From: an uncultured Sphingomonadaceae bacterium
GTDB lineage: Bacteria; Pseudomonadota; Alphaproteobacteria; Sphingomonadales; Sphingomonadaceae
DNA length: 64,000 bases
Direction of reading: 5' to 3'
Assembly: GCA_947493325.1 (NCBI GenBank)
Contig: CANLQI010000002.1
Coordinates: forward strand, 124,001 to 188,000
Shown here: positions 1 through 64,000 of the stretch, in pieces
How positions within the stretch are numbered: the first letter of the stretch is position 1
Layout: each line of letters begins with the position of its first letter
Made by a program: the position numbers and the translations under genes
The notes under the pieces: generated by a model
The model's input: only the letters and a program-made list of their open reading frames with translations
What the model was told of the DNA's origin: nothing
Database searches by the model: none

Positions 1-51
1 TTTTGCGCCGCCTGGTTTAGAGATGGGGAAACAGATACGAAAGCGCCGCCC

Positions 52-822
52 ATGTCCCTTGCCCCTGAAGTTCTCCGTTCCGCCGCACTTGGCGATATTC
101 CGCACGGTTTTCTGGGCCGCAGTGGCGGTGTTTCGGAAGGTGTTTATGCAGGCCTCAATGTCGGTCTGGGCTCCGATGATGACCGTGAAGCTGTGATGGA
201 AAACCGGCGTATCGCGCGTGACGCAATATTGCCAGAGGCGGAGCTGGTAATGGTGCATCAGGTGCATTCACCTGATGTTATTGCGGTGACAGAGGCGATT
301 GCGCTGGATGCGCGGCCGCATGCCGATGCGATGGTGACGGACCGGCCGGGCCTGCTGCTCGGCATATTGACCGCCGACTGTGTGCCCGTGCTGTTCCATG
401 ATGCCAGCGCCGGCGTGATTGGCGCGGCGCATGCCGGGTGGAAAGGCGCGCTGGGCGGTGTCACCGACAGCACATTGGACGCGATGGAAAAACTCGGCGC
501 GGAGCGCGGCAATATCGCCTGTGCCATTGGCCCTTGCATTGCCCAGAAAAGCTATGAGGTCGATGAAGGTTTTGCGCAGCGTTTTATGGAAGAAGATGTC
601 GCCAATGAACGTTTCTTTGGCGCAGGCAAGCCGGGGCATTACCAGTTCGATATCGAAGGCTATGTCGCCGCCCGCCTCGCCGCTGCGGGGGTAACCCGCG
701 TCGACCTGCTCGGACAGGATACCTATTCACAGCCAGACAGGTTTTACAGCTATCGCCGCTCGTGTCATAAAAGCGAACCCGGCTATGGGCGGCAGGTGTC
801 ACTGATCGGAATCAGGGGATAG
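52..822 (+). CDS. pgeF: Laccase-domain / YfiH (PgeF) family protein
   Basis: ORF 256 aa with VHQVHSPDV, TADCVPVLFHD, AAHAGWKGAL and AIGPCI motifs typical of the YfiH/PgeF family. Confidence 0.9.
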   Translation: MSLAPEVLRSAALGDIPHGFLGRSGGVSEGVYAGLNVGLGSDDDREAVMENRRIARDAILPEAELVMVHQVHSPDVIAVTEAIALDARPHADAMVTDRPGLLLGILTADCVPVLFHDASAGVIGAAHAGWKGALGGVTDSTLDAMEKLGAERGNIACAIGPCIAQKSYEVDEGFAQRFMEEDVANERFFGAGKPGHYQFDIEGYVAARLAAAGVTRVDLLGQDTYSQPDRFYSYRRSCHKSEPGYGRQVSLIGIRG

Positions 823-855
823 GGATAACCAATATTCCTCGCACAAGACAGCGGG

Positions 856-939
856 ACGTCCTTCGACAAGCTCAGGACTAACGGTTTATACGCAAAACCT
901 GAAATAAAATCCGTTAGTCCTGAGCTTGTCGAAGGACGT
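856..939. repeat. Bipartite inverted repeat, copy 1 (29-bp arms 856-884 and 911-939)
   Basis: ACGTCCTTCGACAAGCTCAGGACTAACGG at 856-884; exact reverse complement CCGTTAGTCCTGAGCTTGTCGAAGGACGT at 911-939; each arm also has an internal GTCCT...AGGAC stem. Confidence 0.95.
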
Positions 940-958
940 GCATCAGTTATAAGCAGTA

Positions 959-1240
959 ATGGCTTTTTACACCTATATGCTCAAATGTGCTGATGGCAGC
1001 TTTTATACCGGCCACACTGAAAATCTGGACAACAGGGTCGCAGAGCATAATGCCGGTTTTGTCAAAGGATACACTTTTACACGGCGACCAGTTGAACTGG
1101 TTTGGTCAGAATATTTTCAGACAAGATACGAAGCTTTGGAAGCCGAGCGTCAGATCAAGGGCTGGAGCCGTGCCAAGAAACAGGCCCTGTGCAAATCGGA
1201 TTGGGAAACAATTTCAGCTCTGGCGAAAAGCCGTGCGTAA
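959..1240 (+). CDS. Small GIY-YIG nuclease family protein (UPF0213/YhbQ-like)
   Basis: 93 aa; YTYMLKCADGSFYTGHT...NRVAEHNAG...RRPVELV...EALEAERQIKGWSRAKK retains GIY-YIG core residues (Tyr, Tyr-x-Gly, Arg, Glu). Confidence 0.9.
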   Translation: MAFYTYMLKCADGSFYTGHTENLDNRVAEHNAGFVKGYTFTRRPVELVWSEYFQTRYEALEAERQIKGWSRAKKQALCKSDWETISALAKSRA

Positions 1241-1246
1241 TGCCGG

Positions 1247-1350
1247 ACGTCCTTCGACAGGCTCAGGACTAACGGTTTATGATTGCAGCATCGAAATGAA
1301 TACCTCGAACCTGACCCTATTCCGTTAGTCCTGAGCTTGTCGAAGGACGT
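1247..1350. repeat. Bipartite inverted repeat, copy 2 (arms 1247-1275 and 1322-1350)
   Basis: ACGTCCTTCGACAGGCTCAGGACTAACGG (one change from copy 1) and CCGTTAGTCCTGAGCTTGTCGAAGGACGT; right flank GTATCAGCTATAAGCA matches GCATCAGTTATAAGCA of copy 1. Confidence 0.95.
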
Positions 1351-1438
1351 GTATCAGCTATAAGCACGTGCATAAATGCTAAGACTTCGGCAGGATCAGG
1401 GCCAACGGATCTGGTTGGACGCAGGGGGATAACAGATC

Positions 1439-2839
1439 ATGCAAAATCCAATCGGGCTGATTATCGGTATTGCCGGTTTTGCCCTCACATTCCTGATCCC
1501 CGCGCCCGAAGCCATGCCGGTGGCCGCATGGCACACAGCGGGGCTCGTGTTCTGGATGGCGACCTGGTGGATGACACAGGCGGTACCGCTGACGGTCACG
1601 GCGCTGCTGCCCTTTATCATTCTGCCGCTCACTGGCGTGCTGACGGCGAAGGAGACGGCTTCGGCCTATTATTCGCCGATCCTGTTCCTGATTCTGGGCG
1701 GCGCGTTTATTGCGCTCGCCATTGAGCGTGTGGGGCTGCACCGGCGACTGGCGCTCGCGATTATCACGCGCAGCGGTGACGGGGTATGGCCGCTGATGTT
1801 CGCGTTTATGATCGCCACCGCAGTGCTCAGCATGATTATCTCCAATACGTCGACAACGCTCATCATGGTGCCGATTGCGCTCGCGGTATTGGCAGCGGGC
1901 GGCGTGAAAGAAGGGCAGACGGACGGCATTGCCGGCGCGCTGATCATGGGCATTGCCTTTGCCGCTTCCATCGGCGGCATCGGTACATTGGTCGGTTCCC
2001 CCACCAATGCGATTGCGGCGGGGCTTATCAATGAAACGCTCGGTACAGATATCAATTTTCTGACATGGGCCATGTACGGCATTCCCGCTGTCATTATGGG
2101 CATTCCGGTCTGCGCCTATATCATCGGAAAGATACAGAACCTGTCCGCCGACACATTTGATGTCGCGGTGGCGCGTAAGGCCATATCGGGACAGCGTGAA
2201 TGGTCCGCGGCGGAGAAACGCCTTGTGCCCCTCGTCGCGCTGGTTGTGCTGGCATGGATGACGCTGCCGTTGCTGAAAAGCATCACCGTACCCGGCGCGC
2301 TGACCGATGGCAGTATCGCCATTATCGGCAGCATATTGCTGTTTATCATTCCCGATGGCACGGGCCGGCCGCTGCTCGAATGGAAAGAGGCGGACCGCGC
2401 CCCATGGGGCGTCATCATGATGTTTGGCGGCGGCCTTGCGCTCGCGGCAGGGATAGGCGCATCGGGTCTTGATACATGGCTGGGCAGTGCGCTGGAGCCA
2501 CTCTCTGCCGTGCCGCTGATCGTGATTGCCATTGCACTCGTGGCGCTGGTAATTCTTGTCACCGAATTTGCGTCCAATGTCGCCACGGCGAGCGGGATTA
2601 TTCCTGTAGTCGCCGCGCTGATCCTTGCGCTCGGTGTTGATCCGATCCTGCTCGCCATGCCCGCCGCGATGGCCGCCAGTTGGGGCTTTATGTTGCCATC
2701 GGGCACCGGTCCGAACGCGATTGCGTGGGCCAGCGGCCATATCGCGCTCCCGAAAATGCTGAAGTCAGGACTGCTGCTGGATATTGCCGGCGTGCCGATC
2801 ATGATTGGCGCGGTATGGGCGATGGCTGCGTTTGTTTGA
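1439..2839 (+). CDS. SLC13/DASS family anion:sodium symporter
   Basis: 466 aa, many hydrophobic TM segments; SNTSTTLIMVPIAL and GGIGTLVGSPTNAIA motifs of DASS carriers. Confidence 0.88.
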   Translation: MQNPIGLIIGIAGFALTFLIPAPEAMPVAAWHTAGLVFWMATWWMTQAVPLTVTALLPFIILPLTGVLTAKETASAYYSPILFLILGGAFIALAIERVGLHRRLALAIITRSGDGVWPLMFAFMIATAVLSMIISNTSTTLIMVPIALAVLAAGGVKEGQTDGIAGALIMGIAFAASIGGIGTLVGSPTNAIAAGLINETLGTDINFLTWAMYGIPAVIMGIPVCAYIIGKIQNLSADTFDVAVARKAISGQREWSAAEKRLVPLVALVVLAWMTLPLLKSITVPGALTDGSIAIIGSILLFIIPDGTGRPLLEWKEADRAPWGVIMMFGGGLALAAGIGASGLDTWLGSALEPLSAVPLIVIAIALVALVILVTEFASNVATASGIIPVVAALILALGVDPILLAMPAAMAASWGFMLPSGTGPNAIAWASGHIALPKMLKSGLLLDIAGVPIMIGAVWAMAAFV

Positions 2840-2861
2840 TTTCACAGCACCACTTTTCCCC

Positions 2862-3035
2862 TCCCCCTTGATGGGGGAGGTATGGAGACTTGGCGGCTTG
2901 CCGCCTAGTCGCAGTGGGTGGGGGTGATCTCTCAGTCTGGCACAGCTTCCAGAGGAACCCGCACCCCCATCCAACTGCGCCTAATTCGCGTGCGCTCATA
3001 AGGCTGCGTATCCTTCCCCCATCAAGGGGGGATGA
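2862..3035. repeat. Bipartite palindromic intergenic repeat (CCCTCCCCCTTGATGGGGGAGG type)
   Basis: CCCTCCCCCTTGATGGGGGAGG near 2862 and inverted partner CCTTCCCCCATCAAGGGGGGAT near 3014; internal GGGTGGGGGT / CACCCCCATCC also inverted. Confidence 0.75.
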
Positions 3036-3219
3036 AAAATACAGCACCCCCTTCCCATTCCGTCTGTTTCAATTTATCCATTCCATATAGTTTCAGGCGA
3101 TACGATTCTGCGGAGGTTAGAATCTCGGACCCCGAAGCAATATGTCTGGCTCCTGCCTTCCTGGGAGCGATTCACGCGCCGCCATTCATTGGGCAGAGCG
3201 CATATCAAGGAGGGTATCC

Positions 3220-4545
3220 ATGACCGACACCGTAAAACCCGTGGGGCAGCCCACACCGCGCCGCAACCCGAAACCCGAAGTCGAAAAACTCGGCGGACGC
3301 AAGCTGAAGCCCGCGACATTGATGATGGGGCATGGCTTTGACCCGACATTGTCCGAAGGTTCATTGAAACCCCCTATCTTCCTTACCTCCACATTCGCAT
3401 TTGAAAGCGCGGCGGCGGGCAAGCGCCATTTTGAAGGCCTGACCGGCAAGCGTCCGGGCGGCGCCGAAGGGCTCGTCTACTCGCGCTTCAACGGCCCGAA
3501 TCAGGAAATCCTCGAAGACCGGCTCAGCGTCTGGGAAGATGCAGAGGATGCGCTGGTTTTCTCCAGCGGCATGTCCGCCATTGCCACATTGTTCCTCGCC
3601 TATGCCAGCCAGAATGACGTGATCGTGCATTCCGGCCCGCTCTATGCGGCAACCGAGTCCATGGTGGCCAAAATCCTGTCTCGCTTCGGCATCACCTATC
3701 TTGATTTCCCGGCGGGCGCGAGCCGTGCGGAGCTGGACAATATTCTGGACCAGGCCAAAGCGAAAGCGGCGGAAACAGGCGGCAAGGTGGCGATGATCTA
3801 TCTTGAAAGCCCCGCCAACCCGACCAATGCGCTGGTCGATATCGAGGCCGTGTCGGCGAGCCGTGACGCGCTCTATGGTGATGCCGATTACAAACCGCCC
3901 ATCGCCATCGACAATACGTTCCTGGGTCCATTGTGGCAGACGCCGCTCAAACATGGCGCGGATATTACCGTCTACAGCCTGACCAAATATGTGGGCGGGC
4001 ATAGCGACCTTGTCGCGGGCGGCCTGATCGGGGCGAAAAAATTCATGGACCCGGTGCGCGCACTGCGCAACACCATTGGCACGATCTGTGACCCCAACAC
4101 CGCATGGATGCTGCTGCGCTCGCTGGAAACCGTTGAACTGCGCATGACGCGTGCGGGCGAAAATGCCGCGAAGGTCTGCGCCTTCCTGAAAGACCATGCC
4201 AAAGTCGATGGCCTCGGTTATCTGGGCTTTATCGACGATGCGTCGCAGCAGGATATCTATGATCGCCACTGCAGCGGCGCAGGCTCCACCTTCTCGCTGT
4301 TTATCAAGGGCGGCGAGGCGGAAAGTTTTGCCTTCCTTGACGCCATGCGCATTGCCAAACTGGCGGTAAGTCTGGGCGGCACGGAAACGCTGGCCAGCCA
4401 TCCCGCCGCAATGACGCACCTGTCGGTATCCGAAGAACGCCGCGCGCAGCTCGGCATCACGGACAATCTGGTGCGCATCTCGATCGGTGTCGAAGATCCG
4501 GAAGACCTGATCGCCGATTTCGATCAGGCGCTAAAGGCGGTTTAA
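3220..4545 (+). CDS. metZ: O-succinylhomoserine sulfhydrylase (Cys/Met metabolism PLP enzyme)
   Basis: PLP-type fold: YSRFNGPNQEILEDRL, VFSSGMSAIATL, SLTKYVGGHSDLVAGG; start chosen at ATG 3220 because AAGGAGGG lies at 3207-3214. Confidence 0.85.
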   Translation: MTDTVKPVGQPTPRRNPKPEVEKLGGRKLKPATLMMGHGFDPTLSEGSLKPPIFLTSTFAFESAAAGKRHFEGLTGKRPGGAEGLVYSRFNGPNQEILEDRLSVWEDAEDALVFSSGMSAIATLFLAYASQNDVIVHSGPLYAATESMVAKILSRFGITYLDFPAGASRAELDNILDQAKAKAAETGGKVAMIYLESPANPTNALVDIEAVSASRDALYGDADYKPPIAIDNTFLGPLWQTPLKHGADITVYSLTKYVGGHSDLVAGGLIGAKKFMDPVRALRNTIGTICDPNTAWMLLRSLETVELRMTRAGENAAKVCAFLKDHAKVDGLGYLGFIDDASQQDIYDRHCSGAGSTFSLFIKGGEAESFAFLDAMRIAKLAVSLGGTETLASHPAAMTHLSVSEERRAQLGITDNLVRISIGVEDPEDLIADFDQALKAV

Positions 4546-4570
4546 GGGAGTCTTTTTGGCCTCACGGTCA

Positions 4571-4654
4571 GTTCGCTACGCGAACACCTCCGGCGGGGGC
4601 GGGCCAATAAGGCCCGGCGCGCGGTCGCGTTTGCGAACGGCAATGAGCCGTTCG
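4571..4654 (+). other. 84-nt three-hairpin structured element, copy A
   Basis: GTTCGC-tac-GCGAAC, CGGGCC-aataa-GGCCCG, CGAACGGC-aatga-GCCGTTCG joined by linkers ACCTCCG..GGGG and GGTCG. Confidence 0.75.
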
Positions 4655-4719
4655 GATTTCGCCATCCGCAACCTCTCATTCTGCCGAGACGTCATAATAG
4701 CTAGCGTTTGGCGCTGATC

Positions 4720-4803
4720 CGAGTTGCGCCCAGCAACTCGGCAAGGCCGACCAGCCGCCGCGGCTTATTGCCGCGCCCCATCGGAGGTAATCGCGCAGCG
4801 ATT
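4720..4803 (-). other. 84-nt three-hairpin structured element, copy B (inverted)
   Basis: On minus strand: AATCGC-tgc-GCGATT, CGCGGC-aataa-GCCGCG, CGAGTTGC-tgggc-GCAACTCG with the same linkers ACCTCCG..GGGG and GGTCG as copy A. Confidence 0.75.
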
Positions 4804-4813
4804 TATCGTGAGA

Positions 4814-5089
4814 TCAAAAACGCCCACCAAGTATCATCCATGCCGCCCCGGCGTTGAACAGCGTGTATACCCCGTACATAAACAGTGCGAGCGTGGAGCC
4901 CGCTCCGGCAAAGCCCATGGCCGCGATCAGAACAACGAACTCAAGCGCATATCCCGCCCAGCCGCCAAATCCTTCCCCCATGGAGCGTCGCATCTGCTCG
5001 ACCATCGGATGCCGGCTTTCCATAGTCGCCTTATGCATGGCAAAATTCGCCACGCCGCACAGAAAAATCAGGATGATGGATGGTGTCAT
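4814..5089 (-). CDS. Small hypothetical membrane protein
   Basis: 91 aa with three hydrophobic segments; ends 10 bp from the structured element. Confidence 0.6.
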   Translation of the reverse strand: MTPSIILIFLCGVANFAMHKATMESRHPMVEQMRRSMGEGFGGWAGYALEFVVLIAAMGFAGAGSTLALFMYGVYTLFNAGAAWMILGGRF

Positions 5090-5158
5090 ATCTTCAATCT
5101 AGGCACATACTCGGCAATCTCCAACAGATAGATTGCAATTTCTACCCGGTTGACGCGC

Positions 5159-5186
5159 ATATTTAATTCGCATATGAATTAAATAT
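5159..5186. promoter_or_regulatory. Palindrome upstream of marR-type gene, candidate autoregulatory operator
   Basis: ATATTTAATTC-gcatat-GAATTAAATAT, 11-bp perfect arms, ~25-50 bp upstream of the MarR start. Confidence 0.6.
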
Positions 5187-5205
5187 AGTTCGAATATGAA
5201 ATATA

Positions 5206-5685
5206 TTGGATGTCATGAAACAGCCGCGTATCTTTTATCTTTTGCAACGGGCGCACAGTGCGCTTTTCCGTGCGTGCGACAGTGCGCTCAGAAAAAACCT
5301 GGACCTTACGGCGACACAGCAGGCAACTTTATTTCTGCTTTTGAAAAGTGACGGTCTGACAATTTCGGAAATCGCCGATACATTGAAAATGGGTAAATCG
5401 AGCCTCACGGGGCTGATTGATCGCATGACGGCACGCGGATTGGTACGGCGCGCGCCCAATGCGCTTGACGGGCGCAGTTTTGAAATTTTTATTGAGCCTG
5501 CAGGGGCGGATATCGCCCGGTCAAGCCTGGCCGCTGTCAAACGCATGAACGCGGCGCTCCTGAAACCTTTTTCGGCGGAAGAATGTGCGGTTATCGAACG
5601 CTTTTTACACCATGCATCGGCCAATGCAGACACCATTGTCACCGCCAACATAAAATCACTTAACAAGGAAAAGATAACCGCATGA
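5206..5685 (+). CDS. MarR family transcriptional regulator
   Basis: winged-helix pattern LTATQQATLFLLLKSDGLTISEIADTLKMGKSSLTGLIDRMTARGLVRR. Confidence 0.85.
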   Translation: MDVMKQPRIFYLLQRAHSALFRACDSALRKNLDLTATQQATLFLLLKSDGLTISEIADTLKMGKSSLTGLIDRMTARGLVRRAPNALDGRSFEIFIEPAGADIARSSLAAVKRMNAALLKPFSAEECAVIERFLHHASANADTIVTANIKSLNKEKITA

Positions 5686-6443
5686 GCGAGCATATTGATA
5701 TTATCACCGATGCGCAGATCACTACGCTGACCATCAACCGGTCTGACAAGAAAAATGCGATCAGCCAGGCCATGTATGCGGCCATGGCGGATGCGCTGAC
5801 CGCATATGGAGAGGATGACAATGCGCGTGCTTTCATCATCACGGGCCGCGGCGATTATTTCACGTCCGGCAATGATTTACAGGATTTCTCCACGGGCGGC
5901 GGCAAAGACGGAGAGCTGCCCCCCGTTGGCCGTTTCCTGAATGCGATACGCGATTGCCCCAAGCCTGTCATAGCCGCTGTAAACGGCCCTGCCATCGGTG
6001 TCGGGCTGACCATGTTGCTGCACTGTGATCTCGTCTATGCGGCCCAAAGCGCCACATTCGGTGCGCCATTTGTCAAACTCGGCCTAGTGCCTGAGGCAGG
6101 GTCATCGATGCTATTGCCCGCGGCTGTCGGCATGGCCATGGCCAATGACATATTGCTTGCCGGGCGGACACTGGACGCGGATGAAGCGCTCCATTACGGC
6201 CTGGTCGCGCGGCTCTTTGCCGATGCAGAGCTGGACAGCGCGGTGCAGGAAATCGCAGGCCATGTTGCCGCATCCGCGCCCAATGCGCTGAAACATTCAA
6301 AGGCACTGATCCGCAACCAACGCGACCGGATTGCCGCGCATATGGCGGCCGAGGGAGAATTGTTTGTAGCGCAGCTGCAATCCCCCGATTTCGCCGAAAG
6401 CGTCGCCGCCCTGATGCAAAAACGTGCGCCGGTTTATAACTGA
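5682..6443 (+). CDS. Enoyl-CoA hydratase/isomerase family protein
   Basis: crotonase motifs: RGDYFTSGNDLQDF, PVIAAVNGPAIGVGLTMLLHCDLVYAA; overlaps marR stop (ATGA). Confidence 0.88.
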   Translation: MSEHIDIITDAQITTLTINRSDKKNAISQAMYAAMADALTAYGEDDNARAFIITGRGDYFTSGNDLQDFSTGGGKDGELPPVGRFLNAIRDCPKPVIAAVNGPAIGVGLTMLLHCDLVYAAQSATFGAPFVKLGLVPEAGSSMLLPAAVGMAMANDILLAGRTLDADEALHYGLVARLFADAELDSAVQEIAGHVAASAPNALKHSKALIRNQRDRIAAHMAAEGELFVAQLQSPDFAESVAALMQKRAPVYN

Positions 6444-6574
6444 TATTTCAGAGCTATATTCACACTTGCCTGACATGTCTGTAAAATCACGTACTGGATA
6501 TATCTCTGGTGCTTTGGCGAAGAAAGCAAACCAGAAAAACTGAAAGTCTCTTAATCAGAAAAAATCGTTTGCAC

Positions 6575-6958
6575 TTATTGTACTTTCCCCTGCGGAATTT
6601 CCTCAAAATAATGGTTTTTGAAGATACCAAAATATGTATTTTCGACGAACCGATGAGTCGCATGGCTTACGTTCGTACTTATGTATGCCTCAACGTAAGT
6701 CCCATTATCATCCTCGACACAAACTACACCGTGCGGGCCACGCATCCAGTGGCGCTTATCGTTAAAAACAAAGCGCTTTTCATAATCGTGCAATGTCATA
6801 GCCTGAGCATAGCAGCGTTCCAAATCTTGCGACGTCCCATTAACAAATAATGAAGTCATACTGCTTGGACTATAGTGCACCTTCTCGTCGCAGGCAGCCA
6901 AAGAACAACATATAAAGAGTGTAGGTATTAATATTTTATTTGCTCTAAGAAATCTCAT
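6575..6958 (-). CDS. Hypothetical lipoprotein
   Basis: MRFLRANKILIPTLFICCSLAACDEKV has signal peptide and LAAC lipobox; overlaps fumarase stop by 14 bp. Confidence 0.6.
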   Translation of the reverse strand: MRFLRANKILIPTLFICCSLAACDEKVHYSPSSMTSLFVNGTSQDLERCYAQAMTLHDYEKRFVFNDKRHWMRGPHGVVCVEDDNGTYVEAYISTNVSHATHRFVENTYFGIFKNHYFEEIPQGKVQ

Positions 6959-8471
6959 TTTCCAATAATCTCTCTTTCGCGATTTTCTCACGCCACACCA
7001 AAGGTGCGAGATGGTGGACGCTGTCGCCTGCGCTGTCGACCGCGACCGTGACGGGCATATCCTGCACTTCGAATTCATAAATCGCTTCCATGCCCAGATC
7101 CGCAAAGCCAAGGACTTTGCTGCCCTTGATGGCGCGGCTGACGAGGTACGCGCTGCCGCCCACCGCCATCAGATACGCCGATTTATTTTTCGCAATCGTG
7201 CCGATCGTATCCAGCCCGCGCTCCGCCTTGCCCACCATGGCGAGCAGACCCTGGCCCAGCATCATGTCGGTAAACTTGTCCATCCGCGTCGCCGTTGTAG
7301 GCCCGGCGGGACCCACCACTTCTTCACCCACCGGATCAACCGGACCGACATAATAGATAACGCGGCCATTGAATTCGACAGGGAGCTGCTCCCCCTTGTC
7401 CAGCATGTCCTTGATCCGCTTATGCGCCGCATCGCGTCCGGTCAGCATCTTGCCATTGAGCAACAGCCGCTGTCCATGTTTCCAGCTCTGCACTTCTTCG
7501 GGTGTCAGCGAATCAAGCTGCACCCGCTTCGCTTCCGAAGACGGCGTCCAGTTCACATCGGGCCATTCATCCAGCTTCGGCGCCTCCAGATAAGCAGGCC
7601 CGCTGCCGTCCAGCGTGAAGTGCGCATGGCGGGTCGCGGCGCAGTTCGGGATCATCGCCACCGGTTTCGATGCCGCATGGGTTGGATAATCCATGATCTT
7701 CACGTCCAATATGGTGGAAAGCCCGCCCAGCCCCTGCGCGCCAACGCCGAGCGCATTGACCTTGTCGAATATCTCAATCCTGAGTTCTTCAATATCGCTG
7801 CGCGGGCCGCGCTGTTTGAGCTGCGCCATGTCGATACTGCCCATAAGGCTTTCTTTGGCGAGCACCATCGCCTTTTCCGCCGTGCCGCCAATACCGATGC
7901 CCAGCATGCCGGGCGGACACCAGCCCGCGCCCATTTGCGGAATCATCTCCAGCACCCAGCCGACAATATCGTCGGACGGGTTCATCATCTTGAACTTCGA
8001 CTTATTCTCCGATCCGCCGCCCTTGGCCGCAACATCGATATTGACGCTGTCACCCGGCACCATTTCGACATGCAGCACCGATGGCGTATTGTCCTTGGTG
8101 TTGCGACGGGTAAATGCCGGATCGGCGAGGATCGACGCGCGTAGCGGATTTTCGGGGTGCAGATACGCACGGCGCACGCCTTCATCGACCACCTGCTGCA
8201 GCGATTTTTCCGATTCCAACCGGCAGTTATGACCCCATTTTACGAACACGGTCACAATGCCGGTGTCCTGACAGATCGGCCGATGTCCTTCGGCGCACAT
8301 GCGCGAATTGGTAAGGATCTGCGCAATCGCATCCTTGGCCGCCGGGGATTTTTCCGCCTTATACGCCTCGCCCAGCGCGCGGATATAATCCATCGGGTGG
8401 TAATAGCTGATAAACTGCAGCGCGTCGGCCACGCTTTCGATCAAATCGGCTTCTTTGATAATGGTGGTCAT
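6945..8471 (-). CDS. Class I fumarate hydratase (Fe-S dependent)
   Basis: 508 aa; CAEGHRPICQDTGIVTVFVKWG, GPTTATRMDKFTDMML, fumarase class I alpha/beta domains fused. Confidence 0.93.
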   Translation of the reverse strand: MTTIIKEADLIESVADALQFISYYHPMDYIRALGEAYKAEKSPAAKDAIAQILTNSRMCAEGHRPICQDTGIVTVFVKWGHNCRLESEKSLQQVVDEGVRRAYLHPENPLRASILADPAFTRRNTKDNTPSVLHVEMVPGDSVNIDVAAKGGGSENKSKFKMMNPSDDIVGWVLEMIPQMGAGWCPPGMLGIGIGGTAEKAMVLAKESLMGSIDMAQLKQRGPRSDIEELRIEIFDKVNALGVGAQGLGGLSTILDVKIMDYPTHAASKPVAMIPNCAATRHAHFTLDGSGPAYLEAPKLDEWPDVNWTPSSEAKRVQLDSLTPEEVQSWKHGQRLLLNGKMLTGRDAAHKRIKDMLDKGEQLPVEFNGRVIYYVGPVDPVGEEVVGPAGPTTATRMDKFTDMMLGQGLLAMVGKAERGLDTIGTIAKNKSAYLMAVGGSAYLVSRAIKGSKVLGFADLGMEAIYEFEVQDMPVTVAVDSAGDSVHHLAPLVWREKIAKERLLENEIS

Positions 8472-8576
8472 GGAACGGCTCCGGCACTTGGGAAATTACA
8501 TATGCCTTTTGGCGAAAATGGATGGAGCAGGCAAGTTTGTTCGCCACTATTTCGCGCGGTGACAACATGCTGGCGC

Positions 8577-9536
8577 TTATTGTTCCGCGACCTGCGTCGT
8601 ACCCGATACGGAATATATCGTCCCGAAACCGGCATGTGCGCCGCCGCCAATTATATAGATATCATCCAGCCTGGGGCCATCGCCAACCGCAAAACCGTGC
8701 CGGGGCTTTGCAAGCGGTGATCCCGCCAACCATGTCATGGCGGACAGGTCCAATATGTCCTGCCCGGGAAGCAGCACGCCGCGGTCCAGTGATTCCCCGC
8801 CAATGACATGCAGCCGGTTATTCCTGATATATGCGCCATGCCCGGCGCGCCCGACCGGCATGGCGGGCAGGCTGCGCCATGTGTTTCGTTTGAAATCAAA
8901 CGCTTCAATTACATTTATTTGCATACCGTGCTCTGCGCTGCGCCCACCGGTCACGTACAGCATATCCCCTGCGATCGCGGCAGCATGCGAATGACGCGCG
9001 GTGGGCATGGGCGGCATCTCCGACCAATCACCGGTCGCCAGATGATAAGCCCGGAAAGCAGCAATGTCGCGCACGCCGCTTTGCCCGCCGACAAGATACA
9101 GATAGCCATCGCGGTATACCATCGCATGCTGGCCGAGCGGTTCGGGCAGCTTCGCAATTTCACGCCATGCATCGCCGCCGGGTTCAAGCGCAAATAAAGC
9201 CGCATCCGCATCCTGTACAAACGGAAGACCCGTATAACCGCCCGATGCGAACACCCGCTCACCGTCCGCCGCCATGGCCAGATGGTGCAGAGGGCGCGGC
9301 AGGTCAGCGCAGCGGCTCCATCGCCCGTCCGCCACCGTATAATATTCGCAAGAATCGAGCACGCGAAACAGTCCGATACCGCCCGCCACATATATCCGGT
9401 CATTCATGGTGGCGGCATGGATTTCACTGCGCGCATAGTGCATGCCATCGTTCAGGCCCGTTGCCGCGCGCCACACGTAAAGCCCGCCCGCCAGCAGGGT
9501 CGCGGCAAGAACAAGAGACAGGACGATTTTTTTCAT
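8577..9536 (-). CDS. Kelch-repeat protein (secreted/membrane-anchored beta-propeller)
   Basis: repeated YVAGG, FASGGYTG, YLVGGQSG, YVTGGRS, HVIGGES, YIIGGG blades; N-terminal hydrophobic anchor. Confidence 0.85.
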   Translation of the reverse strand: MKKIVLSLVLAATLLAGGLYVWRAATGLNDGMHYARSEIHAATMNDRIYVAGGIGLFRVLDSCEYYTVADGRWSRCADLPRPLHHLAMAADGERVFASGGYTGLPFVQDADAALFALEPGGDAWREIAKLPEPLGQHAMVYRDGYLYLVGGQSGVRDIAAFRAYHLATGDWSEMPPMPTARHSHAAAIAGDMLYVTGGRSAEHGMQINVIEAFDFKRNTWRSLPAMPVGRAGHGAYIRNNRLHVIGGESLDRGVLLPGQDILDLSAMTWLAGSPLAKPRHGFAVGDGPRLDDIYIIGGGAHAGFGTIYSVSGTTQVAEQ

Positions 9537-9618
9537 CCGGCACATCTCGCATAATTACGCGCCCATTAAAACCTGCGTGCAATATATCCGTGCCAATGCT
9601 CCTGATATTTACAGCGAG

Positions 9619-10593
9619 CTATACCTGTAAAAACATCCGTAGTGACGGCCATTGGTCCCTCACCGCCTGCCGCCCTGCCTCAATCGCCGCCCGGATTTTG
9701 GCGGGTTTGAATTCCAGTGTATCGGCGGCTTCGAAACCCACGGGCGGCGCAAGGATGCGGACCGGCGCGAAATTATAGCGGGACAGCTGCGTGTCCAGCG
9801 GCAGCATCGCTTCGGCAAGCTGCTGTCCTGTCAGTCCCATGTCCATCAGCTTTCGAAACTGCATCTCGCGCGCCGCGAGCAGATCATTGATGAGCATCGT
9901 ATTGCCGACATCGTTGCGGGCCACTTCGCTGGTCTGAATACCCACCGAGCGCAGGCCGATATCGACCAGATTGTCATAGGTTTTGCCCGGTTCGCGCGCG
10001 GGCTCAGGCGGCGATGCCAATATCACCAGCAACGCGCGCGGGCGCAGTTTCATGGCGGAGCTGAGCGGCGTGATATCGCGCACGCCGCCATCAACCCATT
10101 GTTCAATCCTGCCGTCTACATCCTGTGATTTCAGCGGTTCGAAAAACGGCGGCTGCGCGCTCGACGCATAGACCCAGTCGCCGATATTGGGATTTCGCTC
10201 GTCAATATCGACGTAATTGCCGGTGGCAAGATTGACGACACCGACACGCAGCTTGCGCCGCGCGCGCCGCAATTTTTCAGGGTCTGCGTAATTTTGCAGC
10301 TTTTCCCGCAGCGCCGTGGCTTTGTATAGAGAATCCGCGCCGAACAATGCGCTGGCCGCGCCCAGCGGACGCTTGCGATATATGTCGCTATTGCGCTCAA
10401 TTGTAAGCCATTGGTCGAGCAGGCCGGGCATGTCGTTCATCGCCCCGCCCAGTGCCTGTATCGCGCCTGTCGACACGCCCGCAAAAATATCCACACGCAC
10501 ACCGCGATGGGTGATAAGCTCATCCAACACGCCGACCTGAAAGGCACCCTTGGCCCCGCCGCCCGATAATACCACCGCAAGATCACCTGCCAT
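9619..10593 (-). CDS. Patatin-like phospholipase family protein
   Basis: VLSGGGAKGAFQVGVL oxyanion motif, FAGVSTGA nucleophile elbow, DGGVRD Asp motif. Confidence 0.9.
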   Translation of the reverse strand: MAGDLAVVLSGGGAKGAFQVGVLDELITHRGVRVDIFAGVSTGAIQALGGAMNDMPGLLDQWLTIERNSDIYRKRPLGAASALFGADSLYKATALREKLQNYADPEKLRRARRKLRVGVVNLATGNYVDIDERNPNIGDWVYASSAQPPFFEPLKSQDVDGRIEQWVDGGVRDITPLSSAMKLRPRALLVILASPPEPAREPGKTYDNLVDIGLRSVGIQTSEVARNDVGNTMLINDLLAAREMQFRKLMDMGLTGQQLAEAMLPLDTQLSRYNFAPVRILAPPVGFEAADTLEFKPAKIRAAIEAGRQAVRDQWPSLRMFLQV

Positions 10594-10911
10594 AAGACAC
10601 CCCCGTTTGATCCGCACGCAGTTGATATGCAAACGCCCGCGCACTTGATTATGAGATGGCAGCTTACCATATTTGTATCATATCGTAAAATAGACGGCGG
10701 TTTTCCGCGCCGGTGCAATTTTTACACAGGTGATAAAAAAATGTGAAAATTTTGATCCGGCCCCTTGCATTTTATGAAGGCCAGCTTTGTCGGCGCGTCG
10801 CTGCGCTGCAACATTTTGCCGCTGCGATGAAGTGAATCAGGGGCGCGACGAACCGAGTCATATTTTTGTCTTATTTTGCGATTTACCCCCTTGCGTCTGA
10901 AAATGATTCAG

Positions 10912-10927
10912 GCACTATAGGTAGTGT
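10912..10927 (+). promoter_or_regulatory. Putative NrdR box upstream of nrdA
   Basis: GCACTATAGGTAGTGT matches 13/16 of ACACTATATATAGTGT; a weaker palindrome CTACTgatAGTAG follows at 10947-10959. Confidence 0.6.
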
Positions 10928-11033
10928 TGGGCCGTTGGGGGCACATCTACTGATAGTAGCTAGGGCGAAAGCCGCGATTTTTATGACATGTCGCGGCAGG
11001 TGTTTTTTGCGCTAAAAAATGCATGGCTTTGCA

Positions 11034-11042
11034 AGTGGATAA
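11034..11042 (-). promoter_or_regulatory. Possible DnaA box in nrdA leader
   Basis: minus strand TTATCCACT is 8/9 to TTATCCACA. Confidence 0.35.
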
Positions 11043-11158
11043 ACCCGGTCCTTTGGGGACAAACTGGTGATAAGTTTTTCTCCGACACAGATATAAAAAT
11101 GCTATTCGGTCAGGTCTGGCCTACCGAATCGAACACAATAGGAACATTTGGGGACGTC

Positions 11159-13264
11159 ATGGATTTTAGAGACACAGGCAAGGCAGCAGGCATGGATAAC
11201 GATACACTTGATTTGGGCGTGGACGATGCGCCCCAGAAAACTAAATCAAAAGCCGAGTCCAAATCCGCCCAGGCTGCCCCCGGACAGGATGGCAAGAACG
11301 TGAATGACGACGACAGGACAATAGAAAGCGGGGCAGTGGAAAAAACCGAAACCTCCGCTGAAGCGGATGCACCCAAGACGGAAAAGACGGATAGCGACAA
11401 AAAGGGCGACAGCCATAAAGTCAATCCGCGCCGGTTCAACATCGTCACCGATGACAGCCGCAATGATAAACTGACCGAGTTTGGCAAAGAAACGCTGACT
11501 GACCGTTATCTGCTGCCCGGTGAAGACTATCAGGACCTGTTCGCGCGCGTCGCCGACGCCTATGCCGATGATCAGGAGCATGCACAGCGGCTCTATGACT
11601 ATATCTCCAATCTGTGGTTCATGCCCGCCACGCCGGTTCTGTCCAACGGCGGCACCGGACGCGGCCTGCCGATTTCCTGCTATCTCAACTCGGTCGACGA
11701 TTCGCTGGGCGGGATCGTCAACACCTGGAATGAAAATGTCTGGCTCGCCTCACGCGGCGGCGGCATCGGCACCTATTGGGGCAGCGTGCGCGGCATTGGC
11801 GAACCGGTCGGCCTGAACGGCAAGACCAGCGGCATCATCCCGTTCGTGCGCGTGATGGACAGCCTGACGCTCGCCATTTCGCAAGGGTCGCTGCGCCGCG
11901 GTAGCGCCGCCTGTTACCTTGACATCAACCACCCGGAAATTGAGGAATTCCTCGAAATCCGCAAGCCATCGGGCGATTTCAACCGCAAGGCGCTGAACCT
12001 GCATCACGGCGTGCTGCTCACCGACGAGTTTATGGAAGCGGTGCGTGACGGCGCTGAGTTTGATCTCAAATCCCCCAAGACCGGCGAAGTGCGCGGCACC
12101 GTCGATGCGCGTTCGCTGTTCCAGAAACTGGTCGAAACACGGCTTGCCACGGGTGAGCCCTATATCGTGTTTGCCGACACCGTGAACCGCATGATGCCCA
12201 AACATCACCGCGATGTCGGCCTGAAAGTCTCGACATCCAACCTGTGCAGTGAAATCACTCTGCCCACCGGCAAGGACCATCACGGCGAAGACCGTACCGC
12301 AGTATGCTGCCTCTCCTCGCTCAACCTGGAAACATGGGATGAGTGGAGCGGCGACAAACGCTTTATCGAAGACGTGATGCGCATGCTCGACAATGTGTTG
12401 CAGGATTATATCGACCGCGCGCCCGATGAAATGGCGCGCGCCAAATACAGCGCGTCACGCGAACGCAGTGTCGGGCTGGGCGTGATGGGCTATCACAGCT
12501 TCCTGCAGGCGCGCGGGCTCGGTTTCGAAAGCGCGATGGCGAAATCGTGGAACATGAAAATCTTCAAGCACATCTCGGGCAAGGCGTCCGAAGCCTCCAT
12601 GATGCTGGCCAAGGAACGCGGCCCCTGCCCCGATGCGGCGGATCAGGGCGCGATGGAGCGTTTCAGCTGCAAAATGGCAATCGCGCCGACCGCGTCGATC
12701 TCCATCATCTGCGGCGGCGCATCGGCCTGTATCGAACCGATCCCGGCCAATATCTATACGCATAAAACGCTGTCGGGCAGCTTTATCGTGAAGAACCCGC
12801 ATCTGGAAAAACTGCTCGCCAAGAAATCCAAAGACAGCAATAATGTGTGGAACTCAATCCTCGAAAAAGGCGGGTCGGTCCAGCATCTCGATTTCCTGAC
12901 GCAGGAAGAGAAAGACACGTTCAAAACCAGCTTTGAGATTGACCAGCGCTGGCTGCTTGAGCTCGCCGCCGACCGCACGCCGTTTATCGATCAGGCACAG
13001 TCGCTCAACCTCTTCATCCCCGCCGATGTCGACAAATGGGACCTGCTGATGCTGCATTTCCGCGCATGGGAACTGGGCATCAAATCGCTCTATTACCTGC
13101 GTTCGAAATCGATCCAGCGCGCCGGTTTCGCGGGCAGCGAGGAAGCCCCGGCAGAAGTCACCGCCGGCGGCGTCGAAGCGGACAATACGCTCGACCCAAA
13201 AAAGGTCGAACTGATGACCACACAGGGCACCACCGATTATGACGAGTGCCTGGCGTGTCAGTAA
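11159..13264 (+). CDS. nrdA: Ribonucleoside-diphosphate reductase subunit alpha (class I)
   Basis: NrdA motifs: MPATPVLSNGGT, NLCSEITLPT, YYLRSKSIQ, C-terminal redox CLACQ; start assigned to MDFRDTGK, ORF is open upstream to 10988. Confidence 0.93.
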   Translation: MDFRDTGKAAGMDNDTLDLGVDDAPQKTKSKAESKSAQAAPGQDGKNVNDDDRTIESGAVEKTETSAEADAPKTEKTDSDKKGDSHKVNPRRFNIVTDDSRNDKLTEFGKETLTDRYLLPGEDYQDLFARVADAYADDQEHAQRLYDYISNLWFMPATPVLSNGGTGRGLPISCYLNSVDDSLGGIVNTWNENVWLASRGGGIGTYWGSVRGIGEPVGLNGKTSGIIPFVRVMDSLTLAISQGSLRRGSAACYLDINHPEIEEFLEIRKPSGDFNRKALNLHHGVLLTDEFMEAVRDGAEFDLKSPKTGEVRGTVDARSLFQKLVETRLATGEPYIVFADTVNRMMPKHHRDVGLKVSTSNLCSEITLPTGKDHHGEDRTAVCCLSSLNLETWDEWSGDKRFIEDVMRMLDNVLQDYIDRAPDEMARAKYSASRERSVGLGVMGYHSFLQARGLGFESAMAKSWNMKIFKHISGKASEASMMLAKERGPCPDAADQGAMERFSCKMAIAPTASISIICGGASACIEPIPANIYTHKTLSGSFIVKNPHLEKLLAKKSKDSNNVWNSILEKGGSVQHLDFLTQEEKDTFKTSFEIDQRWLLELAADRTPFIDQAQSLNLFIPADVDKWDLLMLHFRAWELGIKSLYYLRSKSIQRAGFAGSEEAPAEVTAGGVEADNTLDPKKVELMTTQGTTDYDECLACQ

Positions 13265-13288
13265 TATCATTGAGTGCAGAGTAGAGAT

Positions 13289-13783
13289 ATGAAACGCTTA
13301 TCGCTTCCTGCCAGCGCCGTTACACGGGCACGCAAGCTGCGCCGTGCAGCAACACCTGCGGAGCGCGCGATGAAAAAACTGCTGAAAGCGGCTTTTCCGG
13401 CAGCGCATTTTCGGTTTCAGGTGCCTATGGGCAATTATATCGTCGATTTTGCATCACACCGGGCCAAGCTCATTATCGAAGTTGATGGTGACAGCCATGC
13501 GCATCAACAGGAATATGATGCAGCGCGTACAAAGTTTCTGGAGGGTGAAGGCTATAAGGTTATCCGCTTCTGGAACCAAGATGCCCTTCATAACCCTGAA
13601 GGTATATCTGTCCTGATCGAAAAAGCCCTTCCCCCGTGTGGGGAAGGGTTGGGATGGGGGCCGGAGGCGGCAGCCTCCGCAAAAAAGCTTAATCCGGCCT
13701 TGCGTTGCAAAGCCGCCCCCACCTCCCGTCCTCCCCACAGGGGGGAGGAAGCCATATGTCAATCTGCGATTGGAGTTTTTTAA
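13289..13783 (+). CDS. DUF559 (Vsr-like PD-(D/E)XK) endonuclease domain protein
   Basis: RARKLRRAATPAERAMKKLLKAAF...FRFQVPMGNYIVDFASHRAKLIIEVDGDSH...YDAARTKFLEGEGYKVIRFWNQD; C-terminal ~50 aa are read from a repeat. Confidence 0.85.
   Translation: MKRLSLPASAVTRARKLRRAATPAERAMKKLLKAAFPAAHFRFQVPMGNYIVDFASHRAKLIIEVDGDSHAHQQEYDAARTKFLEGEGYKVIRFWNQDALHNPEGISVLIEKALPPCGEGLGWGPEAAASAKKLNPALRCKAAPTSRPPHRGEEAICQSAIGVF
13628..13757. repeat. Palindromic repeat pair inside the DUF559 3' end
   Basis: CCCTTCCCCCGTGTGGGGAAGGGTTGGGATGGGGG near 13628 and inverted CCCCCACCTCCCGTCCTCCCCACAGGGGGGAGG near 13723. Confidence 0.75.
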
Positions 13784-14833
13784 ATGTCACTTACAGAAGC
13801 CCGCACACAATATAAGCCGTTTGAATATCCATGGGCCTATGACTTCTGGAAGCGGCAGCAGCAGATCCACTGGATGCCCGAAGAAGTACCGCTGGGCGAG
13901 GATTGCCGCGATTGGGCGCAGAAGCTTAGCGACCATGAACGCAACCTACTGACGCAGATCTTCCGCTTTTTCACACAGGCCGATGTCGAGGTGCAGAACT
14001 GCTATCACGACAAATATGGCCGCGTGTTCAAACCGACCGAAGTCAAGATGATGCTCACCGCCTTTTCCAATATGGAAACCGTGCATATCGCCGCTTACTC
14101 GCACCTGCTCGACACCATCGGCATGCCCGAAAGCGAATACGGCATGTTCCTGGAATATGAGGAGATGTCGGCAAAGCACGATTACCTGAACGAATTCGGC
14201 GTCGACAATGACGCGGATATCGCCCGCACACTCGCCATGTTCGGCGGCTTTACGGAAGGGCTGCAGCTGTTCGCATCGTTCGCGATGCTGATGAACTTCC
14301 CGCGCTTCAACAAGATGAAGGGCATGGGACAGATCGTGAGCTGGTCCGTGCGCGACGAAAGCCTGCACTGCGAAGGCATCACCAAGCTGTTCCACGCCTT
14401 CTGCGCCGAACGCGACTGCCTGACCAAGGCGGTGCGTGAGGACATCATCGACTGCTGCCAAAAGACAGTCCGCCTGGAAGATGCGTTTATCGATCTGGCG
14501 TTTCAGGACGGGCCGGTGCCCGGCATGACGGCCAAAGAGATCAAGAAATACATCCGCTATATCGCCGACTGGCGTCTGGGCCAGCTCGGGTTCCAGCCGA
14601 TCTATATGGTCGAGGACCACCCGCTACCCTGGCTCGCGCCATTGCTCAATGGTGTCGAGCACGCCAACTTCTTCGAAACCCGCGCCACCGAATATTCCAA
14701 GGCCGCCACCACCGGCAACTGGAACGACGTCTGGGACAGCTTCGACAAACGCAAAAGCAAACCCGCGAATGAAGACATCGCGGCCGATGAGGGCCCGGAT
14801 ATGTTTGAAGATGCAGGAGTTGCGGCGGAGTAG
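13784..14833 (+). CDS. nrdB: Ribonucleoside-diphosphate reductase subunit beta
   Basis: diiron motifs: RFFTQADVEVQNCYHD, FSNMETVHIAAYSHL, VSWSVRDESLHCEG, NFFETRATEYSKA. Confidence 0.93.
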   Translation: MSLTEARTQYKPFEYPWAYDFWKRQQQIHWMPEEVPLGEDCRDWAQKLSDHERNLLTQIFRFFTQADVEVQNCYHDKYGRVFKPTEVKMMLTAFSNMETVHIAAYSHLLDTIGMPESEYGMFLEYEEMSAKHDYLNEFGVDNDADIARTLAMFGGFTEGLQLFASFAMLMNFPRFNKMKGMGQIVSWSVRDESLHCEGITKLFHAFCAERDCLTKAVREDIIDCCQKTVRLEDAFIDLAFQDGPVPGMTAKEIKKYIRYIADWRLGQLGFQPIYMVEDHPLPWLAPLLNGVEHANFFETRATEYSKAATTGNWNDVWDSFDKRKSKPANEDIAADEGPDMFEDAGVAAE

Positions 14834-14853
14834 GTTGACTTATAAATTGTTCA

Positions 14854-14870
14854 TGATATGTTCCATATCA
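14854..14870. promoter_or_regulatory. Inverted repeat overlapping the putative -10 of the R-M operon
   Basis: TGATATG-ttc-CATATCA; TTGACT at 14835-14840 and TATGTT at 14857-14862 (16-bp spacing) fit a sigma70-like promoter. Confidence 0.5.
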
Positions 14871-14889
14871 GTAAAAAGGGACGTATATT

Positions 14890-15846
14890 ATGCAATCTAT
14901 TGAGTTTTGTGCGGGTGCGGGTGGGCAGGCCTTGGGTTTGGAGCAAGCCGGTTTTCATCATAATGCCTTAGTTGAGATTGAGCCCGATTTTGCCGAAACA
15001 CTGCGACTAAACCGTCCGCAATGGGACGTACGTACCGCTGATATGAATTCATTTGATGGCACTCCGTTCAAAGGTACAGAATTATTAACTGCCGGTCTTC
15101 CCTGCCCGCCATTCTCAATCGCTGGAAAACAGTTGGGTGAACGCGACGAACGAAACCTCTTTCCAGCTGCACTGCGATTAATCGACGAAATTCGTCCCAA
15201 AGCCATAATGATTGAGAACGTCCGTGGTTTCTTGTCTGCCGTATTTGAAGATTATAGACTCGGCCTAAAGAAACAGTTGAGCAAACTTGGCTACCATGCT
15301 GATTGGCGACTATTGAATGCCTCCGACTTCGGTGTGCCCCAGCTACGGCCCAGAGTAGTAATCGTCGCTATTCGCAAAGACTTAATCGAAGCATTTGACT
15401 GGCCCGCAGCACTTAAGCAGAATCCCCCATCCGTGGGGGAAACACTCTATGATCTGATGGCCGAAAATGGCTGGCGCGGGGCAAAAAAATGGGCCGATTA
15501 CGCAGATGATATTGCACCGACTATTGTCGGTGGTTCCAAAAAACATGGAGGGCCTGATCTGGGGCCTACACGTGCACGCAAAGCATGGGCTGCTTTAGGT
15601 GTAGAAGGCAAAAGCCTTTTCAACGAAGCGCCTGATTCAGATTTTGTCGGCACACCACGCCTGACAGTGCGTATGGTTGCCAGACTACAAGGGTTTCCAG
15701 ATAGCTGGCAATTTTATGGCAAAAAAACCAGTAGCTATCGTCAGGTAGGCAACGCTTTTCCGCCCCCAGTCGCAAAGGCAGTTGCACATAATCTGAAGGC
15801 CGCTTTATCTCAGCAGCATGTTTTTCCTGTAAAGGCAGTAGCCTGA
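14890..15846 (+). CDS. DNA (cytosine-5-)-methyltransferase, type II R-M
   Basis: FCAGAGGQALGLEQAG (motif I), GLPCPPFSIAGKQ (motif IV PC), MIENVRG (motif VI ENV), YRQVGNAFPPPVA (motif X). Confidence 0.95.
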   Translation: MQSIEFCAGAGGQALGLEQAGFHHNALVEIEPDFAETLRLNRPQWDVRTADMNSFDGTPFKGTELLTAGLPCPPFSIAGKQLGERDERNLFPAALRLIDEIRPKAIMIENVRGFLSAVFEDYRLGLKKQLSKLGYHADWRLLNASDFGVPQLRPRVVIVAIRKDLIEAFDWPAALKQNPPSVGETLYDLMAENGWRGAKKWADYADDIAPTIVGGSKKHGGPDLGPTRARKAWAALGVEGKSLFNEAPDSDFVGTPRLTVRMVARLQGFPDSWQFYGKKTSSYRQVGNAFPPPVAKAVAHNLKAALSQQHVFPVKAVA

Positions 15847-16691
15847 TGGCTAATGGCTGGATATCTTCCGCAAGAAAAGAATTTCATGCTACAGTCTTAG
15901 CCAACCTTCTAACAAAAAGTGCAACAGGCATTCCAAGTAATGCTGATAAAGGCAGCCGACCTAGTGTTGAAATTGCAACTGCTATATTAAATCAAATTGG
16001 AAACGCACGAACTGCAAAAAAGCTGCCAGGACAAACTGCTGGAGCTAGTTTTGAAGAAGTATGTGCTGCATATATAGAGTTGTGTTTTTCACATTTAAGG
16101 CATTTAAGGCCTGGTAATTTCTATGTTACGAAAGGCGGAGGAATCGCCGAATTTGATCAGTATTCTCATCTTGATGAATTACAAGCAATAGCAAAAGGGA
16201 ACCGTGAAATAGCAACGGCTCTAGGGTCAGATTATCTCATTAAGCCCGACATTGTTGTTGGTAGGATACCAGAATCAGAAGAAGCCTTAAACAAGCAAGA
16301 GTTACTGGTAGATAGTGAAACAGCCCTATTATCTAGCCTCAGAGCTGCTAACCAAGACCACCCAATTTTGCATGCATCATTAAGCTGTAAATGGACGCTG
16401 CGTAGCGATAGAGCTCAAAATGCGCGATCAGAAGGCTTAAATCTTGTTCGAAACAGGAAAGGTCGTTTGCCCCATATATCTGTTATTATTGGTGAACCTA
16501 TGCCAAGCCGCATTGCATCACTAGCACTTGGAACAGGTGATATTGACTGCGTATATCATTTTGCATTGCCTGAATTGCGTCAAGCATTAGTCGATCAAAA
16601 AAGAGAAGATACGCTTGATTTACTTGATACAATGGTTGCTGGCAAAAGATTAAGAGATATTTCTGATCTACCCTTAGATTTAGTAACTTGA
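15846..16691 (+). CDS. Type II restriction endonuclease, NgoMIV-like (predicted GCCGGC)
   Basis: SCKWTLRSDRAQNARSEGLNLVRNRKGRLPHI, ALGTGDIDCVYHFALPEL, LRDISDLPLDL closely match NgoMIV as remembered; TGATG overlap with methyltransferase. Confidence 0.88.
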   Translation: MANGWISSARKEFHATVLANLLTKSATGIPSNADKGSRPSVEIATAILNQIGNARTAKKLPGQTAGASFEEVCAAYIELCFSHLRHLRPGNFYVTKGGGIAEFDQYSHLDELQAIAKGNREIATALGSDYLIKPDIVVGRIPESEEALNKQELLVDSETALLSSLRAANQDHPILHASLSCKWTLRSDRAQNARSEGLNLVRNRKGRLPHISVIIGEPMPSRIASLALGTGDIDCVYHFALPELRQALVDQKREDTLDLLDTMVAGKRLRDISDLPLDLVT

Positions 16692-16706
16692 AAAATAACC
16701 CTCCCC

Positions 16707-17294
16707 TTAACACCAGCTCCGCTTATAGCCTCGCCACCTTTCGGCCAGACCTTCTGCGACCAGCGTATCCCCTAGGCTCTCCCCTCCCCGCGTTATTACG
16801 CGGAGTTGGCGGCCGTAGCGATCAGTATCACGGTCTATGCTTTCCAGATCAAATGCGCCCGCGTTGAGCAGTTCGCGCAGCCTGTATGTGGCACGCTGGC
16901 CCAGTGCCGCTTCGGCATCGCAGGCAGGGTCGCTGACCTCTGGCGTGTTGATGTCCGCAATGCGGATCTTGGTGCCCCGGTGCCAGATTGTGTCGCCATC
17001 GACCACGCAGCTCACGCGCGGGCCAAAGCCGCAGACCGAAAACTGCGCCCGGTATGGATCAGTCGCCGCCGCAGGAGCCGTATCCACATCCCCCACCAGC
17101 CCCGCCGCGCGCACCGGCAACGGCCCGTCATAAAGCCAGATCGCGGCAAATACCGCACCACATAATGCAGCAGTCAGCGCCGCAAAAGCGCCCCAGCCCA
17201 TGCCCCGCTCCCGCCGGATCTCAGGTGGCAGAAAACGCAGCTGCGGCGGTATCCGCCTGCGTGTATGAAGTGGTGTCACACTGTGCTTGTCCAT
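16707..17294 (-). CDS. Thermonuclease (SNase-like) family protein, membrane-anchored
   Basis: CVVDGDTIWHRGTKIRIADINTPE, DRYGRQLRV, LVAEGLAERW of SNase fold; N-terminal TM segment. Confidence 0.85.
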   Translation of the reverse strand: MDKHSVTPLHTRRRIPPQLRFLPPEIRRERGMGWGAFAALTAALCGAVFAAIWLYDGPLPVRAAGLVGDVDTAPAAATDPYRAQFSVCGFGPRVSCVVDGDTIWHRGTKIRIADINTPEVSDPACDAEAALGQRATYRLRELLNAGAFDLESIDRDTDRYGRQLRVITRGGESLGDTLVAEGLAERWRGYKRSWC

Positions 17295-17413
17295 ACCGCA
17301 CAATAGCGCAATGGCTATTACTGATGAGTTAAACCATCTTATCACGGTGACAACTCACCCCACCCCCAAACTCCCCCTTGCCTCATTCCGCCGCCTCTCC
17401 CATAACCGTGGCC

Positions 17414-18382
17414 ATGAAGACCAGCATCGATCATCTGCCCGCGGGGAAGCGGCGGGCGCTTGCGCGTTATGTGCAGATACTGCGGGAGGAATTTGCCGAT
17501 AAGCTGGTCAGCGTCACCAGCGAACGCAAAAAATCGGCGCGCATCCTGAAAATCATCCTGTTCGGCAGCCATGTGTTCGGCCGCAAATCGCGCGCGCATC
17601 CCATGGGATGGACCGAGGACCGGGTGAGCGGTTATTTTTCCGATTACGACCTGCTGGTCATCGTCAATGACGGCGAATTTACCGATATGGCCGAATATTG
17701 GGGCCCGGCCGAAGACCGGCTGTTGCTGGAGGCGCAGCGCGGCGGCAGCGGTGACGGCCTGTCGCCCTTTGCCGCGATCCCGCAGTTTATCGTGCACAGC
17801 CTGGAGGAAGTGAACAGCGCCCTTACCGAAGGGCGCTATTTCTTCACCGATATTATCGAGGACGGCATCCTGCTCTATGCGCTGGAAGAGACCAAGGGCG
17901 GCAACAAGAAATATCAGCTTGCCAAACCCGGAAAGCCCGAACCCGTGCAGGCGCACAAAATGGCGCAGGGCTATTTTGAGCAGCATCTGCCCGATGCGCG
18001 CTACAATGCCGAACTTGCCGCCAAGGCGATCAATGACGGGCAGCACAAGCACGCCGCTTTCCTGCTGCATCAGACCGTCGAGCGCGCCTATACCTGTTTC
18101 CTGCTCACCCGCACGCTCTATTCACCCGCCACGCACAATCTGTCGGCGCTGCGGTCGATGGCGGAGGACCGCGCGGCGGCGCTGCGCGATATCTGGCCCG
18201 CGCGCAAGCCGTATCGCCGCTATTTCGGCCTGCTGAAAAAAGCCTATGTCGAGGCGCGCTATTCCCCGCATTATGACATCACGCGCGAAGAGCTGGACTG
18301 GCTGGCGGGGCGAACGGCGATGCTGCTGGACCGGGTCGAGGAAATCTGCACCGCGCACCTGGACGCGACGGCACCGAAGTAA
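17414..18382 (+). CDS. Fused nucleotidyltransferase-HEPN domain protein
   Basis: ILFGSHVFG...YFSDYDLLVIV (pol-beta NTase GS-x10+-DxD) followed by HAAFLLHQTVERAYTCFLL...TH (HEPN helices). Confidence 0.82.
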   Translation: MKTSIDHLPAGKRRALARYVQILREEFADKLVSVTSERKKSARILKIILFGSHVFGRKSRAHPMGWTEDRVSGYFSDYDLLVIVNDGEFTDMAEYWGPAEDRLLLEAQRGGSGDGLSPFAAIPQFIVHSLEEVNSALTEGRYFFTDIIEDGILLYALEETKGGNKKYQLAKPGKPEPVQAHKMAQGYFEQHLPDARYNAELAAKAINDGQHKHAAFLLHQTVERAYTCFLLTRTLYSPATHNLSALRSMAEDRAAALRDIWPARKPYRRYFGLLKKAYVEARYSPHYDITREELDWLAGRTAMLLDRVEEICTAHLDATAPK

Positions 18383-18502
18383 ACCTTATCGCGGGTAATG
18401 GCCCGCTTGATCTGAACTGCCGTGATGGCCTGCCCAATCCCTAAATGTCCACGCCCGTCATGCTGAACTCGTTTGGTAATTATCCCATACAAACACGTAA
18501 TT

Positions 18503-18593
18503 CGTCATTCCCGCGAAATCGGGAATCCAACTCCTGACCTTGCAATGGGTGGAAACGGCAGGAGTTGGACCCCGGATCAAGTCCGGGGTGACG
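18503..18593. repeat. ~90-bp bipartite CGTCATTCCCGC repeat, copy 1
   Basis: CGTCATTCCCGCGAAATCGGGAATCCAA ... TTGGACCCCGGATCAAGTCCGGGGTGACG. Confidence 0.8.
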
Positions 18594-18710
18594 TAGGGGA
18601 GCTGGGGTGACATAGGGGGAGCCGAGTTGACGGTGTCCGCCGCAATTTTTGTCGTTGACTATCACCATGCCAGCCGTATTGTGCGGGCAATACAGCCAAG
18701 GAGCCGCCAC

Positions 18711-19262
18711 ATGTCATTATTCCCCGCCCTCGTTCTAACCCTATTCGCCGCCGCGCCGACGCAGGTTGCCACTTCTGCTGAAATGCCGCGGGGTGACGCG
18801 CTGGAGGCGGTCATTGCGGACCATGATGCACGGCTGTTTGCCATTCTGTTTTCCGGTTGTGACCCAGAGGGCGCCGCGAAAATGCTCGACCCCGATTTTG
18901 CAATGGTGCATGATCTGGGCGGGCTGGTCGCAGATAATGCCGAAAAGTTCATCGCCGACTATGCGCGCGAGTGCACCAAAAGCCAGCCGGGCGGTGAATA
19001 TGCAAGCTATGCCAAACGCCGCGCCATCGTTCCGGGCAGCCGCAGCGTGCGTCCCATGGGTTCATGGGGCGCGATGGAACAGGCTTACCATGTGTTTTTT
19101 GAAAAGAACGGCGATGGCCCCGAAGTGATGGTGGGCGGCGCGCAATATATCCATATGTGGCGCTGGACCGGCACCGAATTCCGCCTGACGCGCAGCTACA
19201 GCTATGACCACGGCAGCTATGACCACGGCAGCTATGACCACGGCGCGGTTCAGGCTGAATAA
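18711..19262 (+). CDS. Secreted SnoaL/DUF4440-like protein with C-terminal SYDHG repeats
   Basis: signal peptide MSLFPALVLTLFAAAPTQVATSAE; NTF2-like region LFAILFSGCDPEGAAKMLDPDFAMVHD; AAGGAG RBS. Confidence 0.65.
   Translation: MSLFPALVLTLFAAAPTQVATSAEMPRGDALEAVIADHDARLFAILFSGCDPEGAAKMLDPDFAMVHDLGGLVADNAEKFIADYARECTKSQPGGEYASYAKRRAIVPGSRSVRPMGSWGAMEQAYHVFFEKNGDGPEVMVGGAQYIHMWRWTGTEFRLTRSYSYDHGSYDHGSYDHGAVQAE
19200..19244 (+). repeat. 3 x 15-bp perfect tandem repeat
   Basis: AGCTATGACCACGGC repeated three times in frame (SYDHG x3). Confidence 0.95.
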
Positions 19263-19417
19263 GGCGCCGCCCCAAAAAGGCCGGTAATTGCATGAGCCGG
19301 ATCTCTGCGAGGGGCGCTCCTCTGTCGAAAGCATGAATGCGCCAGTCGAAAAGCGCTCGCTGCAGGACGGTGTGTCGCGGATAAATGTCCGCAGTGTATA
19401 ATCTGGGGAGAAATGTC

Positions 19418-19987
19418 ATGCGCCATGCAGTGTTGCGGTTCTGGGCCGTCACCCATATTTTTATCCTGCTACTCAGCACGCCGCCCGCTTTGGCGCAGGC
19501 TGCACCGCCGCCCACGCCCAACCCGGTCGCCGTGGAGCAGCTGCGCCACGCCATTGGCACATGGGATGCGGAGACCGATTTTTTCGGACCGGATGGCGCG
19601 CTGCTGGGCACGGGCAAAGGCACATATATATTTCAGTGGGTTATCGAGGATCGCATCGTATCGGGCGTGACGACCATTCCCGCATGGAACCAGACAGCAG
19701 CGATACTGTTTTTCCTGCGCCCGAAAGACGGTGAGATCGAAATGGCATCGGTCGGGGCGGATGGGATGCTATGGCGGATGATCGGGCCGGACGACAGCGA
19801 AGTGCGCACCACGCCCAATGTAACGATGGATGACGGCACCACCATGATGCTGCGCTTTACGCGGCATAGCGTGACCCCGGACAGTTTTGAATCGACGATG
19901 GAGATATCGGCCGACGGCGGGGCAACATGGCGACTCGGCAATAGGCAGAGGTTCGTGCGTCAAACTGCAGAAACTGGCGATGAATAG
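19418..19987 (+). CDS. Hypothetical secreted protein
   Basis: signal peptide MRHAVLRFWAVTHIFILLLSTPPALAQA; compact soluble domain. Confidence 0.65.
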   Translation: MRHAVLRFWAVTHIFILLLSTPPALAQAAPPPTPNPVAVEQLRHAIGTWDAETDFFGPDGALLGTGKGTYIFQWVIEDRIVSGVTTIPAWNQTAAILFFLRPKDGEIEMASVGADGMLWRMIGPDDSEVRTTPNVTMDDGTTMMLRFTRHSVTPDSFESTMEISADGGATWRLGNRQRFVRQTAETGDE

Positions 19988-20131
19988 ATGTGGGTATCAA
20001 CGCTTTATCGCAGCACAGGCACGTGCGGACAGACAAATATGTGATTTGTAGGCCGCCGTTCACATTGGCCGGGCGACATTGGACCCCGCGTAAAACGCAA
20101 CGTCTGGGGGCTGACAGATAGGAGAAAATTC

Positions 20132-20536
20132 ATGTCGCTGAAAATAGCAAAATATATCCTTGCCGCAGGTACCGTCACTGCCCTTGCCAGCATGTCGGCG
20201 CTGAGTGCACATCCCGGGCCGGAGCGGCACGGCAAGCATTATAAAAGCGCATACGACCGCGATATTGTGGTGCGCGGTGGCAGTTATCGTCCGGTATCGC
20301 CCAATAATGACAGCAATAATTTCTGGCTGGATTATAAAACCGACATCAGCGAAGCCGAGCGTGAGCTGGCCAGCGACCTGCGCCGCGCCACCGACGCCGA
20401 GGACCGCCGCGATGCGTATGAGGAATATCATAACGAGATCCGCGATGCGAAAAAGGATTATACCAAGGAAATGCGCGAACGCGGCTACCGCGTGGTAAAT
20501 TTCCGCGAAAACCGCGGGCGCTATGCACGGCGGTGA
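20132..20536 (+). CDS. Hypothetical secreted protein
   Basis: N-terminal signal peptide; charged C-terminal half. Confidence 0.55.
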   Translation: MSLKIAKYILAAGTVTALASMSALSAHPGPERHGKHYKSAYDRDIVVRGGSYRPVSPNNDSNNFWLDYKTDISEAERELASDLRRATDAEDRRDAYEEYHNEIRDAKKDYTKEMRERGYRVVNFRENRGRYARR

Positions 20537-20582
20537 CAATACGGAAGGAGATGACCGCGGCTTTTCCTCTCCTCCGCTGGTC

Positions 20583-20663
20583 CGTCATTCCCGCGAAGGT
20601 GGGAATCTCCTTCAATTCAGTGGAAGGATAATTATACAGTTCCCCGGCGCAGGCCGGGGGCCA
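20583..20663. repeat. Bipartite CGTCATTCCCGC repeat, copy 2 (degenerate)
   Basis: CGTCATTCCCGCGAAGGTGGGAATCTCC ... TTCCCCGGCGCAGGCCGGGGGCC. Confidence 0.65.
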
Positions 20664-20767
20664 GAGCGGCAGGCATAAACGGTGATATAAACGCACCGTC
20701 CCCATCAACCACAACCGCCGCGTGTTACGCTCTGTATCCTGAAACAAGTTCATGCATGGCGGCGTGA

Positions 20768-21325
20768 TTAATCGCCCGAATCTCCCATAGCCGCCTTATG
20801 CGCGCGGCCATTTTCGACATAGTGTGCCACACCCGCGCGCATTTCGGCAATTGCTGCTTCGGGCAGGTCGCGCAGATATTTGGCGGGACGTCCGGTCCAT
20901 AGCTGGCCGCTTTCGATCCGCTTATTCGGGGTCAGCATCGCGCCTGCGGCCAGCATGCCGTCGCCCTCAATCACGCAGCCGTCCATAACAATCGTACCCA
21001 GCCCCACAAAGGCGCGGTCTTCGAGAATACAGCCATGCACCATGGCGAGATGACCGATCAGTACATCCTCACCGATAATGGTGGGATAGCCCTCTTCACG
21101 CCCCGGTTTCGGGCTGTCGCAGTGGATCACCGTACCATCCTGCACATTGGTGCGCGCACCGATCACGATGCGGTTCACATCCGCGCGGATGACGCAATTA
21201 TACCAGATGCTGGCGTCCGGGCCAATCTCGACATCGCCGATAATCCGGCACCCCGGCGCGATAAAGGCGCTGTCATGGATTTTCGGCGTCTTGCCGTGCA
21301 GCGTGATGATCGACGTATCCGTCAT
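20768..21325 (-). CDS. Gamma-class carbonic anhydrase family protein
   Basis: left-handed beta-helix hexapeptides; VEIGPDASIWYNCVIRADVNRIVIGARTNVQDGTVIH, GEDVLIGHLAMVHGC. Confidence 0.9.
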   Translation of the reverse strand: MTDTSIITLHGKTPKIHDSAFIAPGCRIIGDVEIGPDASIWYNCVIRADVNRIVIGARTNVQDGTVIHCDSPKPGREEGYPTIIGEDVLIGHLAMVHGCILEDRAFVGLGTIVMDGCVIEGDGMLAAGAMLTPNKRIESGQLWTGRPAKYLRDLPEAAIAEMRAGVAHYVENGRAHKAAMGDSGD

Positions 21326-22320
21326 CCCAGCAACCTCGCCGCATAGGCCGCGTGATAGGTCAGCACACCGCTGCATCCCGCCCGTTTGAACGCCGTCAGC
21401 GTTTCCAACACCAATGCATCGCGGTCACCCGCACCCGCCGTTACGGCCGCCTCAATCATCGCATATTCGCCCGACACCTGGTAAGCAAACAGCGGCACGT
21501 CAAAACGGTCCGCGGCGCTGCGGATAATGTCGAGATAGGGCATGCCCGGCTTGACCATCACGCTATCCGCGCCCTCGGCAATATCCATGGCGATCTCGCG
21601 CATAGCCTCACGCGCGTTGGCCGGGTCCATCTGATAGCTTTTCTTATCGCCTTTCAAAAGGCCGCCGGAACCCACCGCATCGCGGAACGGGCCGTAAAAG
21701 GCGCTCGCATATTTGGCGGCATAGGCCATGATCTGCACACCCTGATGACCGCCATTTTCCAACGCGCCGCGGATGGCACCGACCCGCCCATCCATCATAT
21801 CGCTGGGCGCGATAATATCCGCGCCCGCTTCTGTCTGGTTCAGCGCCTGTCCCACCAGAACTTCGCTGGTCGCGTCGTTCAGCACATAGCCGTTTTCATC
21901 AATCAGCCCGTCCTGCCCATGGCTGGTATAGGGATCGAGCGCCACATCGGTCAGCACGCCGATATCATCGCCCAGCGCATCCTTGACCGCACGGATCGCG
22001 GTGCACATCAGGTTGTCGGCATTCAGCGCCTCTGCGCCATCGTCGCTGCGCCGGTCCGGCGGCGTGTTCGGGAACAGCGCGATACAGGGAATGCCAAGCT
22101 CCGCTGCCTCACGCGCGCGGCGCACGATATTGTCCACGGACCAGCGTGATACGCCCGGCAGGCTTGCCACCGGTTCCTCGGCATCCCTGCCCGATGTGAT
22201 GAACAGCGGCCAGATCAGGTCATGCGGGGAAAGCTGCGTTTCGCGCACCAGATCGCGGCTCCAGGGCGCAGAGCGCGTGCGGCGCAGGCGGGTGGCGGGA
22301 AAAGAAGGTGTGTCAGGCAT
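21322..22320 (-). CDS. hemB: Delta-aminolevulinic acid dehydratase (porphobilinogen synthase)
   Basis: RLRRTRSAPWSRDLVRETQLSPHDLIWPLFI, DVALDPYTSHGQDG, MAYAAKYASAFYGPFRDA, DSVMVKPGMPYLDI. Confidence 0.95.
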   Translation of the reverse strand: MPDTPSFPATRLRRTRSAPWSRDLVRETQLSPHDLIWPLFITSGRDAEEPVASLPGVSRWSVDNIVRRAREAAELGIPCIALFPNTPPDRRSDDGAEALNADNLMCTAIRAVKDALGDDIGVLTDVALDPYTSHGQDGLIDENGYVLNDATSEVLVGQALNQTEAGADIIAPSDMMDGRVGAIRGALENGGHQGVQIMAYAAKYASAFYGPFRDAVGSGGLLKGDKKSYQMDPANAREAMREIAMDIAEGADSVMVKPGMPYLDIIRSAADRFDVPLFAYQVSGEYAMIEAAVTAGAGDRDALVLETLTAFKRAGCSGVLTYHAAYAARLLG

Positions 22321-22497
22321 GTGCCATGTCTTAGCCGAGCAAAGCTGCCGCGCCAAGTGGGTTCGAAGCAGATGAATATCCAATGCGCTATACTGAACAG
22401 AGCCGCTGTCCTGATACCCGCCCGTCATCCTGATACTGAAACAAGCTCATGCATGATGTCTGAAACATGTTGGGGTTATACCATTGCAACATGTAAC

Positions 22498-22585
22498 GCG
22501 CATTCCTGCGAAAGCAGGAATCCAGTGCGAAACAATGAAACGACCGCGCCTGTCGCCCTGGGCTCCTGCTTTCGCAGGAGCACTT
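22498..22585. repeat. Bipartite CGTCATTCC-type repeat, copy 3
   Basis: ATTCCTGCgaaaGCAGGAAT (22502-22521) and GCTCCTGCtttcGCAGGAGC (22562-22581). Confidence 0.75.
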
Positions 22586-22774
22586 GAGAGCTGTGTGGGC
22601 ATGGCACTCCCAGTTCCTCCCCGCCTTGGGGAGGGGGACCGCTTGGCGATAGCCAAGTGGTGGAGGGGTGGATGCGGTGAAGGGCGGCCATACCGGAATA
22701 TGGTAAAGGGGCACGAGGAGAAATGAATAATGGAGAGGAACGGGTAAAGTCGTACCTCCAGCCCTTCAACCATC

Positions 22775-22872
22775 ATTACCCCGGCGAAGGCGGGGGACTG
22801 GGAATCTATCTCACCACAGTAGCTTTGGAATATAAGGTCTGTGAGATAGATTCCCGCTTTCGCGGGAATGAC
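22775..22872. repeat. Bipartite CGTCATTCC-type repeat, copy 4
   Basis: ATTACCCCGGCGAAGGCGGGGGACTGGGAATCT and AGATTCCCGCTTTCGCGGGAATGAC. Confidence 0.7.
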
Positions 22873-22933
22873 TACGCTCTCTTGGCACAAAAGTAGAATA
22901 CCAGACAGGTTTCAGGATAACGGCGTGATAGGA

Positions 22934-24526
22934 TTACATACCACCACTACCACCACTACCACCAATCCGCTCGATCTCGCGCTGCGGTCCTTTGACCTCT
23001 TCCACTTTCGCAATTGAACGGAGCGCCGCACCTGCTTCGACGCGTTTCAGGCTGCCCAGCTTTGCCTTGAAACTCCTGAGCTCACTGCCTGAAAGCTGCG
23101 CGCGTGTTGTAAAGCGCACCGACAACGGGTTGATGGTGCGGCCACCGCGATAAAGTTCATAATGCAGGTGCGGCCCTGTCGACAAGCCGGTTGAACCGAC
23201 ATAGCCGATAACCTGGCCGCGCCGCACCCGCTTGCCGCGCGATACCGCAATCCGGCTCATATGCGCATAGCCGCTGGCAAGGCCGCCGCCATGTTTGATC
23301 TTCACATATTTGCCGTAGCCGCCTTTGCGCCCGGCATATTGGACAACGCCATCGGTTGCGGCATAGATCGGCTCGCCGTGTCGTGCCTTGAAATCAAGGC
23401 CGCTGTGCATGCGGCGGTATTTCAGAATCGGATGGCGGCGCATGCCATAGCGCGACGAAACCGCCCCGCGCACCGGCCGTGCCAGCTCGCCCCGGCTTTC
23501 GCCGACGCCCGATGCCTCAAACCACTGCGTCTTGCCGCCGGTTTTCCAGCGCAGCAGCTGTGCCTTGGGCTTGCCGCCCCGGTCCAGCCCGGCATAGACG
23601 AGGTCGCCGACATCAATCTCACCGGTTTCGGCGCGTTTATAGTTCAGGATGATGTCAAACTCATCGGTCGAACGCACATCGCGGCTGACTGACATCTTGC
23701 TGCCCAATGCCCGCAGATAGGCCTGAATCGCTTTGGGCGGCGCACCTGCGGCGCGGGCCGAACGATAGAGGCTGGATCCCACCGTGCCGCGAATACGCAG
23801 CGGCGTGTCATCGACCAGAATCGGTTTTTGTTTCAATGCAAGCTGCGCGCCTTCGCGGGCAATTTCCACGTTCAGGTCAAAACGAGCGCGAAATGCAATA
23901 TTGTCGACCGGACGCGGCGCATCACGCGATGCACGGCGGCCAAGTGTAATGTCCAATTGCGTGCCAGGCCTCAGCTCGGACAGCGACATGATACCGGCCA
24001 GCATGTTTTCGATCTGCGATGCTTCATCCCCGCCCACACCGGCGCGTTGCAGGACGCGGGCAAAACTGTCACCGCGGCCATAGGTGGAGGACAGATTAAT
24101 GCTGGGCCGTTCAGGGCTTTCTTTGAGCGCGATCACCGCGTCGGTGGCCCGCATTTTGCGGCCCGTATCGCCGCCATAGGCCAGAGGCGTAATAGCGAGC
24201 GCCCGGAATTCATCGATCTGCGCTGCGCTCATCTGTACGGCAGGAGCGGCGCGAATGGGTTCAAAACCCGGCCAGAAAAACACCGCAATCGCGCCGAGCG
24301 ATGCCATAGTGGCAAGCCCGCGAAACCATTTCATACTGCCGATATTCTGGCCAAGGTCAGGCGCCCATTCAACAGCCGCAAGTTTTGCGCGCCAGCCGGT
24401 GGGCTGGGCTGTTTCGGAATGGCTTTTCCGCGCCGCCGCGCGAATATTGCGTGCATTTTGCTGGTACAAAACGGACCCCTTATCACCGTGTTTTGCGCTG
24501 CCACCCCAGCTTGAACATATGGACAT
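22934..24526 (-). CDS. M23 family metallopeptidase (cell-wall hydrolase)
   Basis: RYGMRRHPILKYRRMHSGLDFKARHGEPIYAATDGVV...GRKGGYGKYVKIKHGGGLASGYAHMSRI...TGLSTGPHLHYELYRGG; start uncertain. Confidence 0.9.
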   Translation of the reverse strand: MSICSSWGGSAKHGDKGSVLYQQNARNIRAAARKSHSETAQPTGWRAKLAAVEWAPDLGQNIGSMKWFRGLATMASLGAIAVFFWPGFEPIRAAPAVQMSAAQIDEFRALAITPLAYGGDTGRKMRATDAVIALKESPERPSINLSSTYGRGDSFARVLQRAGVGGDEASQIENMLAGIMSLSELRPGTQLDITLGRRASRDAPRPVDNIAFRARFDLNVEIAREGAQLALKQKPILVDDTPLRIRGTVGSSLYRSARAAGAPPKAIQAYLRALGSKMSVSRDVRSTDEFDIILNYKRAETGEIDVGDLVYAGLDRGGKPKAQLLRWKTGGKTQWFEASGVGESRGELARPVRGAVSSRYGMRRHPILKYRRMHSGLDFKARHGEPIYAATDGVVQYAGRKGGYGKYVKIKHGGGLASGYAHMSRIAVSRGKRVRRGQVIGYVGSTGLSTGPHLHYELYRGGRTINPLSVRFTTRAQLSGSELRSFKAKLGSLKRVEAGAALRSIAKVEEVKGPQREIERIGGSGGSGGM

Positions 24527-24744
24527 ATGCCGCAGATATTCATGAAAACAGGCTGTTTATGTTACGTGGCCAATTCTTGTGCACGAATATGGTTAAAGTC
24601 AAACTAACATTGCCGCAAAATAGGCACCGCTGCGATAATCCGTGGCATATGTTCGGCAGATTCCCGTAATGCAGGGAACAAATTTCACAATCATCGCACA
24701 AACAGCTTGAACCGGCAGCGGCAAATGCAGATGGTGGACACATA

Positions 24745-27588
24745 ATGTCCTCTCCCTTTCATCCCAGACTCACCGCTGTGCTTGGCCCCACCAATACAGG
24801 CAAGACGCATCTTGCGATCGAACGCATGTGCGGCCATTCAAGCGGCGCGATTGGCTTTCCGCTGCGGTTGCTTGCGCGTGAAGTCTATGACCGGGTGCGT
24901 GCCATCAAGGGCGATCATCAGGTCGCGTTGATTACGGGCGAAGAGCGGATTGTCCCCGACAAAGCGCGCTGGTTTCTGGCGACAATGGAATCTCTGCCGA
25001 TGGACCGCGATCTGGCCTTTATGGGGATTGACGAGGCACAGCTGGGTACGGATCCGGAGCGCGGCCATATATTCACCGACCGCATGCTGCATGCGCGCGG
25101 GCGGGAGGAAACGATGATATTGGGCGCAGAGACGCTGCGGCCCATGGTCAATGCGCTGTTGCCCGATGCCGAAATCATCACCCGTCCGCGTTTTTCCACG
25201 CTCAGCTATGCGGGCATCAAGAAACTCTCCCGCCTGCCGCCGCGCTCTGCCATTGTCGCCTTTTCGGTCGAGGAAGTTTATGCGGTGGCGGAGATGCTCC
25301 GGCGGTTTCGCGGCGGTGCGGCAGTGGTGATGGGCGCGCTCAGCCCGCGCACCCGCAACAAACAGGTCGAAATGTTTCAGAATGGCGAGGTCGATTATCT
25401 GGTCGCCACCGACGCCATCGGCATGGGGCTGAATATGGATGTGAACCATATTGCGTTTGCAAGCCTGCGCAAATTTGACGGCAAGAGACAGCGGCGGCTG
25501 CGCGTGAACGAACTGGCACAGATTGCCGGGCGCGCCGGACGGCATCAGCGCGACGGGACGTTTGGCACGCTGGCGGGCGACCGCGCGCAAAATGAGCTCA
25601 CACCCGAAGAGATTGAGGCAGTCGAGGCGCATCGTTTCCCGCCGATATCAAGACTGTACTGGCGCGAGGCCGATCCTGATATATCCAGCCTGGAAGCCCT
25701 GCTGGCCGATCTCGACAAAAAACCTTTGCGCCCCGAGCTACGCCCCGCCCCCGAAGCAGTCGACCTAGCCGTGCTGCGTCAGCTTGCCGCCGATGACACG
25801 ATTGCTTCAGGCGTGAAGGGCAAGGCACTGGTACGCCGTTTCTGGGCCGCATGCTCGCTGCCCGATTTCCGCAAAGTGGGCGCGGAACATCACGCGCGTT
25901 TCGTGGCTCAGCTATGGCACGACCTGTCACGCGGCAACGGCCATTTGCCTCATGCCTTTATGGCCCGCAAGATTGCCGAATTGGACAATATGCAGGGCGA
26001 TGTAGATGTTCTGGCCGGGCGTATTGCCGCGATCCGCACATGGGCCTATATTGCGCAGCGCCCCGACTGGCTTGCCAATCCGGCGGAAATGGCGCAGCGT
26101 GCACGCGGCGTTGAACAGAAACTGTCGGACGCGCTGCACAATGGTCTGGCACAGCGGTTTGTCGACCGCCGCACCACGGTATTGATGCGGCAATTAGGGA
26201 AGGATGCAAGTTTGTTACCTGTCACACTGGACGAAAATGACGTGATAAAAGTCGATGGCGAGGCCATTGGTTCGCTCAAAGGCTTTGAATTTATTGTCGA
26301 TGCCGATGCCAAACACGAAGACCGCAAACTGTTATTGGCCGCTGCCGAGAAATATCTGGGCACAATCCTGACCAAACGCGCGGAAGAACTCTGCGGCGAA
26401 GATCCGGCCGCGTTCAACCTGCAAGCCGATGAAGCGGGCCGCGTAGTTGTAACGTGGCGCGATAATGTGGTGGCCATCGCGGAAAAAGGCGCTTCCCTGC
26501 TGTCCCCGCGGTTTACGCCCGACCGTTCACTGGCACTGCTGCCCGGCGCATCGCGCGATGCAGTCGTGCAGCATGTGACATCGGCAGCAGAGGCGCATAT
26601 CGCCAAGGCGCTGGAGCCACTCATAAAGCTGGAAGCCCTTACAAAAGACGAAAATTGTCCGCCCTCCAATCGCGCGCTTTATGTCCAGCTGATCGAAGGC
26701 GGCGGTACAGTCCAGCGCGCAGAAGTTTCGCAGATACTGCACAGCATGGAGACCGAAGCGCGGCAGCAATTGCGCGGATCGGGCATTATGGTGGGCAGTT
26801 TTTCGCTGTTCATGCCCTATATGATCAAACCCCTGCCGCAGCAGGTTTTTGCCATGCTCGCCGCCATCTATCATGACCGCGCCGTGCCGGATGCATCGGC
26901 CATAGCCAGCTTTGCGCCGATTGTTGCTGCGCCTGAGAAAGGCGCAACACCGCCTGCCTATCTCGCCTATGGGTCACAATGGCTGCGCGTTGATATGTCG
27001 GAGAAATTGATCCGCGCGGCACATCTGGTGCGCGGCGACAGCCGGGAAGCATTCGCTGTTGATGAAGCCCTGCCGATCTCAATGGGTTTCGAGCAGGCCA
27101 ATTATCACAAGATGATGCGGGATGCCGGTTTCCGCCGCGCCGAACCACCCAAAGACACGGCCAAAGAAACGGCCAAAGAAATGGAAAGCAAAACCCCAGA
27201 GGCCGCGCCGCCATCAAAAGACAACACCCCTGCCGAGACAATCCCGGCGGATACACCGCCCGTGCCGGAGCCAGCGGTGGAGACGCAAATTACGGCGCCA
27301 AAACCGAAAGAAGCGGCAGTGCCTGCCGAAACCCAAAAGTCAGAATCGCAAGTAGAAGGCGCACCTCAGCAGCCAGAGAACATTACCCCCGTCCATTACT
27401 GGACATGGCGCGGCATCAAGACGCGCGGCAAGCCCGCCTATGCCAAACATCCGAAGCAAGGCGGTAAACCGGGCGGCAAAAAACCACAGAAAGGCCGCAA
27501 ACCCGTGCGCGAGAAACAGGCCGACCCCAACAGTCCGTTCGCCATATTGGGTGATCTGAAACTCGGCAAATCAGGCAAGTCCAAATAA
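24745..27588 (+). CDS. SUV3-like helicase-related protein
   Basis: LGPTNTGKTHLAIERM (Walker A), GIDEAQ, DAIGMGLNMDVNHIAFASLRKFDG, QIAGRAGRHQRDGTFGTL; basic low-complexity tail. Confidence 0.9.
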   Translation: MSSPFHPRLTAVLGPTNTGKTHLAIERMCGHSSGAIGFPLRLLAREVYDRVRAIKGDHQVALITGEERIVPDKARWFLATMESLPMDRDLAFMGIDEAQLGTDPERGHIFTDRMLHARGREETMILGAETLRPMVNALLPDAEIITRPRFSTLSYAGIKKLSRLPPRSAIVAFSVEEVYAVAEMLRRFRGGAAVVMGALSPRTRNKQVEMFQNGEVDYLVATDAIGMGLNMDVNHIAFASLRKFDGKRQRRLRVNELAQIAGRAGRHQRDGTFGTLAGDRAQNELTPEEIEAVEAHRFPPISRLYWREADPDISSLEALLADLDKKPLRPELRPAPEAVDLAVLRQLAADDTIASGVKGKALVRRFWAACSLPDFRKVGAEHHARFVAQLWHDLSRGNGHLPHAFMARKIAELDNMQGDVDVLAGRIAAIRTWAYIAQRPDWLANPAEMAQRARGVEQKLSDALHNGLAQRFVDRRTTVLMRQLGKDASLLPVTLDENDVIKVDGEAIGSLKGFEFIVDADAKHEDRKLLLAAAEKYLGTILTKRAEELCGEDPAAFNLQADEAGRVVVTWRDNVVAIAEKGASLLSPRFTPDRSLALLPGASRDAVVQHVTSAAEAHIAKALEPLIKLEALTKDENCPPSNRALYVQLIEGGGTVQRAEVSQILHSMETEARQQLRGSGIMVGSFSLFMPYMIKPLPQQVFAMLAAIYHDRAVPDASAIASFAPIVAAPEKGATPPAYLAYGSQWLRVDMSEKLIRAAHLVRGDSREAFAVDEALPISMGFEQANYHKMMRDAGFRRAEPPKDTAKETAKEMESKTPEAAPPSKDNTPAETIPADTPPVPEPAVETQITAPKPKEAAVPAETQKSESQVEGAPQQPENITPVHYWTWRGIKTRGKPAYAKHPKQGGKPGGKKPQKGRKPVREKQADPNSPFAILGDLKLGKSGKSK

Positions 27589-27722
27589 AAACCCGGCGGG
27601 CGTACAAACCAAAACTCACCGCGCCCCAATAAAAAACTTTGCCGCAATGCGAAACGACATATTGACGTATCGCTGTCATCTCAATAGCACAAACATGTCT
27701 AACGGTGAGGAGTAAGCCCCAG

Positions 27723-28061
27723 ATGACTTATGTGGTGACGGACGCATGTATCAAATGCAAATATATGGACTGCGTCGAAGTGTGTCCGGTGGATTGTTTT
27801 TACGAAGGTGAAAACATGCTGGTCATCAACCCCAGCGAGTGTATCGATTGCGGCGTATGCGAACCGGAATGCCCGGCCGAGGCGATTTTGCCCGACACGG
27901 AGGACGGCCTGGAAAAATGGCTGGAAGTGAACACCAAATATTCCGAAGAATGGCCGAATATCACGATCAAGAAAGACTCCCCCGAAGACGCCGACGACTA
28001 TAAAGGCGCGGAAAATAAATTTGAGGATCATTTCTCCGCCGAACCCGGGGAAGGTGATTAA
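27723..28061 (+). CDS. fdxA: Ferredoxin FdxA (4Fe-4S / 3Fe-4S)
   Basis: [55 protein letters not shown]. Confidence 0.95.
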
Positions 28062-28106
28062 AACGCCCGCTTAAGCGGCTATCCCTCTTTCAAATCATTA
28101 TTAATC

Positions 28107-28136
28107 AAAGGCCCGTAAGATAATTACAGGCCTTTA
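28107..28136 (+). terminator. Hairpin terminator downstream of fdxA
   Basis: AAAGGCC-cGTAAgataaTTACa-GGCCTTT. Confidence 0.7.
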
Positions 28137-28340
28137 TTGCTATCCATCATGGCAAGACTCGCTTTTTTGTGACGAATCTGTTACATTGGTCTTTAGGCAA
28201 GGGAAAACCGTCTCTTGCAATTGTTTTTCAGGTCGCATTCATAACATGCGGCCTATATTTGATCTTTATGAAAGGAAGCATGATCCGCTACGCGCAAGAC
28301 GCCGGATAGTTTCCACCCTCCCGAAAAGAAAGGTTTTTAT

Positions 28341-28877
28341 ATGGCTGCCAAGGCTCTGTCTTTTGACGTAGGCGATTATGTGGTTTACCCGAAACACGGC
28401 GTAGGCCGGGTTATCGAGCTGCAAAACGAAGAAATTGCGGGCATGCAACTTGAATTATACGTGCTGCGCTTTGAAAAAGAGCGCATGACACTCCGCGTGC
28501 CCACCAACAAGGTCGAAAGCATCGGCATGCGCAAACTTTCTTCGGACAAGACACTGCGTGAAGCAATGGAAACGCTGAAAGCCAAACCCAAGGTCAAGCG
28601 CACCATGTGGTCGCGCCGCGCACAGGAATATGAAGCGAAAATCAATTCGGGCGACCTTGTGTCCATCGCCGAAGTGACCCGCGACCTGTTCCGTGCCGAT
28701 GACCAGCCCGAACAAAGCTATTCCGAGCGCCAGATTTTCGAAGCGGCCTCAAGCCGCCTCGCCCGCGAACTTGCGGCGATGGAGAAAACCGACGAGCCGA
28801 CCGCGCTTGCGAAAATTCTGGAAATCCTGAACGAATGGGCACCGAAATATTATGACGTGCCAGAGGACAAGGTATAA
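28341..28877 (+). CDS. carD: CarD family transcriptional regulator
   Basis: FDVGDYVVYPKHGVGRVIELQNEEIAGMQLELYVLRFEKERMTLRVPTNK. Confidence 0.95.
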   Translation: MAAKALSFDVGDYVVYPKHGVGRVIELQNEEIAGMQLELYVLRFEKERMTLRVPTNKVESIGMRKLSSDKTLREAMETLKAKPKVKRTMWSRRAQEYEAKINSGDLVSIAEVTRDLFRADDQPEQSYSERQIFEAASSRLARELAAMEKTDEPTALAKILEILNEWAPKYYDVPEDKV

Positions 28878-28908
28878 GCCGGAACATATCCGTTAGAAAT
28901 CACCAATG

Positions 28909-28941
28909 GGCCGTTTCGAATATTCGGGGCGGCCTTTTTGC
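28909..28941 (+). terminator. Hairpin terminator downstream of carD
   Basis: GGCCGtttcgaatattcggggCGGCCTTTTT. Confidence 0.65.
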
Positions 28942-29032
28942 TCGCCGCAGTGCATCGTCTCTTGAGTTCTGAGATGGATTGCGTATTATATAGATAATAC
29001 AGCTGGGCAAGGCTTAAGATAAGGATATTGAT

Positions 29033-29776
29033 ATGCGAAATTTCAAACTGATCGGCGGACTGGGTGCAGCGGCCATGGCACTGGCGCTGAGCGGATGCAA
29101 TATATCCATGGGCGGTAATGGCGGATTTGACAGCGATAGCCCGGCGCTTGTCGGTGCAGATATCTCCGGTGAGAATTTTACCGAAGTAGCATTGCTTGGC
29201 CCCGATAATCTGATCGTCAAAAATGGCGCATTTGCTGTCACTGCCCAAGGCGACAGTGATGTACTGGAACAACTCCGCTATGAAGTGAAAGACGGCACTT
29301 TGCGTATTGGCCGCAAGGACAGCGACAGCTGGATGGGCGGCAGCTATGGCGATGCCGCCACTATCACGCTCACCATGCCAAAACTCACCGGCATTTCGGT
29401 TGCCGGATCCGGCAATGCCGATGTCGAAAGACTTGAAGGTGATAATGCCGAAATCAATATGGCAGGTTCGGGCAATCTCACGGTAAGCGCCGTGGACGCG
29501 GCGCGCGTGGAAAATAGTATCGCCGGCAGCGGTAATGTGACCGCTAGCGGCAATAGCGAATATGTAGAAATATCTATCGCCGGCAGCGGCAATTTTGACG
29601 GACGTCAGCTCAGCGCGGACACGGCGGAAGTCTCCATCGCAGGCAGCGGCAATGCCGACATCAAATCAGACGGCAGTGTCGAAGCCAGCATTATGGGGTC
29701 GGGCAATGTCAGTGTCACCGGCTCTGCCAAATGCGATTCTTCGGTGGTGGGTTCGGGTGAACTGAACTGCGGCTGA
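29033..29776 (+). CDS. DUF2807 (head-GIN domain) lipoprotein
   Basis: LALSGCN lipobox; repeated (S/N)xxGSGN motif seven times characteristic of DUF2807 beta-helix. Confidence 0.85.
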   Translation: MRNFKLIGGLGAAAMALALSGCNISMGGNGGFDSDSPALVGADISGENFTEVALLGPDNLIVKNGAFAVTAQGDSDVLEQLRYEVKDGTLRIGRKDSDSWMGGSYGDAATITLTMPKLTGISVAGSGNADVERLEGDNAEINMAGSGNLTVSAVDAARVENSIAGSGNVTASGNSEYVEISIAGSGNFDGRQLSADTAEVSIAGSGNADIKSDGSVEASIMGSGNVSVTGSAKCDSSVVGSGELNCG

Positions 29777-29797
29777 TACCCGCGGAAGGTACCGGAT

Positions 29798-31891
29798 TTA
29801 AACCCGCTCGGTCTGCGCCACCGCATCTGACGCTCTCAGCGCCGAAATAATGGCCATGAGGTGCTGTTTGTCATGCACCTCAAGGTCGATTTCGAATGTA
29901 TGGAACGGGTCATCACGGTTGGTAAGGCGCAGGTTGACGATATTCGCCTTTTGCACCGCAAAGACGCCGGTCATCTCCGCAAGCGTACCGGGGCGGTTAT
30001 AAACGATGATCCTGAGCCGCGCGGTCGCGCCGTCAGATTCGCGGCCCCATGACAGATCGACCCAGTCCTGATCTACGCCGTTGACGAGTTTCAGGCAGTC
30101 GATCGTATGCACTTCGACGCCCTCCCCAGGGTGACGTAGGCCGACGATCCGGTCCCCGGGCACGGGATGGCAGCATTCGGCCAGCTGAAACGCCACACCG
30201 GGGGTAAGTCCGCGGATAGAGATGGCGCGGTCCTGCGTAGGCCATTCGCGCTGTTCAGGATCATCGCTGGCGCTGCCCGGAACAAGTGCCTCCATGACGT
30301 CGCGGTCCGTGATTTTATTGGTGCCAATGGCATACATAAGATCTTCTTCGCGCTCGTAATCAAGACGTTTGAGCGCAGCGTTTAGAGCTTTTTTACCAAT
30401 TTTGGTGGGCAATCGTTCAGCGATTTCTTCATAGAGCTTGCGGCCAATCGCAGCCATTTCATCGCGTTCTTTATGCCTTACAAAGCGGCGTATGGCAGCG
30501 CGCGCCTTGCCAGTGACGACAAAGCCGAGCCAGCTTGATTGCGGTTCTTGCCCTTCCGATTTCAGTATCTCGACAATGTCACCATTGCCAAGCTCGGTGC
30601 GCAGCGGCACATGGCGGCCATTAATCTTTGCCCCCACTGTCATATCGCCCAGATCGGTATGCACCGCATAAGCGAAATCGACTGGGCTGGAGCCTTTGGG
30701 CAGCTGATGCAGTGCGCCTTTGGGCGTGAATACGAAAATCCGGTCCTGATACATGGCCATGCGGGTATGTTCGAGCAGTTCCTCCGCATCCTGGCTGGTG
30801 TCCAGGATTTCGAGCAGATCGCGAACCCAGCCCGCCTGCCCATCCGGTTCCAGCACGCTTTGCTTGTAGGCCCAATGCGCTGCGAGGCCAAATTCGCTTT
30901 GCTGGTGCATTTCGCGGGTGCGAATCTGCACCTCGACCCGCATCGACCCGTCATGAATGATCGCCGTGTGCAGTGAACGGTATCCGTTACGCTTGGGGGT
31001 GGAGATATAGTCCTTGAAACGGCCCGGTATCATCTGCCATTTCTGGTGGATAATGCCCAGCGCGCGGTAACAATCATCGGCATTGTCGGTAATGACCCGG
31101 AATGCGATGATATCGGTCATCTGGTCGAAACTGACATGGCGTTCCGCCATTTTGCGCCAGATCGAATAGGGGTGCTTTTCACGCCCGCTGATCTCGTTGC
31201 TCACACCCGCGGCGCTCAGTTCCTGGCCAATGGATAGCGCGATGCTCTCGACTTCAGAATCTTCCTTTTGCTTGATCTGTTCGAGCCGCGTAGTGATTGT
31301 CTGATAGGCTTCCGGTTCCAGCTGCTGAAACGCCAGAAGCTGCATCTCGCGCATGAATTCATACATGCCGATGCGTTCAGCAAGCGGCGCGTAGATGTCC
31401 ATCGTTTCGCGGGCAATGCGCCGCCGCTTTTCTTCTTTCTTGATAAAATGCAGCGTGCGCATATTATGCAGCCGGTCGGCAAGCTTGACCAGCAGTACCC
31501 GCACATCATTTGACATGGCGAGCAGAAATTTGCGCAGGTTTTCCGCCGCGCGCTCATCCTCTGTCTGCGCCTCGATCTTGGACAATTTGGTGACGCCATC
31601 CACCATCTGCGCGACTTCTTCGCCGAACAGCTTTTCGATTTCCTCCACGGTGGTCAGCGTATCTTCCACCGTATCGTGTAGCAGGGCGGTGATGATTGTT
31701 TCCTGATCGAGGTTCAGGTCAGTCATGATACCGGCGACTTCGATCGGATGGCTGAAATAGGGATCGCCGCTGGCGCGTTTTTGGCTGCCGTGTTTTTGCA
31801 CCGAAAACACATAAGCGCGGTTGAGCAAATCCTCATCCGCACCGGGATCATAGCTTTTTACGCGCTCCACAAGTTCATATTGCCGTAACAT
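29798..31891 (-). CDS. Bifunctional (p)ppGpp synthetase/hydrolase (Rsh/SpoT)
   Basis: HD domain HPIEVAGIMTDLNLD..LLHDTVEDT; synthetase RVITDNADDCYRALGIIHQKW; TGS and ACT domains. Confidence 0.95.
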   Translation of the reverse strand: MLRQYELVERVKSYDPGADEDLLNRAYVFSVQKHGSQKRASGDPYFSHPIEVAGIMTDLNLDQETIITALLHDTVEDTLTTVEEIEKLFGEEVAQMVDGVTKLSKIEAQTEDERAAENLRKFLLAMSNDVRVLLVKLADRLHNMRTLHFIKKEEKRRRIARETMDIYAPLAERIGMYEFMREMQLLAFQQLEPEAYQTITTRLEQIKQKEDSEVESIALSIGQELSAAGVSNEISGREKHPYSIWRKMAERHVSFDQMTDIIAFRVITDNADDCYRALGIIHQKWQMIPGRFKDYISTPKRNGYRSLHTAIIHDGSMRVEVQIRTREMHQQSEFGLAAHWAYKQSVLEPDGQAGWVRDLLEILDTSQDAEELLEHTRMAMYQDRIFVFTPKGALHQLPKGSSPVDFAYAVHTDLGDMTVGAKINGRHVPLRTELGNGDIVEILKSEGQEPQSSWLGFVVTGKARAAIRRFVRHKERDEMAAIGRKLYEEIAERLPTKIGKKALNAALKRLDYEREEDLMYAIGTNKITDRDVMEALVPGSASDDPEQREWPTQDRAISIRGLTPGVAFQLAECCHPVPGDRIVGLRHPGEGVEVHTIDCLKLVNGVDQDWVDLSWGRESDGATARLRIIVYNRPGTLAEMTGVFAVQKANIVNLRLTNRDDPFHTFEIDLEVHDKQHLMAIISALRASDAVAQTERV

Positions 31892-32058
31892 CACGCCAAA
31901 TGTGTTGTGTTTGGCGATGCTATGCAATCAATTTCTTGGCAAAATCACGGGATTTTTTGAGAAAACGGTGGTTTCACAAAAAATACCCATGGCGGACCGC
32001 ACATTCGCCGCATAGGGAAGGCGGCAGTGGTACGTGCGATCGCGCCATGGGTCAGGGG

Positions 32059-32092
32059 AAAACCCCGCCCGCATCGCATGAGACGGGCGGGG
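32059..32092 (-). terminator. Hairpin terminator of the 32105 gene
   Basis: minus strand CCCCGCCCGtctcatgcgatgCGGGCGGGG-TTTT. Confidence 0.7.
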
Positions 32093-32104
32093 AGAGGGTA
32101 AGGC

Positions 32105-32434
32105 TTAATCCTTGCCGTTACATTTGGCCAATGCAGCCGCGTCAAATGCTTCGCCGCGGACTTTGAATTCGGTTACGTCACCCATTTTACGGGTCAGGTT
32201 CGCACAGACAAAAGCATCGCGTGTACGTGATTTTGTGGCTTTGCAGGTCGTGTCCTTACAGTGCCACACCACGCCTTTGACAACTTTGGTGCTGTCCTTG
32301 GCCGAGCTGGCAAGCGTGGCTTCATAATATACCGTCTTGCCCGCATGGGCGGTTGTGGCCGTAAACATCGTGACCGCGCCCAGCGATGCGACAATCACGA
32401 ACATTAATTGGCGCAGGGTATTTGAGAGAGACAT
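32105..32434 (-). CDS. CC_3452-family small secreted protein
   Basis: signal peptide ...ATTAHAGKTVYYEATLAS; KGVVWHCKDTTCKATKSRTRDAFVCANLTRKMGDVTEFKVRGEAF. Confidence 0.75.
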   Translation of the reverse strand: MSLSNTLRQLMFVIVASLGAVTMFTATTAHAGKTVYYEATLASSAKDSTKVVKGVVWHCKDTTCKATKSRTRDAFVCANLTRKMGDVTEFKVRGEAFDAAALAKCNGKD

Positions 32435-32603
32435 GGGGAGGGGGGTCATCTTTTCTTTCCTTTTCAAGTTGCGCAGCACCCGGGAGAAAGGCACCGCAGT
32501 TGCGATAAATATTTAGGTTGCGAATCACTACCTAATATAATAGATTTTAAGTTGCAACCTAAAACTTAAAAAAGTTTCTGCTTTTGCGGATTATGGAGTA
32601 GGC

Positions 32604-33134
32604 ATGGATATTATGAAGAAACTGCGTGAGCCATTACACGAACTTGCCGAAAACTGCGGCCTTCCCCTCGCCCTTGAAACCATGGGCGAACGCTGGTCAT
32701 TCATGATCTTGCGCGCCTCTTTCAATGGGCTGTATCATTTTGAGGAATTTCTCGACGAGTTGGGCATTGCCCGCAATATCCTGTCCAACCGGCTCACGCG
32801 GCTGGTCGAGGGCGGCATATTAAAACGCGCGCCGTGCGCCGATGACCGCCGCAAGATTGAATACCGCCTCACCGAAAAAGGCTTGGACCTGCTGCCCGCC
32901 ATGATCGCGCTACGCCAATGGGGCGAACGCTGGGAAACCGGTGTGCCCTCCAATCCCGTGCTTGCCGATGAGCGTGACCATAAACCGATCGCACAGATCG
33001 CCATCCACGCCCATGACGGCCGCGTGCTCACCCATAACGACCTGTGCTGGATCGATGAGGATGACCTGAAAGCGTCGCAAGGCACATCAGGCGCACGAGA
33101 CGAATCGAATGTCAAAAAGTTGGCGGGAATATAA
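32604..33134 (+). CDS. HxlR-type winged helix-turn-helix regulator
   Basis: CGLPLALETMGERWSFMILRASFNGLYHFEEFLDELGIARNILSNRLTRLVEGGILKR. Confidence 0.9.
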   Translation: MDIMKKLREPLHELAENCGLPLALETMGERWSFMILRASFNGLYHFEEFLDELGIARNILSNRLTRLVEGGILKRAPCADDRRKIEYRLTEKGLDLLPAMIALRQWGERWETGVPSNPVLADERDHKPIAQIAIHAHDGRVLTHNDLCWIDEDDLKASQGTSGARDESNVKKLAGI

Positions 33135-33162
33135 ATATTTCGGGCAATAGCGGGGCTACAGC

Positions 33163-33603
33163 GTGAAATTAGAGATATCGGATCAGGGCCAACGGCTCAT
33201 ATTCTCGGGAGCATTTCTGTTTCTGCTGGGATTGGCGCAAGGTTTCGCCATCCCTTTTTTCGAAAACAGCCGTATGGCCTTGTCGGCACATCTTGCCGCC
33301 GTACAAAGCGGGATGGCATTGATGATATTCGGTATAATCTGGTCCATGCTAAGGCTTGGTAACACGCTGCGCCGCATTGCCTATCTGACTTCCATAGCAA
33401 GCATGTACCTGATCTGGATCGCTATCACATTGGCCGCCGCAACCGGCGCGAGCAATTCGTTACCGATAGCAGGCGAAGGTTATACGGCGGCCGCCACATA
33501 TGAGCTGGCCACCGATATTCTAATCTATATCGGCGCGGCATCAGGATTGGTGTCGGGCATATTGATTGTGTATGGACTGATCCGCAATGTCTCCCACTCT
33601 TAG
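33163..33603 (+). CDS. Hypothetical four-TM membrane protein
   Basis: four hydrophobic segments; no family recognised. Confidence 0.6.
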   Translation: MKLEISDQGQRLIFSGAFLFLLGLAQGFAIPFFENSRMALSAHLAAVQSGMALMIFGIIWSMLRLGNTLRRIAYLTSIASMYLIWIAITLAAATGASNSLPIAGEGYTAAATYELATDILIYIGAASGLVSGILIVYGLIRNVSHS

Positions 33604-33709
33604 CGGTTTTCATCCAGCCATATTCGTATAGGCTGCAACAACTCGCCAAGTTTGCGGGTTTCACCATCGGGCAATCCATCCTCAATATCCGCAAAAGGAG
33701 GCGCAGTGG

Positions 33710-34495
33710 TTAGCCTTTATCCAAAACCTTTTGCGCCCGCTCGCGCAAATGCTCCACGGCTTCGCCATGAATTGCCGGAGAACAGCATAATACGCCGAAT
33801 GCCTGTCCCTTGCGGCTGTTATAGTGGAACGGCTCACCCAGCGCATCGGTGACACGGCCCCCCGCCTCGCGGGCGATCAGGGCCGCCGCGCCAATGTCCC
33901 ATTCATGGCCCCAGCGCAAAGTCGCCACCAGATCCGCCTCATCCGCCGCGACCATCGCCATGCGCAGTGCGATGCTGTTGGGCTGTTCGACCATGGTCAG
34001 CATCCGGTCCATTTTCATCAAATCCGCCGCCGGCACACGCGCGCCGGCAAATTCGGTGCGCGCGCTTGCACGAATTTTGTCGCCATTGCGATAAGCACCC
34101 CCGCCTGCGCGTGCGGTCCACAGCTCTGCGCGCGCAGGAGCGCATAACATGCCAAAAAGCGGCCTGTTATTACTGATAAGTGCCACTGACACGCACCAAC
34201 CGGTCCGTCCGCGTACAAAATCGCGCGTGCCATCAATCGGATCGACCAGCCAGACGAGATCACTGTCCAATCGGACCAGATCATCCGCTGTCTCCTCCGA
34301 CAGCCAGGCTGCAGAAGGCAGCAACTTGCCCAGCTCCGTTTTCAAAAACCGGTCAACCGCAAGATCGCTTTCGCTGACCGGCGTATCATTACCCTTTTGC
34401 CAGACTTTCAGATTGCTGCCTGCCTGCGCCCATCCCGCAGCGGCAATATCACCGGCCTCACGGATGATGCGCGTCAGGGCGTCATGGTCGATCAT
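33710..34495 (-). CDS. cysQ: 3'(2'),5'-bisphosphate nucleotidase CysQ / inositol monophosphatase family
   Basis: WLSEETADD, WLVDPIDGTRDFVRGRTGWCVSVALI, WGHEWDIGAAALIAREAGGRVTD. Confidence 0.88.
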   Translation of the reverse strand: MIDHDALTRIIREAGDIAAAGWAQAGSNLKVWQKGNDTPVSESDLAVDRFLKTELGKLLPSAAWLSEETADDLVRLDSDLVWLVDPIDGTRDFVRGRTGWCVSVALISNNRPLFGMLCAPARAELWTARAGGGAYRNGDKIRASARTEFAGARVPAADLMKMDRMLTMVEQPNSIALRMAMVAADEADLVATLRWGHEWDIGAAALIAREAGGRVTDALGEPFHYNSRKGQAFGVLCCSPAIHGEAVEHLRERAQKVLDKG

Positions 34496-34501
34496 AAGAA
34501 A

Positions 34502-35854
34502 TCAGTCACCGGCAACTGTCATGCCGTCTATACGCAGGGTCGGCACATTGACCGCGCGCCGTATTTCCAGATCATCTGCCGGGACCATGGCGGCAAACAT
34601 GTCTTTCAGATTACCGGCAATGGTAATGCCGCTCACCGCCGCACCCAATTCGCCGTCCTGAATCAGGAAACCGCTCGCCCCGCGGCTATAGTCGCCCGTC
34701 ACACCATTGACGCCCATGCCGATCAGCTCATTAATATATACACCATGCTTGATATCCGCCATTAACTGCGCCGGGCTGACTTCGCCCGGAGCAATATGCA
34801 GGTTGCTGGCGCCCGTACCGGGTGAACCGGCCGCGCCGCGTGTGGCATGGCCCGTGGGGACAAGGTCCAGTTGCCGTGCGGTGGCCGCATTAAGCAGCCA
34901 TGTCGTCAACCGTCCATTATCGACAATATTGCGCGCAGATGTTGGCAATCCTTCGCCATCAAAAGACTTTGAGCGCAAACCGCGCGGCAGGTGCGGATTA
35001 TCATGCACGCTGACCGAACTGTCAAAAACCTGCGTATCCAGTGCATCAAGCAGGAAACTTGTCTGCCGGGCAATGGCCTGTCCGGAAATCGCCCCCAGCA
35101 AATGACCGATCAGGCTGCTGCCGACACGCGGATCATATATAACCGGCATTGCGCCGCTTTTGATGCTGACCGGATTCATGCGCTTTACTGCACGCGCGCC
35201 TGCACGGCGGCCAATATCGGCGGGGCTTTCCAAGTCAGCAAAATGACGCACACTGTGGCTTGCATAGTCGCGCTGCATATCACTGCCTTCGCCTGCCAAA
35301 ACGCTGGCAGAAAGGCCGTAACCCGTGCCCGAATAACAGCCATCAAACCCATGGCTGGTCGACAGCGCAACGCAGGCGCGCGCCGCACTGGCGCCGCCGC
35401 CCTCGCTGTTGGTTACGCCATCCACGGCGCGCGCGGCATCTTCCGCCTCCAACGCCATATCGCGCAGGATTTGCGGCTCAGGCTCACCGCCATCGCCCAA
35501 ATCCAAATCAGGGATCGCCCCCGTCATCAACAATTCGGTATCGGCCAGCCCTGCATAGGGATCTTCAGGCGCTGCTTTGGCCATATGTCCCGCACGCTCA
35601 ACCAGTTTTGTGAGCGCGTCATCTGACATATCGGACGAGGAAATAGTGGCTGAACGCTGGCCATCGAAATAGCGCAGGCCAATGGTTTCGCCTTCAGAAC
35701 GTTCGACATCCTCAAGCACGCCAAGGCGCATGCCGACCTGTGTCGTGGCATCACAGATATAGACTGCATCGGCTGTACTGGCCCCTGACTTTACAGCGGC
35801 TTTGACAAGTGAATGTGCGCGTTCCTGCGCTTCATTGGGAGTAAGCATGGCCAA
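34502..35854 (-). CDS. pmbA: TldD/PmbA family metalloprotease
   Basis: VIYDPRVGSSLIGHLLGAISGQAIARQTSFL, TGDYSRGASGFLIQDGE. Confidence 0.9.
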   Translation of the reverse strand: MAMLTPNEAQERAHSLVKAAVKSGASTADAVYICDATTQVGMRLGVLEDVERSEGETIGLRYFDGQRSATISSSDMSDDALTKLVERAGHMAKAAPEDPYAGLADTELLMTGAIPDLDLGDGGEPEPQILRDMALEAEDAARAVDGVTNSEGGGASAARACVALSTSHGFDGCYSGTGYGLSASVLAGEGSDMQRDYASHSVRHFADLESPADIGRRAGARAVKRMNPVSIKSGAMPVIYDPRVGSSLIGHLLGAISGQAIARQTSFLLDALDTQVFDSSVSVHDNPHLPRGLRSKSFDGEGLPTSARNIVDNGRLTTWLLNAATARQLDLVPTGHATRGAAGSPGTGASNLHIAPGEVSPAQLMADIKHGVYINELIGMGVNGVTGDYSRGASGFLIQDGELGAAVSGITIAGNLKDMFAAMVPADDLEIRRAVNVPTLRIDGMTVAGD

Positions 35855-35912
35855 GCATTACGAGGCGCCGCGGCGCACGTCAATTAGCGATAGTCATGCG
35901 GGGCGGATAGAG

Positions 35913-36314
35913 TCAGCCGAGGCTTGAAAAGCCTTTGAATATTGCCACGAGCAGGAACGGGAAACCGATGGCCGTAAGCCATATCATGATCCGATCGATA
36001 GTATATTGCCGCGCGAGTTCCTGCTGCGACCAGCCGCTTTCAATGCGGTGTTCCCAGATTTTTTCAAGCTTGCGGCATACCGGAATAATCAAACCGACAA
36101 GCACGACAAGTGCCAGATAGGGAAGCATCGATATCCCATTGTCGTGACCGCCAATGGCCTCCACCACGACAAAAATCTGCAAACCTGTGTAAGCAAGCAG
36201 CGCATAGGCAATATGGTTGCTGATCTTGCGTTGCCAGTTTGGCGTATCATCCGCGCGCGCAGCACGCTGCGCACTGTCGAAATAGCTCTCGTGCTTGTCT
36301 GCTGTTTTTGCCAT
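35913..36314 (-). CDS. Hypothetical membrane protein
   Basis: three TM segments; start assigned to MAKTADKHE. Confidence 0.6.
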   Translation of the reverse strand: MAKTADKHESYFDSAQRAARADDTPNWQRKISNHIAYALLAYTGLQIFVVVEAIGGHDNGISMLPYLALVVLVGLIIPVCRKLEKIWEHRIESGWSQQELARQYTIDRIMIWLTAIGFPFLLVAIFKGFSSLG

Positions 36315-36501
36315 TTTTACATCCCCCGGCTTTTGCCGTTTTAACCCCATCTCGATTATCAATTCTGTCATGAGTCCGTACATCGTGCAAGGGACAATTC
36401 CAGGCACGCCATATTCATGCTAACCCCCGGAAAACCTTGCTTGCTTACCGGTTATTCACACGCTACAAAGTTGCAAATCGCCACTCACTTTAGGAACAGA
36501 T

Positions 36502-37794
36502 ATGGCCTCCAACCTCCAATCCCGATTGAAGCTGCCATGCGGCGCTACGCTTAAAAACCGCATCGCAAAAGCCGCTATGACAGAGGGACTCGCCGATGCT
36601 GAAGGCGTGCCTACCAAGGCACTCGAAAATCTTTACCGGCTATGGTCGGACGGCGGTGCAGGTCTGCTCCTTACCGGCAATATCATTATCGACCGCGACC
36701 ATTTGGAACGGCCCGGCAATGTCATTATACACGGCGAACCCGATGCAAAACTGGCGGCGGCGCTGAAAAACTGGGCCAAAGTGGCAACCCGGGGCGGCAA
36801 CGGATTCTGGGCGCAGCTTAGCCATGGCGGACGGCAGGTCATGAAAATTGTTAACCCTTCACCCAAAGCCCCCTCGCCCGTGCAGCTGGGTCTTCCCGGC
36901 GGACAGTTTGGCGAGCCAGTGGCGCTTACGGCCGAAGAGATAGAGGAACTGGTCGAACGCTTTGCCATTGCGGCGGGCGCGGTCAAAAAAGCGGGCTTCA
37001 CAGGCGTGCAAATTCATGCTGCGCACGGATATCTGCTATCCTCCTTCCTCAGCCCGCGTGCGAACCAACGCGATGATGCATATGGGGGCTCTCTGGAAAA
37101 CCGGGCGCGGATGCTGCTGGGTACAGTGGCCGCTGTCCGCAAAAAGGTCGGCGCGAAATTCCCGGTTGCGGTCAAGCTCAACAGCGCGGATTTTCAGCGC
37201 GGCGGCTTTGCATTCGAGGACAGCCTGCAGGTTGCGCAATGGCTTGAAGAGGCTGGCGTTGATTTGATCGAAATAAGCGGCGGCAACTACGAACAGCCCA
37301 AACTGCTTGGCATTGAGGGCATGGAAGAAGAGGCCAAGCAGAATGTCGCGCCCTCTACCGCCGCCCGCGAAGCTTATTTCGTTGATTTCGCGCTCGCCAT
37401 GCAGGAAAAAGTGCAGATTCCGCTCATGGTGACAGGTGGTTTTCGCAGCCGTGAAGCGATGGACTATGCGCTGAGCCGCGGCGCGGCGGACGTGATCGGC
37501 ATTGGCCGCCCGATGTGTACCATGCCTGATGCGCCGAAACAGCTGTTTGATGGCCTCACCAAACTGCCCACGCATGAAAACGAGCTGCAGTTCATCCCCG
37601 ACTGGCTGGGCTTCCTCAAGCGCATTCAGGCACTGAAAGCGCTGGACGGGTTTGCCGTGCAATACTGGTATTACGGACAGCTCTATGCGCTTGCGGAAAA
37701 AGGTGTGAAAAATGAAAAGCTCACCCCGTTCAAAGGCTTCCGCGAAGTCGAGATGCGCAACCGCACACTAATGAAAGCGCGCAAGGCGGGATAA
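36502..37794 (+). CDS. NADH:flavin oxidoreductase (Old Yellow Enzyme family)
   Basis: LKNRIAKAAMTEGL, GFTGVQIHAAHGYLLSSFLSPRANQRDDAYGGSLENRARM. Confidence 0.92.
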   Translation: MASNLQSRLKLPCGATLKNRIAKAAMTEGLADAEGVPTKALENLYRLWSDGGAGLLLTGNIIIDRDHLERPGNVIIHGEPDAKLAAALKNWAKVATRGGNGFWAQLSHGGRQVMKIVNPSPKAPSPVQLGLPGGQFGEPVALTAEEIEELVERFAIAAGAVKKAGFTGVQIHAAHGYLLSSFLSPRANQRDDAYGGSLENRARMLLGTVAAVRKKVGAKFPVAVKLNSADFQRGGFAFEDSLQVAQWLEEAGVDLIEISGGNYEQPKLLGIEGMEEEAKQNVAPSTAAREAYFVDFALAMQEKVQIPLMVTGGFRSREAMDYALSRGAADVIGIGRPMCTMPDAPKQLFDGLTKLPTHENELQFIPDWLGFLKRIQALKALDGFAVQYWYYGQLYALAEKGVKNEKLTPFKGFREVEMRNRTLMKARKAG

Positions 37795-37811
37795 CACCCG
37801 AATCTAATCGT

Positions 37812-38396
37812 TTAATTGGTTACTGCGGGCGGTGTTTCATTGCCGGAATCGGTCTCATTTGTGCGGAGTGGAGGCTTTGCCCGCAGCGCGCTCTCTACAG
37901 GCCGGGGCTGTGTCGGTTTGCGTGGCTCGCCTCCAGCCCTGGCGTCGTTTTGCCACTGGCCATCTGCTGTCACGATATGGCCGTCGATATAGGTTTCGTC
38001 CTGCATCTCCGCGATATCACCGGTCCCGGCAAACTCCGTGCCAGCACCGCCGTCATCTAGGCCTTTTTCCAGTTCCATGCGCACCTTTTTCATTGCAGGT
38101 TCGCCCGGCACAAGCACGCGCGCGCCGTTTTTGTTGCGCATGCCTGTACCAGCAGACGTGTCGGCAGGTGCACGGCGCGTATATTGTTCGGTTTTGCGCA
38201 AAGGCACAGCACCAGCCGAAGGATCCTGCCCCAGTTCATATTTTTCCATAGCCGATTGCACGGGGGGTGCAGACGCGGCCAGATCGCCGCGAACGTCGCC
38301 CACCATCATGGAGGAAACACCAAGACCCAATGCCATGCCCGCGCAGCATAATAGAAGGCCGAAGCATAGCAGCTTTAACTTTGAGCTATTTCTCAT
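37812..38396 (-). CDS. Hypothetical protein with N-terminal TM anchor
   Basis: MRNSSKLKLLCFGLLLCCAGMALGLGVSSM; disordered remainder. Confidence 0.55.
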   Translation of the reverse strand: MRNSSKLKLLCFGLLLCCAGMALGLGVSSMMVGDVRGDLAASAPPVQSAMEKYELGQDPSAGAVPLRKTEQYTRRAPADTSAGTGMRNKNGARVLVPGEPAMKKVRMELEKGLDDGGAGTEFAGTGDIAEMQDETYIDGHIVTADGQWQNDARAGGEPRKPTQPRPVESALRAKPPLRTNETDSGNETPPAVTN

Positions 38397-38535
38397 AACG
38401 AAAATAGCATATCACACTTCGGCTGCCCTGCAAAACAGCGGATGTGGCAGTAATTTGCGGCTTGGCATTTTCTCTGCCGTGCTATCAGAATATTGCGCAC
38501 GCCTCACACCGGATGCGTCATTATTGACCGGGCAT

Positions 38536-38563
38536 AAAAAAGGCGGCCCGAAAGCCGCCTTTT
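38536..38563 (-). terminator. Rho-independent terminator of rplM-rpsI
   Basis: AAAAAGGCGGCccgaaaGCCGCCTTTT just downstream of rpsI. Confidence 0.85.
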
Positions 38564-38586
38564 CGTATGTAACCTGGCAAAACGGA

Positions 38587-39099
38587 TTAACGTTTCGAGA
38601 ACTGGAAGCTCTTACGCGCTTTGGCGCGGCCATATTTCTTACGCTCAACCGCACGGCTGTCGCGGGTCAGGAAGCCAGCGGCCTTGACCACACCGCGCAG
38701 CGCCGGTTCATATTTCGTCAGCGCCTGTGAGATACCGTGCTTTACAGCGCCCGCCTGACCGGAAAGGCCGCCGCCTTTTACGGTGCAGACAACGTCATAC
38801 TGGCCGGTACGCTCGGCAACTTCGAAAGGCTGCGCAATAACCAGACGCAGTGTCGGACGTGCAAAATACACTTCCTGGTCACGGCCGTTGACGGTCACTT
38901 TGCCCTTGCCGGGTTTCAGCCATACGCGGGCAACCGCGTCTTTACGACGGCCCGTGGCATAGGCGCGGCCCTGCTCGTCAATTTCCTGCTCACGCAGGGG
39001 CATGGGTTCGGCTTGTACGGTTTCTACCGCAGCGCCTGCTTCGGCATTGGCTTCGGCTGCGTCGCCGGCGATTTCTTTAAGATCGGAAAGGTCTGACAT
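38587..39099 (-). CDS. rpsI: 30S ribosomal protein S9
   Basis: [27 protein letters not shown]...[19 protein letters not shown]...[24 protein letters not shown]. Confidence 0.97.
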
Positions 39100-39578
39100 T
39101 ATGCACCCACCTTGTTCTTGCGGTTCAGGTTAGCAACGTCGAGCACTTCAGGCTTCTGCCCTTCATGCGGGTGCTCGGTGCCATTATAGAGATGCAGCGC
39201 GCGCATCTGGTCACGGCCCAAAGGACCGCGCGGGATCATACGTTCAACGGCTTTTTCCAGCACGCGCTCAGGGAATTTACCCTCCAGCACGCGTTCCGGT
39301 GTGGTTTCTTTCAAACCGCCGGGATAGCCGGTATGCTTGTAATATTTCTTGTTCTTCAGCTTATTGCCGGTGAACTTCACCTTGTCAGCATTGACAACAA
39401 TGACATGGTCGCCGCAATCAACGTGCGGGGTGTAGCTTGGCTTGTGCTTGCCGCGCAGGATATTGGCGATAATCGTGGCAACGCGGCCAACAACCAGGTT
39501 TTCGGCATCAATAATGTGCCATTTCTTTTCCACTTCGTGCGGCTTGGCCGACTGTGTGGTTTTGTGCAGCGCCTTCAT
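39099..39578 (-). CDS. rplM: 50S ribosomal protein L13
   Basis: [50 protein letters not shown]. Confidence 0.97.
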
Positions 39579-39809
39579 CGGGCTAACCTCCAGATAATGC
39601 TCCGGGTTGCTATCAGTAGAAAGCGATTGCTTGCACCGAACAAGCCGTAGCATGGTTTACATGATTCGGCTGATAGTCATAAAACCATCAGGGAAGCGGC
39701 CTAATGCGCATTAATTACGCGCAAGTCAAGCAAAACTGCGGCATAGAAAATGGGTATAATAATACCTTACAGATTTTCATAGGAGTTTCGGGAAGGTAAA
39801 TACGGCTTT

Positions 39810-40142
39810 TCAGCTGTTCGTGACTTGGCCCTGAACCCATTTTGCAAAACTTGCTGGCGCGGAGTCGATATTCCAGCACGCGATGGCAGGCTCGTCATAG
39901 CTATGCAGCTCTGTCAGCCTATCCATAAAAGCATCTGCCATATCAGCGGGGAGTTTGAACAGCGCGGCAGTTTCGGATTCGGTCTGCACCGCGCCTTCCC
40001 AGTGGTATATGGATGTTGCCGCGCCCAATATGTTGGCACAGGCGGCCAATCTTTCCTCGACCAATTGCCGTGCCACTCTTGCTGCTTCATCGGCGCTGCC
40101 AAACGGACAATAGGCCATGGCGATCTGTCCCCCGCTATCCAT
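39810..40142 (-). CDS. cutA: Divalent-cation tolerance protein CutA
   Basis: AARVARQLVEERLAACANILGAATSIYHWEGAVQTESETAALFKL; LHSYDEPAI. Confidence 0.92.
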   Translation of the reverse strand: MDSGGQIAMAYCPFGSADEAARVARQLVEERLAACANILGAATSIYHWEGAVQTESETAALFKLPADMADAFMDRLTELHSYDEPAIACWNIDSAPASFAKWVQGQVTNS

Positions 40143-41223
40143 GGATAGGAAGCGGTCTAGAAATAACCGTATCGGCCTGCGTGCGGCGGCCCAGCACATG
40201 AATGCCCCACACAGTCGCCATCACCACCAGCGCGCCCACTGCCTGATGCAGCACGGCGAGCGTGATATGCATGCCCGTCATAACCGTTGCGATACCGAGC
40301 AATATCTGCACTCCGAACGCGCTATGGATTGCTATCGATACATGCCGAGAGCCCGCAGCCCTTACACGGCGCGCCAGCCATATAAGTACAGCCACCAATG
40401 CCCATGCCCACCAACGGTGCGCAAAATGCACAAGAAACGGGTCATTGGCGAGCGCGGACAGAATGCCGAAGCTCCAGTCAATCCCATCCGGGAACAGGCG
40501 TTCATTCATAAGCGGCCATGTATTCGAGACATATCCGGCGTTAAGACCTGCCGTATATGCTCCCAGTAGCAGCTGGATAAAAAGCACGGCCAGCACAAAC
40601 AGGCTGAACACGGTCAGCCGCGCCGGAACAGTATTTCCTCTGGCATATTGGCGCAGGTCAAGCGCAGTCCATGCCAACCCGCCCAATATCAGCAGCGCGT
40701 TCAGCAAATGTACCGCCAGCCGGTAATGGCTTACATCGGTACGGCCCACCAGGCCGGACGCCACCATCCACCAGCCGATTGCGCCCTGCAATGCACCAAG
40801 ACCAAGTAAAGCTGCCAAACGCCAGTGATAACCTGGCGGAATGGCCCGCTTCCAGGCAAACCACAGAAAAGGCACCGCAAAGGCGACACCGATCAGCCGA
40901 CCGATCAGGCGGTGGATATATTCCCAGAAATAGATGAACTTGAATTGCGCCAGCGTCATCGACTGGTTGACGGTCTGAAATTCGGTCGTCGTCTTGTACA
41001 GATCGAATTCCGCCTGCCAGTCCGCTTCATTGAACGGCGGCACAGCCCCACTCACCGGTTTCCATTCTGTAATCGACAGGCCGGATTCAGTCAGCCGGGT
41101 GATACCGCCCACCACAATAATGGCAAAGACCAGCAACGCCACGCCCATAAGCCAGTTGGCAATGGCGATAGGCCTATATCTGGCATCATGTACACCGACA
41201 GGATGTGTTAGCGTATCTTGCAT
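40135..41223 (-). CDS. ctaA: COX15/CtaA family heme A synthase
   Basis: GGITRLTESGLSITEWKPVSGAVPP, EYIHRLIGRLIG, HRWWAWALV; overlaps cutA start. Confidence 0.95.
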   Translation of the reverse strand: MQDTLTHPVGVHDARYRPIAIANWLMGVALLVFAIIVVGGITRLTESGLSITEWKPVSGAVPPFNEADWQAEFDLYKTTTEFQTVNQSMTLAQFKFIYFWEYIHRLIGRLIGVAFAVPFLWFAWKRAIPPGYHWRLAALLGLGALQGAIGWWMVASGLVGRTDVSHYRLAVHLLNALLILGGLAWTALDLRQYARGNTVPARLTVFSLFVLAVLFIQLLLGAYTAGLNAGYVSNTWPLMNERLFPDGIDWSFGILSALANDPFLVHFAHRWWAWALVAVLIWLARRVRAAGSRHVSIAIHSAFGVQILLGIATVMTGMHITLAVLHQAVGALVVMATVWGIHVLGRRTQADTVISRPLPIHG

Positions 41224-41337
41224 AGCCGCTATGTGCGGTTTTCCTACATTTTTCGCAAGTGTGTTATTTGCAACATGACGTGAAAAATAGTGCGCGACGT
41301 CTTGCGCGATGTTATATTATATCTTATGTGATGAATC

Positions 41338-41706
41338 ATGTTCAATCGACTCAACCGGGACGGCCTTATGGACCGGACGGCAATGCTGCTGTCCGGCCTG
41401 TGCGCTGTGCATTGCATTGCCAGCGCAGTATTTGTTGCTGTACTGGCCTCTGCGGGCGGTATTTTGCTGGACCCAATTATCCATGAAGTCGGTTTAATCA
41501 TTGCCATCATATTGGGCGCGATCGCGCTCGGTTATGGCGCATTGCAACATGGCTATATGATGCCGCTTGCGATCGGTTCGCTCGGCATCGGCGTCATGAT
41601 GGGTGCGCTGGAACTGCCGCATGATGGCGGCGAGGTTCTGTTCACGATTATTGGTGTGGCGATACTTGCTTTGGGCCATGACCTGAACTACCGCGCCACC
41701 CACTAA
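41338..41706 (+). CDS. MerC domain-containing membrane protein
   Basis: DRTAMLLSGLCAVHCIASAVFVAVLA...; MerC-like Cys-x-x-His-Cys in TM1. Confidence 0.85.
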   Translation: MFNRLNRDGLMDRTAMLLSGLCAVHCIASAVFVAVLASAGGILLDPIIHEVGLIIAIILGAIALGYGALQHGYMMPLAIGSLGIGVMMGALELPHDGGEVLFTIIGVAILALGHDLNYRATH

Positions 41707-41812
41707 ATTCAGTACAGCTTCGTTAGTCCGCTATAGAGATATTATGCGCGAAGGGCTTTCCACCATGCGCCATAATATCTATATTCACCTTATGACTCAC
41801 GAACATGATGTA

Positions 41813-42016
41813 ATGATTACGGTAACCGTCAATGACGAAACCCATGAAGTGCCGGAGGGCAGCACGGTTGCTTATCTGTGCCGCGATATAGGGCTTGACC
41901 CCGAAAAAGTGGCGGTGGAGCGCAATCTTGAAATCGTCCCGCGCTCAACACTTGAAGAAGCTTTTGTCAGCGCAGGTGATAAATTCGAAATTGTACATTT
42001 TGTCGGCGGCGGCTAA
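41813..42016 (+). CDS. thiS: Sulfur carrier protein ThiS
   Basis: MITVTVNDETHEVPEGSTVAYL...VAVERNLEIVPRSTL...EIVHFVGGG with terminal GG. Confidence 0.92.
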   Translation: MITVTVNDETHEVPEGSTVAYLCRDIGLDPEKVAVERNLEIVPRSTLEEAFVSAGDKFEIVHFVGGG

Positions 42017-42049
42017 TACATCAAAATCCATATCAGGAACGGCAATCCA

Positions 42050-42832
42050 ATGACATTACAAGCGAACGACAGCTGGACTGTCGCCGGCCAGACTTTTAGC
42101 TCCCGTCTGATTGTAGGTACGGGCAAATATAAGGATTTTGCGGAAAACGCTTCCGCGCTTGAAGCTTCGGGCGCAGAAATTGTCACTGTCGCCGTGCGCC
42201 GCGTCAATGTGTCGGACCCGAACGCGCCGATGCTGACCGATTTCATTGACCCGAAGAAAGTAACCTATCTACCCAATACGGCGGGCTGTTTCACTGGTGA
42301 GGAAGCGATCCGCACCTTGCGGCTGGCACGGGAAGCAGGCGGCTGGGAGTTGGTCAAGCTCGAAGTATTGGGCGAAGCGAAAACGCTTTATCCCGACATG
42401 CATGAAACCCTGCGCGCAACCGAGACACTCGCCAAGGAAGGCTTCAAGCCTATGGTTTACTGCGTCGATGATCCAATTGCCGCGAAACGTCTGGAAGATG
42501 CGGGCGCAGTTGCCATCATGCCGCTCGGCGCGCCTATTGGTTCTGGCCTGGGTATACAGAACCGCGTTACGATCCGCCTGATTGTCGAGGGCGCAAATGT
42601 CCCCGTGCTGGTCGATGCCGGGGTAGGCACGGCGTCGGATGCTGCAATTGCGATGGAACTGGGCTGTGACGGCGTGCTGATGAATACCGCTATTGCCGAG
42701 GCCAAACAGCCGGTGCAAATGGCGCGGGCGATGAAGCTGGCGGTTGAGGCTGGCCGCGCCGCCTATCTGGCCGGACGTATGGGCCGCCGCAAATATGCCG
42801 ACCCCTCAAGTCCTCTTGCTGGATTGATTTAA
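42050..42832 (+). CDS. thiG: Thiazole synthase ThiG
   Basis: [70 protein letters not shown]. Confidence 0.97.
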
Positions 42833-43165
42833 GACAAACTGCGCCCGTAATATTATTACGTATGCTTAATGTGATTGATATTATTATGTCTTCAAATCGT
42901 CATATTTCTTAAATAAATACAGTCATCGACAGGAAAATGTCGTTGGTCGATGTTGTCGGTCATTCAGCGACGAAAGTTGCAGCCAGTCGAACCCTTGCTG
43001 AATTCCAAAACCACTTCGCATATCACAATGGAGTGTGGCGGGCTAATTACAGCTCCCCAGGCCGACATTGCCCGCTACATATCGATAAACGAAACAAGCT
43101 TTTCCAAAACCGAAATCCCCGTTTCAGGTTGCAGGAAGCTATTGTCAGATGAAAGGAAATTTGAA

Positions 43166-43519
43166 ATGTCTCCCCGCGCCTCTCTCATAACCACCGCACT
43201 ATCTTCACTAGCTCTCATTGCTGTAGCCGCACCTGCTGTAGCGCAAACTCATGAAACACGCAGTGTTGAAGTCGCCTATGCCGACTTGGATTTAACCACA
43301 AAAGCCGGTGCAAAACGCTTAGAGACACGCGTCCGATTCGCAGCCAAATCAGTTTGCGGACCTAATCCTGGCCGCAGTCTAGCCGCACAGCAAGATTACA
43401 AGAATTGTGTTAATACAGCCATTACGGGCGGCAACAAAGCGATGATTACTGTTCTTGCACAAGCGCGAGCTGGCCAGACGCTTGCTAGCGCAAATCAGAA
43501 AATTATTGTAGGCAACTAA
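43166..43519 (+). CDS. UrcA family protein (secreted)
   Basis: VAYADLDLTTKAGAKRLETRVRFAAKSVCG; signal peptide. Confidence 0.88.
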   Translation: MSPRASLITTALSSLALIAVAAPAVAQTHETRSVEVAYADLDLTTKAGAKRLETRVRFAAKSVCGPNPGRSLAAQQDYKNCVNTAITGGNKAMITVLAQARAGQTLASANQKIIVGN

Positions 43520-43540
43520 GTCTTCAGGATATATGACCTA

Positions 43541-43568
43541 AAGCCCGGCATAGCTGCCGGGCTTTTCT
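43541..43568. terminator. Bidirectional-looking terminator between convergent genes
   Basis: AAGCCCGGCA-tagc-TGCCGGGCTTTTCTATTTTT, 10-bp perfect stem. Confidence 0.85.
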
Positions 43569-43585
43569 ATTTTTCCAATCAACAG

Positions 43586-44347
43586 TCAACGCCCTGCTAT
43601 CTTTTTGGCATTGGATAAAAATGTCCGTCCTATACGGATTTCATTCTCGTCGCTCAGCCGCGCATGCCAGATACCGCCGCCTTCATGTTTCAGACCTGCA
43701 ATGCGGTCAATCTGCACGATGTGGGAACGGTGCAAGCGGATAAATTGGGAGGGGTCAAGGCGCGCCTCAAGAGCTTTGATAGTCTCGTGCACCAAATAGC
43801 TGCGCGCACCAACGTGCAAGCGCATATAATCCCGCTCCGCCTCAATCCTGTCGATCTGATCCGTGGCTATGCGTTTGAGTTCAGACTTGTGCGGCACCCA
43901 GAATTCCTGCGCCCATTCACTCTCATCCTTAGCTGCCGGATCACTATGCCCGGAAGATTCCTGATGCCGTTCCAGAACGCGGCTTACAGCACGGTACAGA
44001 CGGTCCTGCGCAACAGGTTTTAGCACATAGTCAATCACAGAAAGGTCAAAAGCCTCGACCGCAAATTCTTCATGCGCCGTAACAAATATAATAGCCGGCA
44101 TCTGTTCCGGGGCCGATTTGGCAAGTGCACGCGCCACACCCATGCCATCCAGTTTCGGCATCGTGATGTCCAGCAGCAGCAGGTCAGGTGATAACTCTTC
44201 TGTCATCCGCAACGCGGATTGACCATCCGTCGCAGTACCGATCAGGGTCAGTTGCTCAAGCCGGGCGCAGATAAGCTGCAACCGCTCGACTGCGAGCGGC
44301 TCATCATCGACGATCAGTGTGCGTAGCCTAGCAGGTGTCTCATCCAT
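43586..44347 (-). CDS. LytTR family response regulator
   Basis: LIVDDEPLAVERLQLICARL receiver; C-terminal LytTR FIRLHRSHIVQIDRIAG. Confidence 0.92.
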   Translation of the reverse strand: MDETPARLRTLIVDDEPLAVERLQLICARLEQLTLIGTATDGQSALRMTEELSPDLLLLDITMPKLDGMGVARALAKSAPEQMPAIIFVTAHEEFAVEAFDLSVIDYVLKPVAQDRLYRAVSRVLERHQESSGHSDPAAKDESEWAQEFWVPHKSELKRIATDQIDRIEAERDYMRLHVGARSYLVHETIKALEARLDPSQFIRLHRSHIVQIDRIAGLKHEGGGIWHARLSDENEIRIGRTFLSNAKKIAGR

Positions 44348-44376
44348 ATTATTCTATCCGTCTCATCATCAAGTCA

Positions 44377-45504
44377 TTACGTGCACTGGTGGATAAGCGG
44401 CATGGAAACAGTCACGCGGTAACCACCATCCGCAGGTTGTTCAGTGCGCAAATGGGCATCCAAACCAAAACGCGTATCCAGCCGGTCGCGCACATTGGCG
44501 AGTCCAATACCGCTGCCCTTATCGCTATCATCTGGAATAACATCGCCATCGTCGGCCACAGTGATAAACAGATACCCTTGCTTTTCATGCGCCGTAATGG
44601 ATATCGTAACGGGCCGCGTAGCGCGGGACACGCCATATTTGATCGCATTCTCCACCAGCGGCTGCAAAATGAGGCCGGGTACACAGGCATCGGCGACTTC
44701 ATCCGGAATATCAATATCGGTCCTGAGCCGCTTTGGAAAGCGCACTTCTTCAATCTTGAGATAAAGCCGCTGCAGTTCGACTTCTTCCTCCAGCGTTACA
44801 TCTTCAAGCGGATCGCCGGACAGCGAATTGCGGTAGAAGTTTGACAGGTTCATAATCATTGCCTCGGCTTCATCCGGTCGTTCGCGCAATACCAGTGTGC
44901 TGAGCGAATTGAGAGTATTGAACAGGAAATGCGGATTGACCTGATAGCGCAGGCTGCGCAGTTCCGCCTGCTGTGCTGCCTGCGCAAAGCGGCTTGCACG
45001 GCGTTCAGCCATGCGTACTTCGCTGGCAAAGCTCATCGCCAGATAGAGCGAAGCCCAGCAGGCGATAAAGAAATAGCGCGATATGGCAACTTCCCATATC
45101 TGAAAAAACGCATTGCCCGCCTTTAATTGCTCAAGCATGTCCGGATCATCAAACAGGCTCGCCGGATCATAGATATTGAATATATAAAAATTGAAGCCGG
45201 AGATAATAAATGCGCATGGTATAGCTCCCAGAAAAGCTATAAAAATGCGCGTTGAAAGCGGTTTTCTTTCAAACATTCGCAGCAGGAAATAAAGACCTAT
45301 CGTAACCAATATCCCCAATGCCGTTACAATTGCGCGGCGAATAGCCAAAGCATCTTGCGCTGGATATTCTTCTTCAAAAGAGCCAAGGACAATTGATCGC
45401 AACGTTGTAAGGATCGCATAGAACAGCCAAAAACCCAGGATTGAATAGATCGCAACCTGATGGCTCTGTGCTGGTTTTTGCGTTTTAAGGTAGAAATTGG
45501 ACAT
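44377..45504 (-). CDS. Sensor histidine kinase (LytS/YehU-like)
   Basis: LRSLRYQVNPHFLFNTLNSLSTLV; GSGIGLANVRDRLDTRFG ATPase. Confidence 0.92.
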   Translation of the reverse strand: MSNFYLKTQKPAQSHQVAIYSILGFWLFYAILTTLRSIVLGSFEEEYPAQDALAIRRAIVTALGILVTIGLYFLLRMFERKPLSTRIFIAFLGAIPCAFIISGFNFYIFNIYDPASLFDDPDMLEQLKAGNAFFQIWEVAISRYFFIACWASLYLAMSFASEVRMAERRASRFAQAAQQAELRSLRYQVNPHFLFNTLNSLSTLVLRERPDEAEAMIMNLSNFYRNSLSGDPLEDVTLEEEVELQRLYLKIEEVRFPKRLRTDIDIPDEVADACVPGLILQPLVENAIKYGVSRATRPVTISITAHEKQGYLFITVADDGDVIPDDSDKGSGIGLANVRDRLDTRFGLDAHLRTEQPADGGYRVTVSMPLIHQCT

Positions 45505-45633
45505 TGCATCTCTTTAGCGCAAAAGCGTTATCCGAGTCTTGTGCCCTTATGCAGGCTGGTCGAACTCCGATGCGCTTTTATCGAATATAGACGCCGCCAA
45601 ATCGCCAATTCTCTTTTATATGCAGCGGCAAAC

Positions 45634-47454
45634 TCAGCGCTTATAAAGCCCATCCAACCGCTCGCTATAGCGTTCCTTGATCACATGTCGCCGGATCTTC
45701 ATGGAAGGTGTCATTTCCTCATTTTCGATCGAAAAGGCTTCATCGGAGAAGGTGAATTGCCGGACTTTTTCGATCACGGACAGGTCTTTGTTTACGCGGT
45801 CCACCGCCTCGCGCACCGATGCCTTGAATTGCGGGCAATCCTGCAACTCAGCAAAATCGAATTTCTTGCCTTCCTTATGTGCCCATTCCAGTGCCCATTC
45901 CGGGTCCGGCACAATCAGGCCCGCTATATAAGGCCGCTTGTCCCCCACCACCATCGCCTGCAGGATTTCGGGCTGCAGGGTGAGCATGCCTTCCACTTTT
46001 TGCGGGCTAACATTATCGCCTTTATCGTTGACGATCAGGTCTTTCTTGCGGTCGGTAATCACCACCCGGCCCGCCTCGTCAATATGGCCGATATCACCAG
46101 TATGCAGCCAGCCATCTTTCAATACCCGCGCCGTTTCTTCGTCATTCTGCCAATAGCCGTGCATGACGAGTTCGCCCTGCACCAATATTTCGCCATCCTC
46201 GGCAATGCGAACTTCCGTATCGATCAGCGGCGGGCCGACCGTGTCCATTTTCAGGCCGGTACTGGGACGGTTACAGGCGATAATCGGGGCGGCTTCAGTC
46301 TGGCCATAGCCCTGTAGCAACGTCAGGCCAAGTGACTGAAAAAAAACGCCGATATCCGGGTTCAGCGGCGCGCCGCCCGATACCATCGCCTTGATTCGGC
46401 CGCCAAATTTATCCTGTACCTTGGGCCGCAATGTACGGTTGAGCACCATATCGAGCGGCTTGCTCAATATGCCTGCCTTGCCGCGGAGTTTGCGGTCGCC
46501 CAGATTGAGCGCCCGGTCGAGCAGGAAATTGGCCACCTTGCCCTGTTTCTGGATCGTCTTGAGCATGCGCGCGCGCAGCACTTCGAACAGGCGCGGGACA
46601 ACCACCATAATCGTGGGCCGCACTTCCTCGATATTGCTCGCGAGCTTTTCCAGCCCTTCGGAATAATATATCTGCGCGCCCAGTCCCATCGGGAAAAACT
46701 GCCCCGCACTATGTTCATAGGCATGGCTAAGCGGCAGAAAAGAGAGAAATACTTCATCATCCCAGCCGAAATCATTGGCGATGACCTCCGCCGGACCCTT
46801 CACATTGTGCAGGATAGCGCCGTGATGCTGCATCACCCCGCGCGGCGCGCCGCCCGTGCCGCTGGTATAGATGATGCACGCTGTATCACCGCGCGTCACA
46901 TTTTCCATATCGGCTTTGACTGCTTCAAACGCGGCGGTTTCGGCAAGCTCATCGCCTGCGGTCATATCATCCCAATGACTGATATTATAATGGCCGGCCT
47001 GCCCGACCTTAAGCGGCTCCATGCCAATTACGATATGCGCATTGGCGCTGCGCAGCACGGCGGGCAACAGGGGCTGCGCCAGCTTTGCGCAGGACACGAT
47101 CACTGCGCGGGCACCGCTATTGTCGAGTATATGCTGATGATCGCGTTCGGTATTCGTGGTGTAGGTCGGGACAGTTACGCATCCCGCCGCCATAATCGCC
47201 ATATCGGCGATAAACCATTCGGGCCGGTTTTCAGATACCAGCACGACGCGGTCACCCTTGTTCAGACCGGTTTTCTTAAGCGACTGGGCAAGCAGCACAA
47301 CCTGACGCGCGACTTCATTCCAGCTTTGCGAGACCCATTTGCCATCTTTTTTCGCCCAGAGAAAAGGCGCGTCGCCATTTTCCTCGGCCCGCGTCAGGAA
47401 CATCGTTACAAGATTGGGGAAATCGTCAAACTGCTCTAGTGATTTGGTCGTCAT
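45634..47454 (-). CDS. AMP-dependent synthetase / long-chain acyl-CoA ligase
   Basis: IIYTSGTGGAPRGVMQHH, LLQGYGQTEAAPIIACNRP, WLHTGDIGHIDEAGRVVITDRKKDLIV. Confidence 0.93.
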   Translation of the reverse strand: MTTKSLEQFDDFPNLVTMFLTRAEENGDAPFLWAKKDGKWVSQSWNEVARQVVLLAQSLKKTGLNKGDRVVLVSENRPEWFIADMAIMAAGCVTVPTYTTNTERDHQHILDNSGARAVIVSCAKLAQPLLPAVLRSANAHIVIGMEPLKVGQAGHYNISHWDDMTAGDELAETAAFEAVKADMENVTRGDTACIIYTSGTGGAPRGVMQHHGAILHNVKGPAEVIANDFGWDDEVFLSFLPLSHAYEHSAGQFFPMGLGAQIYYSEGLEKLASNIEEVRPTIMVVVPRLFEVLRARMLKTIQKQGKVANFLLDRALNLGDRKLRGKAGILSKPLDMVLNRTLRPKVQDKFGGRIKAMVSGGAPLNPDIGVFFQSLGLTLLQGYGQTEAAPIIACNRPSTGLKMDTVGPPLIDTEVRIAEDGEILVQGELVMHGYWQNDEETARVLKDGWLHTGDIGHIDEAGRVVITDRKKDLIVNDKGDNVSPQKVEGMLTLQPEILQAMVVGDKRPYIAGLIVPDPEWALEWAHKEGKKFDFAELQDCPQFKASVREAVDRVNKDLSVIEKVRQFTFSDEAFSIENEEMTPSMKIRRHVIKERYSERLDGLYKR

Positions 47455-47636
47455 AAACGAACGTCTCTCCTGCCCGAAAACGGTTGCCTGTAATGTGCCC
47501 GCGCATTTTTGCATCGGGAAGTCTCACAATCCCTAATCCGCTTTACGCCTCGGCGCAAATGATTTGGAATTAGTCTATCATCCGTCACCCCCGCGAAGGC
47601 GCGGGCGACGAGTGGTATATAATATTTTATATAATC

Positions 47637-49379
47637 TTACTCACTCAACGCCAAACCAGGACTGCGCGGATCGGCAGCACCCACCCATTTATCGCCCGTC
47701 CACTCGGCCCCATTGAGTTTGGACGGTAGGTTCACCGCACGTACTTTTTGGCCATAGCGTGACATGTCATCTGTCATGCTTGCCAGATATGTATCCTTTT
47801 CCACCAGCAAATCACCCCGGCTGAAATAGATATTTGGCAAGGCTATGGCTTCATCCAGCAGCAGGCCGAAATCAATCACCCCGATCAGGGTTTTGGTCAC
47901 ATGCATGATAATCCGCTTGCCGCCCGCAGAGCCAAGCGCCAGCACCGGCTTGCCCGCCGCGTCATAGACAATCGTCGGCGACATGGAGGACAGCGGCCGC
48001 TTGCCCGGCTGCACACGGTTGGCGACCGGCGCGCCATTTTTTTCCGGCGCAAAGGTGAAATCAGTCAGCTCATTATTGAGGAAATAGCCATTGGCGATCA
48101 GCTGGCTGCCAAATGCGCCCTCGACTGTCGATGTCATGCTGGCAACATTGCCGTCGCTGTCCACCGCCACGAAATGCGTTGTTCCCGCCACTTCGCTGCT
48201 GATCGCGGCGGTGCGTTTTTCCGCGCCGGGCGGTGTCCCCGCTTCATAGGTGCCGAGCGATCCGTTCGGTGTGATAAGCGCAGAGCGTGATGCAAGATAA
48301 CTCTCGCTCAGCATGCCTTGCACCGGCACGTTCACGAAACCCGGATCGCCCAGATATTTTTCACGGTCGGCATAGGCAAGCTGCATCGCTTCACCGATCA
48401 AATGCCAGCTTTGCGGATTATCCTTGCCCAGCGCGGACATTTTGAATGGACGCAATGTGCCGAGTATCTGCAAAACGGTGGTCGCACCCGAGGATGGTGG
48501 CCCCATGCCGCACACTTTGTAAGTGCGATATGGCATGCATACCGCATCACGCGGAACGGCTTTATAGGCATCCAGATCCGCCTGTGTCATCACCGCCGGA
48601 TTGATTTTGGCACTGGCGACAGCATCAATGATATTCTGCCCTGCCTCGCCGGTATAAAATGCATCTGCGCCATTTGCCGCCACATTGCGGAGCAGTTTCA
48701 CGGCTTCCGGGTTGCGTACAGTGTCACCGCTTTTTTTCGGGCGGCCATCCTGCCAGTATAGCGCGCGCGCTTCGGGGAAGTTGCCCCATAATTTCTGCAC
48801 CCGCTCCAGCCGCGATTGCAGCACGTCATTCACCACAAAACCCTGCTCTGCATGACGAATGGCGGGCGCGAATATATCGGCCCAGGGCAGCCTGCCCCAT
48901 TTGCGGTGCGTTTCTTCCATCAAGCGCATATTGCCGGGCACGCCAACGCTATGTCCGCCTTGAAATGCGTTTATAAAGCGCATGGGTTTCCCATCCTGCC
49001 CCATAAAACGGTTCGCATCCGCCGCCGCAGGTGCAGTTTCGCGGCCATCAATCGTGGTGATCGCGCCGGTTTGCGCATCATGGAAAAGCAGGAAGCCGCC
49101 GCCGCCAATACCGCTCGATTGTGGTTCGACCACAGTGAGCGTCAGCATCATCGCCATCGCTGCATCGGCCGCGCTGCCGCCTTTGCGCAATATCTCCCGC
49201 CCCGCTTCGCTCGCGCGCGGATCGGCAGAGGACACAACACCTTTGAAAGCTGTTTTGGAAGCAGGTGCTGCAACCGCAGAAGGCACGCTTTCCACCGGCA
49301 TATCTCCCATCGGTGCGCAGGACGATAGTGATAGTGGCAAAGCCAGCATGGCTGCGAACAGAGCGGCGGTTTTTGTCAT
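47637..49379 (-). CDS. ggt: Gamma-glutamyltransferase
   Basis: GVVSSADPRASEAGREIL, GTTHFVAVDSDGNVASMT (TTHF Thr nucleophile), KRPLSSMSPTIV; lipobox LSSC. Confidence 0.93.
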   Translation of the reverse strand: MTKTAALFAAMLALPLSLSSCAPMGDMPVESVPSAVAAPASKTAFKGVVSSADPRASEAGREILRKGGSAADAAMAMMLTLTVVEPQSSGIGGGGFLLFHDAQTGAITTIDGRETAPAAADANRFMGQDGKPMRFINAFQGGHSVGVPGNMRLMEETHRKWGRLPWADIFAPAIRHAEQGFVVNDVLQSRLERVQKLWGNFPEARALYWQDGRPKKSGDTVRNPEAVKLLRNVAANGADAFYTGEAGQNIIDAVASAKINPAVMTQADLDAYKAVPRDAVCMPYRTYKVCGMGPPSSGATTVLQILGTLRPFKMSALGKDNPQSWHLIGEAMQLAYADREKYLGDPGFVNVPVQGMLSESYLASRSALITPNGSLGTYEAGTPPGAEKRTAAISSEVAGTTHFVAVDSDGNVASMTSTVEGAFGSQLIANGYFLNNELTDFTFAPEKNGAPVANRVQPGKRPLSSMSPTIVYDAAGKPVLALGSAGGKRIIMHVTKTLIGVIDFGLLLDEAIALPNIYFSRGDLLVEKDTYLASMTDDMSRYGQKVRAVNLPSKLNGAEWTGDKWVGAADPRSPGLALSE

Positions 49380-49586
49380 ATGCGGTGGAACCCCGTTATT
49401 GAAACTCAATTCGGTTAGCTAACGTAAGAATGGTGAAGCGCCAAGGGGAATGCCGCGCAATATTATTACAAACTTAGCGAAATTAGTGCCCGTGCGGCGA
49501 AAAATTACCTTGGTCTTATGTAAAATGGCGACGCATCATTCATGTTGTTTCGCTAACATCAATCGAGGCTTGTAGGACAGTGTTAT

Positions 49587-50645
49587 TTACGCTGCATCCG
49601 CGCCCACAGCCTCGCCTATGCTTGCGAAACCGTCGCGTTTCAATAGTTTCACCAGGCCGCGGTTAATGCGGGCGGCCAGTTGCGGGCCTTCATAAACCAG
49701 CGCGCTGTACAGTTGCACCAGCGATGCACCGGCGCAGATACGGGCATAGGCGTCGTCTGCATTTTCAATGCCCCCTACCCCGATCAAAGGCATGGATGGT
49801 CCGCATATCGCGCGAAATTCGCGCAGCCGTTCAAGCGCCATATTTTTGAGCGGCGCACCCGATAGTCCCCCCGCCTCGCCCGCGTGGCGCGATTTCAGGT
49901 CAGGGCGCGATATGGTGGTATTGGAAATGATAAGCGCGTCCAGCTTCCTGTCCATCGCCACTTCACAAATGTCTTTCACATCCGCCGCTTCTAGATCGGG
50001 CGCAAGTTTCAGGAATATCGGGATAGCAATATTACCACGCGCTTCGATCACACCATCGAGCAGTGCTTCCAGACTTCCGCGGTCCTGCAATGCGCGCAGG
50101 CCGGGCGTATTGGGTGAGCTGATATTCACCGTCAGATAATCCCCCAGCGGCGCCATGATGCGCGTCATCTCGGCATAATCGGCAATGCGGTCGTCCGAAT
50201 CCTTGTTCGCGCCGATATTGATGCCGATCACGCCCTTGCGGCCCGCGCTGCGTTTCAGCCGCGCCGCGACTTGCTCTGCACCGTCATTGTTGAAACCCAT
50301 GCGGTTGATAACGGCGCGATCCTCCGCCAGCCGGAACAGCCGCGGCTTGGGGTTGCCTACCTGCGGGCGCGGCGTCACCGTGCCAATTTCGGCAAAACCA
50401 AAACCAAAACCCAGCATCCGGTGCGGCACCTCGGCATTTTTGTCGAACCCCGGTGCAAGCCCGACGGGTCCGGGAAAATGGATGCCCGCAACTTCACTGG
50501 CCAGCCGCGTATCATTACATGCGAGGCCCGTTACGGGCAGTAGCTTGAGACCGGATATCGTCATCCGGTGCGCTTTTTCGGCATCAAGCGCAAAAACAAA
50601 CGGGCGGGCAAGGTCATATAGCATGTACGCGGCTATGGCATTCAA
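49587..50645 (-). CDS. pyrD: Quinone-dependent dihydroorotate dehydrogenase
   Basis: GLAPGFDKNAEVP, EIGTVTPRPQVGNPKPRLFRL, INRMGFNNDG, NISSPNTPGLR, GVGGIENADDAYARICAGASLVQLYSALVYEGP. Confidence 0.96.
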   Translation of the reverse strand: MNAIAAYMLYDLARPFVFALDAEKAHRMTISGLKLLPVTGLACNDTRLASEVAGIHFPGPVGLAPGFDKNAEVPHRMLGFGFGFAEIGTVTPRPQVGNPKPRLFRLAEDRAVINRMGFNNDGAEQVAARLKRSAGRKGVIGINIGANKDSDDRIADYAEMTRIMAPLGDYLTVNISSPNTPGLRALQDRGSLEALLDGVIEARGNIAIPIFLKLAPDLEAADVKDICEVAMDRKLDALIISNTTISRPDLKSRHAGEAGGLSGAPLKNMALERLREFRAICGPSMPLIGVGGIENADDAYARICAGASLVQLYSALVYEGPQLAARINRGLVKLLKRDGFASIGEAVGADAA

Positions 50646-50746
50646 TCACCTATCGAACAAGATATGTATCTCGCCGAATGACTCGCCAAACGCGCGCAGA
50701 GCAGTTTATACAGGCGGCAAAACCATAAACTTGAGGATCCGCCAAT

Positions 50747-52591
50747 ATGAAAAATGTCAAAATTGCCCTGATGCTATCCGCCACCGCCATACTGGGTGCA
50801 TGCGAAACGGTTGACGAGACACGCACAGCAACTGCTGCCAGCACGAAGTCTGTTGCCAGCGCATCTGCGGCCAGTGCAGCGAGCGAAGATCAACGCATCC
50901 TGGCTTTCTATGAAGCCGTGGATCAGGAAAATCTCGCCAATTCGCCGATCAGCAAGTCCTATCGCGGCATCCGTGATGCGGACTATGGCCGCTGGGACGA
51001 CCCGAGTGATGCAGCGGCAGAGGCTGATTTCAAACGCGGGCAGGATGCGCTTGCAAAAATGAAAGCGGAATTTGCGCCTGCCAATCTGAACGCGGACAAT
51101 CAGCTCAGCTACCGCCTGTTCGAATATCAGCAAGACCGTGCCAAGCGCGCTTTTGCATTCCGCAACAACGATTATATTTTTGACCAAATGCGTGGCGCAC
51201 AGAGCCAGATGCCGGCTTTCCTGATCAATATTCACCGTGTCAGCACAAAGCAGCATGCCGCCGATTATGTCAGCCGCCTATATGGACTTGGTCCCTATAT
51301 GGAACAGCTGGTGCGCATGAGCGCAGAGCGCGCCGATAATGGCGTGATCGTCCCCGACTGGGTATTTCCCTATGTCATCAATGACGCACAAAATGTCATT
51401 ACCGGCGCGCCTTTCACCAAAGGCGATGATTCGCCGCTGTTTGCCGATCTGAAAAAGAAAGTGAATGCGCTCGATATCCCGCAGGCCGAAAAAGACGACC
51501 TTATCGCGCGCGGCGAGGAAGCATTGCTGGACAGCGTGAAGCCCGCTTATGAAAAGCTGGGCATTGAAATGAAACGGCAGCAGGCCATGGCCGTTGATGG
51601 CGACGGTGTGTGGCGGTTCAAGGACGGGGCGGCCTATTATGCCGAACGGCTGCAAAATTACACCACCACCAATCTGAGCGCGGACGAAGTCCACCAGATC
51701 GGCCTCGACAATGTAGAGCGTATCCATGGCGAGATGCGGGGGATTATGGAAAAGGTCGGCTTTGAGGGGAGTTTGCAGGATTTCTTTAAATATGCCCGCA
51801 CCGACCCCAAATTCTTCTATCCGACGCGCGAAGCCTATCTGGCCGATGCCAATGCCGCGATTGCAGCTATGGAAAAACGCGTCCCCGATTTCTTCAACAC
51901 ACTGCCCAAAGCGCCATTAGTGGTAAAGCCGGTCGAGGCATTCCGCGAAAAATCTGCAGGCAAAGCATTTTACCAGAGCCCCGCCCCCGATGGCTCACGC
52001 CCCGGCACTTATTATGTCAATCTCTATAACCTGAAAGACATGTCAAAGAACGAGATGGAGGCGCTCGCCTATCATGAAGCATTGCCAGGCCATCATTTGC
52101 AGCGCGCCATCCAGACCGAACTGGATGATTTACCCGCTTTCCGCCGCTTTGGCGGCGTCACTGCATATACCGAAGGTTGGGGACTTTATTCAGAGGAGCT
52201 GGGCAAGGACATGGGTTTCTATACCGATCCCTATTCCGATTTCGGACGACTCGGCATGGAATTGTGGCGCGCCTGCCGTCTGGTTGTCGACACCGGCATC
52301 CACCACAAACGCTGGAGCCGCGAACAGGCGATCCAGTATCTCACCGACAATACCCCCAATCCCGATGGCGATATCCGCAAGGCGATTGAGCGCTATATCG
52401 TCTATCCGGGCCAGGCCACGGCCTATATGATCGGCAAGCTGAAAATCATGGAGCTGCGCGCAAAGGCGCAAAATGAACTTGGCGATAAATTTACATTTGG
52501 CGATTTTCATGACGTGATCCTGCGCACCGGCCCCGTACCTCTCACGATCCTGGAAGAGAATGTAGATAACTGGATTGCCGAGAAAAAATAA
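50747..52591 (+). CDS. DUF885 family lipoprotein (putative peptidase)
   Basis: ILGACE lipobox; AYHEALPGHHLQ HExxxxH motif; TAYTEGWGLYSEELG. Confidence 0.92.
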   Translation: MKNVKIALMLSATAILGACETVDETRTATAASTKSVASASAASAASEDQRILAFYEAVDQENLANSPISKSYRGIRDADYGRWDDPSDAAAEADFKRGQDALAKMKAEFAPANLNADNQLSYRLFEYQQDRAKRAFAFRNNDYIFDQMRGAQSQMPAFLINIHRVSTKQHAADYVSRLYGLGPYMEQLVRMSAERADNGVIVPDWVFPYVINDAQNVITGAPFTKGDDSPLFADLKKKVNALDIPQAEKDDLIARGEEALLDSVKPAYEKLGIEMKRQQAMAVDGDGVWRFKDGAAYYAERLQNYTTTNLSADEVHQIGLDNVERIHGEMRGIMEKVGFEGSLQDFFKYARTDPKFFYPTREAYLADANAAIAAMEKRVPDFFNTLPKAPLVVKPVEAFREKSAGKAFYQSPAPDGSRPGTYYVNLYNLKDMSKNEMEALAYHEALPGHHLQRAIQTELDDLPAFRRFGGVTAYTEGWGLYSEELGKDMGFYTDPYSDFGRLGMELWRACRLVVDTGIHHKRWSREQAIQYLTDNTPNPDGDIRKAIERYIVYPGQATAYMIGKLKIMELRAKAQNELGDKFTFGDFHDVILRTGPVPLTILEENVDNWIAEKK

Positions 52592-52599
52592 ATCTGCAC

Positions 52600-52780
52600 C
52601 GAACAGATACAGAAATTCATGGAAAGATACGCGAATTTACATTTTGTCGATTCCGTACAATGCAATAACTCAGCTAACATGTATTAACGTTCCTGCGACC
52701 CGAAGGGCTTTTCACACGAGGTGAAAGTTCTTTACCTTTAGGCGATCTTCCCTGAAAAAAGGGAAGATCGCCTTTTTTTT
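52600..52780 (+). ncRNA. Candidate small RNA ending in a strong intrinsic terminator
   Basis: three successive hairpins: CCC-gaa-GGG, TTTCAC-acgag-GTGAAA, GGCGATCTTCCC-tgaaaaaa-GGGAAGATCGCC then T8; 150 bp past DUF885 stop; 5' end is a guess. Confidence 0.4.
52741..52780 (+). terminator. Rho-independent terminator
   Basis: 12-bp perfect stem followed by eight T. Confidence 0.95.
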
Positions 52781-52865
52781 ATTTTACATTTACGCTACAA
52801 TGAGTCGAAAGGTGCCGACTTTCCTGTAAAAGGAAAGCGGTGAGGGGCCGCTTAATGATGCTATC

Positions 52866-53705
52866 ATGACACAGCTGTTATATCGCATGCCTCATCCCAA
52901 TTTGCGCGAGTTTTTCTCTGTCTATTACTTGCTGGACAGCAAGGGCATAGTGCGTGACGACCATGAACGTGCAGGGATGGCACAAGTTCGCTTTGGCCTG
53001 CAGGGCTCTGGCTCTCTGGAATTTGAGAATGGCAACATCGCGACATGTGTAGGTGCGCATATTGTCGGCCCCAGTTCTGCGGCCATGAAGTTTTCAATAT
53101 CGGATCCCTGCTCCATGTTCGGAATGGGATTCCTGCCCGCCGGGTGGGGCGCACTTACCAAAGAATCTGCGGCAGATTATGTGGATACGGCTATTCCGGC
53201 CATTGACCTGTTTCCGGGCATCGAAAAATATATACGCATATTGACGGCCTGCAAAGATATCGACGAAATGACCGCCGCCGCTGACGATGTGTTACGTCCA
53301 TTAATTAAGGATGCCGATCCCGGTATATTGGAGTTTACACGCATGGTCGACACATGGCTCGCCTCCGATGTATCGCCAGACGTGGCTGACTTGCGCGCAC
53401 AGTCGCGCCTGTCGGACCGGCAGCTTACACGCAAGGTCAAACAATATTATGGCCATCCCCCCAAATATCTGGCCCGCAAGTATCGGGCTCTGCGCGCTGC
53501 CCGCGCTTTCATCGAAGCGGACGCAGACGAAGCCGATTTCCTGCGCGATGCATTTTACGACCAGTCGCATATGATCCGTGAGGTCAAACTGTTCAGCGGC
53601 ACGACACCGGCCAAATTGCGCAAACAGGAAAGCGAATTTGCACAATTGATCGACCAGCGCGCGCAATATGACGGACAAATCAATCCGCTGAGTTCAAAGA
53701 CGTGA
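52866..53705 (+). CDS. AraC-type helix-turn-helix regulator (paralog 1)
   Basis: LSDRQLTRKVKQYYGHPPKYLARKYRALRAARAF...FYDQSHMIREVKLFSGTTPAKL. Confidence 0.88.
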   Translation: MTQLLYRMPHPNLREFFSVYYLLDSKGIVRDDHERAGMAQVRFGLQGSGSLEFENGNIATCVGAHIVGPSSAAMKFSISDPCSMFGMGFLPAGWGALTKESAADYVDTAIPAIDLFPGIEKYIRILTACKDIDEMTAAADDVLRPLIKDADPGILEFTRMVDTWLASDVSPDVADLRAQSRLSDRQLTRKVKQYYGHPPKYLARKYRALRAARAFIEADADEADFLRDAFYDQSHMIREVKLFSGTTPAKLRKQESEFAQLIDQRAQYDGQINPLSSKT

Positions 53706-53774
53706 CAATTGTCACATACTATATTTTCATAACAGCGCATTATTCGGGATATAATTCGGAGAAATATTCATAGC

Positions 53775-54644
53775 ATGCAGATTGATTTTGCCGAACCGAA
53801 TGCCAGCCTTTCCAGTTTTATCTCGCTCTATTACCGTTTCCGCAGCGACGAACAGGAAGTCATTGAAACGGAACGCGCGGATATAGGCCACATCCGTTTT
53901 ATGCTGAAAGGCCATGGCCATATGCAGTTGCACGATGGGACGATCGCCCATTCGATGCGCGCTATGCTGACCGGGCCCGGCTCGGCGGCATCAAAAGTCC
54001 GTCTGAAAGGACCGATCGACATTGTGGGTTGCTCTGTCCTGCCGCTCGCATGGGGCGGCGGAATATTAAACTGCGACGCGCGCAATCACGCCGACAGGCT
54101 GTGTGATGCCGTCCCTTTGCTGGGCAACGGGTGCGACAACGTGAACGAGGAACTGGCCGCTGCGGGCGAGTTGCAGGATATGCTGCCCATATTGGACAAG
54201 CTGCTTGGTCAGAATCTGCGCAGGATACGGCCATCTGTGCTTCAGGGTGTGGAACAGATTCGCGTATGGCTCAGCAGCTCCAGCGATCCGCAGGTGCAAG
54301 AACTCACCGGGGGCAGTCCATCACGAGAACGGCGATTCAACCGCATCGGAAACCGCTATTACGGTGGACCACCCAAGGCGCTGGCCCGCAAGATACGCGC
54401 GCTCAAGGCGGCGCAGGCCATAATGCTGAATAATGGCGAGATATGCGATGCCGCCATCGAGCCCTTTTACGACCAGTCACACATGGCGCGGGAAATCAAA
54501 CGTTTTACCGGAAAATCGCCCGGCAAGCTGGTGACGCCGGACGAGCTTTTACTGCAGCTTTTGCTGGACCGCCCCTATTTTCGCGAACTGGAGCCGTATG
54601 GCCCGGCCAAATCACCGCCGCCTGCAAAATTGCAAAGCGGCTGA
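53775..54644 (+). CDS. AraC-type helix-turn-helix regulator (paralog 2)
   Basis: SRERRFNRIGNRYYGGPPKALARKIRALKAAQAI...FYDQSHMAREIKRFTGKSPGKL; same layout as the preceding gene. Confidence 0.87.
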   Translation: MQIDFAEPNASLSSFISLYYRFRSDEQEVIETERADIGHIRFMLKGHGHMQLHDGTIAHSMRAMLTGPGSAASKVRLKGPIDIVGCSVLPLAWGGGILNCDARNHADRLCDAVPLLGNGCDNVNEELAAAGELQDMLPILDKLLGQNLRRIRPSVLQGVEQIRVWLSSSSDPQVQELTGGSPSRERRFNRIGNRYYGGPPKALARKIRALKAAQAIMLNNGEICDAAIEPFYDQSHMAREIKRFTGKSPGKLVTPDELLLQLLLDRPYFRELEPYGPAKSPPPAKLQSG

Positions 54645-54766
54645 TTCTTTCCGGGCACGCATATATTAAGCACTCTTCGTCCTTGATTTTATCTAGCAAA
54701 AAGGCCATTTAGCCTAAATAAGACTAAATTAGTCTGATTTTGATTCGCAAACGGGTTGGAGAGATT

Positions 54767-55180
54767 ATGCGCCTAAGCAGCCTTGCCGATTATGCTGTCG
54801 TGCTAATGACAGCTGCGGCCCGCCATTGCGGCGGGGTCATGAGTAATGCGCGCGCGCTTTCCGAAGAAACTGGCATACCCCTGCCAACCGCGCAAAAGCT
54901 GGTGAGCAAACTGTCATCTGCCGGCCTGATCGAATCGGCGCGCGGTGCGGGCGGCGGTTTTCGCTTGGCCCGTCCGCCAGCCGCGATCAGCATGGCCGAT
55001 ATTATCGAGGCGGTCGAAGGCCCGGTGGCCATGACATGCTGCGCTGATGATGCCCGCGATGACTGCGCGCTTGAATCCAACTGCCATGTCAAACCGCATA
55101 TGGCACACGTCAACAATGCCGTGCGCAGCGCATTGGACGGCGTGACCTTGGCGAGTTTGAGCCGGGAGCGGGCGCAATGA
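54767..55180 (+). CDS. Rrf2 family regulator of the SUF system
   Basis: MRLSSLADYAVVLMTAAARH...ALSEETGIPLPTAQKLVSKLSSAGLIESARGAGGGFRLARPP; three Cys cluster CCADDARDDCALESNCHV. Confidence 0.92.
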   Translation: MRLSSLADYAVVLMTAAARHCGGVMSNARALSEETGIPLPTAQKLVSKLSSAGLIESARGAGGGFRLARPPAAISMADIIEAVEGPVAMTCCADDARDDCALESNCHVKPHMAHVNNAVRSALDGVTLASLSRERAQ

Positions 55181-55201
55181 GTATAGTCTATACTTTTCAA
55201 T

Positions 55202-55291
55202 CGTCATTCCCGCGTAGGCGGGAATCCATCTCTCGCACTTTCACCCGGATGCAAGGGCAGGAGTTGGACTCCTGCTTTCGCAGGAGTGACG
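55202..55291. repeat. Bipartite CGTCATTCCCGC repeat, copy 5, between rrf2 and sufB
   Basis: CGTCATTCCCGCGTAGGCGGGAATCCA ... TGGACTCCTGCTTTCGCAGGAGTGACG. Confidence 0.85.
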
Positions 55292-55307
55292 AAAACGGAA
55301 AAACCAT

Positions 55308-56828
55308 ATGACCAACGATGTAAAAGCAAAAGAACGTGCAGCCGAGGAACAGGCCGAACGCACAGAAATGAATGCAGAGGCGCAAGCTGCGGCCGACAAG
55401 GCATCGGCCTATGAGCATGGCTGGTCGTCGGACATTGAACAGGAATTTGCCGAAAAGGGCCTGAACGAAGACACCGTTCGCTTTATTTCCGCCAAGAAAG
55501 AAGAGCCCGAATGGATGCTCGAATGGCGGCTGAAAGCCTTCCGCATCTGGCAGGACATGGAAAGCCCCGACTGGGCCAAGCTCGACATTCCGATGATCGA
55601 CTATCAGGACGCCTATTATTATGCCGAGCCCAAGAAAAAACCCGAACTGGACTCGCTCGACGATGTCGATCCCGAAATCCTGCGTGTATATGAAAAACTT
55701 GGCATCCCGATTGCCGAGCAGGAAGTGCTTGCCGGCGTAAAGGGCGCGCGCAAAGTCGCCGTTGATGCCGTATTCGACAGTGTCTCGGTGGCCACAACCT
55801 TCCGCGAGGAGCTGGAAGCGGCGGGCGTAATTTTCCGCTCTATTTCCGAGGCGATCAAGGAATATCCCAATCTGGTCCGCAAATACCTGGGCAAGGTTGT
55901 ACCGGTCAAAGACAATTATTTTGCCGCGCTCAACTGCGCCGTCTTTAGCGATGGCACATTTGTGTATATCCCTGAAGGCGTGCGCTGTCCGATGGAGCTT
56001 TCCACCTATTTTCGCATCAACGCCGAAAATACCGGCCAGTTTGAGCGCACACTGATCGTAGCCGAAAAAAGCAGTTATGTCAGCTATCTGGAAGGCTGCA
56101 CCGCGCCGATGCGCGACGAGAACCAGCTGCACGCCGCGGTGGTCGAACTGATCGCGATGGAAGACGCGGAGATCAAATATTCGACCGTACAGAACTGGTA
56201 TCCCGGCGATGAAAACGGCAAGGGCGGTATCTATAATTTCGTGACCAAACGCGGGCTGTGCGCCGGTGCGCGGTCCAAGATCAGCTGGACCCAGGTTGAA
56301 ACTGGCAGCGCCATCACCTGGAAATATCCGTCCTGCGTGCTGAACGGTGAAAACAGCGTGGGCGAATTTTATTCAGTCGCGCTCACCAATAATTACCAGC
56401 AGGCCGATACCGGCACCAAGATGATTCATAATGGCAAGGGATCGCGCTCGACGATCATTTCCAAAGGGATCAGCGCGGGCAAATCGGACAATACCTATCG
56501 CGGGCTGGTCCGTGTCGGCCCGAATGCGGAGAATGTACGCAATTTCACGCAGTGTGACAGCCTGCTGCTCGGCGACACATGCGGCGCGCATACCGTGCCT
56601 TATATCGAGGTAAAGAACCCGACCGCGCAGATCGAACATGAAGCCACGACAAGCAAAATTTCCGACGACCAGATGTTCTACGCCCAGCAACGCGGGCTGG
56701 ACGAAGAGGAAGCCGTCAGCCTGATCGTGAACGGTTTTGCGAAGGAAGTGCTGAAGGAACTGCCGATGGAATTTGCGGTCGAGGCGCAGAAGCTGCTGGC
56801 AATAAGTCTAGAGGGGTCAGTTGGATGA
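55308..56828 (+). CDS. sufB: Fe-S cluster assembly protein SufB
   Basis: [77 protein letters not shown]. Confidence 0.97.
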
Positions 56829-56894
56829 CCGTTAAGAGGTTGAGGCGCTTCGCCAGATTGAGAATCCTCCCCTTAAAAGAAAGTTCAGAGTATA

Positions 56895-57638
56895 ATGCTA
56901 AAAATTGAAAACCTCCATGCCACGGTTGGCGACACTGAAATCCTGACGGGCCTTTCGCTCGAAATCAATGCGGGCGAGGTGCATGCTATTATGGGGCCGA
57001 ATGGTGCGGGCAAGTCGACGCTTGCCTATGTGCTGGGCGGACGTGATGGTTATGAAGTCACGCAGGGATCGGCCACGTTCAACGGTCAGGATATCCTTGA
57101 TATGGACCCACATGAACGCGCCGCACTCGGCCTGTTCCTCGGATTCCAGTATCCGGTCGAAATACCCGGCGTGTCGAACCTGCAATTCCTGCGCGAAAGC
57201 CTGAATTCGCAGCGCAAATCGCGCGGTGAAGAGCCTTTGTCCGGCGGGGCATTTATCAAGCTCGCCAAGGAAAAGGCGGCGCTCCTTAAAATGGATATGG
57301 AGATGCTCAAACGCGCGGTAAATGTCGGATTTTCGGGCGGCGAGAAAAAGCGCAATGAAATGGTGCAGATGGGCATTTTGGACCCGCAGCTTGCCATTCT
57401 TGACGAGACCGACAGCGGCCTCGACATCGACGCGCTGCGCACCGTCGGCAGCGGTATCAACGCGATTATGCGCGACGAGAAAAAGGCCGTGCTGCTGATT
57501 ACACACTATCAGCGCCTGCTCGAAGAAGTAAAACCCGATTTCGTGCATGTGCTGGCACGCGGGCGCATCGTCAAAACCGGCGGGCCGGAACTCGCGGTGC
57601 AGCTCGAAGAGCAAGGTTATGAGGCGATTGCCGCATGA
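56895..57638 (+). CDS. sufC: Fe-S cluster assembly ATPase SufC
   Basis: MGPNGAGKSTLAYVLGG, FSGGEKKRNEMVQMGILDPQLAILDETDSGLDIDAL. Confidence 0.97.
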   Translation: MLKIENLHATVGDTEILTGLSLEINAGEVHAIMGPNGAGKSTLAYVLGGRDGYEVTQGSATFNGQDILDMDPHERAALGLFLGFQYPVEIPGVSNLQFLRESLNSQRKSRGEEPLSGGAFIKLAKEKAALLKMDMEMLKRAVNVGFSGGEKKRNEMVQMGILDPQLAILDETDSGLDIDALRTVGSGINAIMRDEKKAVLLITHYQRLLEEVKPDFVHVLARGRIVKTGGPELAVQLEEQGYEAIAA

Positions 57639-57961
57639 TCGTATCTGCTCTCCTCCTGTTTGCCGCGCAAACCGCCGACACGCCCGCCGAACCTGTCTAT
57701 ACAGAAGAGGAAATCGTGGTCATTGGCCAGCGCCTGCGAGGCATTTCCGTCAATGTCGGACGCGATGCCCAGGGAAGCTTTTATTGCAACCTGAGCGATA
57801 CGACCGGCTATCCAAGACTGGATGAAAAACTGTGCAAAGCCACGACCAAATGCGTGCGCAAGGGCAATATTGAAGATGCCGCTGTCAAACAGTGCCTGGA
57901 AACGCGCAAGTCCTCCCTACTCAAAAAGATCAAGCGCAAGATGCGGAAGGATAGGAAATGA
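57635..57961 (+). CDS. Hypothetical secreted protein encoded inside the suf operon
   Basis: ATGA overlaps with sufC and sufD; signal peptide then EEIVVIGQRLRG and four Cys. Confidence 0.75.
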   Translation: MIVSALLLFAAQTADTPAEPVYTEEEIVVIGQRLRGISVNVGRDAQGSFYCNLSDTTGYPRLDEKLCKATTKCVRKGNIEDAAVKQCLETRKSSLLKKIKRKMRKDRK

Positions 57962-58713
57962 CGCTTCCCCTCCCCACCCGCCGTGATGAAGCATGGCGTT
58001 ATGCGGATCTCGCCGCGTTGGAGCCTGTCTGGGGTGATGTTGCAAATGTGACAGAGATTGTGGCTGTGCCCGCAGGCGAAACGCTGAACCGGCAGATTGT
58101 CATTCCGCCCGCCACCCAGGGCGTGTCCGTCACCGACCTGAACATCACCATCGGCAAGGGCGGGACATTCAACCTGCACCTGCTGAATGCCGCTGCGCAT
58201 TATGGACGCATGCATATCCGTGTGATGCTGGAAGAAGGCGCGCATTTTGAAATGGGCGGCGCGATTCTGGGCAGGGACGAAGAAACACTAGAGATTGTCA
58301 CCGAGACGATCCACGCCGCACCGAACGCGACCAGCAACCAGATTGTCCGCACCGTGCTCGCCGGGCGGGCCACAGGCACATTTATGGGCAAAGTGCATGT
58401 TGCACGCGATGCGCAGAAAACCGATGCCGCCCAGTCGGTAAAGGCGATGCTGCTTGACCGCACGGCGACGGCCAATGCGAAGCCTGAGCTGGAAATTTTT
58501 GCCGATGATGTCAAATGCGCGCACGGCGCGACAGTGGGCGAACTGGATAAACAGGCGCTATTCTACATGGCCTCACGCGGGCTTGATCCTGCCACGGCAC
58601 AGCGTCTGATGTTGCAGGCCTTTATCGCCGACAGTTTTGTCAATATTACGGATAATGCTGCGCGGGAAACCATTGAGAACAAGGCCCTGGAAGTGCTGGA
58701 GGCTTTGTCGTGA
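57958..58713 (+). CDS. sufD: Fe-S cluster assembly protein SufD
   Basis: RRDEAWRYADLAAL; LEIFADDVKCAHGATVGELDKQALFYMASRGLDPATAQRLMLQAFI. Confidence 0.95.
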   Translation: MTLPLPTRRDEAWRYADLAALEPVWGDVANVTEIVAVPAGETLNRQIVIPPATQGVSVTDLNITIGKGGTFNLHLLNAAAHYGRMHIRVMLEEGAHFEMGGAILGRDEETLEIVTETIHAAPNATSNQIVRTVLAGRATGTFMGKVHVARDAQKTDAAQSVKAMLLDRTATANAKPELEIFADDVKCAHGATVGELDKQALFYMASRGLDPATAQRLMLQAFIADSFVNITDNAARETIENKALEVLEALS

Positions 58714-59099
58714 TCTTGTCGCTTGCTCTTTTAACTACACCTGTTCCACCAACCCCGTTCCCGCACGAGGTTCAAGGTGTATGGGATGATAGTGAATATA
58801 GTTGCTCCCGTCCGAACTCAACAACGCGAATGGCGATAGTCGAATCCCACTTTATGGAAAATGACATTATTGGTTATTCTACTCGAATTAATCGACTGAG
58901 TTCGCAAGTTTTTGTCGTTGAAGTTTTGAGCACACATCCCAAAAAATACCACCAAACACTCAGGCGATACGAATTATCAGAAGATGGTAAAGTGTTGTTT
59001 ATTCAATCACATTCGACTCGCAAAAAAAGGACTGCAACGAACGCGCGAATTTTCATACGTTGCCCCAATCAAGAAAAAGCGATGGAGCAATTCAAATGA
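58710..59099 (+). CDS. Hypothetical secreted protein encoded between sufD and sufS
   Basis: ATGA overlap with sufD and overlap with sufS start; N-terminal hydrophobic segment; lower GC than neighbours. Confidence 0.65.
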   Translation: MILSLALLTTPVPPTPFPHEVQGVWDDSEYSCSRPNSTTRMAIVESHFMENDIIGYSTRINRLSSQVFVVEVLSTHPKKYHQTLRRYELSEDGKVLFIQSHSTRKKRTATNARIFIRCPNQEKAMEQFK

Positions 59100-60313
59100 C
59101 CGCTCTCAGCCAATTCATAACTCAATCTGAACATAGCACCGACTTCCCTGGCATCGAAAGCGGCTGGCATTATCTCGACACTGCAGCAACTTCGCAAAAA
59201 CCGCAGGCCGTGCTCGACGCCATCGCGCGCGGCTATGGCGAAGAATATGCCACCGTGCACCGCGGCGTTTATGCGCGCTCGGCCAATATGACGCTCGCCT
59301 ATGAAGCTGCACGCAATCGCGTGGCGGACTTTATCGGCGCGGCTTCTCCAAACGAATGCGTGTTCGTGCGCGGGGCGACCGAGGCGATCAATCTGGTCGC
59401 GGAAAGCTGGGGCAATGCCAATGTCGGTGCGGGCGACCGCATCATGCTCAGCCAGCTGGAACATCACAGCAATATCGTGCCATGGCAATTGCTGGCCGAA
59501 CGGACGGGCGCGCATATTGATGTGTGTCCGCTCACCGAAGATGGCCTGATTGACCTGGCGTGGCTGGAAGACAATCTGACGGAGCGGCACAAGTTGGTAG
59601 CGCTGGCGCATGTCTCCAATGTGCTGGGCAGCGTGCTTGGCGTAAAACGCGCCGCCAAGGCCGCGCATGCAGTTGGTGCGAAGCTGTTGCTCGATGGCTG
59701 CCAGGCGGCGCCGCGCATGCGGCTCAATATGTCTGAACTGGACTGTGATTTTTACGTATTTTCCGCGCACAAGCTCTATGGCCCGACTGGCATTGGCGTG
59801 CTGTGGGCGCGCGAGGATACATTGAACGCAATGCCGCCATGGCAGGGCGGCGGGTCAATGATCGACCGCGTGACATTTGACAAAACCACCTATGCGCCCG
59901 CGCCGGGCCGATTTGAGGCTGGCACGCCGCATATTGTCGGCGCACTGGGACTGGATGCTGCGATACAATATGTGGAGGGCATTGGCGTGGAGAATATCCA
60001 TGCCCATGAAACCGATTTGGTCGCAAAAACGCGCGATGCCCTGTCGGCCATCAATTCGGTGAAACTGCTCGGGCCAGCAAACAGCGCCGGGATTATCTCT
60101 TTCGAAGTGGAGGGGGTGCATCCCCATGATGTCGCTACTATATTGGACGAAAGCGGTGTCGCGATCCGCGCGGGCCATCACTGCGCACAGCCGTTAATGG
60201 ATTATATGGGCGTACCGGCGACAGCGCGGGCCAGCTTTGGTGTCTATAGCAATGATGCAGATGTGGAGGCGCTGGTGCAGGGCATTGAGCGCGTCCGCAA
60301 GATTTTTGGGTGA
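59096..60313 (+). CDS. sufS: Cysteine desulfurase SufS
   Basis: YLDTAATSQKPQAVLDAI, DFYVFSAHKLYGPTGIGVLW (PLP Lys), RAGHHCAQPLMDYMG (active Cys). Confidence 0.97.
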   Translation: MTALSQFITQSEHSTDFPGIESGWHYLDTAATSQKPQAVLDAIARGYGEEYATVHRGVYARSANMTLAYEAARNRVADFIGAASPNECVFVRGATEAINLVAESWGNANVGAGDRIMLSQLEHHSNIVPWQLLAERTGAHIDVCPLTEDGLIDLAWLEDNLTERHKLVALAHVSNVLGSVLGVKRAAKAAHAVGAKLLLDGCQAAPRMRLNMSELDCDFYVFSAHKLYGPTGIGVLWAREDTLNAMPPWQGGGSMIDRVTFDKTTYAPAPGRFEAGTPHIVGALGLDAAIQYVEGIGVENIHAHETDLVAKTRDALSAINSVKLLGPANSAGIISFEVEGVHPHDVATILDESGVAIRAGHHCAQPLMDYMGVPATARASFGVYSNDADVEALVQGIERVRKIFG

Positions 60314-60319
60314 AATGCA

Positions 60320-60820
60320 ATGAACGAAGAACGCAAAATCGCTGTTGAAGAAGTCGATGCCGTCGACAAGCCTGCCAAAGCGCGGGTCGATGATGCCGTC
60401 ATGGCGCCCTCCCCGCACGACGCTGAAGGCGATCTGGCGAAGTTGGAGCGCAAGCGTGACTATCTGGAAGGTTTTCTGGCCCAAAAACCCACCGAAGATC
60501 CTGCGGGCGAACCGGGCGGCGATGTATATGACGCAATTATCGACACGCTGAAAAGCATTTATGATCCTGAAATTCCCGTCAATATCTATGATCTTGGCCT
60601 GATTTACGGTGTCGAAGTCACCGATGATGGCCATGCGGTGGTCTCCATGACACTTACCACGCCGCATTGCCCCGTGGCCGAATCCATGCCGGGCGAAATT
60701 GAATTGCAGGTCGGCAGTGTGCCGGGCGTGGGCCATGCCGAAGTAAATCTCGTCTGGGATCCACCATGGGACCCCGGCAAGATGAGCGATGAAGCGAAAC
60801 TTGAATTGGGGATGTTATGA
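60320..60820 (+). CDS. SUF system assembly protein with DUF59/MIP18 domain (SufT-like)
   Basis: SIYDPEIPVNIYDLGLIYGVEV, MTLTTPHCPVAESMPGEIE. Confidence 0.93.
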   Translation: MNEERKIAVEEVDAVDKPAKARVDDAVMAPSPHDAEGDLAKLERKRDYLEGFLAQKPTEDPAGEPGGDVYDAIIDTLKSIYDPEIPVNIYDLGLIYGVEVTDDGHAVVSMTLTTPHCPVAESMPGEIELQVGSVPGVGHAEVNLVWDPPWDPGKMSDEAKLELGML

Positions 60821-61323
60821 CTGCCGAAACTCTCTCTGTGGAGATTGTACGTGCCGATTATGACAATCCGGTCCATGCGACCGCGGTTGTCGATATGTTA
60901 CGTGTCTATGCGGCCGATGCAATGGGCGGCGGCGAGGATTTGTCTGAGGACGTACAGCGCAATATTGTGCCGGGCCTGCGCGCGACACCCTGTGCCTTTT
61001 CGGTACTGGCGTTCATTGACGGCGAACCTGTGGGACTCGCCAACTGTTTTTTTGCTTTTTCGACGTTTGCCGCACGGCCGCTGGTGAATATACATGATGT
61101 CGTAGTGCGCGAAGGCCATCGCGGCGCGGGCATCGGCCGCAAGCTGTTCGCCGAAATAGAAAGCATCGCGCGCGCGGAAAACGCCTGCAAGGTCACACTG
61201 GAAGTGCTGGAAGGAAATACCCCGGCCAGAGGACTGTACAGCGCGCTTGGGTATGGCGATTATGTGCTCGACCCCGAAATGGGCAGGGCGGAATTCTGGC
61301 AAAAGAGGCTCACGTATGACTGA
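60817..61323 (+). CDS. GNAT family N-acetyltransferase
   Basis: VNIHDVVVREGHRGAGIGRKLFAEIESIARAENACKVTLEVLEGNTPARGLYSALGYGDY. Confidence 0.92.
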   Translation: MTAETLSVEIVRADYDNPVHATAVVDMLRVYAADAMGGGEDLSEDVQRNIVPGLRATPCAFSVLAFIDGEPVGLANCFFAFSTFAARPLVNIHDVVVREGHRGAGIGRKLFAEIESIARAENACKVTLEVLEGNTPARGLYSALGYGDYVLDPEMGRAEFWQKRLTYD

Positions 61324-61672
61324 CACGAAAACCCGCGAGAAGCCCGCGGCGATCACTCTGACACCCGCCGCTGAACAGCGTATTGCCAAACTGATGGCCA
61401 AGGCGCCGGATGATGCGATTGGCGTCAAGCTTTCCACCCCGCGCCGCGGGTGTAGTGGTCTCGCCTATTCGGTCGATTATGTCATTGAAGAAGCCAGGTT
61501 TGACGAGAAAATCGAAACCCCGGGCGGTATATTCTATGTCGACAGCGCATCGGTGCTCTACCTGATCGGTTCCATAATGGATTGGCAGGAAGATGACTTT
61601 ACTGCCGGATTCGTGTTCGAAAACCCCAATGCAACGGGTGCCTGCGGCTGCGGCGAAAGCTTTACCGTATAG
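61316..61672 (+). CDS. sufA: Iron-sulfur assembly scaffold/carrier (SufA/IscA/ErpA type)
   Basis: GVKLSTPRRGCSGLAYSVDYV...FVFENPNATGACGCGESF (C-x(n)-CGCG). Confidence 0.93.
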   Translation: MTDTKTREKPAAITLTPAAEQRIAKLMAKAPDDAIGVKLSTPRRGCSGLAYSVDYVIEEARFDEKIETPGGIFYVDSASVLYLIGSIMDWQEDDFTAGFVFENPNATGACGCGESFTV

Positions 61673-61682
61673 CTGTTGTCCC

Positions 61683-62120
61683 ATGGAGCTGCGACCTGCC
61701 GAAACCCGTGATATTGATATCTGGCACCAGATGCGATGCGCGCTGCATGATAGCTCCGGCCCGCAGGAGCTCCGCGACGAGCTGCCCGGTATTATTGCGG
61801 GGGAAGACTATCGCGGATGGATGCTGGAAGGTGCGGATGGCCGGATAATCGGCTTTGCCGAAACTGGCATCCGCAACTATGCTGAAGGTTGCCGGAGCGA
61901 CCATGTCCTGTACCTGGAAGCGATATGGGTAGAGCCCGGTTACAGACAGGGCGGTGTGGTTAGCTTCATTCTGCAGGAAATTGAAAAATGGGGGCGTGCC
62001 GGGGGATTCCGTGAAATGGCGTCCGACTGTCTGTTAGACAATGTAGTGAGCGAGAAATGGCACACATCATGCAGCTTCGAGGAAGTCGAACGGGCGATCC
62101 ATTTCAGAAAAGACCTTTAG
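61683..62120 (+). CDS. AAC(6')-like aminoglycoside N-acetyltransferase family (GNAT)
   Basis: IGFAETGIRNYAEGCRSDHVLYLEAIWVEPGYRQGGVVSFILQEIEKWGRAGGFREMASDCLLDNVVSEKWHTSCSFEEVERAIHFRKDL resembles AAC(6')-I proteins. Confidence 0.8.
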   Translation: MELRPAETRDIDIWHQMRCALHDSSGPQELRDELPGIIAGEDYRGWMLEGADGRIIGFAETGIRNYAEGCRSDHVLYLEAIWVEPGYRQGGVVSFILQEIEKWGRAGGFREMASDCLLDNVVSEKWHTSCSFEEVERAIHFRKDL

Positions 62121-62127
62121 GATGCGA

Positions 62128-62496
62128 CTAGCGCCTGAGCGCCGCCACGCACGATGCCCGGTCGGCATTGCGGCCATCGGGGGTGCGGGCGTCGACATAG
62201 GTGACAACCGCTTCACCCCGGTTTTGCGGATAGAGATAGGTATCAAGCACGCAGTCCCTGCTGGAAAACTGCAGTTTGCGGGCATCGCCTTCTCGCACAT
62301 CCAGCCGCGGCGCCCCGAACAGCCGTGTCAAGCCGCGCACATCCTGTCCCATCACCGCTTCCAGACCCTGTGTATTTGTCATGGGAATCTGTTTCGGTAC
62401 GGATGCTGTCGCCGTAGTTCGTGTAGCGGTACCTGACGAAACGCAGGCGGAAAGCGACAGTGTCAGTGCCGTGATGGCGTAGATACGGTTTTTCAT
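62128..62496 (-). CDS. Hypothetical lipoprotein
   Basis: LSLSACVSS lipobox; GLTRLFGAPRLDVREGDARKLQFSSRDCVLDTYLYP. Confidence 0.75.
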   Translation of the reverse strand: MKNRIYAITALTLSLSACVSSGTATRTTATASVPKQIPMTNTQGLEAVMGQDVRGLTRLFGAPRLDVREGDARKLQFSSRDCVLDTYLYPQNRGEAVVTYVDARTPDGRNADRASCVAALRR

Positions 62497-63227
62497 TCAA
62501 TGCCCCAATCGTGATTATGTGCGCCGCTATGCGCATTTTGCCGGCCATGCACAAGATGCGTTGCCATGGATGCGCCAATTATCGGGGCGAGCAGATTGAT
62601 GAACGGCACGAGGAAAATCGCAGCGGTCACCAAACCCAGCACGAATCGCGTGGAAAACGGGATGGTCCATTTGGGGTCGGACAGGCTGGGGCTGTGCCGC
62701 GCCACCACCATATCCTGCAAGTCACGGCCCAAAAGAAACGCATTGACGATAAGGAACGCGATCGGCAATCCAATGGCTGTCGGCAGCAATATGATATAGA
62801 TAGGCAGCGCCAAAAGGTTGAGCAGCAGCGCGCGCACCAAACTGCCTATCCCCATTTTGAGGCTCCGTACAAAGCCCACGCTTGCGGCATGCGATATAGT
62901 GGCGGAGTAATATTTGCGCTCCACCGCCATCACGATTTCATCGCCAAAAACCTGTAGCACTGCAATCGCCACCACACGGAACCAGAGCCAGCCGGCAAAA
63001 AATGTGGCAATCACCGCCAACAGGCCCACCAGCGCACTCTCTGTCCTGTCATCCAGACGCCATCCGGCATTATCCAGCGCCCATTCCACGCCAAAATACA
63101 GCCCGACCCCCAAGACCGCGAACAACACAAGCGTCAACGCAATCGTCTTGAGCAATAATATAAGAATGTTGCGCTCACCAAGCTGTGCCAGCGCCAGAGA
63201 AAATGCTTTTATCATGTCGGCGAGCAT
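62493..63227 (-). CDS. EI24/CysZ-like membrane protein
   Basis: EI24-type TM pattern with FLIVNAFLLGRDLQDMVVARH...RFVLGLVTAAIFLVPFINLLAPIIGASMATHLVH. Confidence 0.88.
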   Translation of the reverse strand: MLADMIKAFSLALAQLGERNILILLLKTIALTLVLFAVLGVGLYFGVEWALDNAGWRLDDRTESALVGLLAVIATFFAGWLWFRVVAIAVLQVFGDEIVMAVERKYYSATISHAASVGFVRSLKMGIGSLVRALLLNLLALPIYIILLPTAIGLPIAFLIVNAFLLGRDLQDMVVARHSPSLSDPKWTIPFSTRFVLGLVTAAIFLVPFINLLAPIIGASMATHLVHGRQNAHSGAHNHDWGIE

Positions 63228-63342
63228 CTTTGAGAGGAAAAGGCAGCAAGGTCAATTCTCCTTGAACCTTTGCTCGCGCTTCGTTACGGCGCGGCAACAC
63301 TGTTGATTTTAGGCCATACAGCAAAACGGAAAGAATTATCCT

Positions 63343-64000
63343 ATGACCAGCCCCGCCAAATATGATGTGATCGCTATCGGTAATGCCGTGGTAGATGTGA
63401 TCGCCTCATGCGAAGATGCGCTTATTGAAGAATTGCAGCTGAATCGCGGTGGCATGACACTGATCGACGAAGCGCGTGCCGACACACTCTATGCCGCAAT
63501 GGGGCCGGCCCGCGAGGTTTCGGGAGGTTCTGCCGCCAATACCCTGGCAGGGCTTGCCACGCTCGGGCTTGACTGCGCGTTTATCGGCCAGGTGGCTGAC
63601 GATCAACTGGGCGCGGTTTTCGCGCATGATATCCGGGCGACGGGCATTGACTATACCACCACACCGCGCAGCGGCGAGCCCGCCACAGGCCGTGTGCTTA
63701 TTTTCGTGACACCCGATGGCGAGCGGACGATGAATACCTTTTTGGGTGCTAGCCAGTTTCTGCCCAAAGCCGCGCTTGACGAAGAGCTGATTGCCAGCGC
63801 ATCTATACTTTATCTGGAAGGTTATCTTTGGGACCCCGAAGAACCGCGCGCCGCGATGCGCCGCGCCATTGATGTGGCACGCGCCGCAGGACGCAAGATC
63901 GCCTTTACCGCCAGCGAAAGCTTTGTCATCGAACGGCATGGTGATGACTTCCGCGAAATGATCGAAAACAGCCTGATCGACATATTGTTCGTGAACGAAC
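63343..64000 (+). CDS. Adenosine kinase / PfkB family carbohydrate kinase, truncated by window end
   Basis: read from sequence: MTSPAKYDVIAIGNAVVDVIASCEDALIEELQLNRGGMTLIDEARADTLYAAMGPAREVSGGSAANTLAGLATLGLDCAFIGQV; ORF open to the end. Confidence 0.88.
   Translation, partial: MTSPAKYDVIAIGNAVVDVIASCEDALIEELQLNRGGMTLIDEARADTLYAAMGPAREVSGGSAANTLAGLATLGLDCAFIGQVADDQLGAVFAHDIRATGIDYTTTPRSGEPATGRVLIFVTPDGERTMNTFLGASQFLPKAALDEELIASASILYLEGYLWDPEEPRAAMRRAIDVARAAGRKIAFTASESFVIERHGDDFREMIENSLIDILFVNE

Follow-up and report, generated by a model that had tools for sequence, protein, structure and literature searches.

A small GIY-YIG nuclease gene inside a dimer of hairpin repeats, probably a REPtron-like unit, in a Sphingomonadaceae genome

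A gene for a small GIY-YIG nuclease that stands among hairpin repeats in the genome of an uncultured Sphingomonadaceae bacterium raises the question of whether enzyme and repeats belong together as one mobile unit. The intergenic repeats known as REPs have been sorted into GTAG repeats, which are served by RAYTs, and CGTC repeats, which occur mostly as inverted dimers, apparently without a dedicated transposase, only transposase genes having been examined in that study (Di Nocera et al. 2013, PMC3733652). REPs with a CGTC tag are found widely between genes, in Alphaproteobacteria and in further groups, and CGTC-1 corresponds to the dRS3 repeat of Neisseria (PMC3733652). The locus considered here lies in a stretch of 64,000 nucleotides (the window), for which an earlier note, made from the letters alone, had proposed that the nuclease gene is bracketed by two copies of a palindromic repeat, that the nuclease recognises the repeat hairpin and that the whole behaves as a REP-like unit with further repeats elsewhere in the genome.

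The arms and the nuclease reading frame described in that note were re-found at the same coordinates. They comprise a perfect 29-nt inverted pair of arms (856-884/911-939), the same inverted pair with one mismatch (1247-1275/1322-1350) and a direct repeat, given earlier as about 45 bp, that measures 46 nt and is 96% identical between its copies (910-955/1321-1366). The statement that the 64 kb hold no other copy stands for arms with up to 2 mismatches, save for a degenerate fifth arm at 1381-1408 (core with 2 mismatches) that had been missed. The earlier phasing, with a palindrome on each side of the gene, was rejected, as 14 other dimers in the genome all show the opposite arm order. Because these copies all run from a '-' arm to a '+' arm, the units in the window were re-phased, and the gene then falls inside the spacer of a single dimer. 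The natural units are a gene-bearing dimer (911-939, gene, 1247-1275), a gene-less dimer (1322-1350 and 1381-1408) and an orphan right arm (856-884), upstream of which no '-' arm was found. The features of the locus are as follows.

823..1437, no strand: insertion absent from both congeners, 615 bp, from the stop of the Cu-oxidase_4/laccase gene to the start of the transporter gene
856..884, + strand: orphan '+' arm, probably what remains (the right half) of a decayed dimer upstream
911..939, - strand: left arm of the gene-bearing dimer, tag CCGTTAG facing outward, hairpin GTCCT/AGGAC
939..958, + strand: left half of the dimer spacer (GTGCATCAGTTATAAGCA...), in agreement with the consensus of gene-less spacers
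959..1240, + strand: GIY-YIG nuclease gene, UPF0213/YhbQ-like, 93 aa
1247..1275, + strand: right arm of the gene-bearing dimer, tag CTAACGG facing outward
1322..1350, - strand: left arm of the gene-less dimer directly downstream, spacer start GTGTATCAGCTATAAGCA
1381..1408, + strand: degenerate right arm of the downstream gene-less dimer (AAGACTTCGGCAGGATCAGGGCCAACGG), core with 2 mismatches

The same repeat is dispersed through the genome. The hairpin GTCCTTCGACARGCTCAGGAC, allowing up to 2 mismatches, occurs at 25 places in 2.57 Mb, compared with 0 for a reversed control pattern. Copies read outside the window form 14 gene-less inverted dimers, each composed of a '-' arm, a spacer and a '+' arm (14/14), and the expectation that repeat copies lie elsewhere is thereby borne out. 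In these dimers the tags (CCGTTAG...CTAACGG) face outward and the gap between cores is 25-75 nt, mostly 25-41; arms of the window type carry the tag in the variants CCGTTAG, CCGTTCG and CCGCTCA. The first five bases past the tag in the 28 outer flanks of the 14 dimers are 71-96% A+T, against 43.5% in the surrounding loci, and this AT-rich stretch either belongs to the element or reflects a preference for such targets. The start of the spacer in the gene-bearing unit, GTGCATCAGTTATAAGCA, agrees at 9/12 positions with the consensus of the 30-nt gene-less spacers, a match that was equalled in 4/10,000 shuffles, and it is nearly identical to the spacer start GTGTATCAGCTATAAGCA of the gene-less dimer downstream.

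Sequence variation among the arms indicates which feature of the repeat is conserved. In a set of 219 distinct arms, Watson-Crick pairing is found at stem pair 2 in 92% and at stem pair 3 in 87%, compared with 55% and 34% expected if the positions were independent, and the common stem versions include GTCC/GGAC, GCCC/GGGC, GGGC/GCCC and GTGC/GCAC; this excess is missing from the two positions that border the stem. For 20 dimers with unlike stems, complementarity is retained within arms (137/160) rather than between arms (83/160). Folded alone, the window arm forms a weak hairpin (4-5 bp stem, z about -1), so that the case for a hairpin in this arm comes from covariation, which upholds the earlier claim that the arms fold internally. 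What is selected for, to judge from these patterns, is the hairpin of a single arm, its loop and tag being fixed, and this points to recognition of single-stranded DNA.

The product of the reading frame at 959-1240 is a GIY-YIG protein (PF01541, E 7.6e-20, 71 bits versus a cut-off of 22.6) in which the expected catalytic-site residues are intact, Y6, Y16, G18, R26 and E63 being invariant in 22 relatives. An AlphaFold2 model of the 93-aa protein is confident (pLDDT 94). Among solved structures, the UPF0213 proteins 1ZG2 and 1YWL lie nearest to the protein in both sequence and fold. With both tyrosines, the arginine and the glutamate of the domain, the nuclease belongs to the small UPF0213-like group of the GIY-YIG superfamily; the 1ZG2 and 1YWL entries of these UPF0213/YhbQ-like proteins carry no assigned function or repeat. 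No NCBIfam name applies to the protein, and PADLOC gave no match to a defence system. The GIY-YIG homing endonucleases of the I-TevI type have the same catalytic fold, and a homing-like copying of the gene is possible, but the window nuclease lacks their DNA-binding C-terminal domain and an associated intron. It is a single-domain protein encoded in an intergenic repeat dimer, whereas a homing endonuclease has a separate DNA-binding domain and a location in an intron or next to the gene it targets.

Comparison with two congeners, 91% and 89% identical at the upstream protein, bears on the history of the locus. The orthologous loci (L183 in genome G067 and L184 in G128) align on both sides and have only 3 bp in place of 615 bp, the transporter gene lying within a few bases of the upstream stop in both; the 615 extra bases of the window hold every arm and the nuclease gene. 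All 14 gene-less dimers are also absent from the orthologous positions (27 comparisons, two congeners), and some of the empty sites are exactly joined, e.g. TTTCCT directly followed by TATCCC. The check for empty sites suggested at the outset thus came out positive both for the gene-bearing unit, in both congeners, and for the gene-less dimers (14/14). At three dimer sites G067 has a dimer of another repeat family instead (L218, L224 and L222 compared with L006, L020 and L001), which suggests that these intergenic positions are shared insertion hot spots. One Erythrobacter genome contains three paralogous units (L092, L100 and L106) that are 70-84% identical and whose homology ends at the outer arm ends, and across clades the unit adjoins different genes, the flanks being read as rnc-era, trmJ and a JAB gene. 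The discrete boundaries and empty sites by which a mobile unit is recognised are both present, and the unit and its gene-less copies have been inserted at new sites since the split from the sister species. As regards a target-site duplication, the sequence GGGATAAC lies near both insert ends (822-829 and 1426-1433) and is absent from the empty site; other junctions are without clear duplication. A RAYT was considered as the mover of the repeats and rejected, as this genome has no Y1 transposase: a search with PF01797 gave no match in it, and control genomes gave matches.

To survey the arrangement more widely, we took the best 80 homologues from a GTDB-wide contig collection, picked by protein similarity alone, and scored bracketing by inverted repeats without reference to the motif (threshold score at least 16). 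Inverted repeats bracket the gene in 85% of 78 homologous loci, compared with 1/3,607 control intervals (0.03%) in the same loci, a difference that rules against random placement and substantiates the proposal that GIY-YIG genes adjoin the repeat beyond chance. In most of these loci a '-' arm precedes the start codon by about 38-50 bp (by about 20-50 bp when the position is given more broadly) and a '+' arm follows the stop after 5-46 bp, and homologues with the gene inside a dimer occur in Sphingomonadales as well as in Methylococcales and other groups. The unit is also far from the single oddity that it was first taken for. Other small GIY-YIG genes in 13 sister genomes are bracketed by their own, different repeats in 27/30 cases versus 0.1% of controls, and across the phylum in 20/28 cases versus 0/364 controls. 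The genome of the window has five small stand-alone GIY-YIG genes and several repeat families, with nuclease-repeat pairs side by side: GTCATCCTGAACTTGTTTCAGGATCCA brackets the gene at C1:445797 (L028), TTCCTGCGAAAGCAGGAATCCAGAGCG that at C1:754209 (L030) and GTCATCCCCGCGCAGGCGGGGA that at C2:251383 (L031), while a further gene (L029) is ambiguous as to bracketing, unlike these three. Two of these other repeat types reach about 38 and about 130 copies in the genome and have covarying stems. Arms of the other types in this genome include TCCTGAACTTGTTTCAGGATC and TTCCTGCGAAAGCAGGAATCCA, and the repeats around the sister genes L155, L163 and L179 carry CGTCAT. Small GIY-YIG genes thus lie inside dimers as a general rule, and each has a repeat type of its own. 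Two copies of another repeat family (TTCCTGCGAAAGCAGGAATCCA and TTCCCGCGTAGGCGGGAATCCA) lie in the window at 22503-22524 and 55207-55228.

The nucleases are matched to their repeats both in descent and in distribution. Mapped onto a tree of 109 bracketed proteins, arm type has to change 15 times, versus 45 times with shuffled labels, and 0/200 shuffles gave so small a count. At the deepest fork (support 100), proteins whose arms bear a CCGTT tag (signature AERQIKGWSRAKK) part from those with arms of the CGTCAT type; two rows in the CCGTT clade are typed otherwise and look like chance motif matches, and the short length of the proteins makes for modest support inside clades. Across 201 genomes of the order Sphingomonadales, in which presence of the nuclease clade was called at E under 1e-30, at least 5 arms are found in 40/47 genomes with the nuclease versus 30/154 without it (p 3e-16). 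When stratified by genus, the association between the nuclease and the window repeat family has an odds ratio of 28 (p 1.6e-9), compared with a within-genus odds ratio of 2.1 (p 0.17) for an unrelated control family (TGAACTTGTTTCAG), and the latter is 1.0 among genomes rich in the window family. In 23/201 genomes 10 or more arms occur with no nuclease of this clade present, and repeats therefore persist, and may move, without the nuclease. The congener G067 is among these genomes; its 34 arms may have been orphaned by gene loss or moved in trans.

We consider it probable that the window contains a REPtron-like unit, in which a GIY-YIG gene occupies the spacer of a hairpin-repeat dimer and the dimer arms are the likely recognition sequence of the enzyme; this judgement applies to the explanation as a whole, including its view of the short gene-less dimers as non-autonomous copies of the gene-bearing unit. 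The nuclease would bind an arm folded as a single-stranded hairpin, as might form in replication, repair or DNA uptake, and would nick it, after which host repair or recombination would copy or move the segment from arm to arm to new intergenic sites, with no need for strand transfer by the nuclease itself. Gene and arms would move as one unit, rarely, and short dimers would move or arise more often; at times the nuclease gene would be lost, with the repeats left behind, or would be trapped by fusion to a host gene. The comparisons above show the anatomy of the unit, its recurrence, the matching of nuclease and repeat, the covariation of the hairpins and the lineage-specific insertion; cleavage of the arms and movement driven by the nuclease are what we infer from them, and the nuclease may be the cause of the insertions, a question of cause that comparative genome data cannot decide. 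GIY-YIG enzymes hydrolyse DNA and are not known to have a joining activity, a point against this account at the insertion step.

The main rival is a host function of the Ssn/NTS type, in which the nuclease cuts repeat-bearing single strands (e.g. incoming transformation DNA), the repeats mark uptake or recombination and their spread is a by-product. The Ssn enzymes of Neisseria reportedly cut single-stranded DNA at dispersed repeats and modulate transformation. The covariation of the hairpins fits single-strand recognition, fusions of the nuclease to host genes (described below) suggest that some copies serve the host, and the equation of the CGTC-1 REPs of Neisseria with dRS3 (PMC3733652) also speaks for such a role. 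Taken alone, it leaves the gene inside the dimer, the homology that ends at the arms and the 14 lineage-new dimers unexplained, and we think it unlikely to be the better account, yet a host role and REPtron-like spread can both be true. A homing-like spread, in which gene-less dimers are cut by the nuclease and homologous repair through the arms places a copy of its gene in the break, the gene so colonising repeats that spread by other means, would accommodate a gene in the spacer of an otherwise normal dimer, where the left spacer half matches the dimer consensus, and gene positions that vary between clades while the arms are constant. We regard it as quite improbable: the movement of short dimers would be without an agent in a genome that has no RAYT, and the window site in the congeners is empty of dimer and gene alike, which means that at this site the gene was not copied into an ancestral dimer already in place. 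The reading of the repeats as ordinary terminators or RNA stabilisers around a repair nuclease, or as chance neighbours, with no recognition by the enzyme, is strongly disfavoured and in our estimate scarcely credible. In its favour, REPs are often located where genes end (3') and are able to act at the RNA level (PMC3733652); against it, control intervals of the same loci are bracketed in 0-0.1%, arm type tracks nuclease family and genome-wide copy number tracks the nuclease specifically.

The REPtron-like reading can be set beside the systems it resembles. In the REPtron of RAYTs with GTAG REPs or REPINs, as in the window unit, an enzyme gene is flanked by hairpin repeats and inverted dimers are dispersed, one genome can hold several repeat-specific enzymes, and the enzyme can be lost while the repeats persist. 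The two differ in the enzyme, which is an HUH/Y1 transposase in the REPtron and a 93-aa GIY-YIG nuclease in a genome without Y1 here, and in the GTAG tag of the REPtron hairpin, which the window arms lack. The CGTC REPs are likewise hairpin repeats found mainly in inverted dimers, as is the window family (14/14 gene-less copies), and CGTCAT-type repeats bracket the sister GIY-YIG genes of this genome. However, CGTC REPs have stems of 8-9, loops of 4-5, a CCA tail, a CGTC (TGTC, CCTC) tag and a stem starting AT, whereas the window arms have 4-5 bp stems, 11-13 nt loops, no CCA tail and the tag CCGTTAG or CCGTTCG; the window repeat is a relative that, because of the CCGTT tag and the shorter stem, falls outside strict membership of CGTC-1 to 4. 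The small GIY-YIG class is the best candidate for the missing dedicated enzyme of the CGTC REPs. A wider proposition would make small GIY-YIG nucleases the dedicated enzymes, in general, of both REP superfamilies, CGTC and CCGTT-type. They would then form a second REPtron class alongside RAYT/GTAG, with the dispersal of hairpin dimers driven by a nuclease that hydrolyses DNA but does not join it. This proposition seems to us evenly poised between true and false.

The closest characterised relative of the window system is Ssn/NTS of Neisseria, a family of small GIY-YIG nucleases with dispersed NTS repeats that is reported, in a Nature Communications study of 2025, to cut single-stranded DNA and affect transformation; the same study may already describe repeats beside ssn genes in other species. 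Both systems combine a dispersed genomic repeat with a small GIY-YIG gene, and recognition of a hairpin or single strand is plausible for the window nuclease too. The cleavage of single-stranded DNA and the effect on transformation are reported for Ssn, whereas the window system is known here from genome comparison, which brought out lineage-specific insertion and gene-in-dimer units. The repeat sequence had no match as text in the literature searched, a search for GIY-YIG together with REP, RAYT or palindromic intergenic repeats found no relevant report, and no description was found there of gene-in-dimer units, empty-site movement, genome-wide nuclease-repeat specificity or a link to the orphan CGTC REPs. 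With a candidate enzyme named, a 93-residue protein and an oligonucleotide of 30 nt are enough to put the question to the test. If the nuclease drives the spread, short DNA would be dispersible by an enzyme that only cuts. Sequence-specific nickases could also be drawn from matched nuclease-repeat pairs.

A further outcome is seen in many genomes of Sphingomonas and Erythrobacter, where the reading frame of the nuclease continues across the right arm and into the gene that follows. The products are GIY-YIG-SpoU methylase (TrmJ-like) or GIY-YIG-JAB fusions in which the translated arm forms the linker, e.g. PSTSSGRT or FDTGLRQAQPLLRTNG, and such a fusion would anchor a mobile unit at its site. 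A SpoU-type fusion is present in the genome of the window itself at C1:507624-507899 (L027), where the arms have decayed. GIY-YIG-JAB/Mov34 peptidase fusions with the linker PSTSSGRT were observed at L080:5001-5696, L067:3304-3999 and L041:5001-5699; Pfam finds both domains in the first two, and the third is a JAB fusion by sequence resemblance only. In-frame fusions to SpoU-type methyltransferases (TrmJ-like), mostly by way of a translated arm, occur in many Sphingomonadales and were observed at L053:1767-2825, L087:5001-6086, L128:1501-2565 and L145:1501-2673.

Follow-up and report, generated by a model that had tools for sequence, protein, structure and literature searches.

The intergenic region between a metZ-like gene and a small convergent ORF, in a 64,000-nucleotide stretch of DNA from an uncultured Sphingomonadaceae bacterium (hereafter the window), raised the question of whether its paired hairpin clusters are structured RNAs or parts of a DNA repeat. 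The initial annotation had described two inverted 84-nt copies of a three-hairpin element at 4571-4654 (+) and 4720-4803 (-). Re-reading of the sequence agreed with these coordinates, lengths and stems, with the seven base-pair differences between the copies, all compensated (two in H1, two in H2 and three in H3), and with the distances of 25 nt to the metZ stop codon and 10 nt to the small ORF. Against dinucleotide shuffles, copy A gave a folding z of -2.8 and copy B a z of -0.8, the latter no better than the shuffles. Chance was ruled out by the 33 arms found in the genome and their covariation, not by folding energy.

A blastn search of the genome of origin (G000, 2.57 Mb) with copy A returned 15 places, several of them close inverted pairs. 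The model R1, built from an alignment (A2) of 25 hand-checked arms, located the 33 arms, in about 16 units, together with 42 arms in the congener G089 (uncultured isolate 4-2062) and 18 in the congener G153 (Sphingorhabdus sp. Alg239-R122). Further homologs with covariation were thus plentiful, and the reading as a degraded protein-coding gene was not borne out, as the initial annotation had expected. Nearly every arm sits in a unit made of a left arm, a spacer and an inverted right arm. The spacer measures 65-69 nt in 33 of the 37 units of the three genomes, the remaining units carrying inserts in the centre, and the units share outer termini in inverted orientation. Both copies in the window are therefore real, not as two separate RNA elements but as the inner parts of one dispersed ~276-bp inverted-repeat unit, whose thermodynamic fold as a whole is a long hairpin. 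The features of the locus are as follows.

Window ~4548-4825, strand not assigned: whole unit, ~276 bp, in the order alpha arm, centre, beta arm, a layout that recurs in 37 units of three genomes
Ends of the unit: degenerate outer termini GAGTC / GGGCG; the 16-20-nt terminus reads GAGTCTTTTTGATYTCACGGC
3142-4545, + strand: upstream gene, metZ-like Cys/Met metabolism PLP enzyme (PF01053, E 1.6e-96); the start is the first ATG of the ORF, and the real start may lie further in
4554-4654, + strand: arm A, alpha type, H2b GCGC; R1 match of 88.7 bits, E 2.1e-19 (arm A belongs to the R1 training set)
4559-4594, + strand: stem-loop 1 of arm A, with P1 formed by GCC (4559-4561) and GGC (4592-4594), from the P1 covariation
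Interior of this stem-loop, + strand: conserved internal loop TCAC/TCC, basal GGT/ACC and apical H1 (4571-4585)
4600-4616, + strand: H2 of arm A, CGGGCC-AATAA-GGCCCG
4619-4630, + strand: H2b of arm A, a stem-loop with loop GGTC, absent from the initial annotation
4634-4654, + strand: H3 of arm A, CGAACGGC-AATGA-GCCGTTCG
4655-4719, strand not assigned: centre, 65 nt, conserved and asymmetric once the alpha arm is placed left (alignment of 33 centres)
4720-4819, - strand: arm B, beta type, H2b GGCT/GGCC; R1 match of 100.7 bits, E 2.8e-22 (arm B belongs to the R1 training set)
4720-4740, - strand: H3 of arm B, CGAGTTGC-TGGGC-GCAACTCG
4745-4756, - strand: H2b of arm B, GGCT-GGTC-GGCC
4759-4775, - strand: H2 of arm B, CGCGGC-AATAA-GCCGCG
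4780-4814, - strand: stem-loop 1 of arm B, with P1 formed by ATC (4812-4814) and GAT (4780-4782), from the P1 covariation, and H1 at 4789-4803
4814-5089, - strand: convergent small membrane-like ORF, conserved in both relatives with a different C-terminus

Several variations on this layout were observed. The centres of units L182-L184 are enlarged to 196-269 nt, and a different palindrome (AAATCCTCC...GGAGGATTT) sits within the centre of one unit (L015:1978-2012). At L012:681-2098, two arms lie 1.3 kb apart in reversed orientation, leader towards leader, which may represent a unit that was rearranged. In other genera (L132, L134, L146, L156, L157 and L158), the opposite arm is of a second type, carrying CCTCARRCGCCGGGCG-hairpin-CTTGGCTTCGCG.. 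in place of the H1 part with H2b and H3 unchanged, and at L152, L153 and L209 two to three arms follow one another downstream of tRNA genes as direct repeats in tandem, not as inverted units. The window also holds other repeats. A CCTTCCCCCATCAAGGGGGGA hairpin at 3012-3032, with near-copies at L187:1451-1471 and L189:1876-1896 of the same genome, belongs to another small dispersed repeat family, and CATTCCCGC..GCGGGAATG palindromes at window 22849-22870 and 55205-55226 and at L013:2321-2342 resemble the CGTC-type REPs of Alphaproteobacteria; these co-occur with the paired-arm element and are distinct from it.

Each arm consists of H1, H2 (loop AATAA or TAAC), H2b (a 4-bp stem with loop RGTC) and H3. 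Among 82 arms, standard pairs occupied 96% of the paired cells and both-side changes were seen in 20 of 25 pairs; the covariation score was.569, compared with.178 (sd.008) for shuffles, and sliding the partners gave no more than.071. An alignment restricted to other genera (A4) gave.496 versus.114 for shuffles, with both-side changes in 23 of 25 pairs, A4 having been fitted to the R1 structure and hence being biased towards it. The leader before CAC also covaries with the bases after CCTCC, forming a helix P1 for which the pairs ATTT/AAAT, ATC/GAT, ACC/GGT, GCC/GGC, CTC/GAG, CGC/GCG, TGC/GCA and TGT/ACA were seen. At least three contiguous Watson-Crick pairs were present in 70 of 80 arms of the three genomes and in 33 of 39 parsed distant arms, and the mean P1 lengths (3.24 and 2.85, respectively) exceeded the shuffle maxima of 2.27 and 1.92. 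The three hairpins first described thus stood, but the fourth stem-loop H2b and the helix P1 had been overlooked, and the linkers had been wrongly taken as unpaired: GGTCG is the loop of H2b, and the leader GCC/ATC pairs with GGC/GAT after CCTCC. What had appeared to be a conserved linker is, from the leader covariation, the stem P1 around a conserved internal loop TCRC/TCC.

An obvious possibility was that the two arms pair with each other in one cruciform. On re-pairing of arms, the H2b class (GCGC-like or GGCC-like) was expected to be equal within 17.4 of 35 units and H3 within 9.8 of 37, whereas each was equal within a single unit. The overall identity between the arms of a unit was.67, compared with.718 on re-pairing, and none of 2000 permutations was this low; the per-column dissimilarity peaks in H2b. 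In other genera, where the spacers are shorter (27-43 nt), H2b was unequal in all eight units. Because the arms of a unit resemble each other less than random arms do, the arm-arm cruciform was rejected as the conserved structure, and in this respect the initial proposal of hairpins conserved within each copy held. The unlike-arm rule provides a sharp, testable property of the element.

The position of the arms relative to genes was then considered. None of the 37 units of the three genomes overlapped a called gene, the calls coming from a simple ORF caller that misses short genes such as the 91-aa ORF of the window. The TGA stop codon of this small ORF (4814-4816) falls within the leader of arm B, and the protein of the relatives stops ahead of the element; likewise, 10 of 82 arms supply, with their own TGA, the stop of an open frame that is 100 codons or longer. 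At distant loci, arms starting no more than 30 nt from the 3′ end of a gene or tRNA were in sense orientation in 27 of 55 cases and antisense in 8 of 55. Arms begin 1-9 nt past genes for tRNA-Thr, tRNA-Arg and tRNA-Val, just past another tRNA at L219, directly 3′ of the rplA stop codon in three genera, and after nadC in two genera. In an alphaproteobacterium of ~6.5 Mb, one arm (L221:1501-1595, -) occupies the spacer between 23S and 5S rRNA, and by reading L222 is alike. With arms immediately next to genes for ribosomal proteins, tRNAs and rRNA, an influence on the transcript ends of these genes is possible. An arm was also found after a phage/GTA-type capsid gene. Units or arms adjoin such capsid genes at L168, L178 and L141; by reading, a capsid gene is a neighbour in G089 and in several genera a portal-like gene is near.

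The convergent genes and strong hairpins of the window could suggest a pair of intrinsic terminators serving both genes. A pattern scan of the interval between these genes, however, yielded no intrinsic terminator; the T-tract precedes the hairpins and no U-tract follows them, in agreement with the earlier judgement that this is not a plain intrinsic terminator. Most units of the three genomes sit between tandem genes, and by reading an ordinary terminator follows the arm at L139 and L150. The bidirectional terminator was thus disfavoured, and we consider it highly improbable. The sense orientation noted earlier after each convergent gene was correct as to position, and is a consequence of the inverted architecture of the unit.

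Comparison of orthologous sites revealed turnover of the units. Downstream of metZ, the G089 unit is oriented the other way round and G153 lacks a unit; at the ruvC-ruvA site, G089 has a unit and G153 retains only its terminal scar. Four orthologous sites were flipped, and at these 23% of the unpaired positions differed, compared with 11% at sites of unchanged orientation whose flanks were similar. In-place inversion was therefore rejected, and the flipped copies are more likely to have been replaced than inverted. In summary, the unit comprises two inverted, unlike arms of four stem-loops each around a fixed spacer; it is intergenic, lies mostly at gene 3′ ends, and from one orthologous site to the next is found in place, replaced or missing.

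A structured cis-acting RNA family, that is, a 3′-UTR element bound by a protein or RNase for processing or stability, selected as RNA and spread as functional copies, would account for three observations: in several families arms stand in sense immediately 3′ of stop codons, tRNAs and 23S rRNA; the asymmetric internal loop and the RGTC loop are conserved; and more than one genus has arms at rplA and nadC. However, G.U was not preferred over A.C in the stems (36:33 in alignment A3, 18:13 in A4 and 36:21 in A5), whereas thirteen tRNAs of the same loci gave 19:0, a control in which ARAGORN itself disfavours A.C, and transcription may enter the units from either side. The distant, mostly sense-oriented arms showed a slight G.U excess (36:21, p 0.06). 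At same-orientation orthologous sites, 43 pairs showed double and 29 single changes, where independence at 11% would predict about 5 and 76. Moreover, presence of the element differs among close species. Taken with the excess of double changes, the parity of G.U and A.C makes it more likely that the stems are maintained as DNA, or in both strands; the parity is a strong, though not absolute, argument against maintenance as RNA only. RNA-strand selection was accordingly not supported, and we regard the cis-acting RNA family as rather unlikely. These substitution patterns point away from a classical RNA and towards a palindromic repeat whose copies are remodelled as DNA through mutual exchange. 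The element thus offers a clean case in which strong covariation alone does not prove RNA function, and the equal G.U and A.C counts with the double-change excess suggest that the signature of RNA selection can arise from exchange at the level of DNA.

A further possibility was that the unit is a MITE or an ssDNA-hairpin mobile element, moved in trans by a putative folded-end transposase or recombinase following IS200/IS605-, RAYT- or attC-like logic. The unit resembles MITEs in being short and non-coding with terminal inverted repeats; its constant length, distinct left and right ends, presence or absence at orthologous sites and supply of stop codons also fit mobility. Unlike MITEs, it contains internal covarying hairpins. 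No parent transposon or other coding element with the same ends was found in a non-exhaustive search, and no clean target-site duplication was seen in the flanks or empty sites inspected. A Y1/RAYT transposase (PF01797) was missing from 19 of 22 carrier genomes, including that of the window, while the positive controls were detected; no enzyme for the spread of the element was identified, and the plasmid and phage record collections gave no match. On balance, we consider a mobile element of this kind improbable.

The distribution of the element was examined with R1 at E <= 1e-4. Matches occurred in at least 87 of 301 genomes and at least 38 of 96 genera of Sphingomonadaceae, and in at least 23 of 385 genomes of a class sample, three of them within the family; strict filters make these counts lower bounds, and lone weak matches may be due to chance. 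Beyond the three genomes the matches were weaker and, outside the family, scattered. A second model built from other genera only (R2) recovered the arms of the window's genome with E down to 3e-13. In a phylum sample of 349 genomes, at least 10 had matches, all of them Alphaproteobacteria, and none was found outside this class. Rfam had no match above its gathering threshold in the window, as the failure to recognise a known RNA family had implied, and for 12 element-bearing loci at E up to 0.1 it returned only tRNAs. The literature covered, which excluded subscription papers and bioRxiv, yielded no earlier description. This family of multi-hairpin repeats is previously uncatalogued, and a whole bacterial class gains it.

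Taken together, the unit is probably, if by no means certainly, one copy of a dispersed extragenic repeat, non-coding and built as a palindromic mosaic, which exchange among its copies remodels and which acts putatively at transcript 3′ ends. We infer that its palindromes would be kept free of mismatches and reshuffled as DNA, whether through recombination or conversion among copies within the conserved stretches that separate the hairpins, through correction templated by a hairpin, or through both; full identity of the two arms would be eliminated on account of the instability of long palindromes. In a transcript, this run of GC-rich hairpins at the end would most likely impede 3′-5′ exonucleases, cause read-through from either of the two convergent genes to pause or be attenuated, or do both, replacing an intrinsic terminator. 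Against this repeat-based reading, a specific RNA or protein partner could explain why the internal loop and the RGTC loop are conserved and why several genera have arms at the same genes. In its broadest form, we propose only tentatively a class-wide alphaproteobacterial structured element, with the TCRC/TCC internal loop and RGTC tetraloop as its motif and typically two unlike arms, which marks mRNA, tRNA and rRNA 3′ ends and whose fold, in DNA or in RNA, a putative partner recognises.

Among known systems, BIMEs are associated with mRNA stabilisation, attenuation, and binding of gyrase, IHF and Pol I. Like the REP/BIME sequences of E. coli, the element consists of extragenic, multicopy palindromic modules in alternating orientation, located 3′ of genes as a mosaic of variants. 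In contrast to a REP, a single hairpin of 20-40 nt, each arm has four stem-loops and a long leader-M helix, and the element shows fixed unlike pairing and no RAYT. RIMEs are alphaproteobacterial intergenic mosaic palindromic elements of around 100 bp, and in this description they resemble the present element. Rhizobial RIMEs are cited as intergenic mosaic elements in PMC2245857, and E. coli REP/BIME sequences are cited in PMC5082802 as stabilising upstream mRNA and attenuating transcription. REPs of the CGTC type predominate in Alphaproteobacteria and are without a dedicated transposase (PMC3733652); the present element shares the class and that absence with them, but it is about four times longer and different in sequence. 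No conserved GTAG or CGTC tag was found at the hairpin foot, the A2-A5 consensus beginning TTTTGATYTCACGGC; lacking both tag and RAYT, the element is not a REP. Br-REP1 of Bradyrhizobium, a three-palindrome repeat in the overlapping 3′-UTRs of convergent genes (PMC5082802), is the nearest described analogue within the class; its core CCGGAATCTCGAGATTCCGG was absent from all fetched loci and, in contrast to the present element, it is not described as unlike paired arms. The best reading of these comparisons is that the element would be a REP/BIME/RIME-like extragenic repeat in kind and a separate family.
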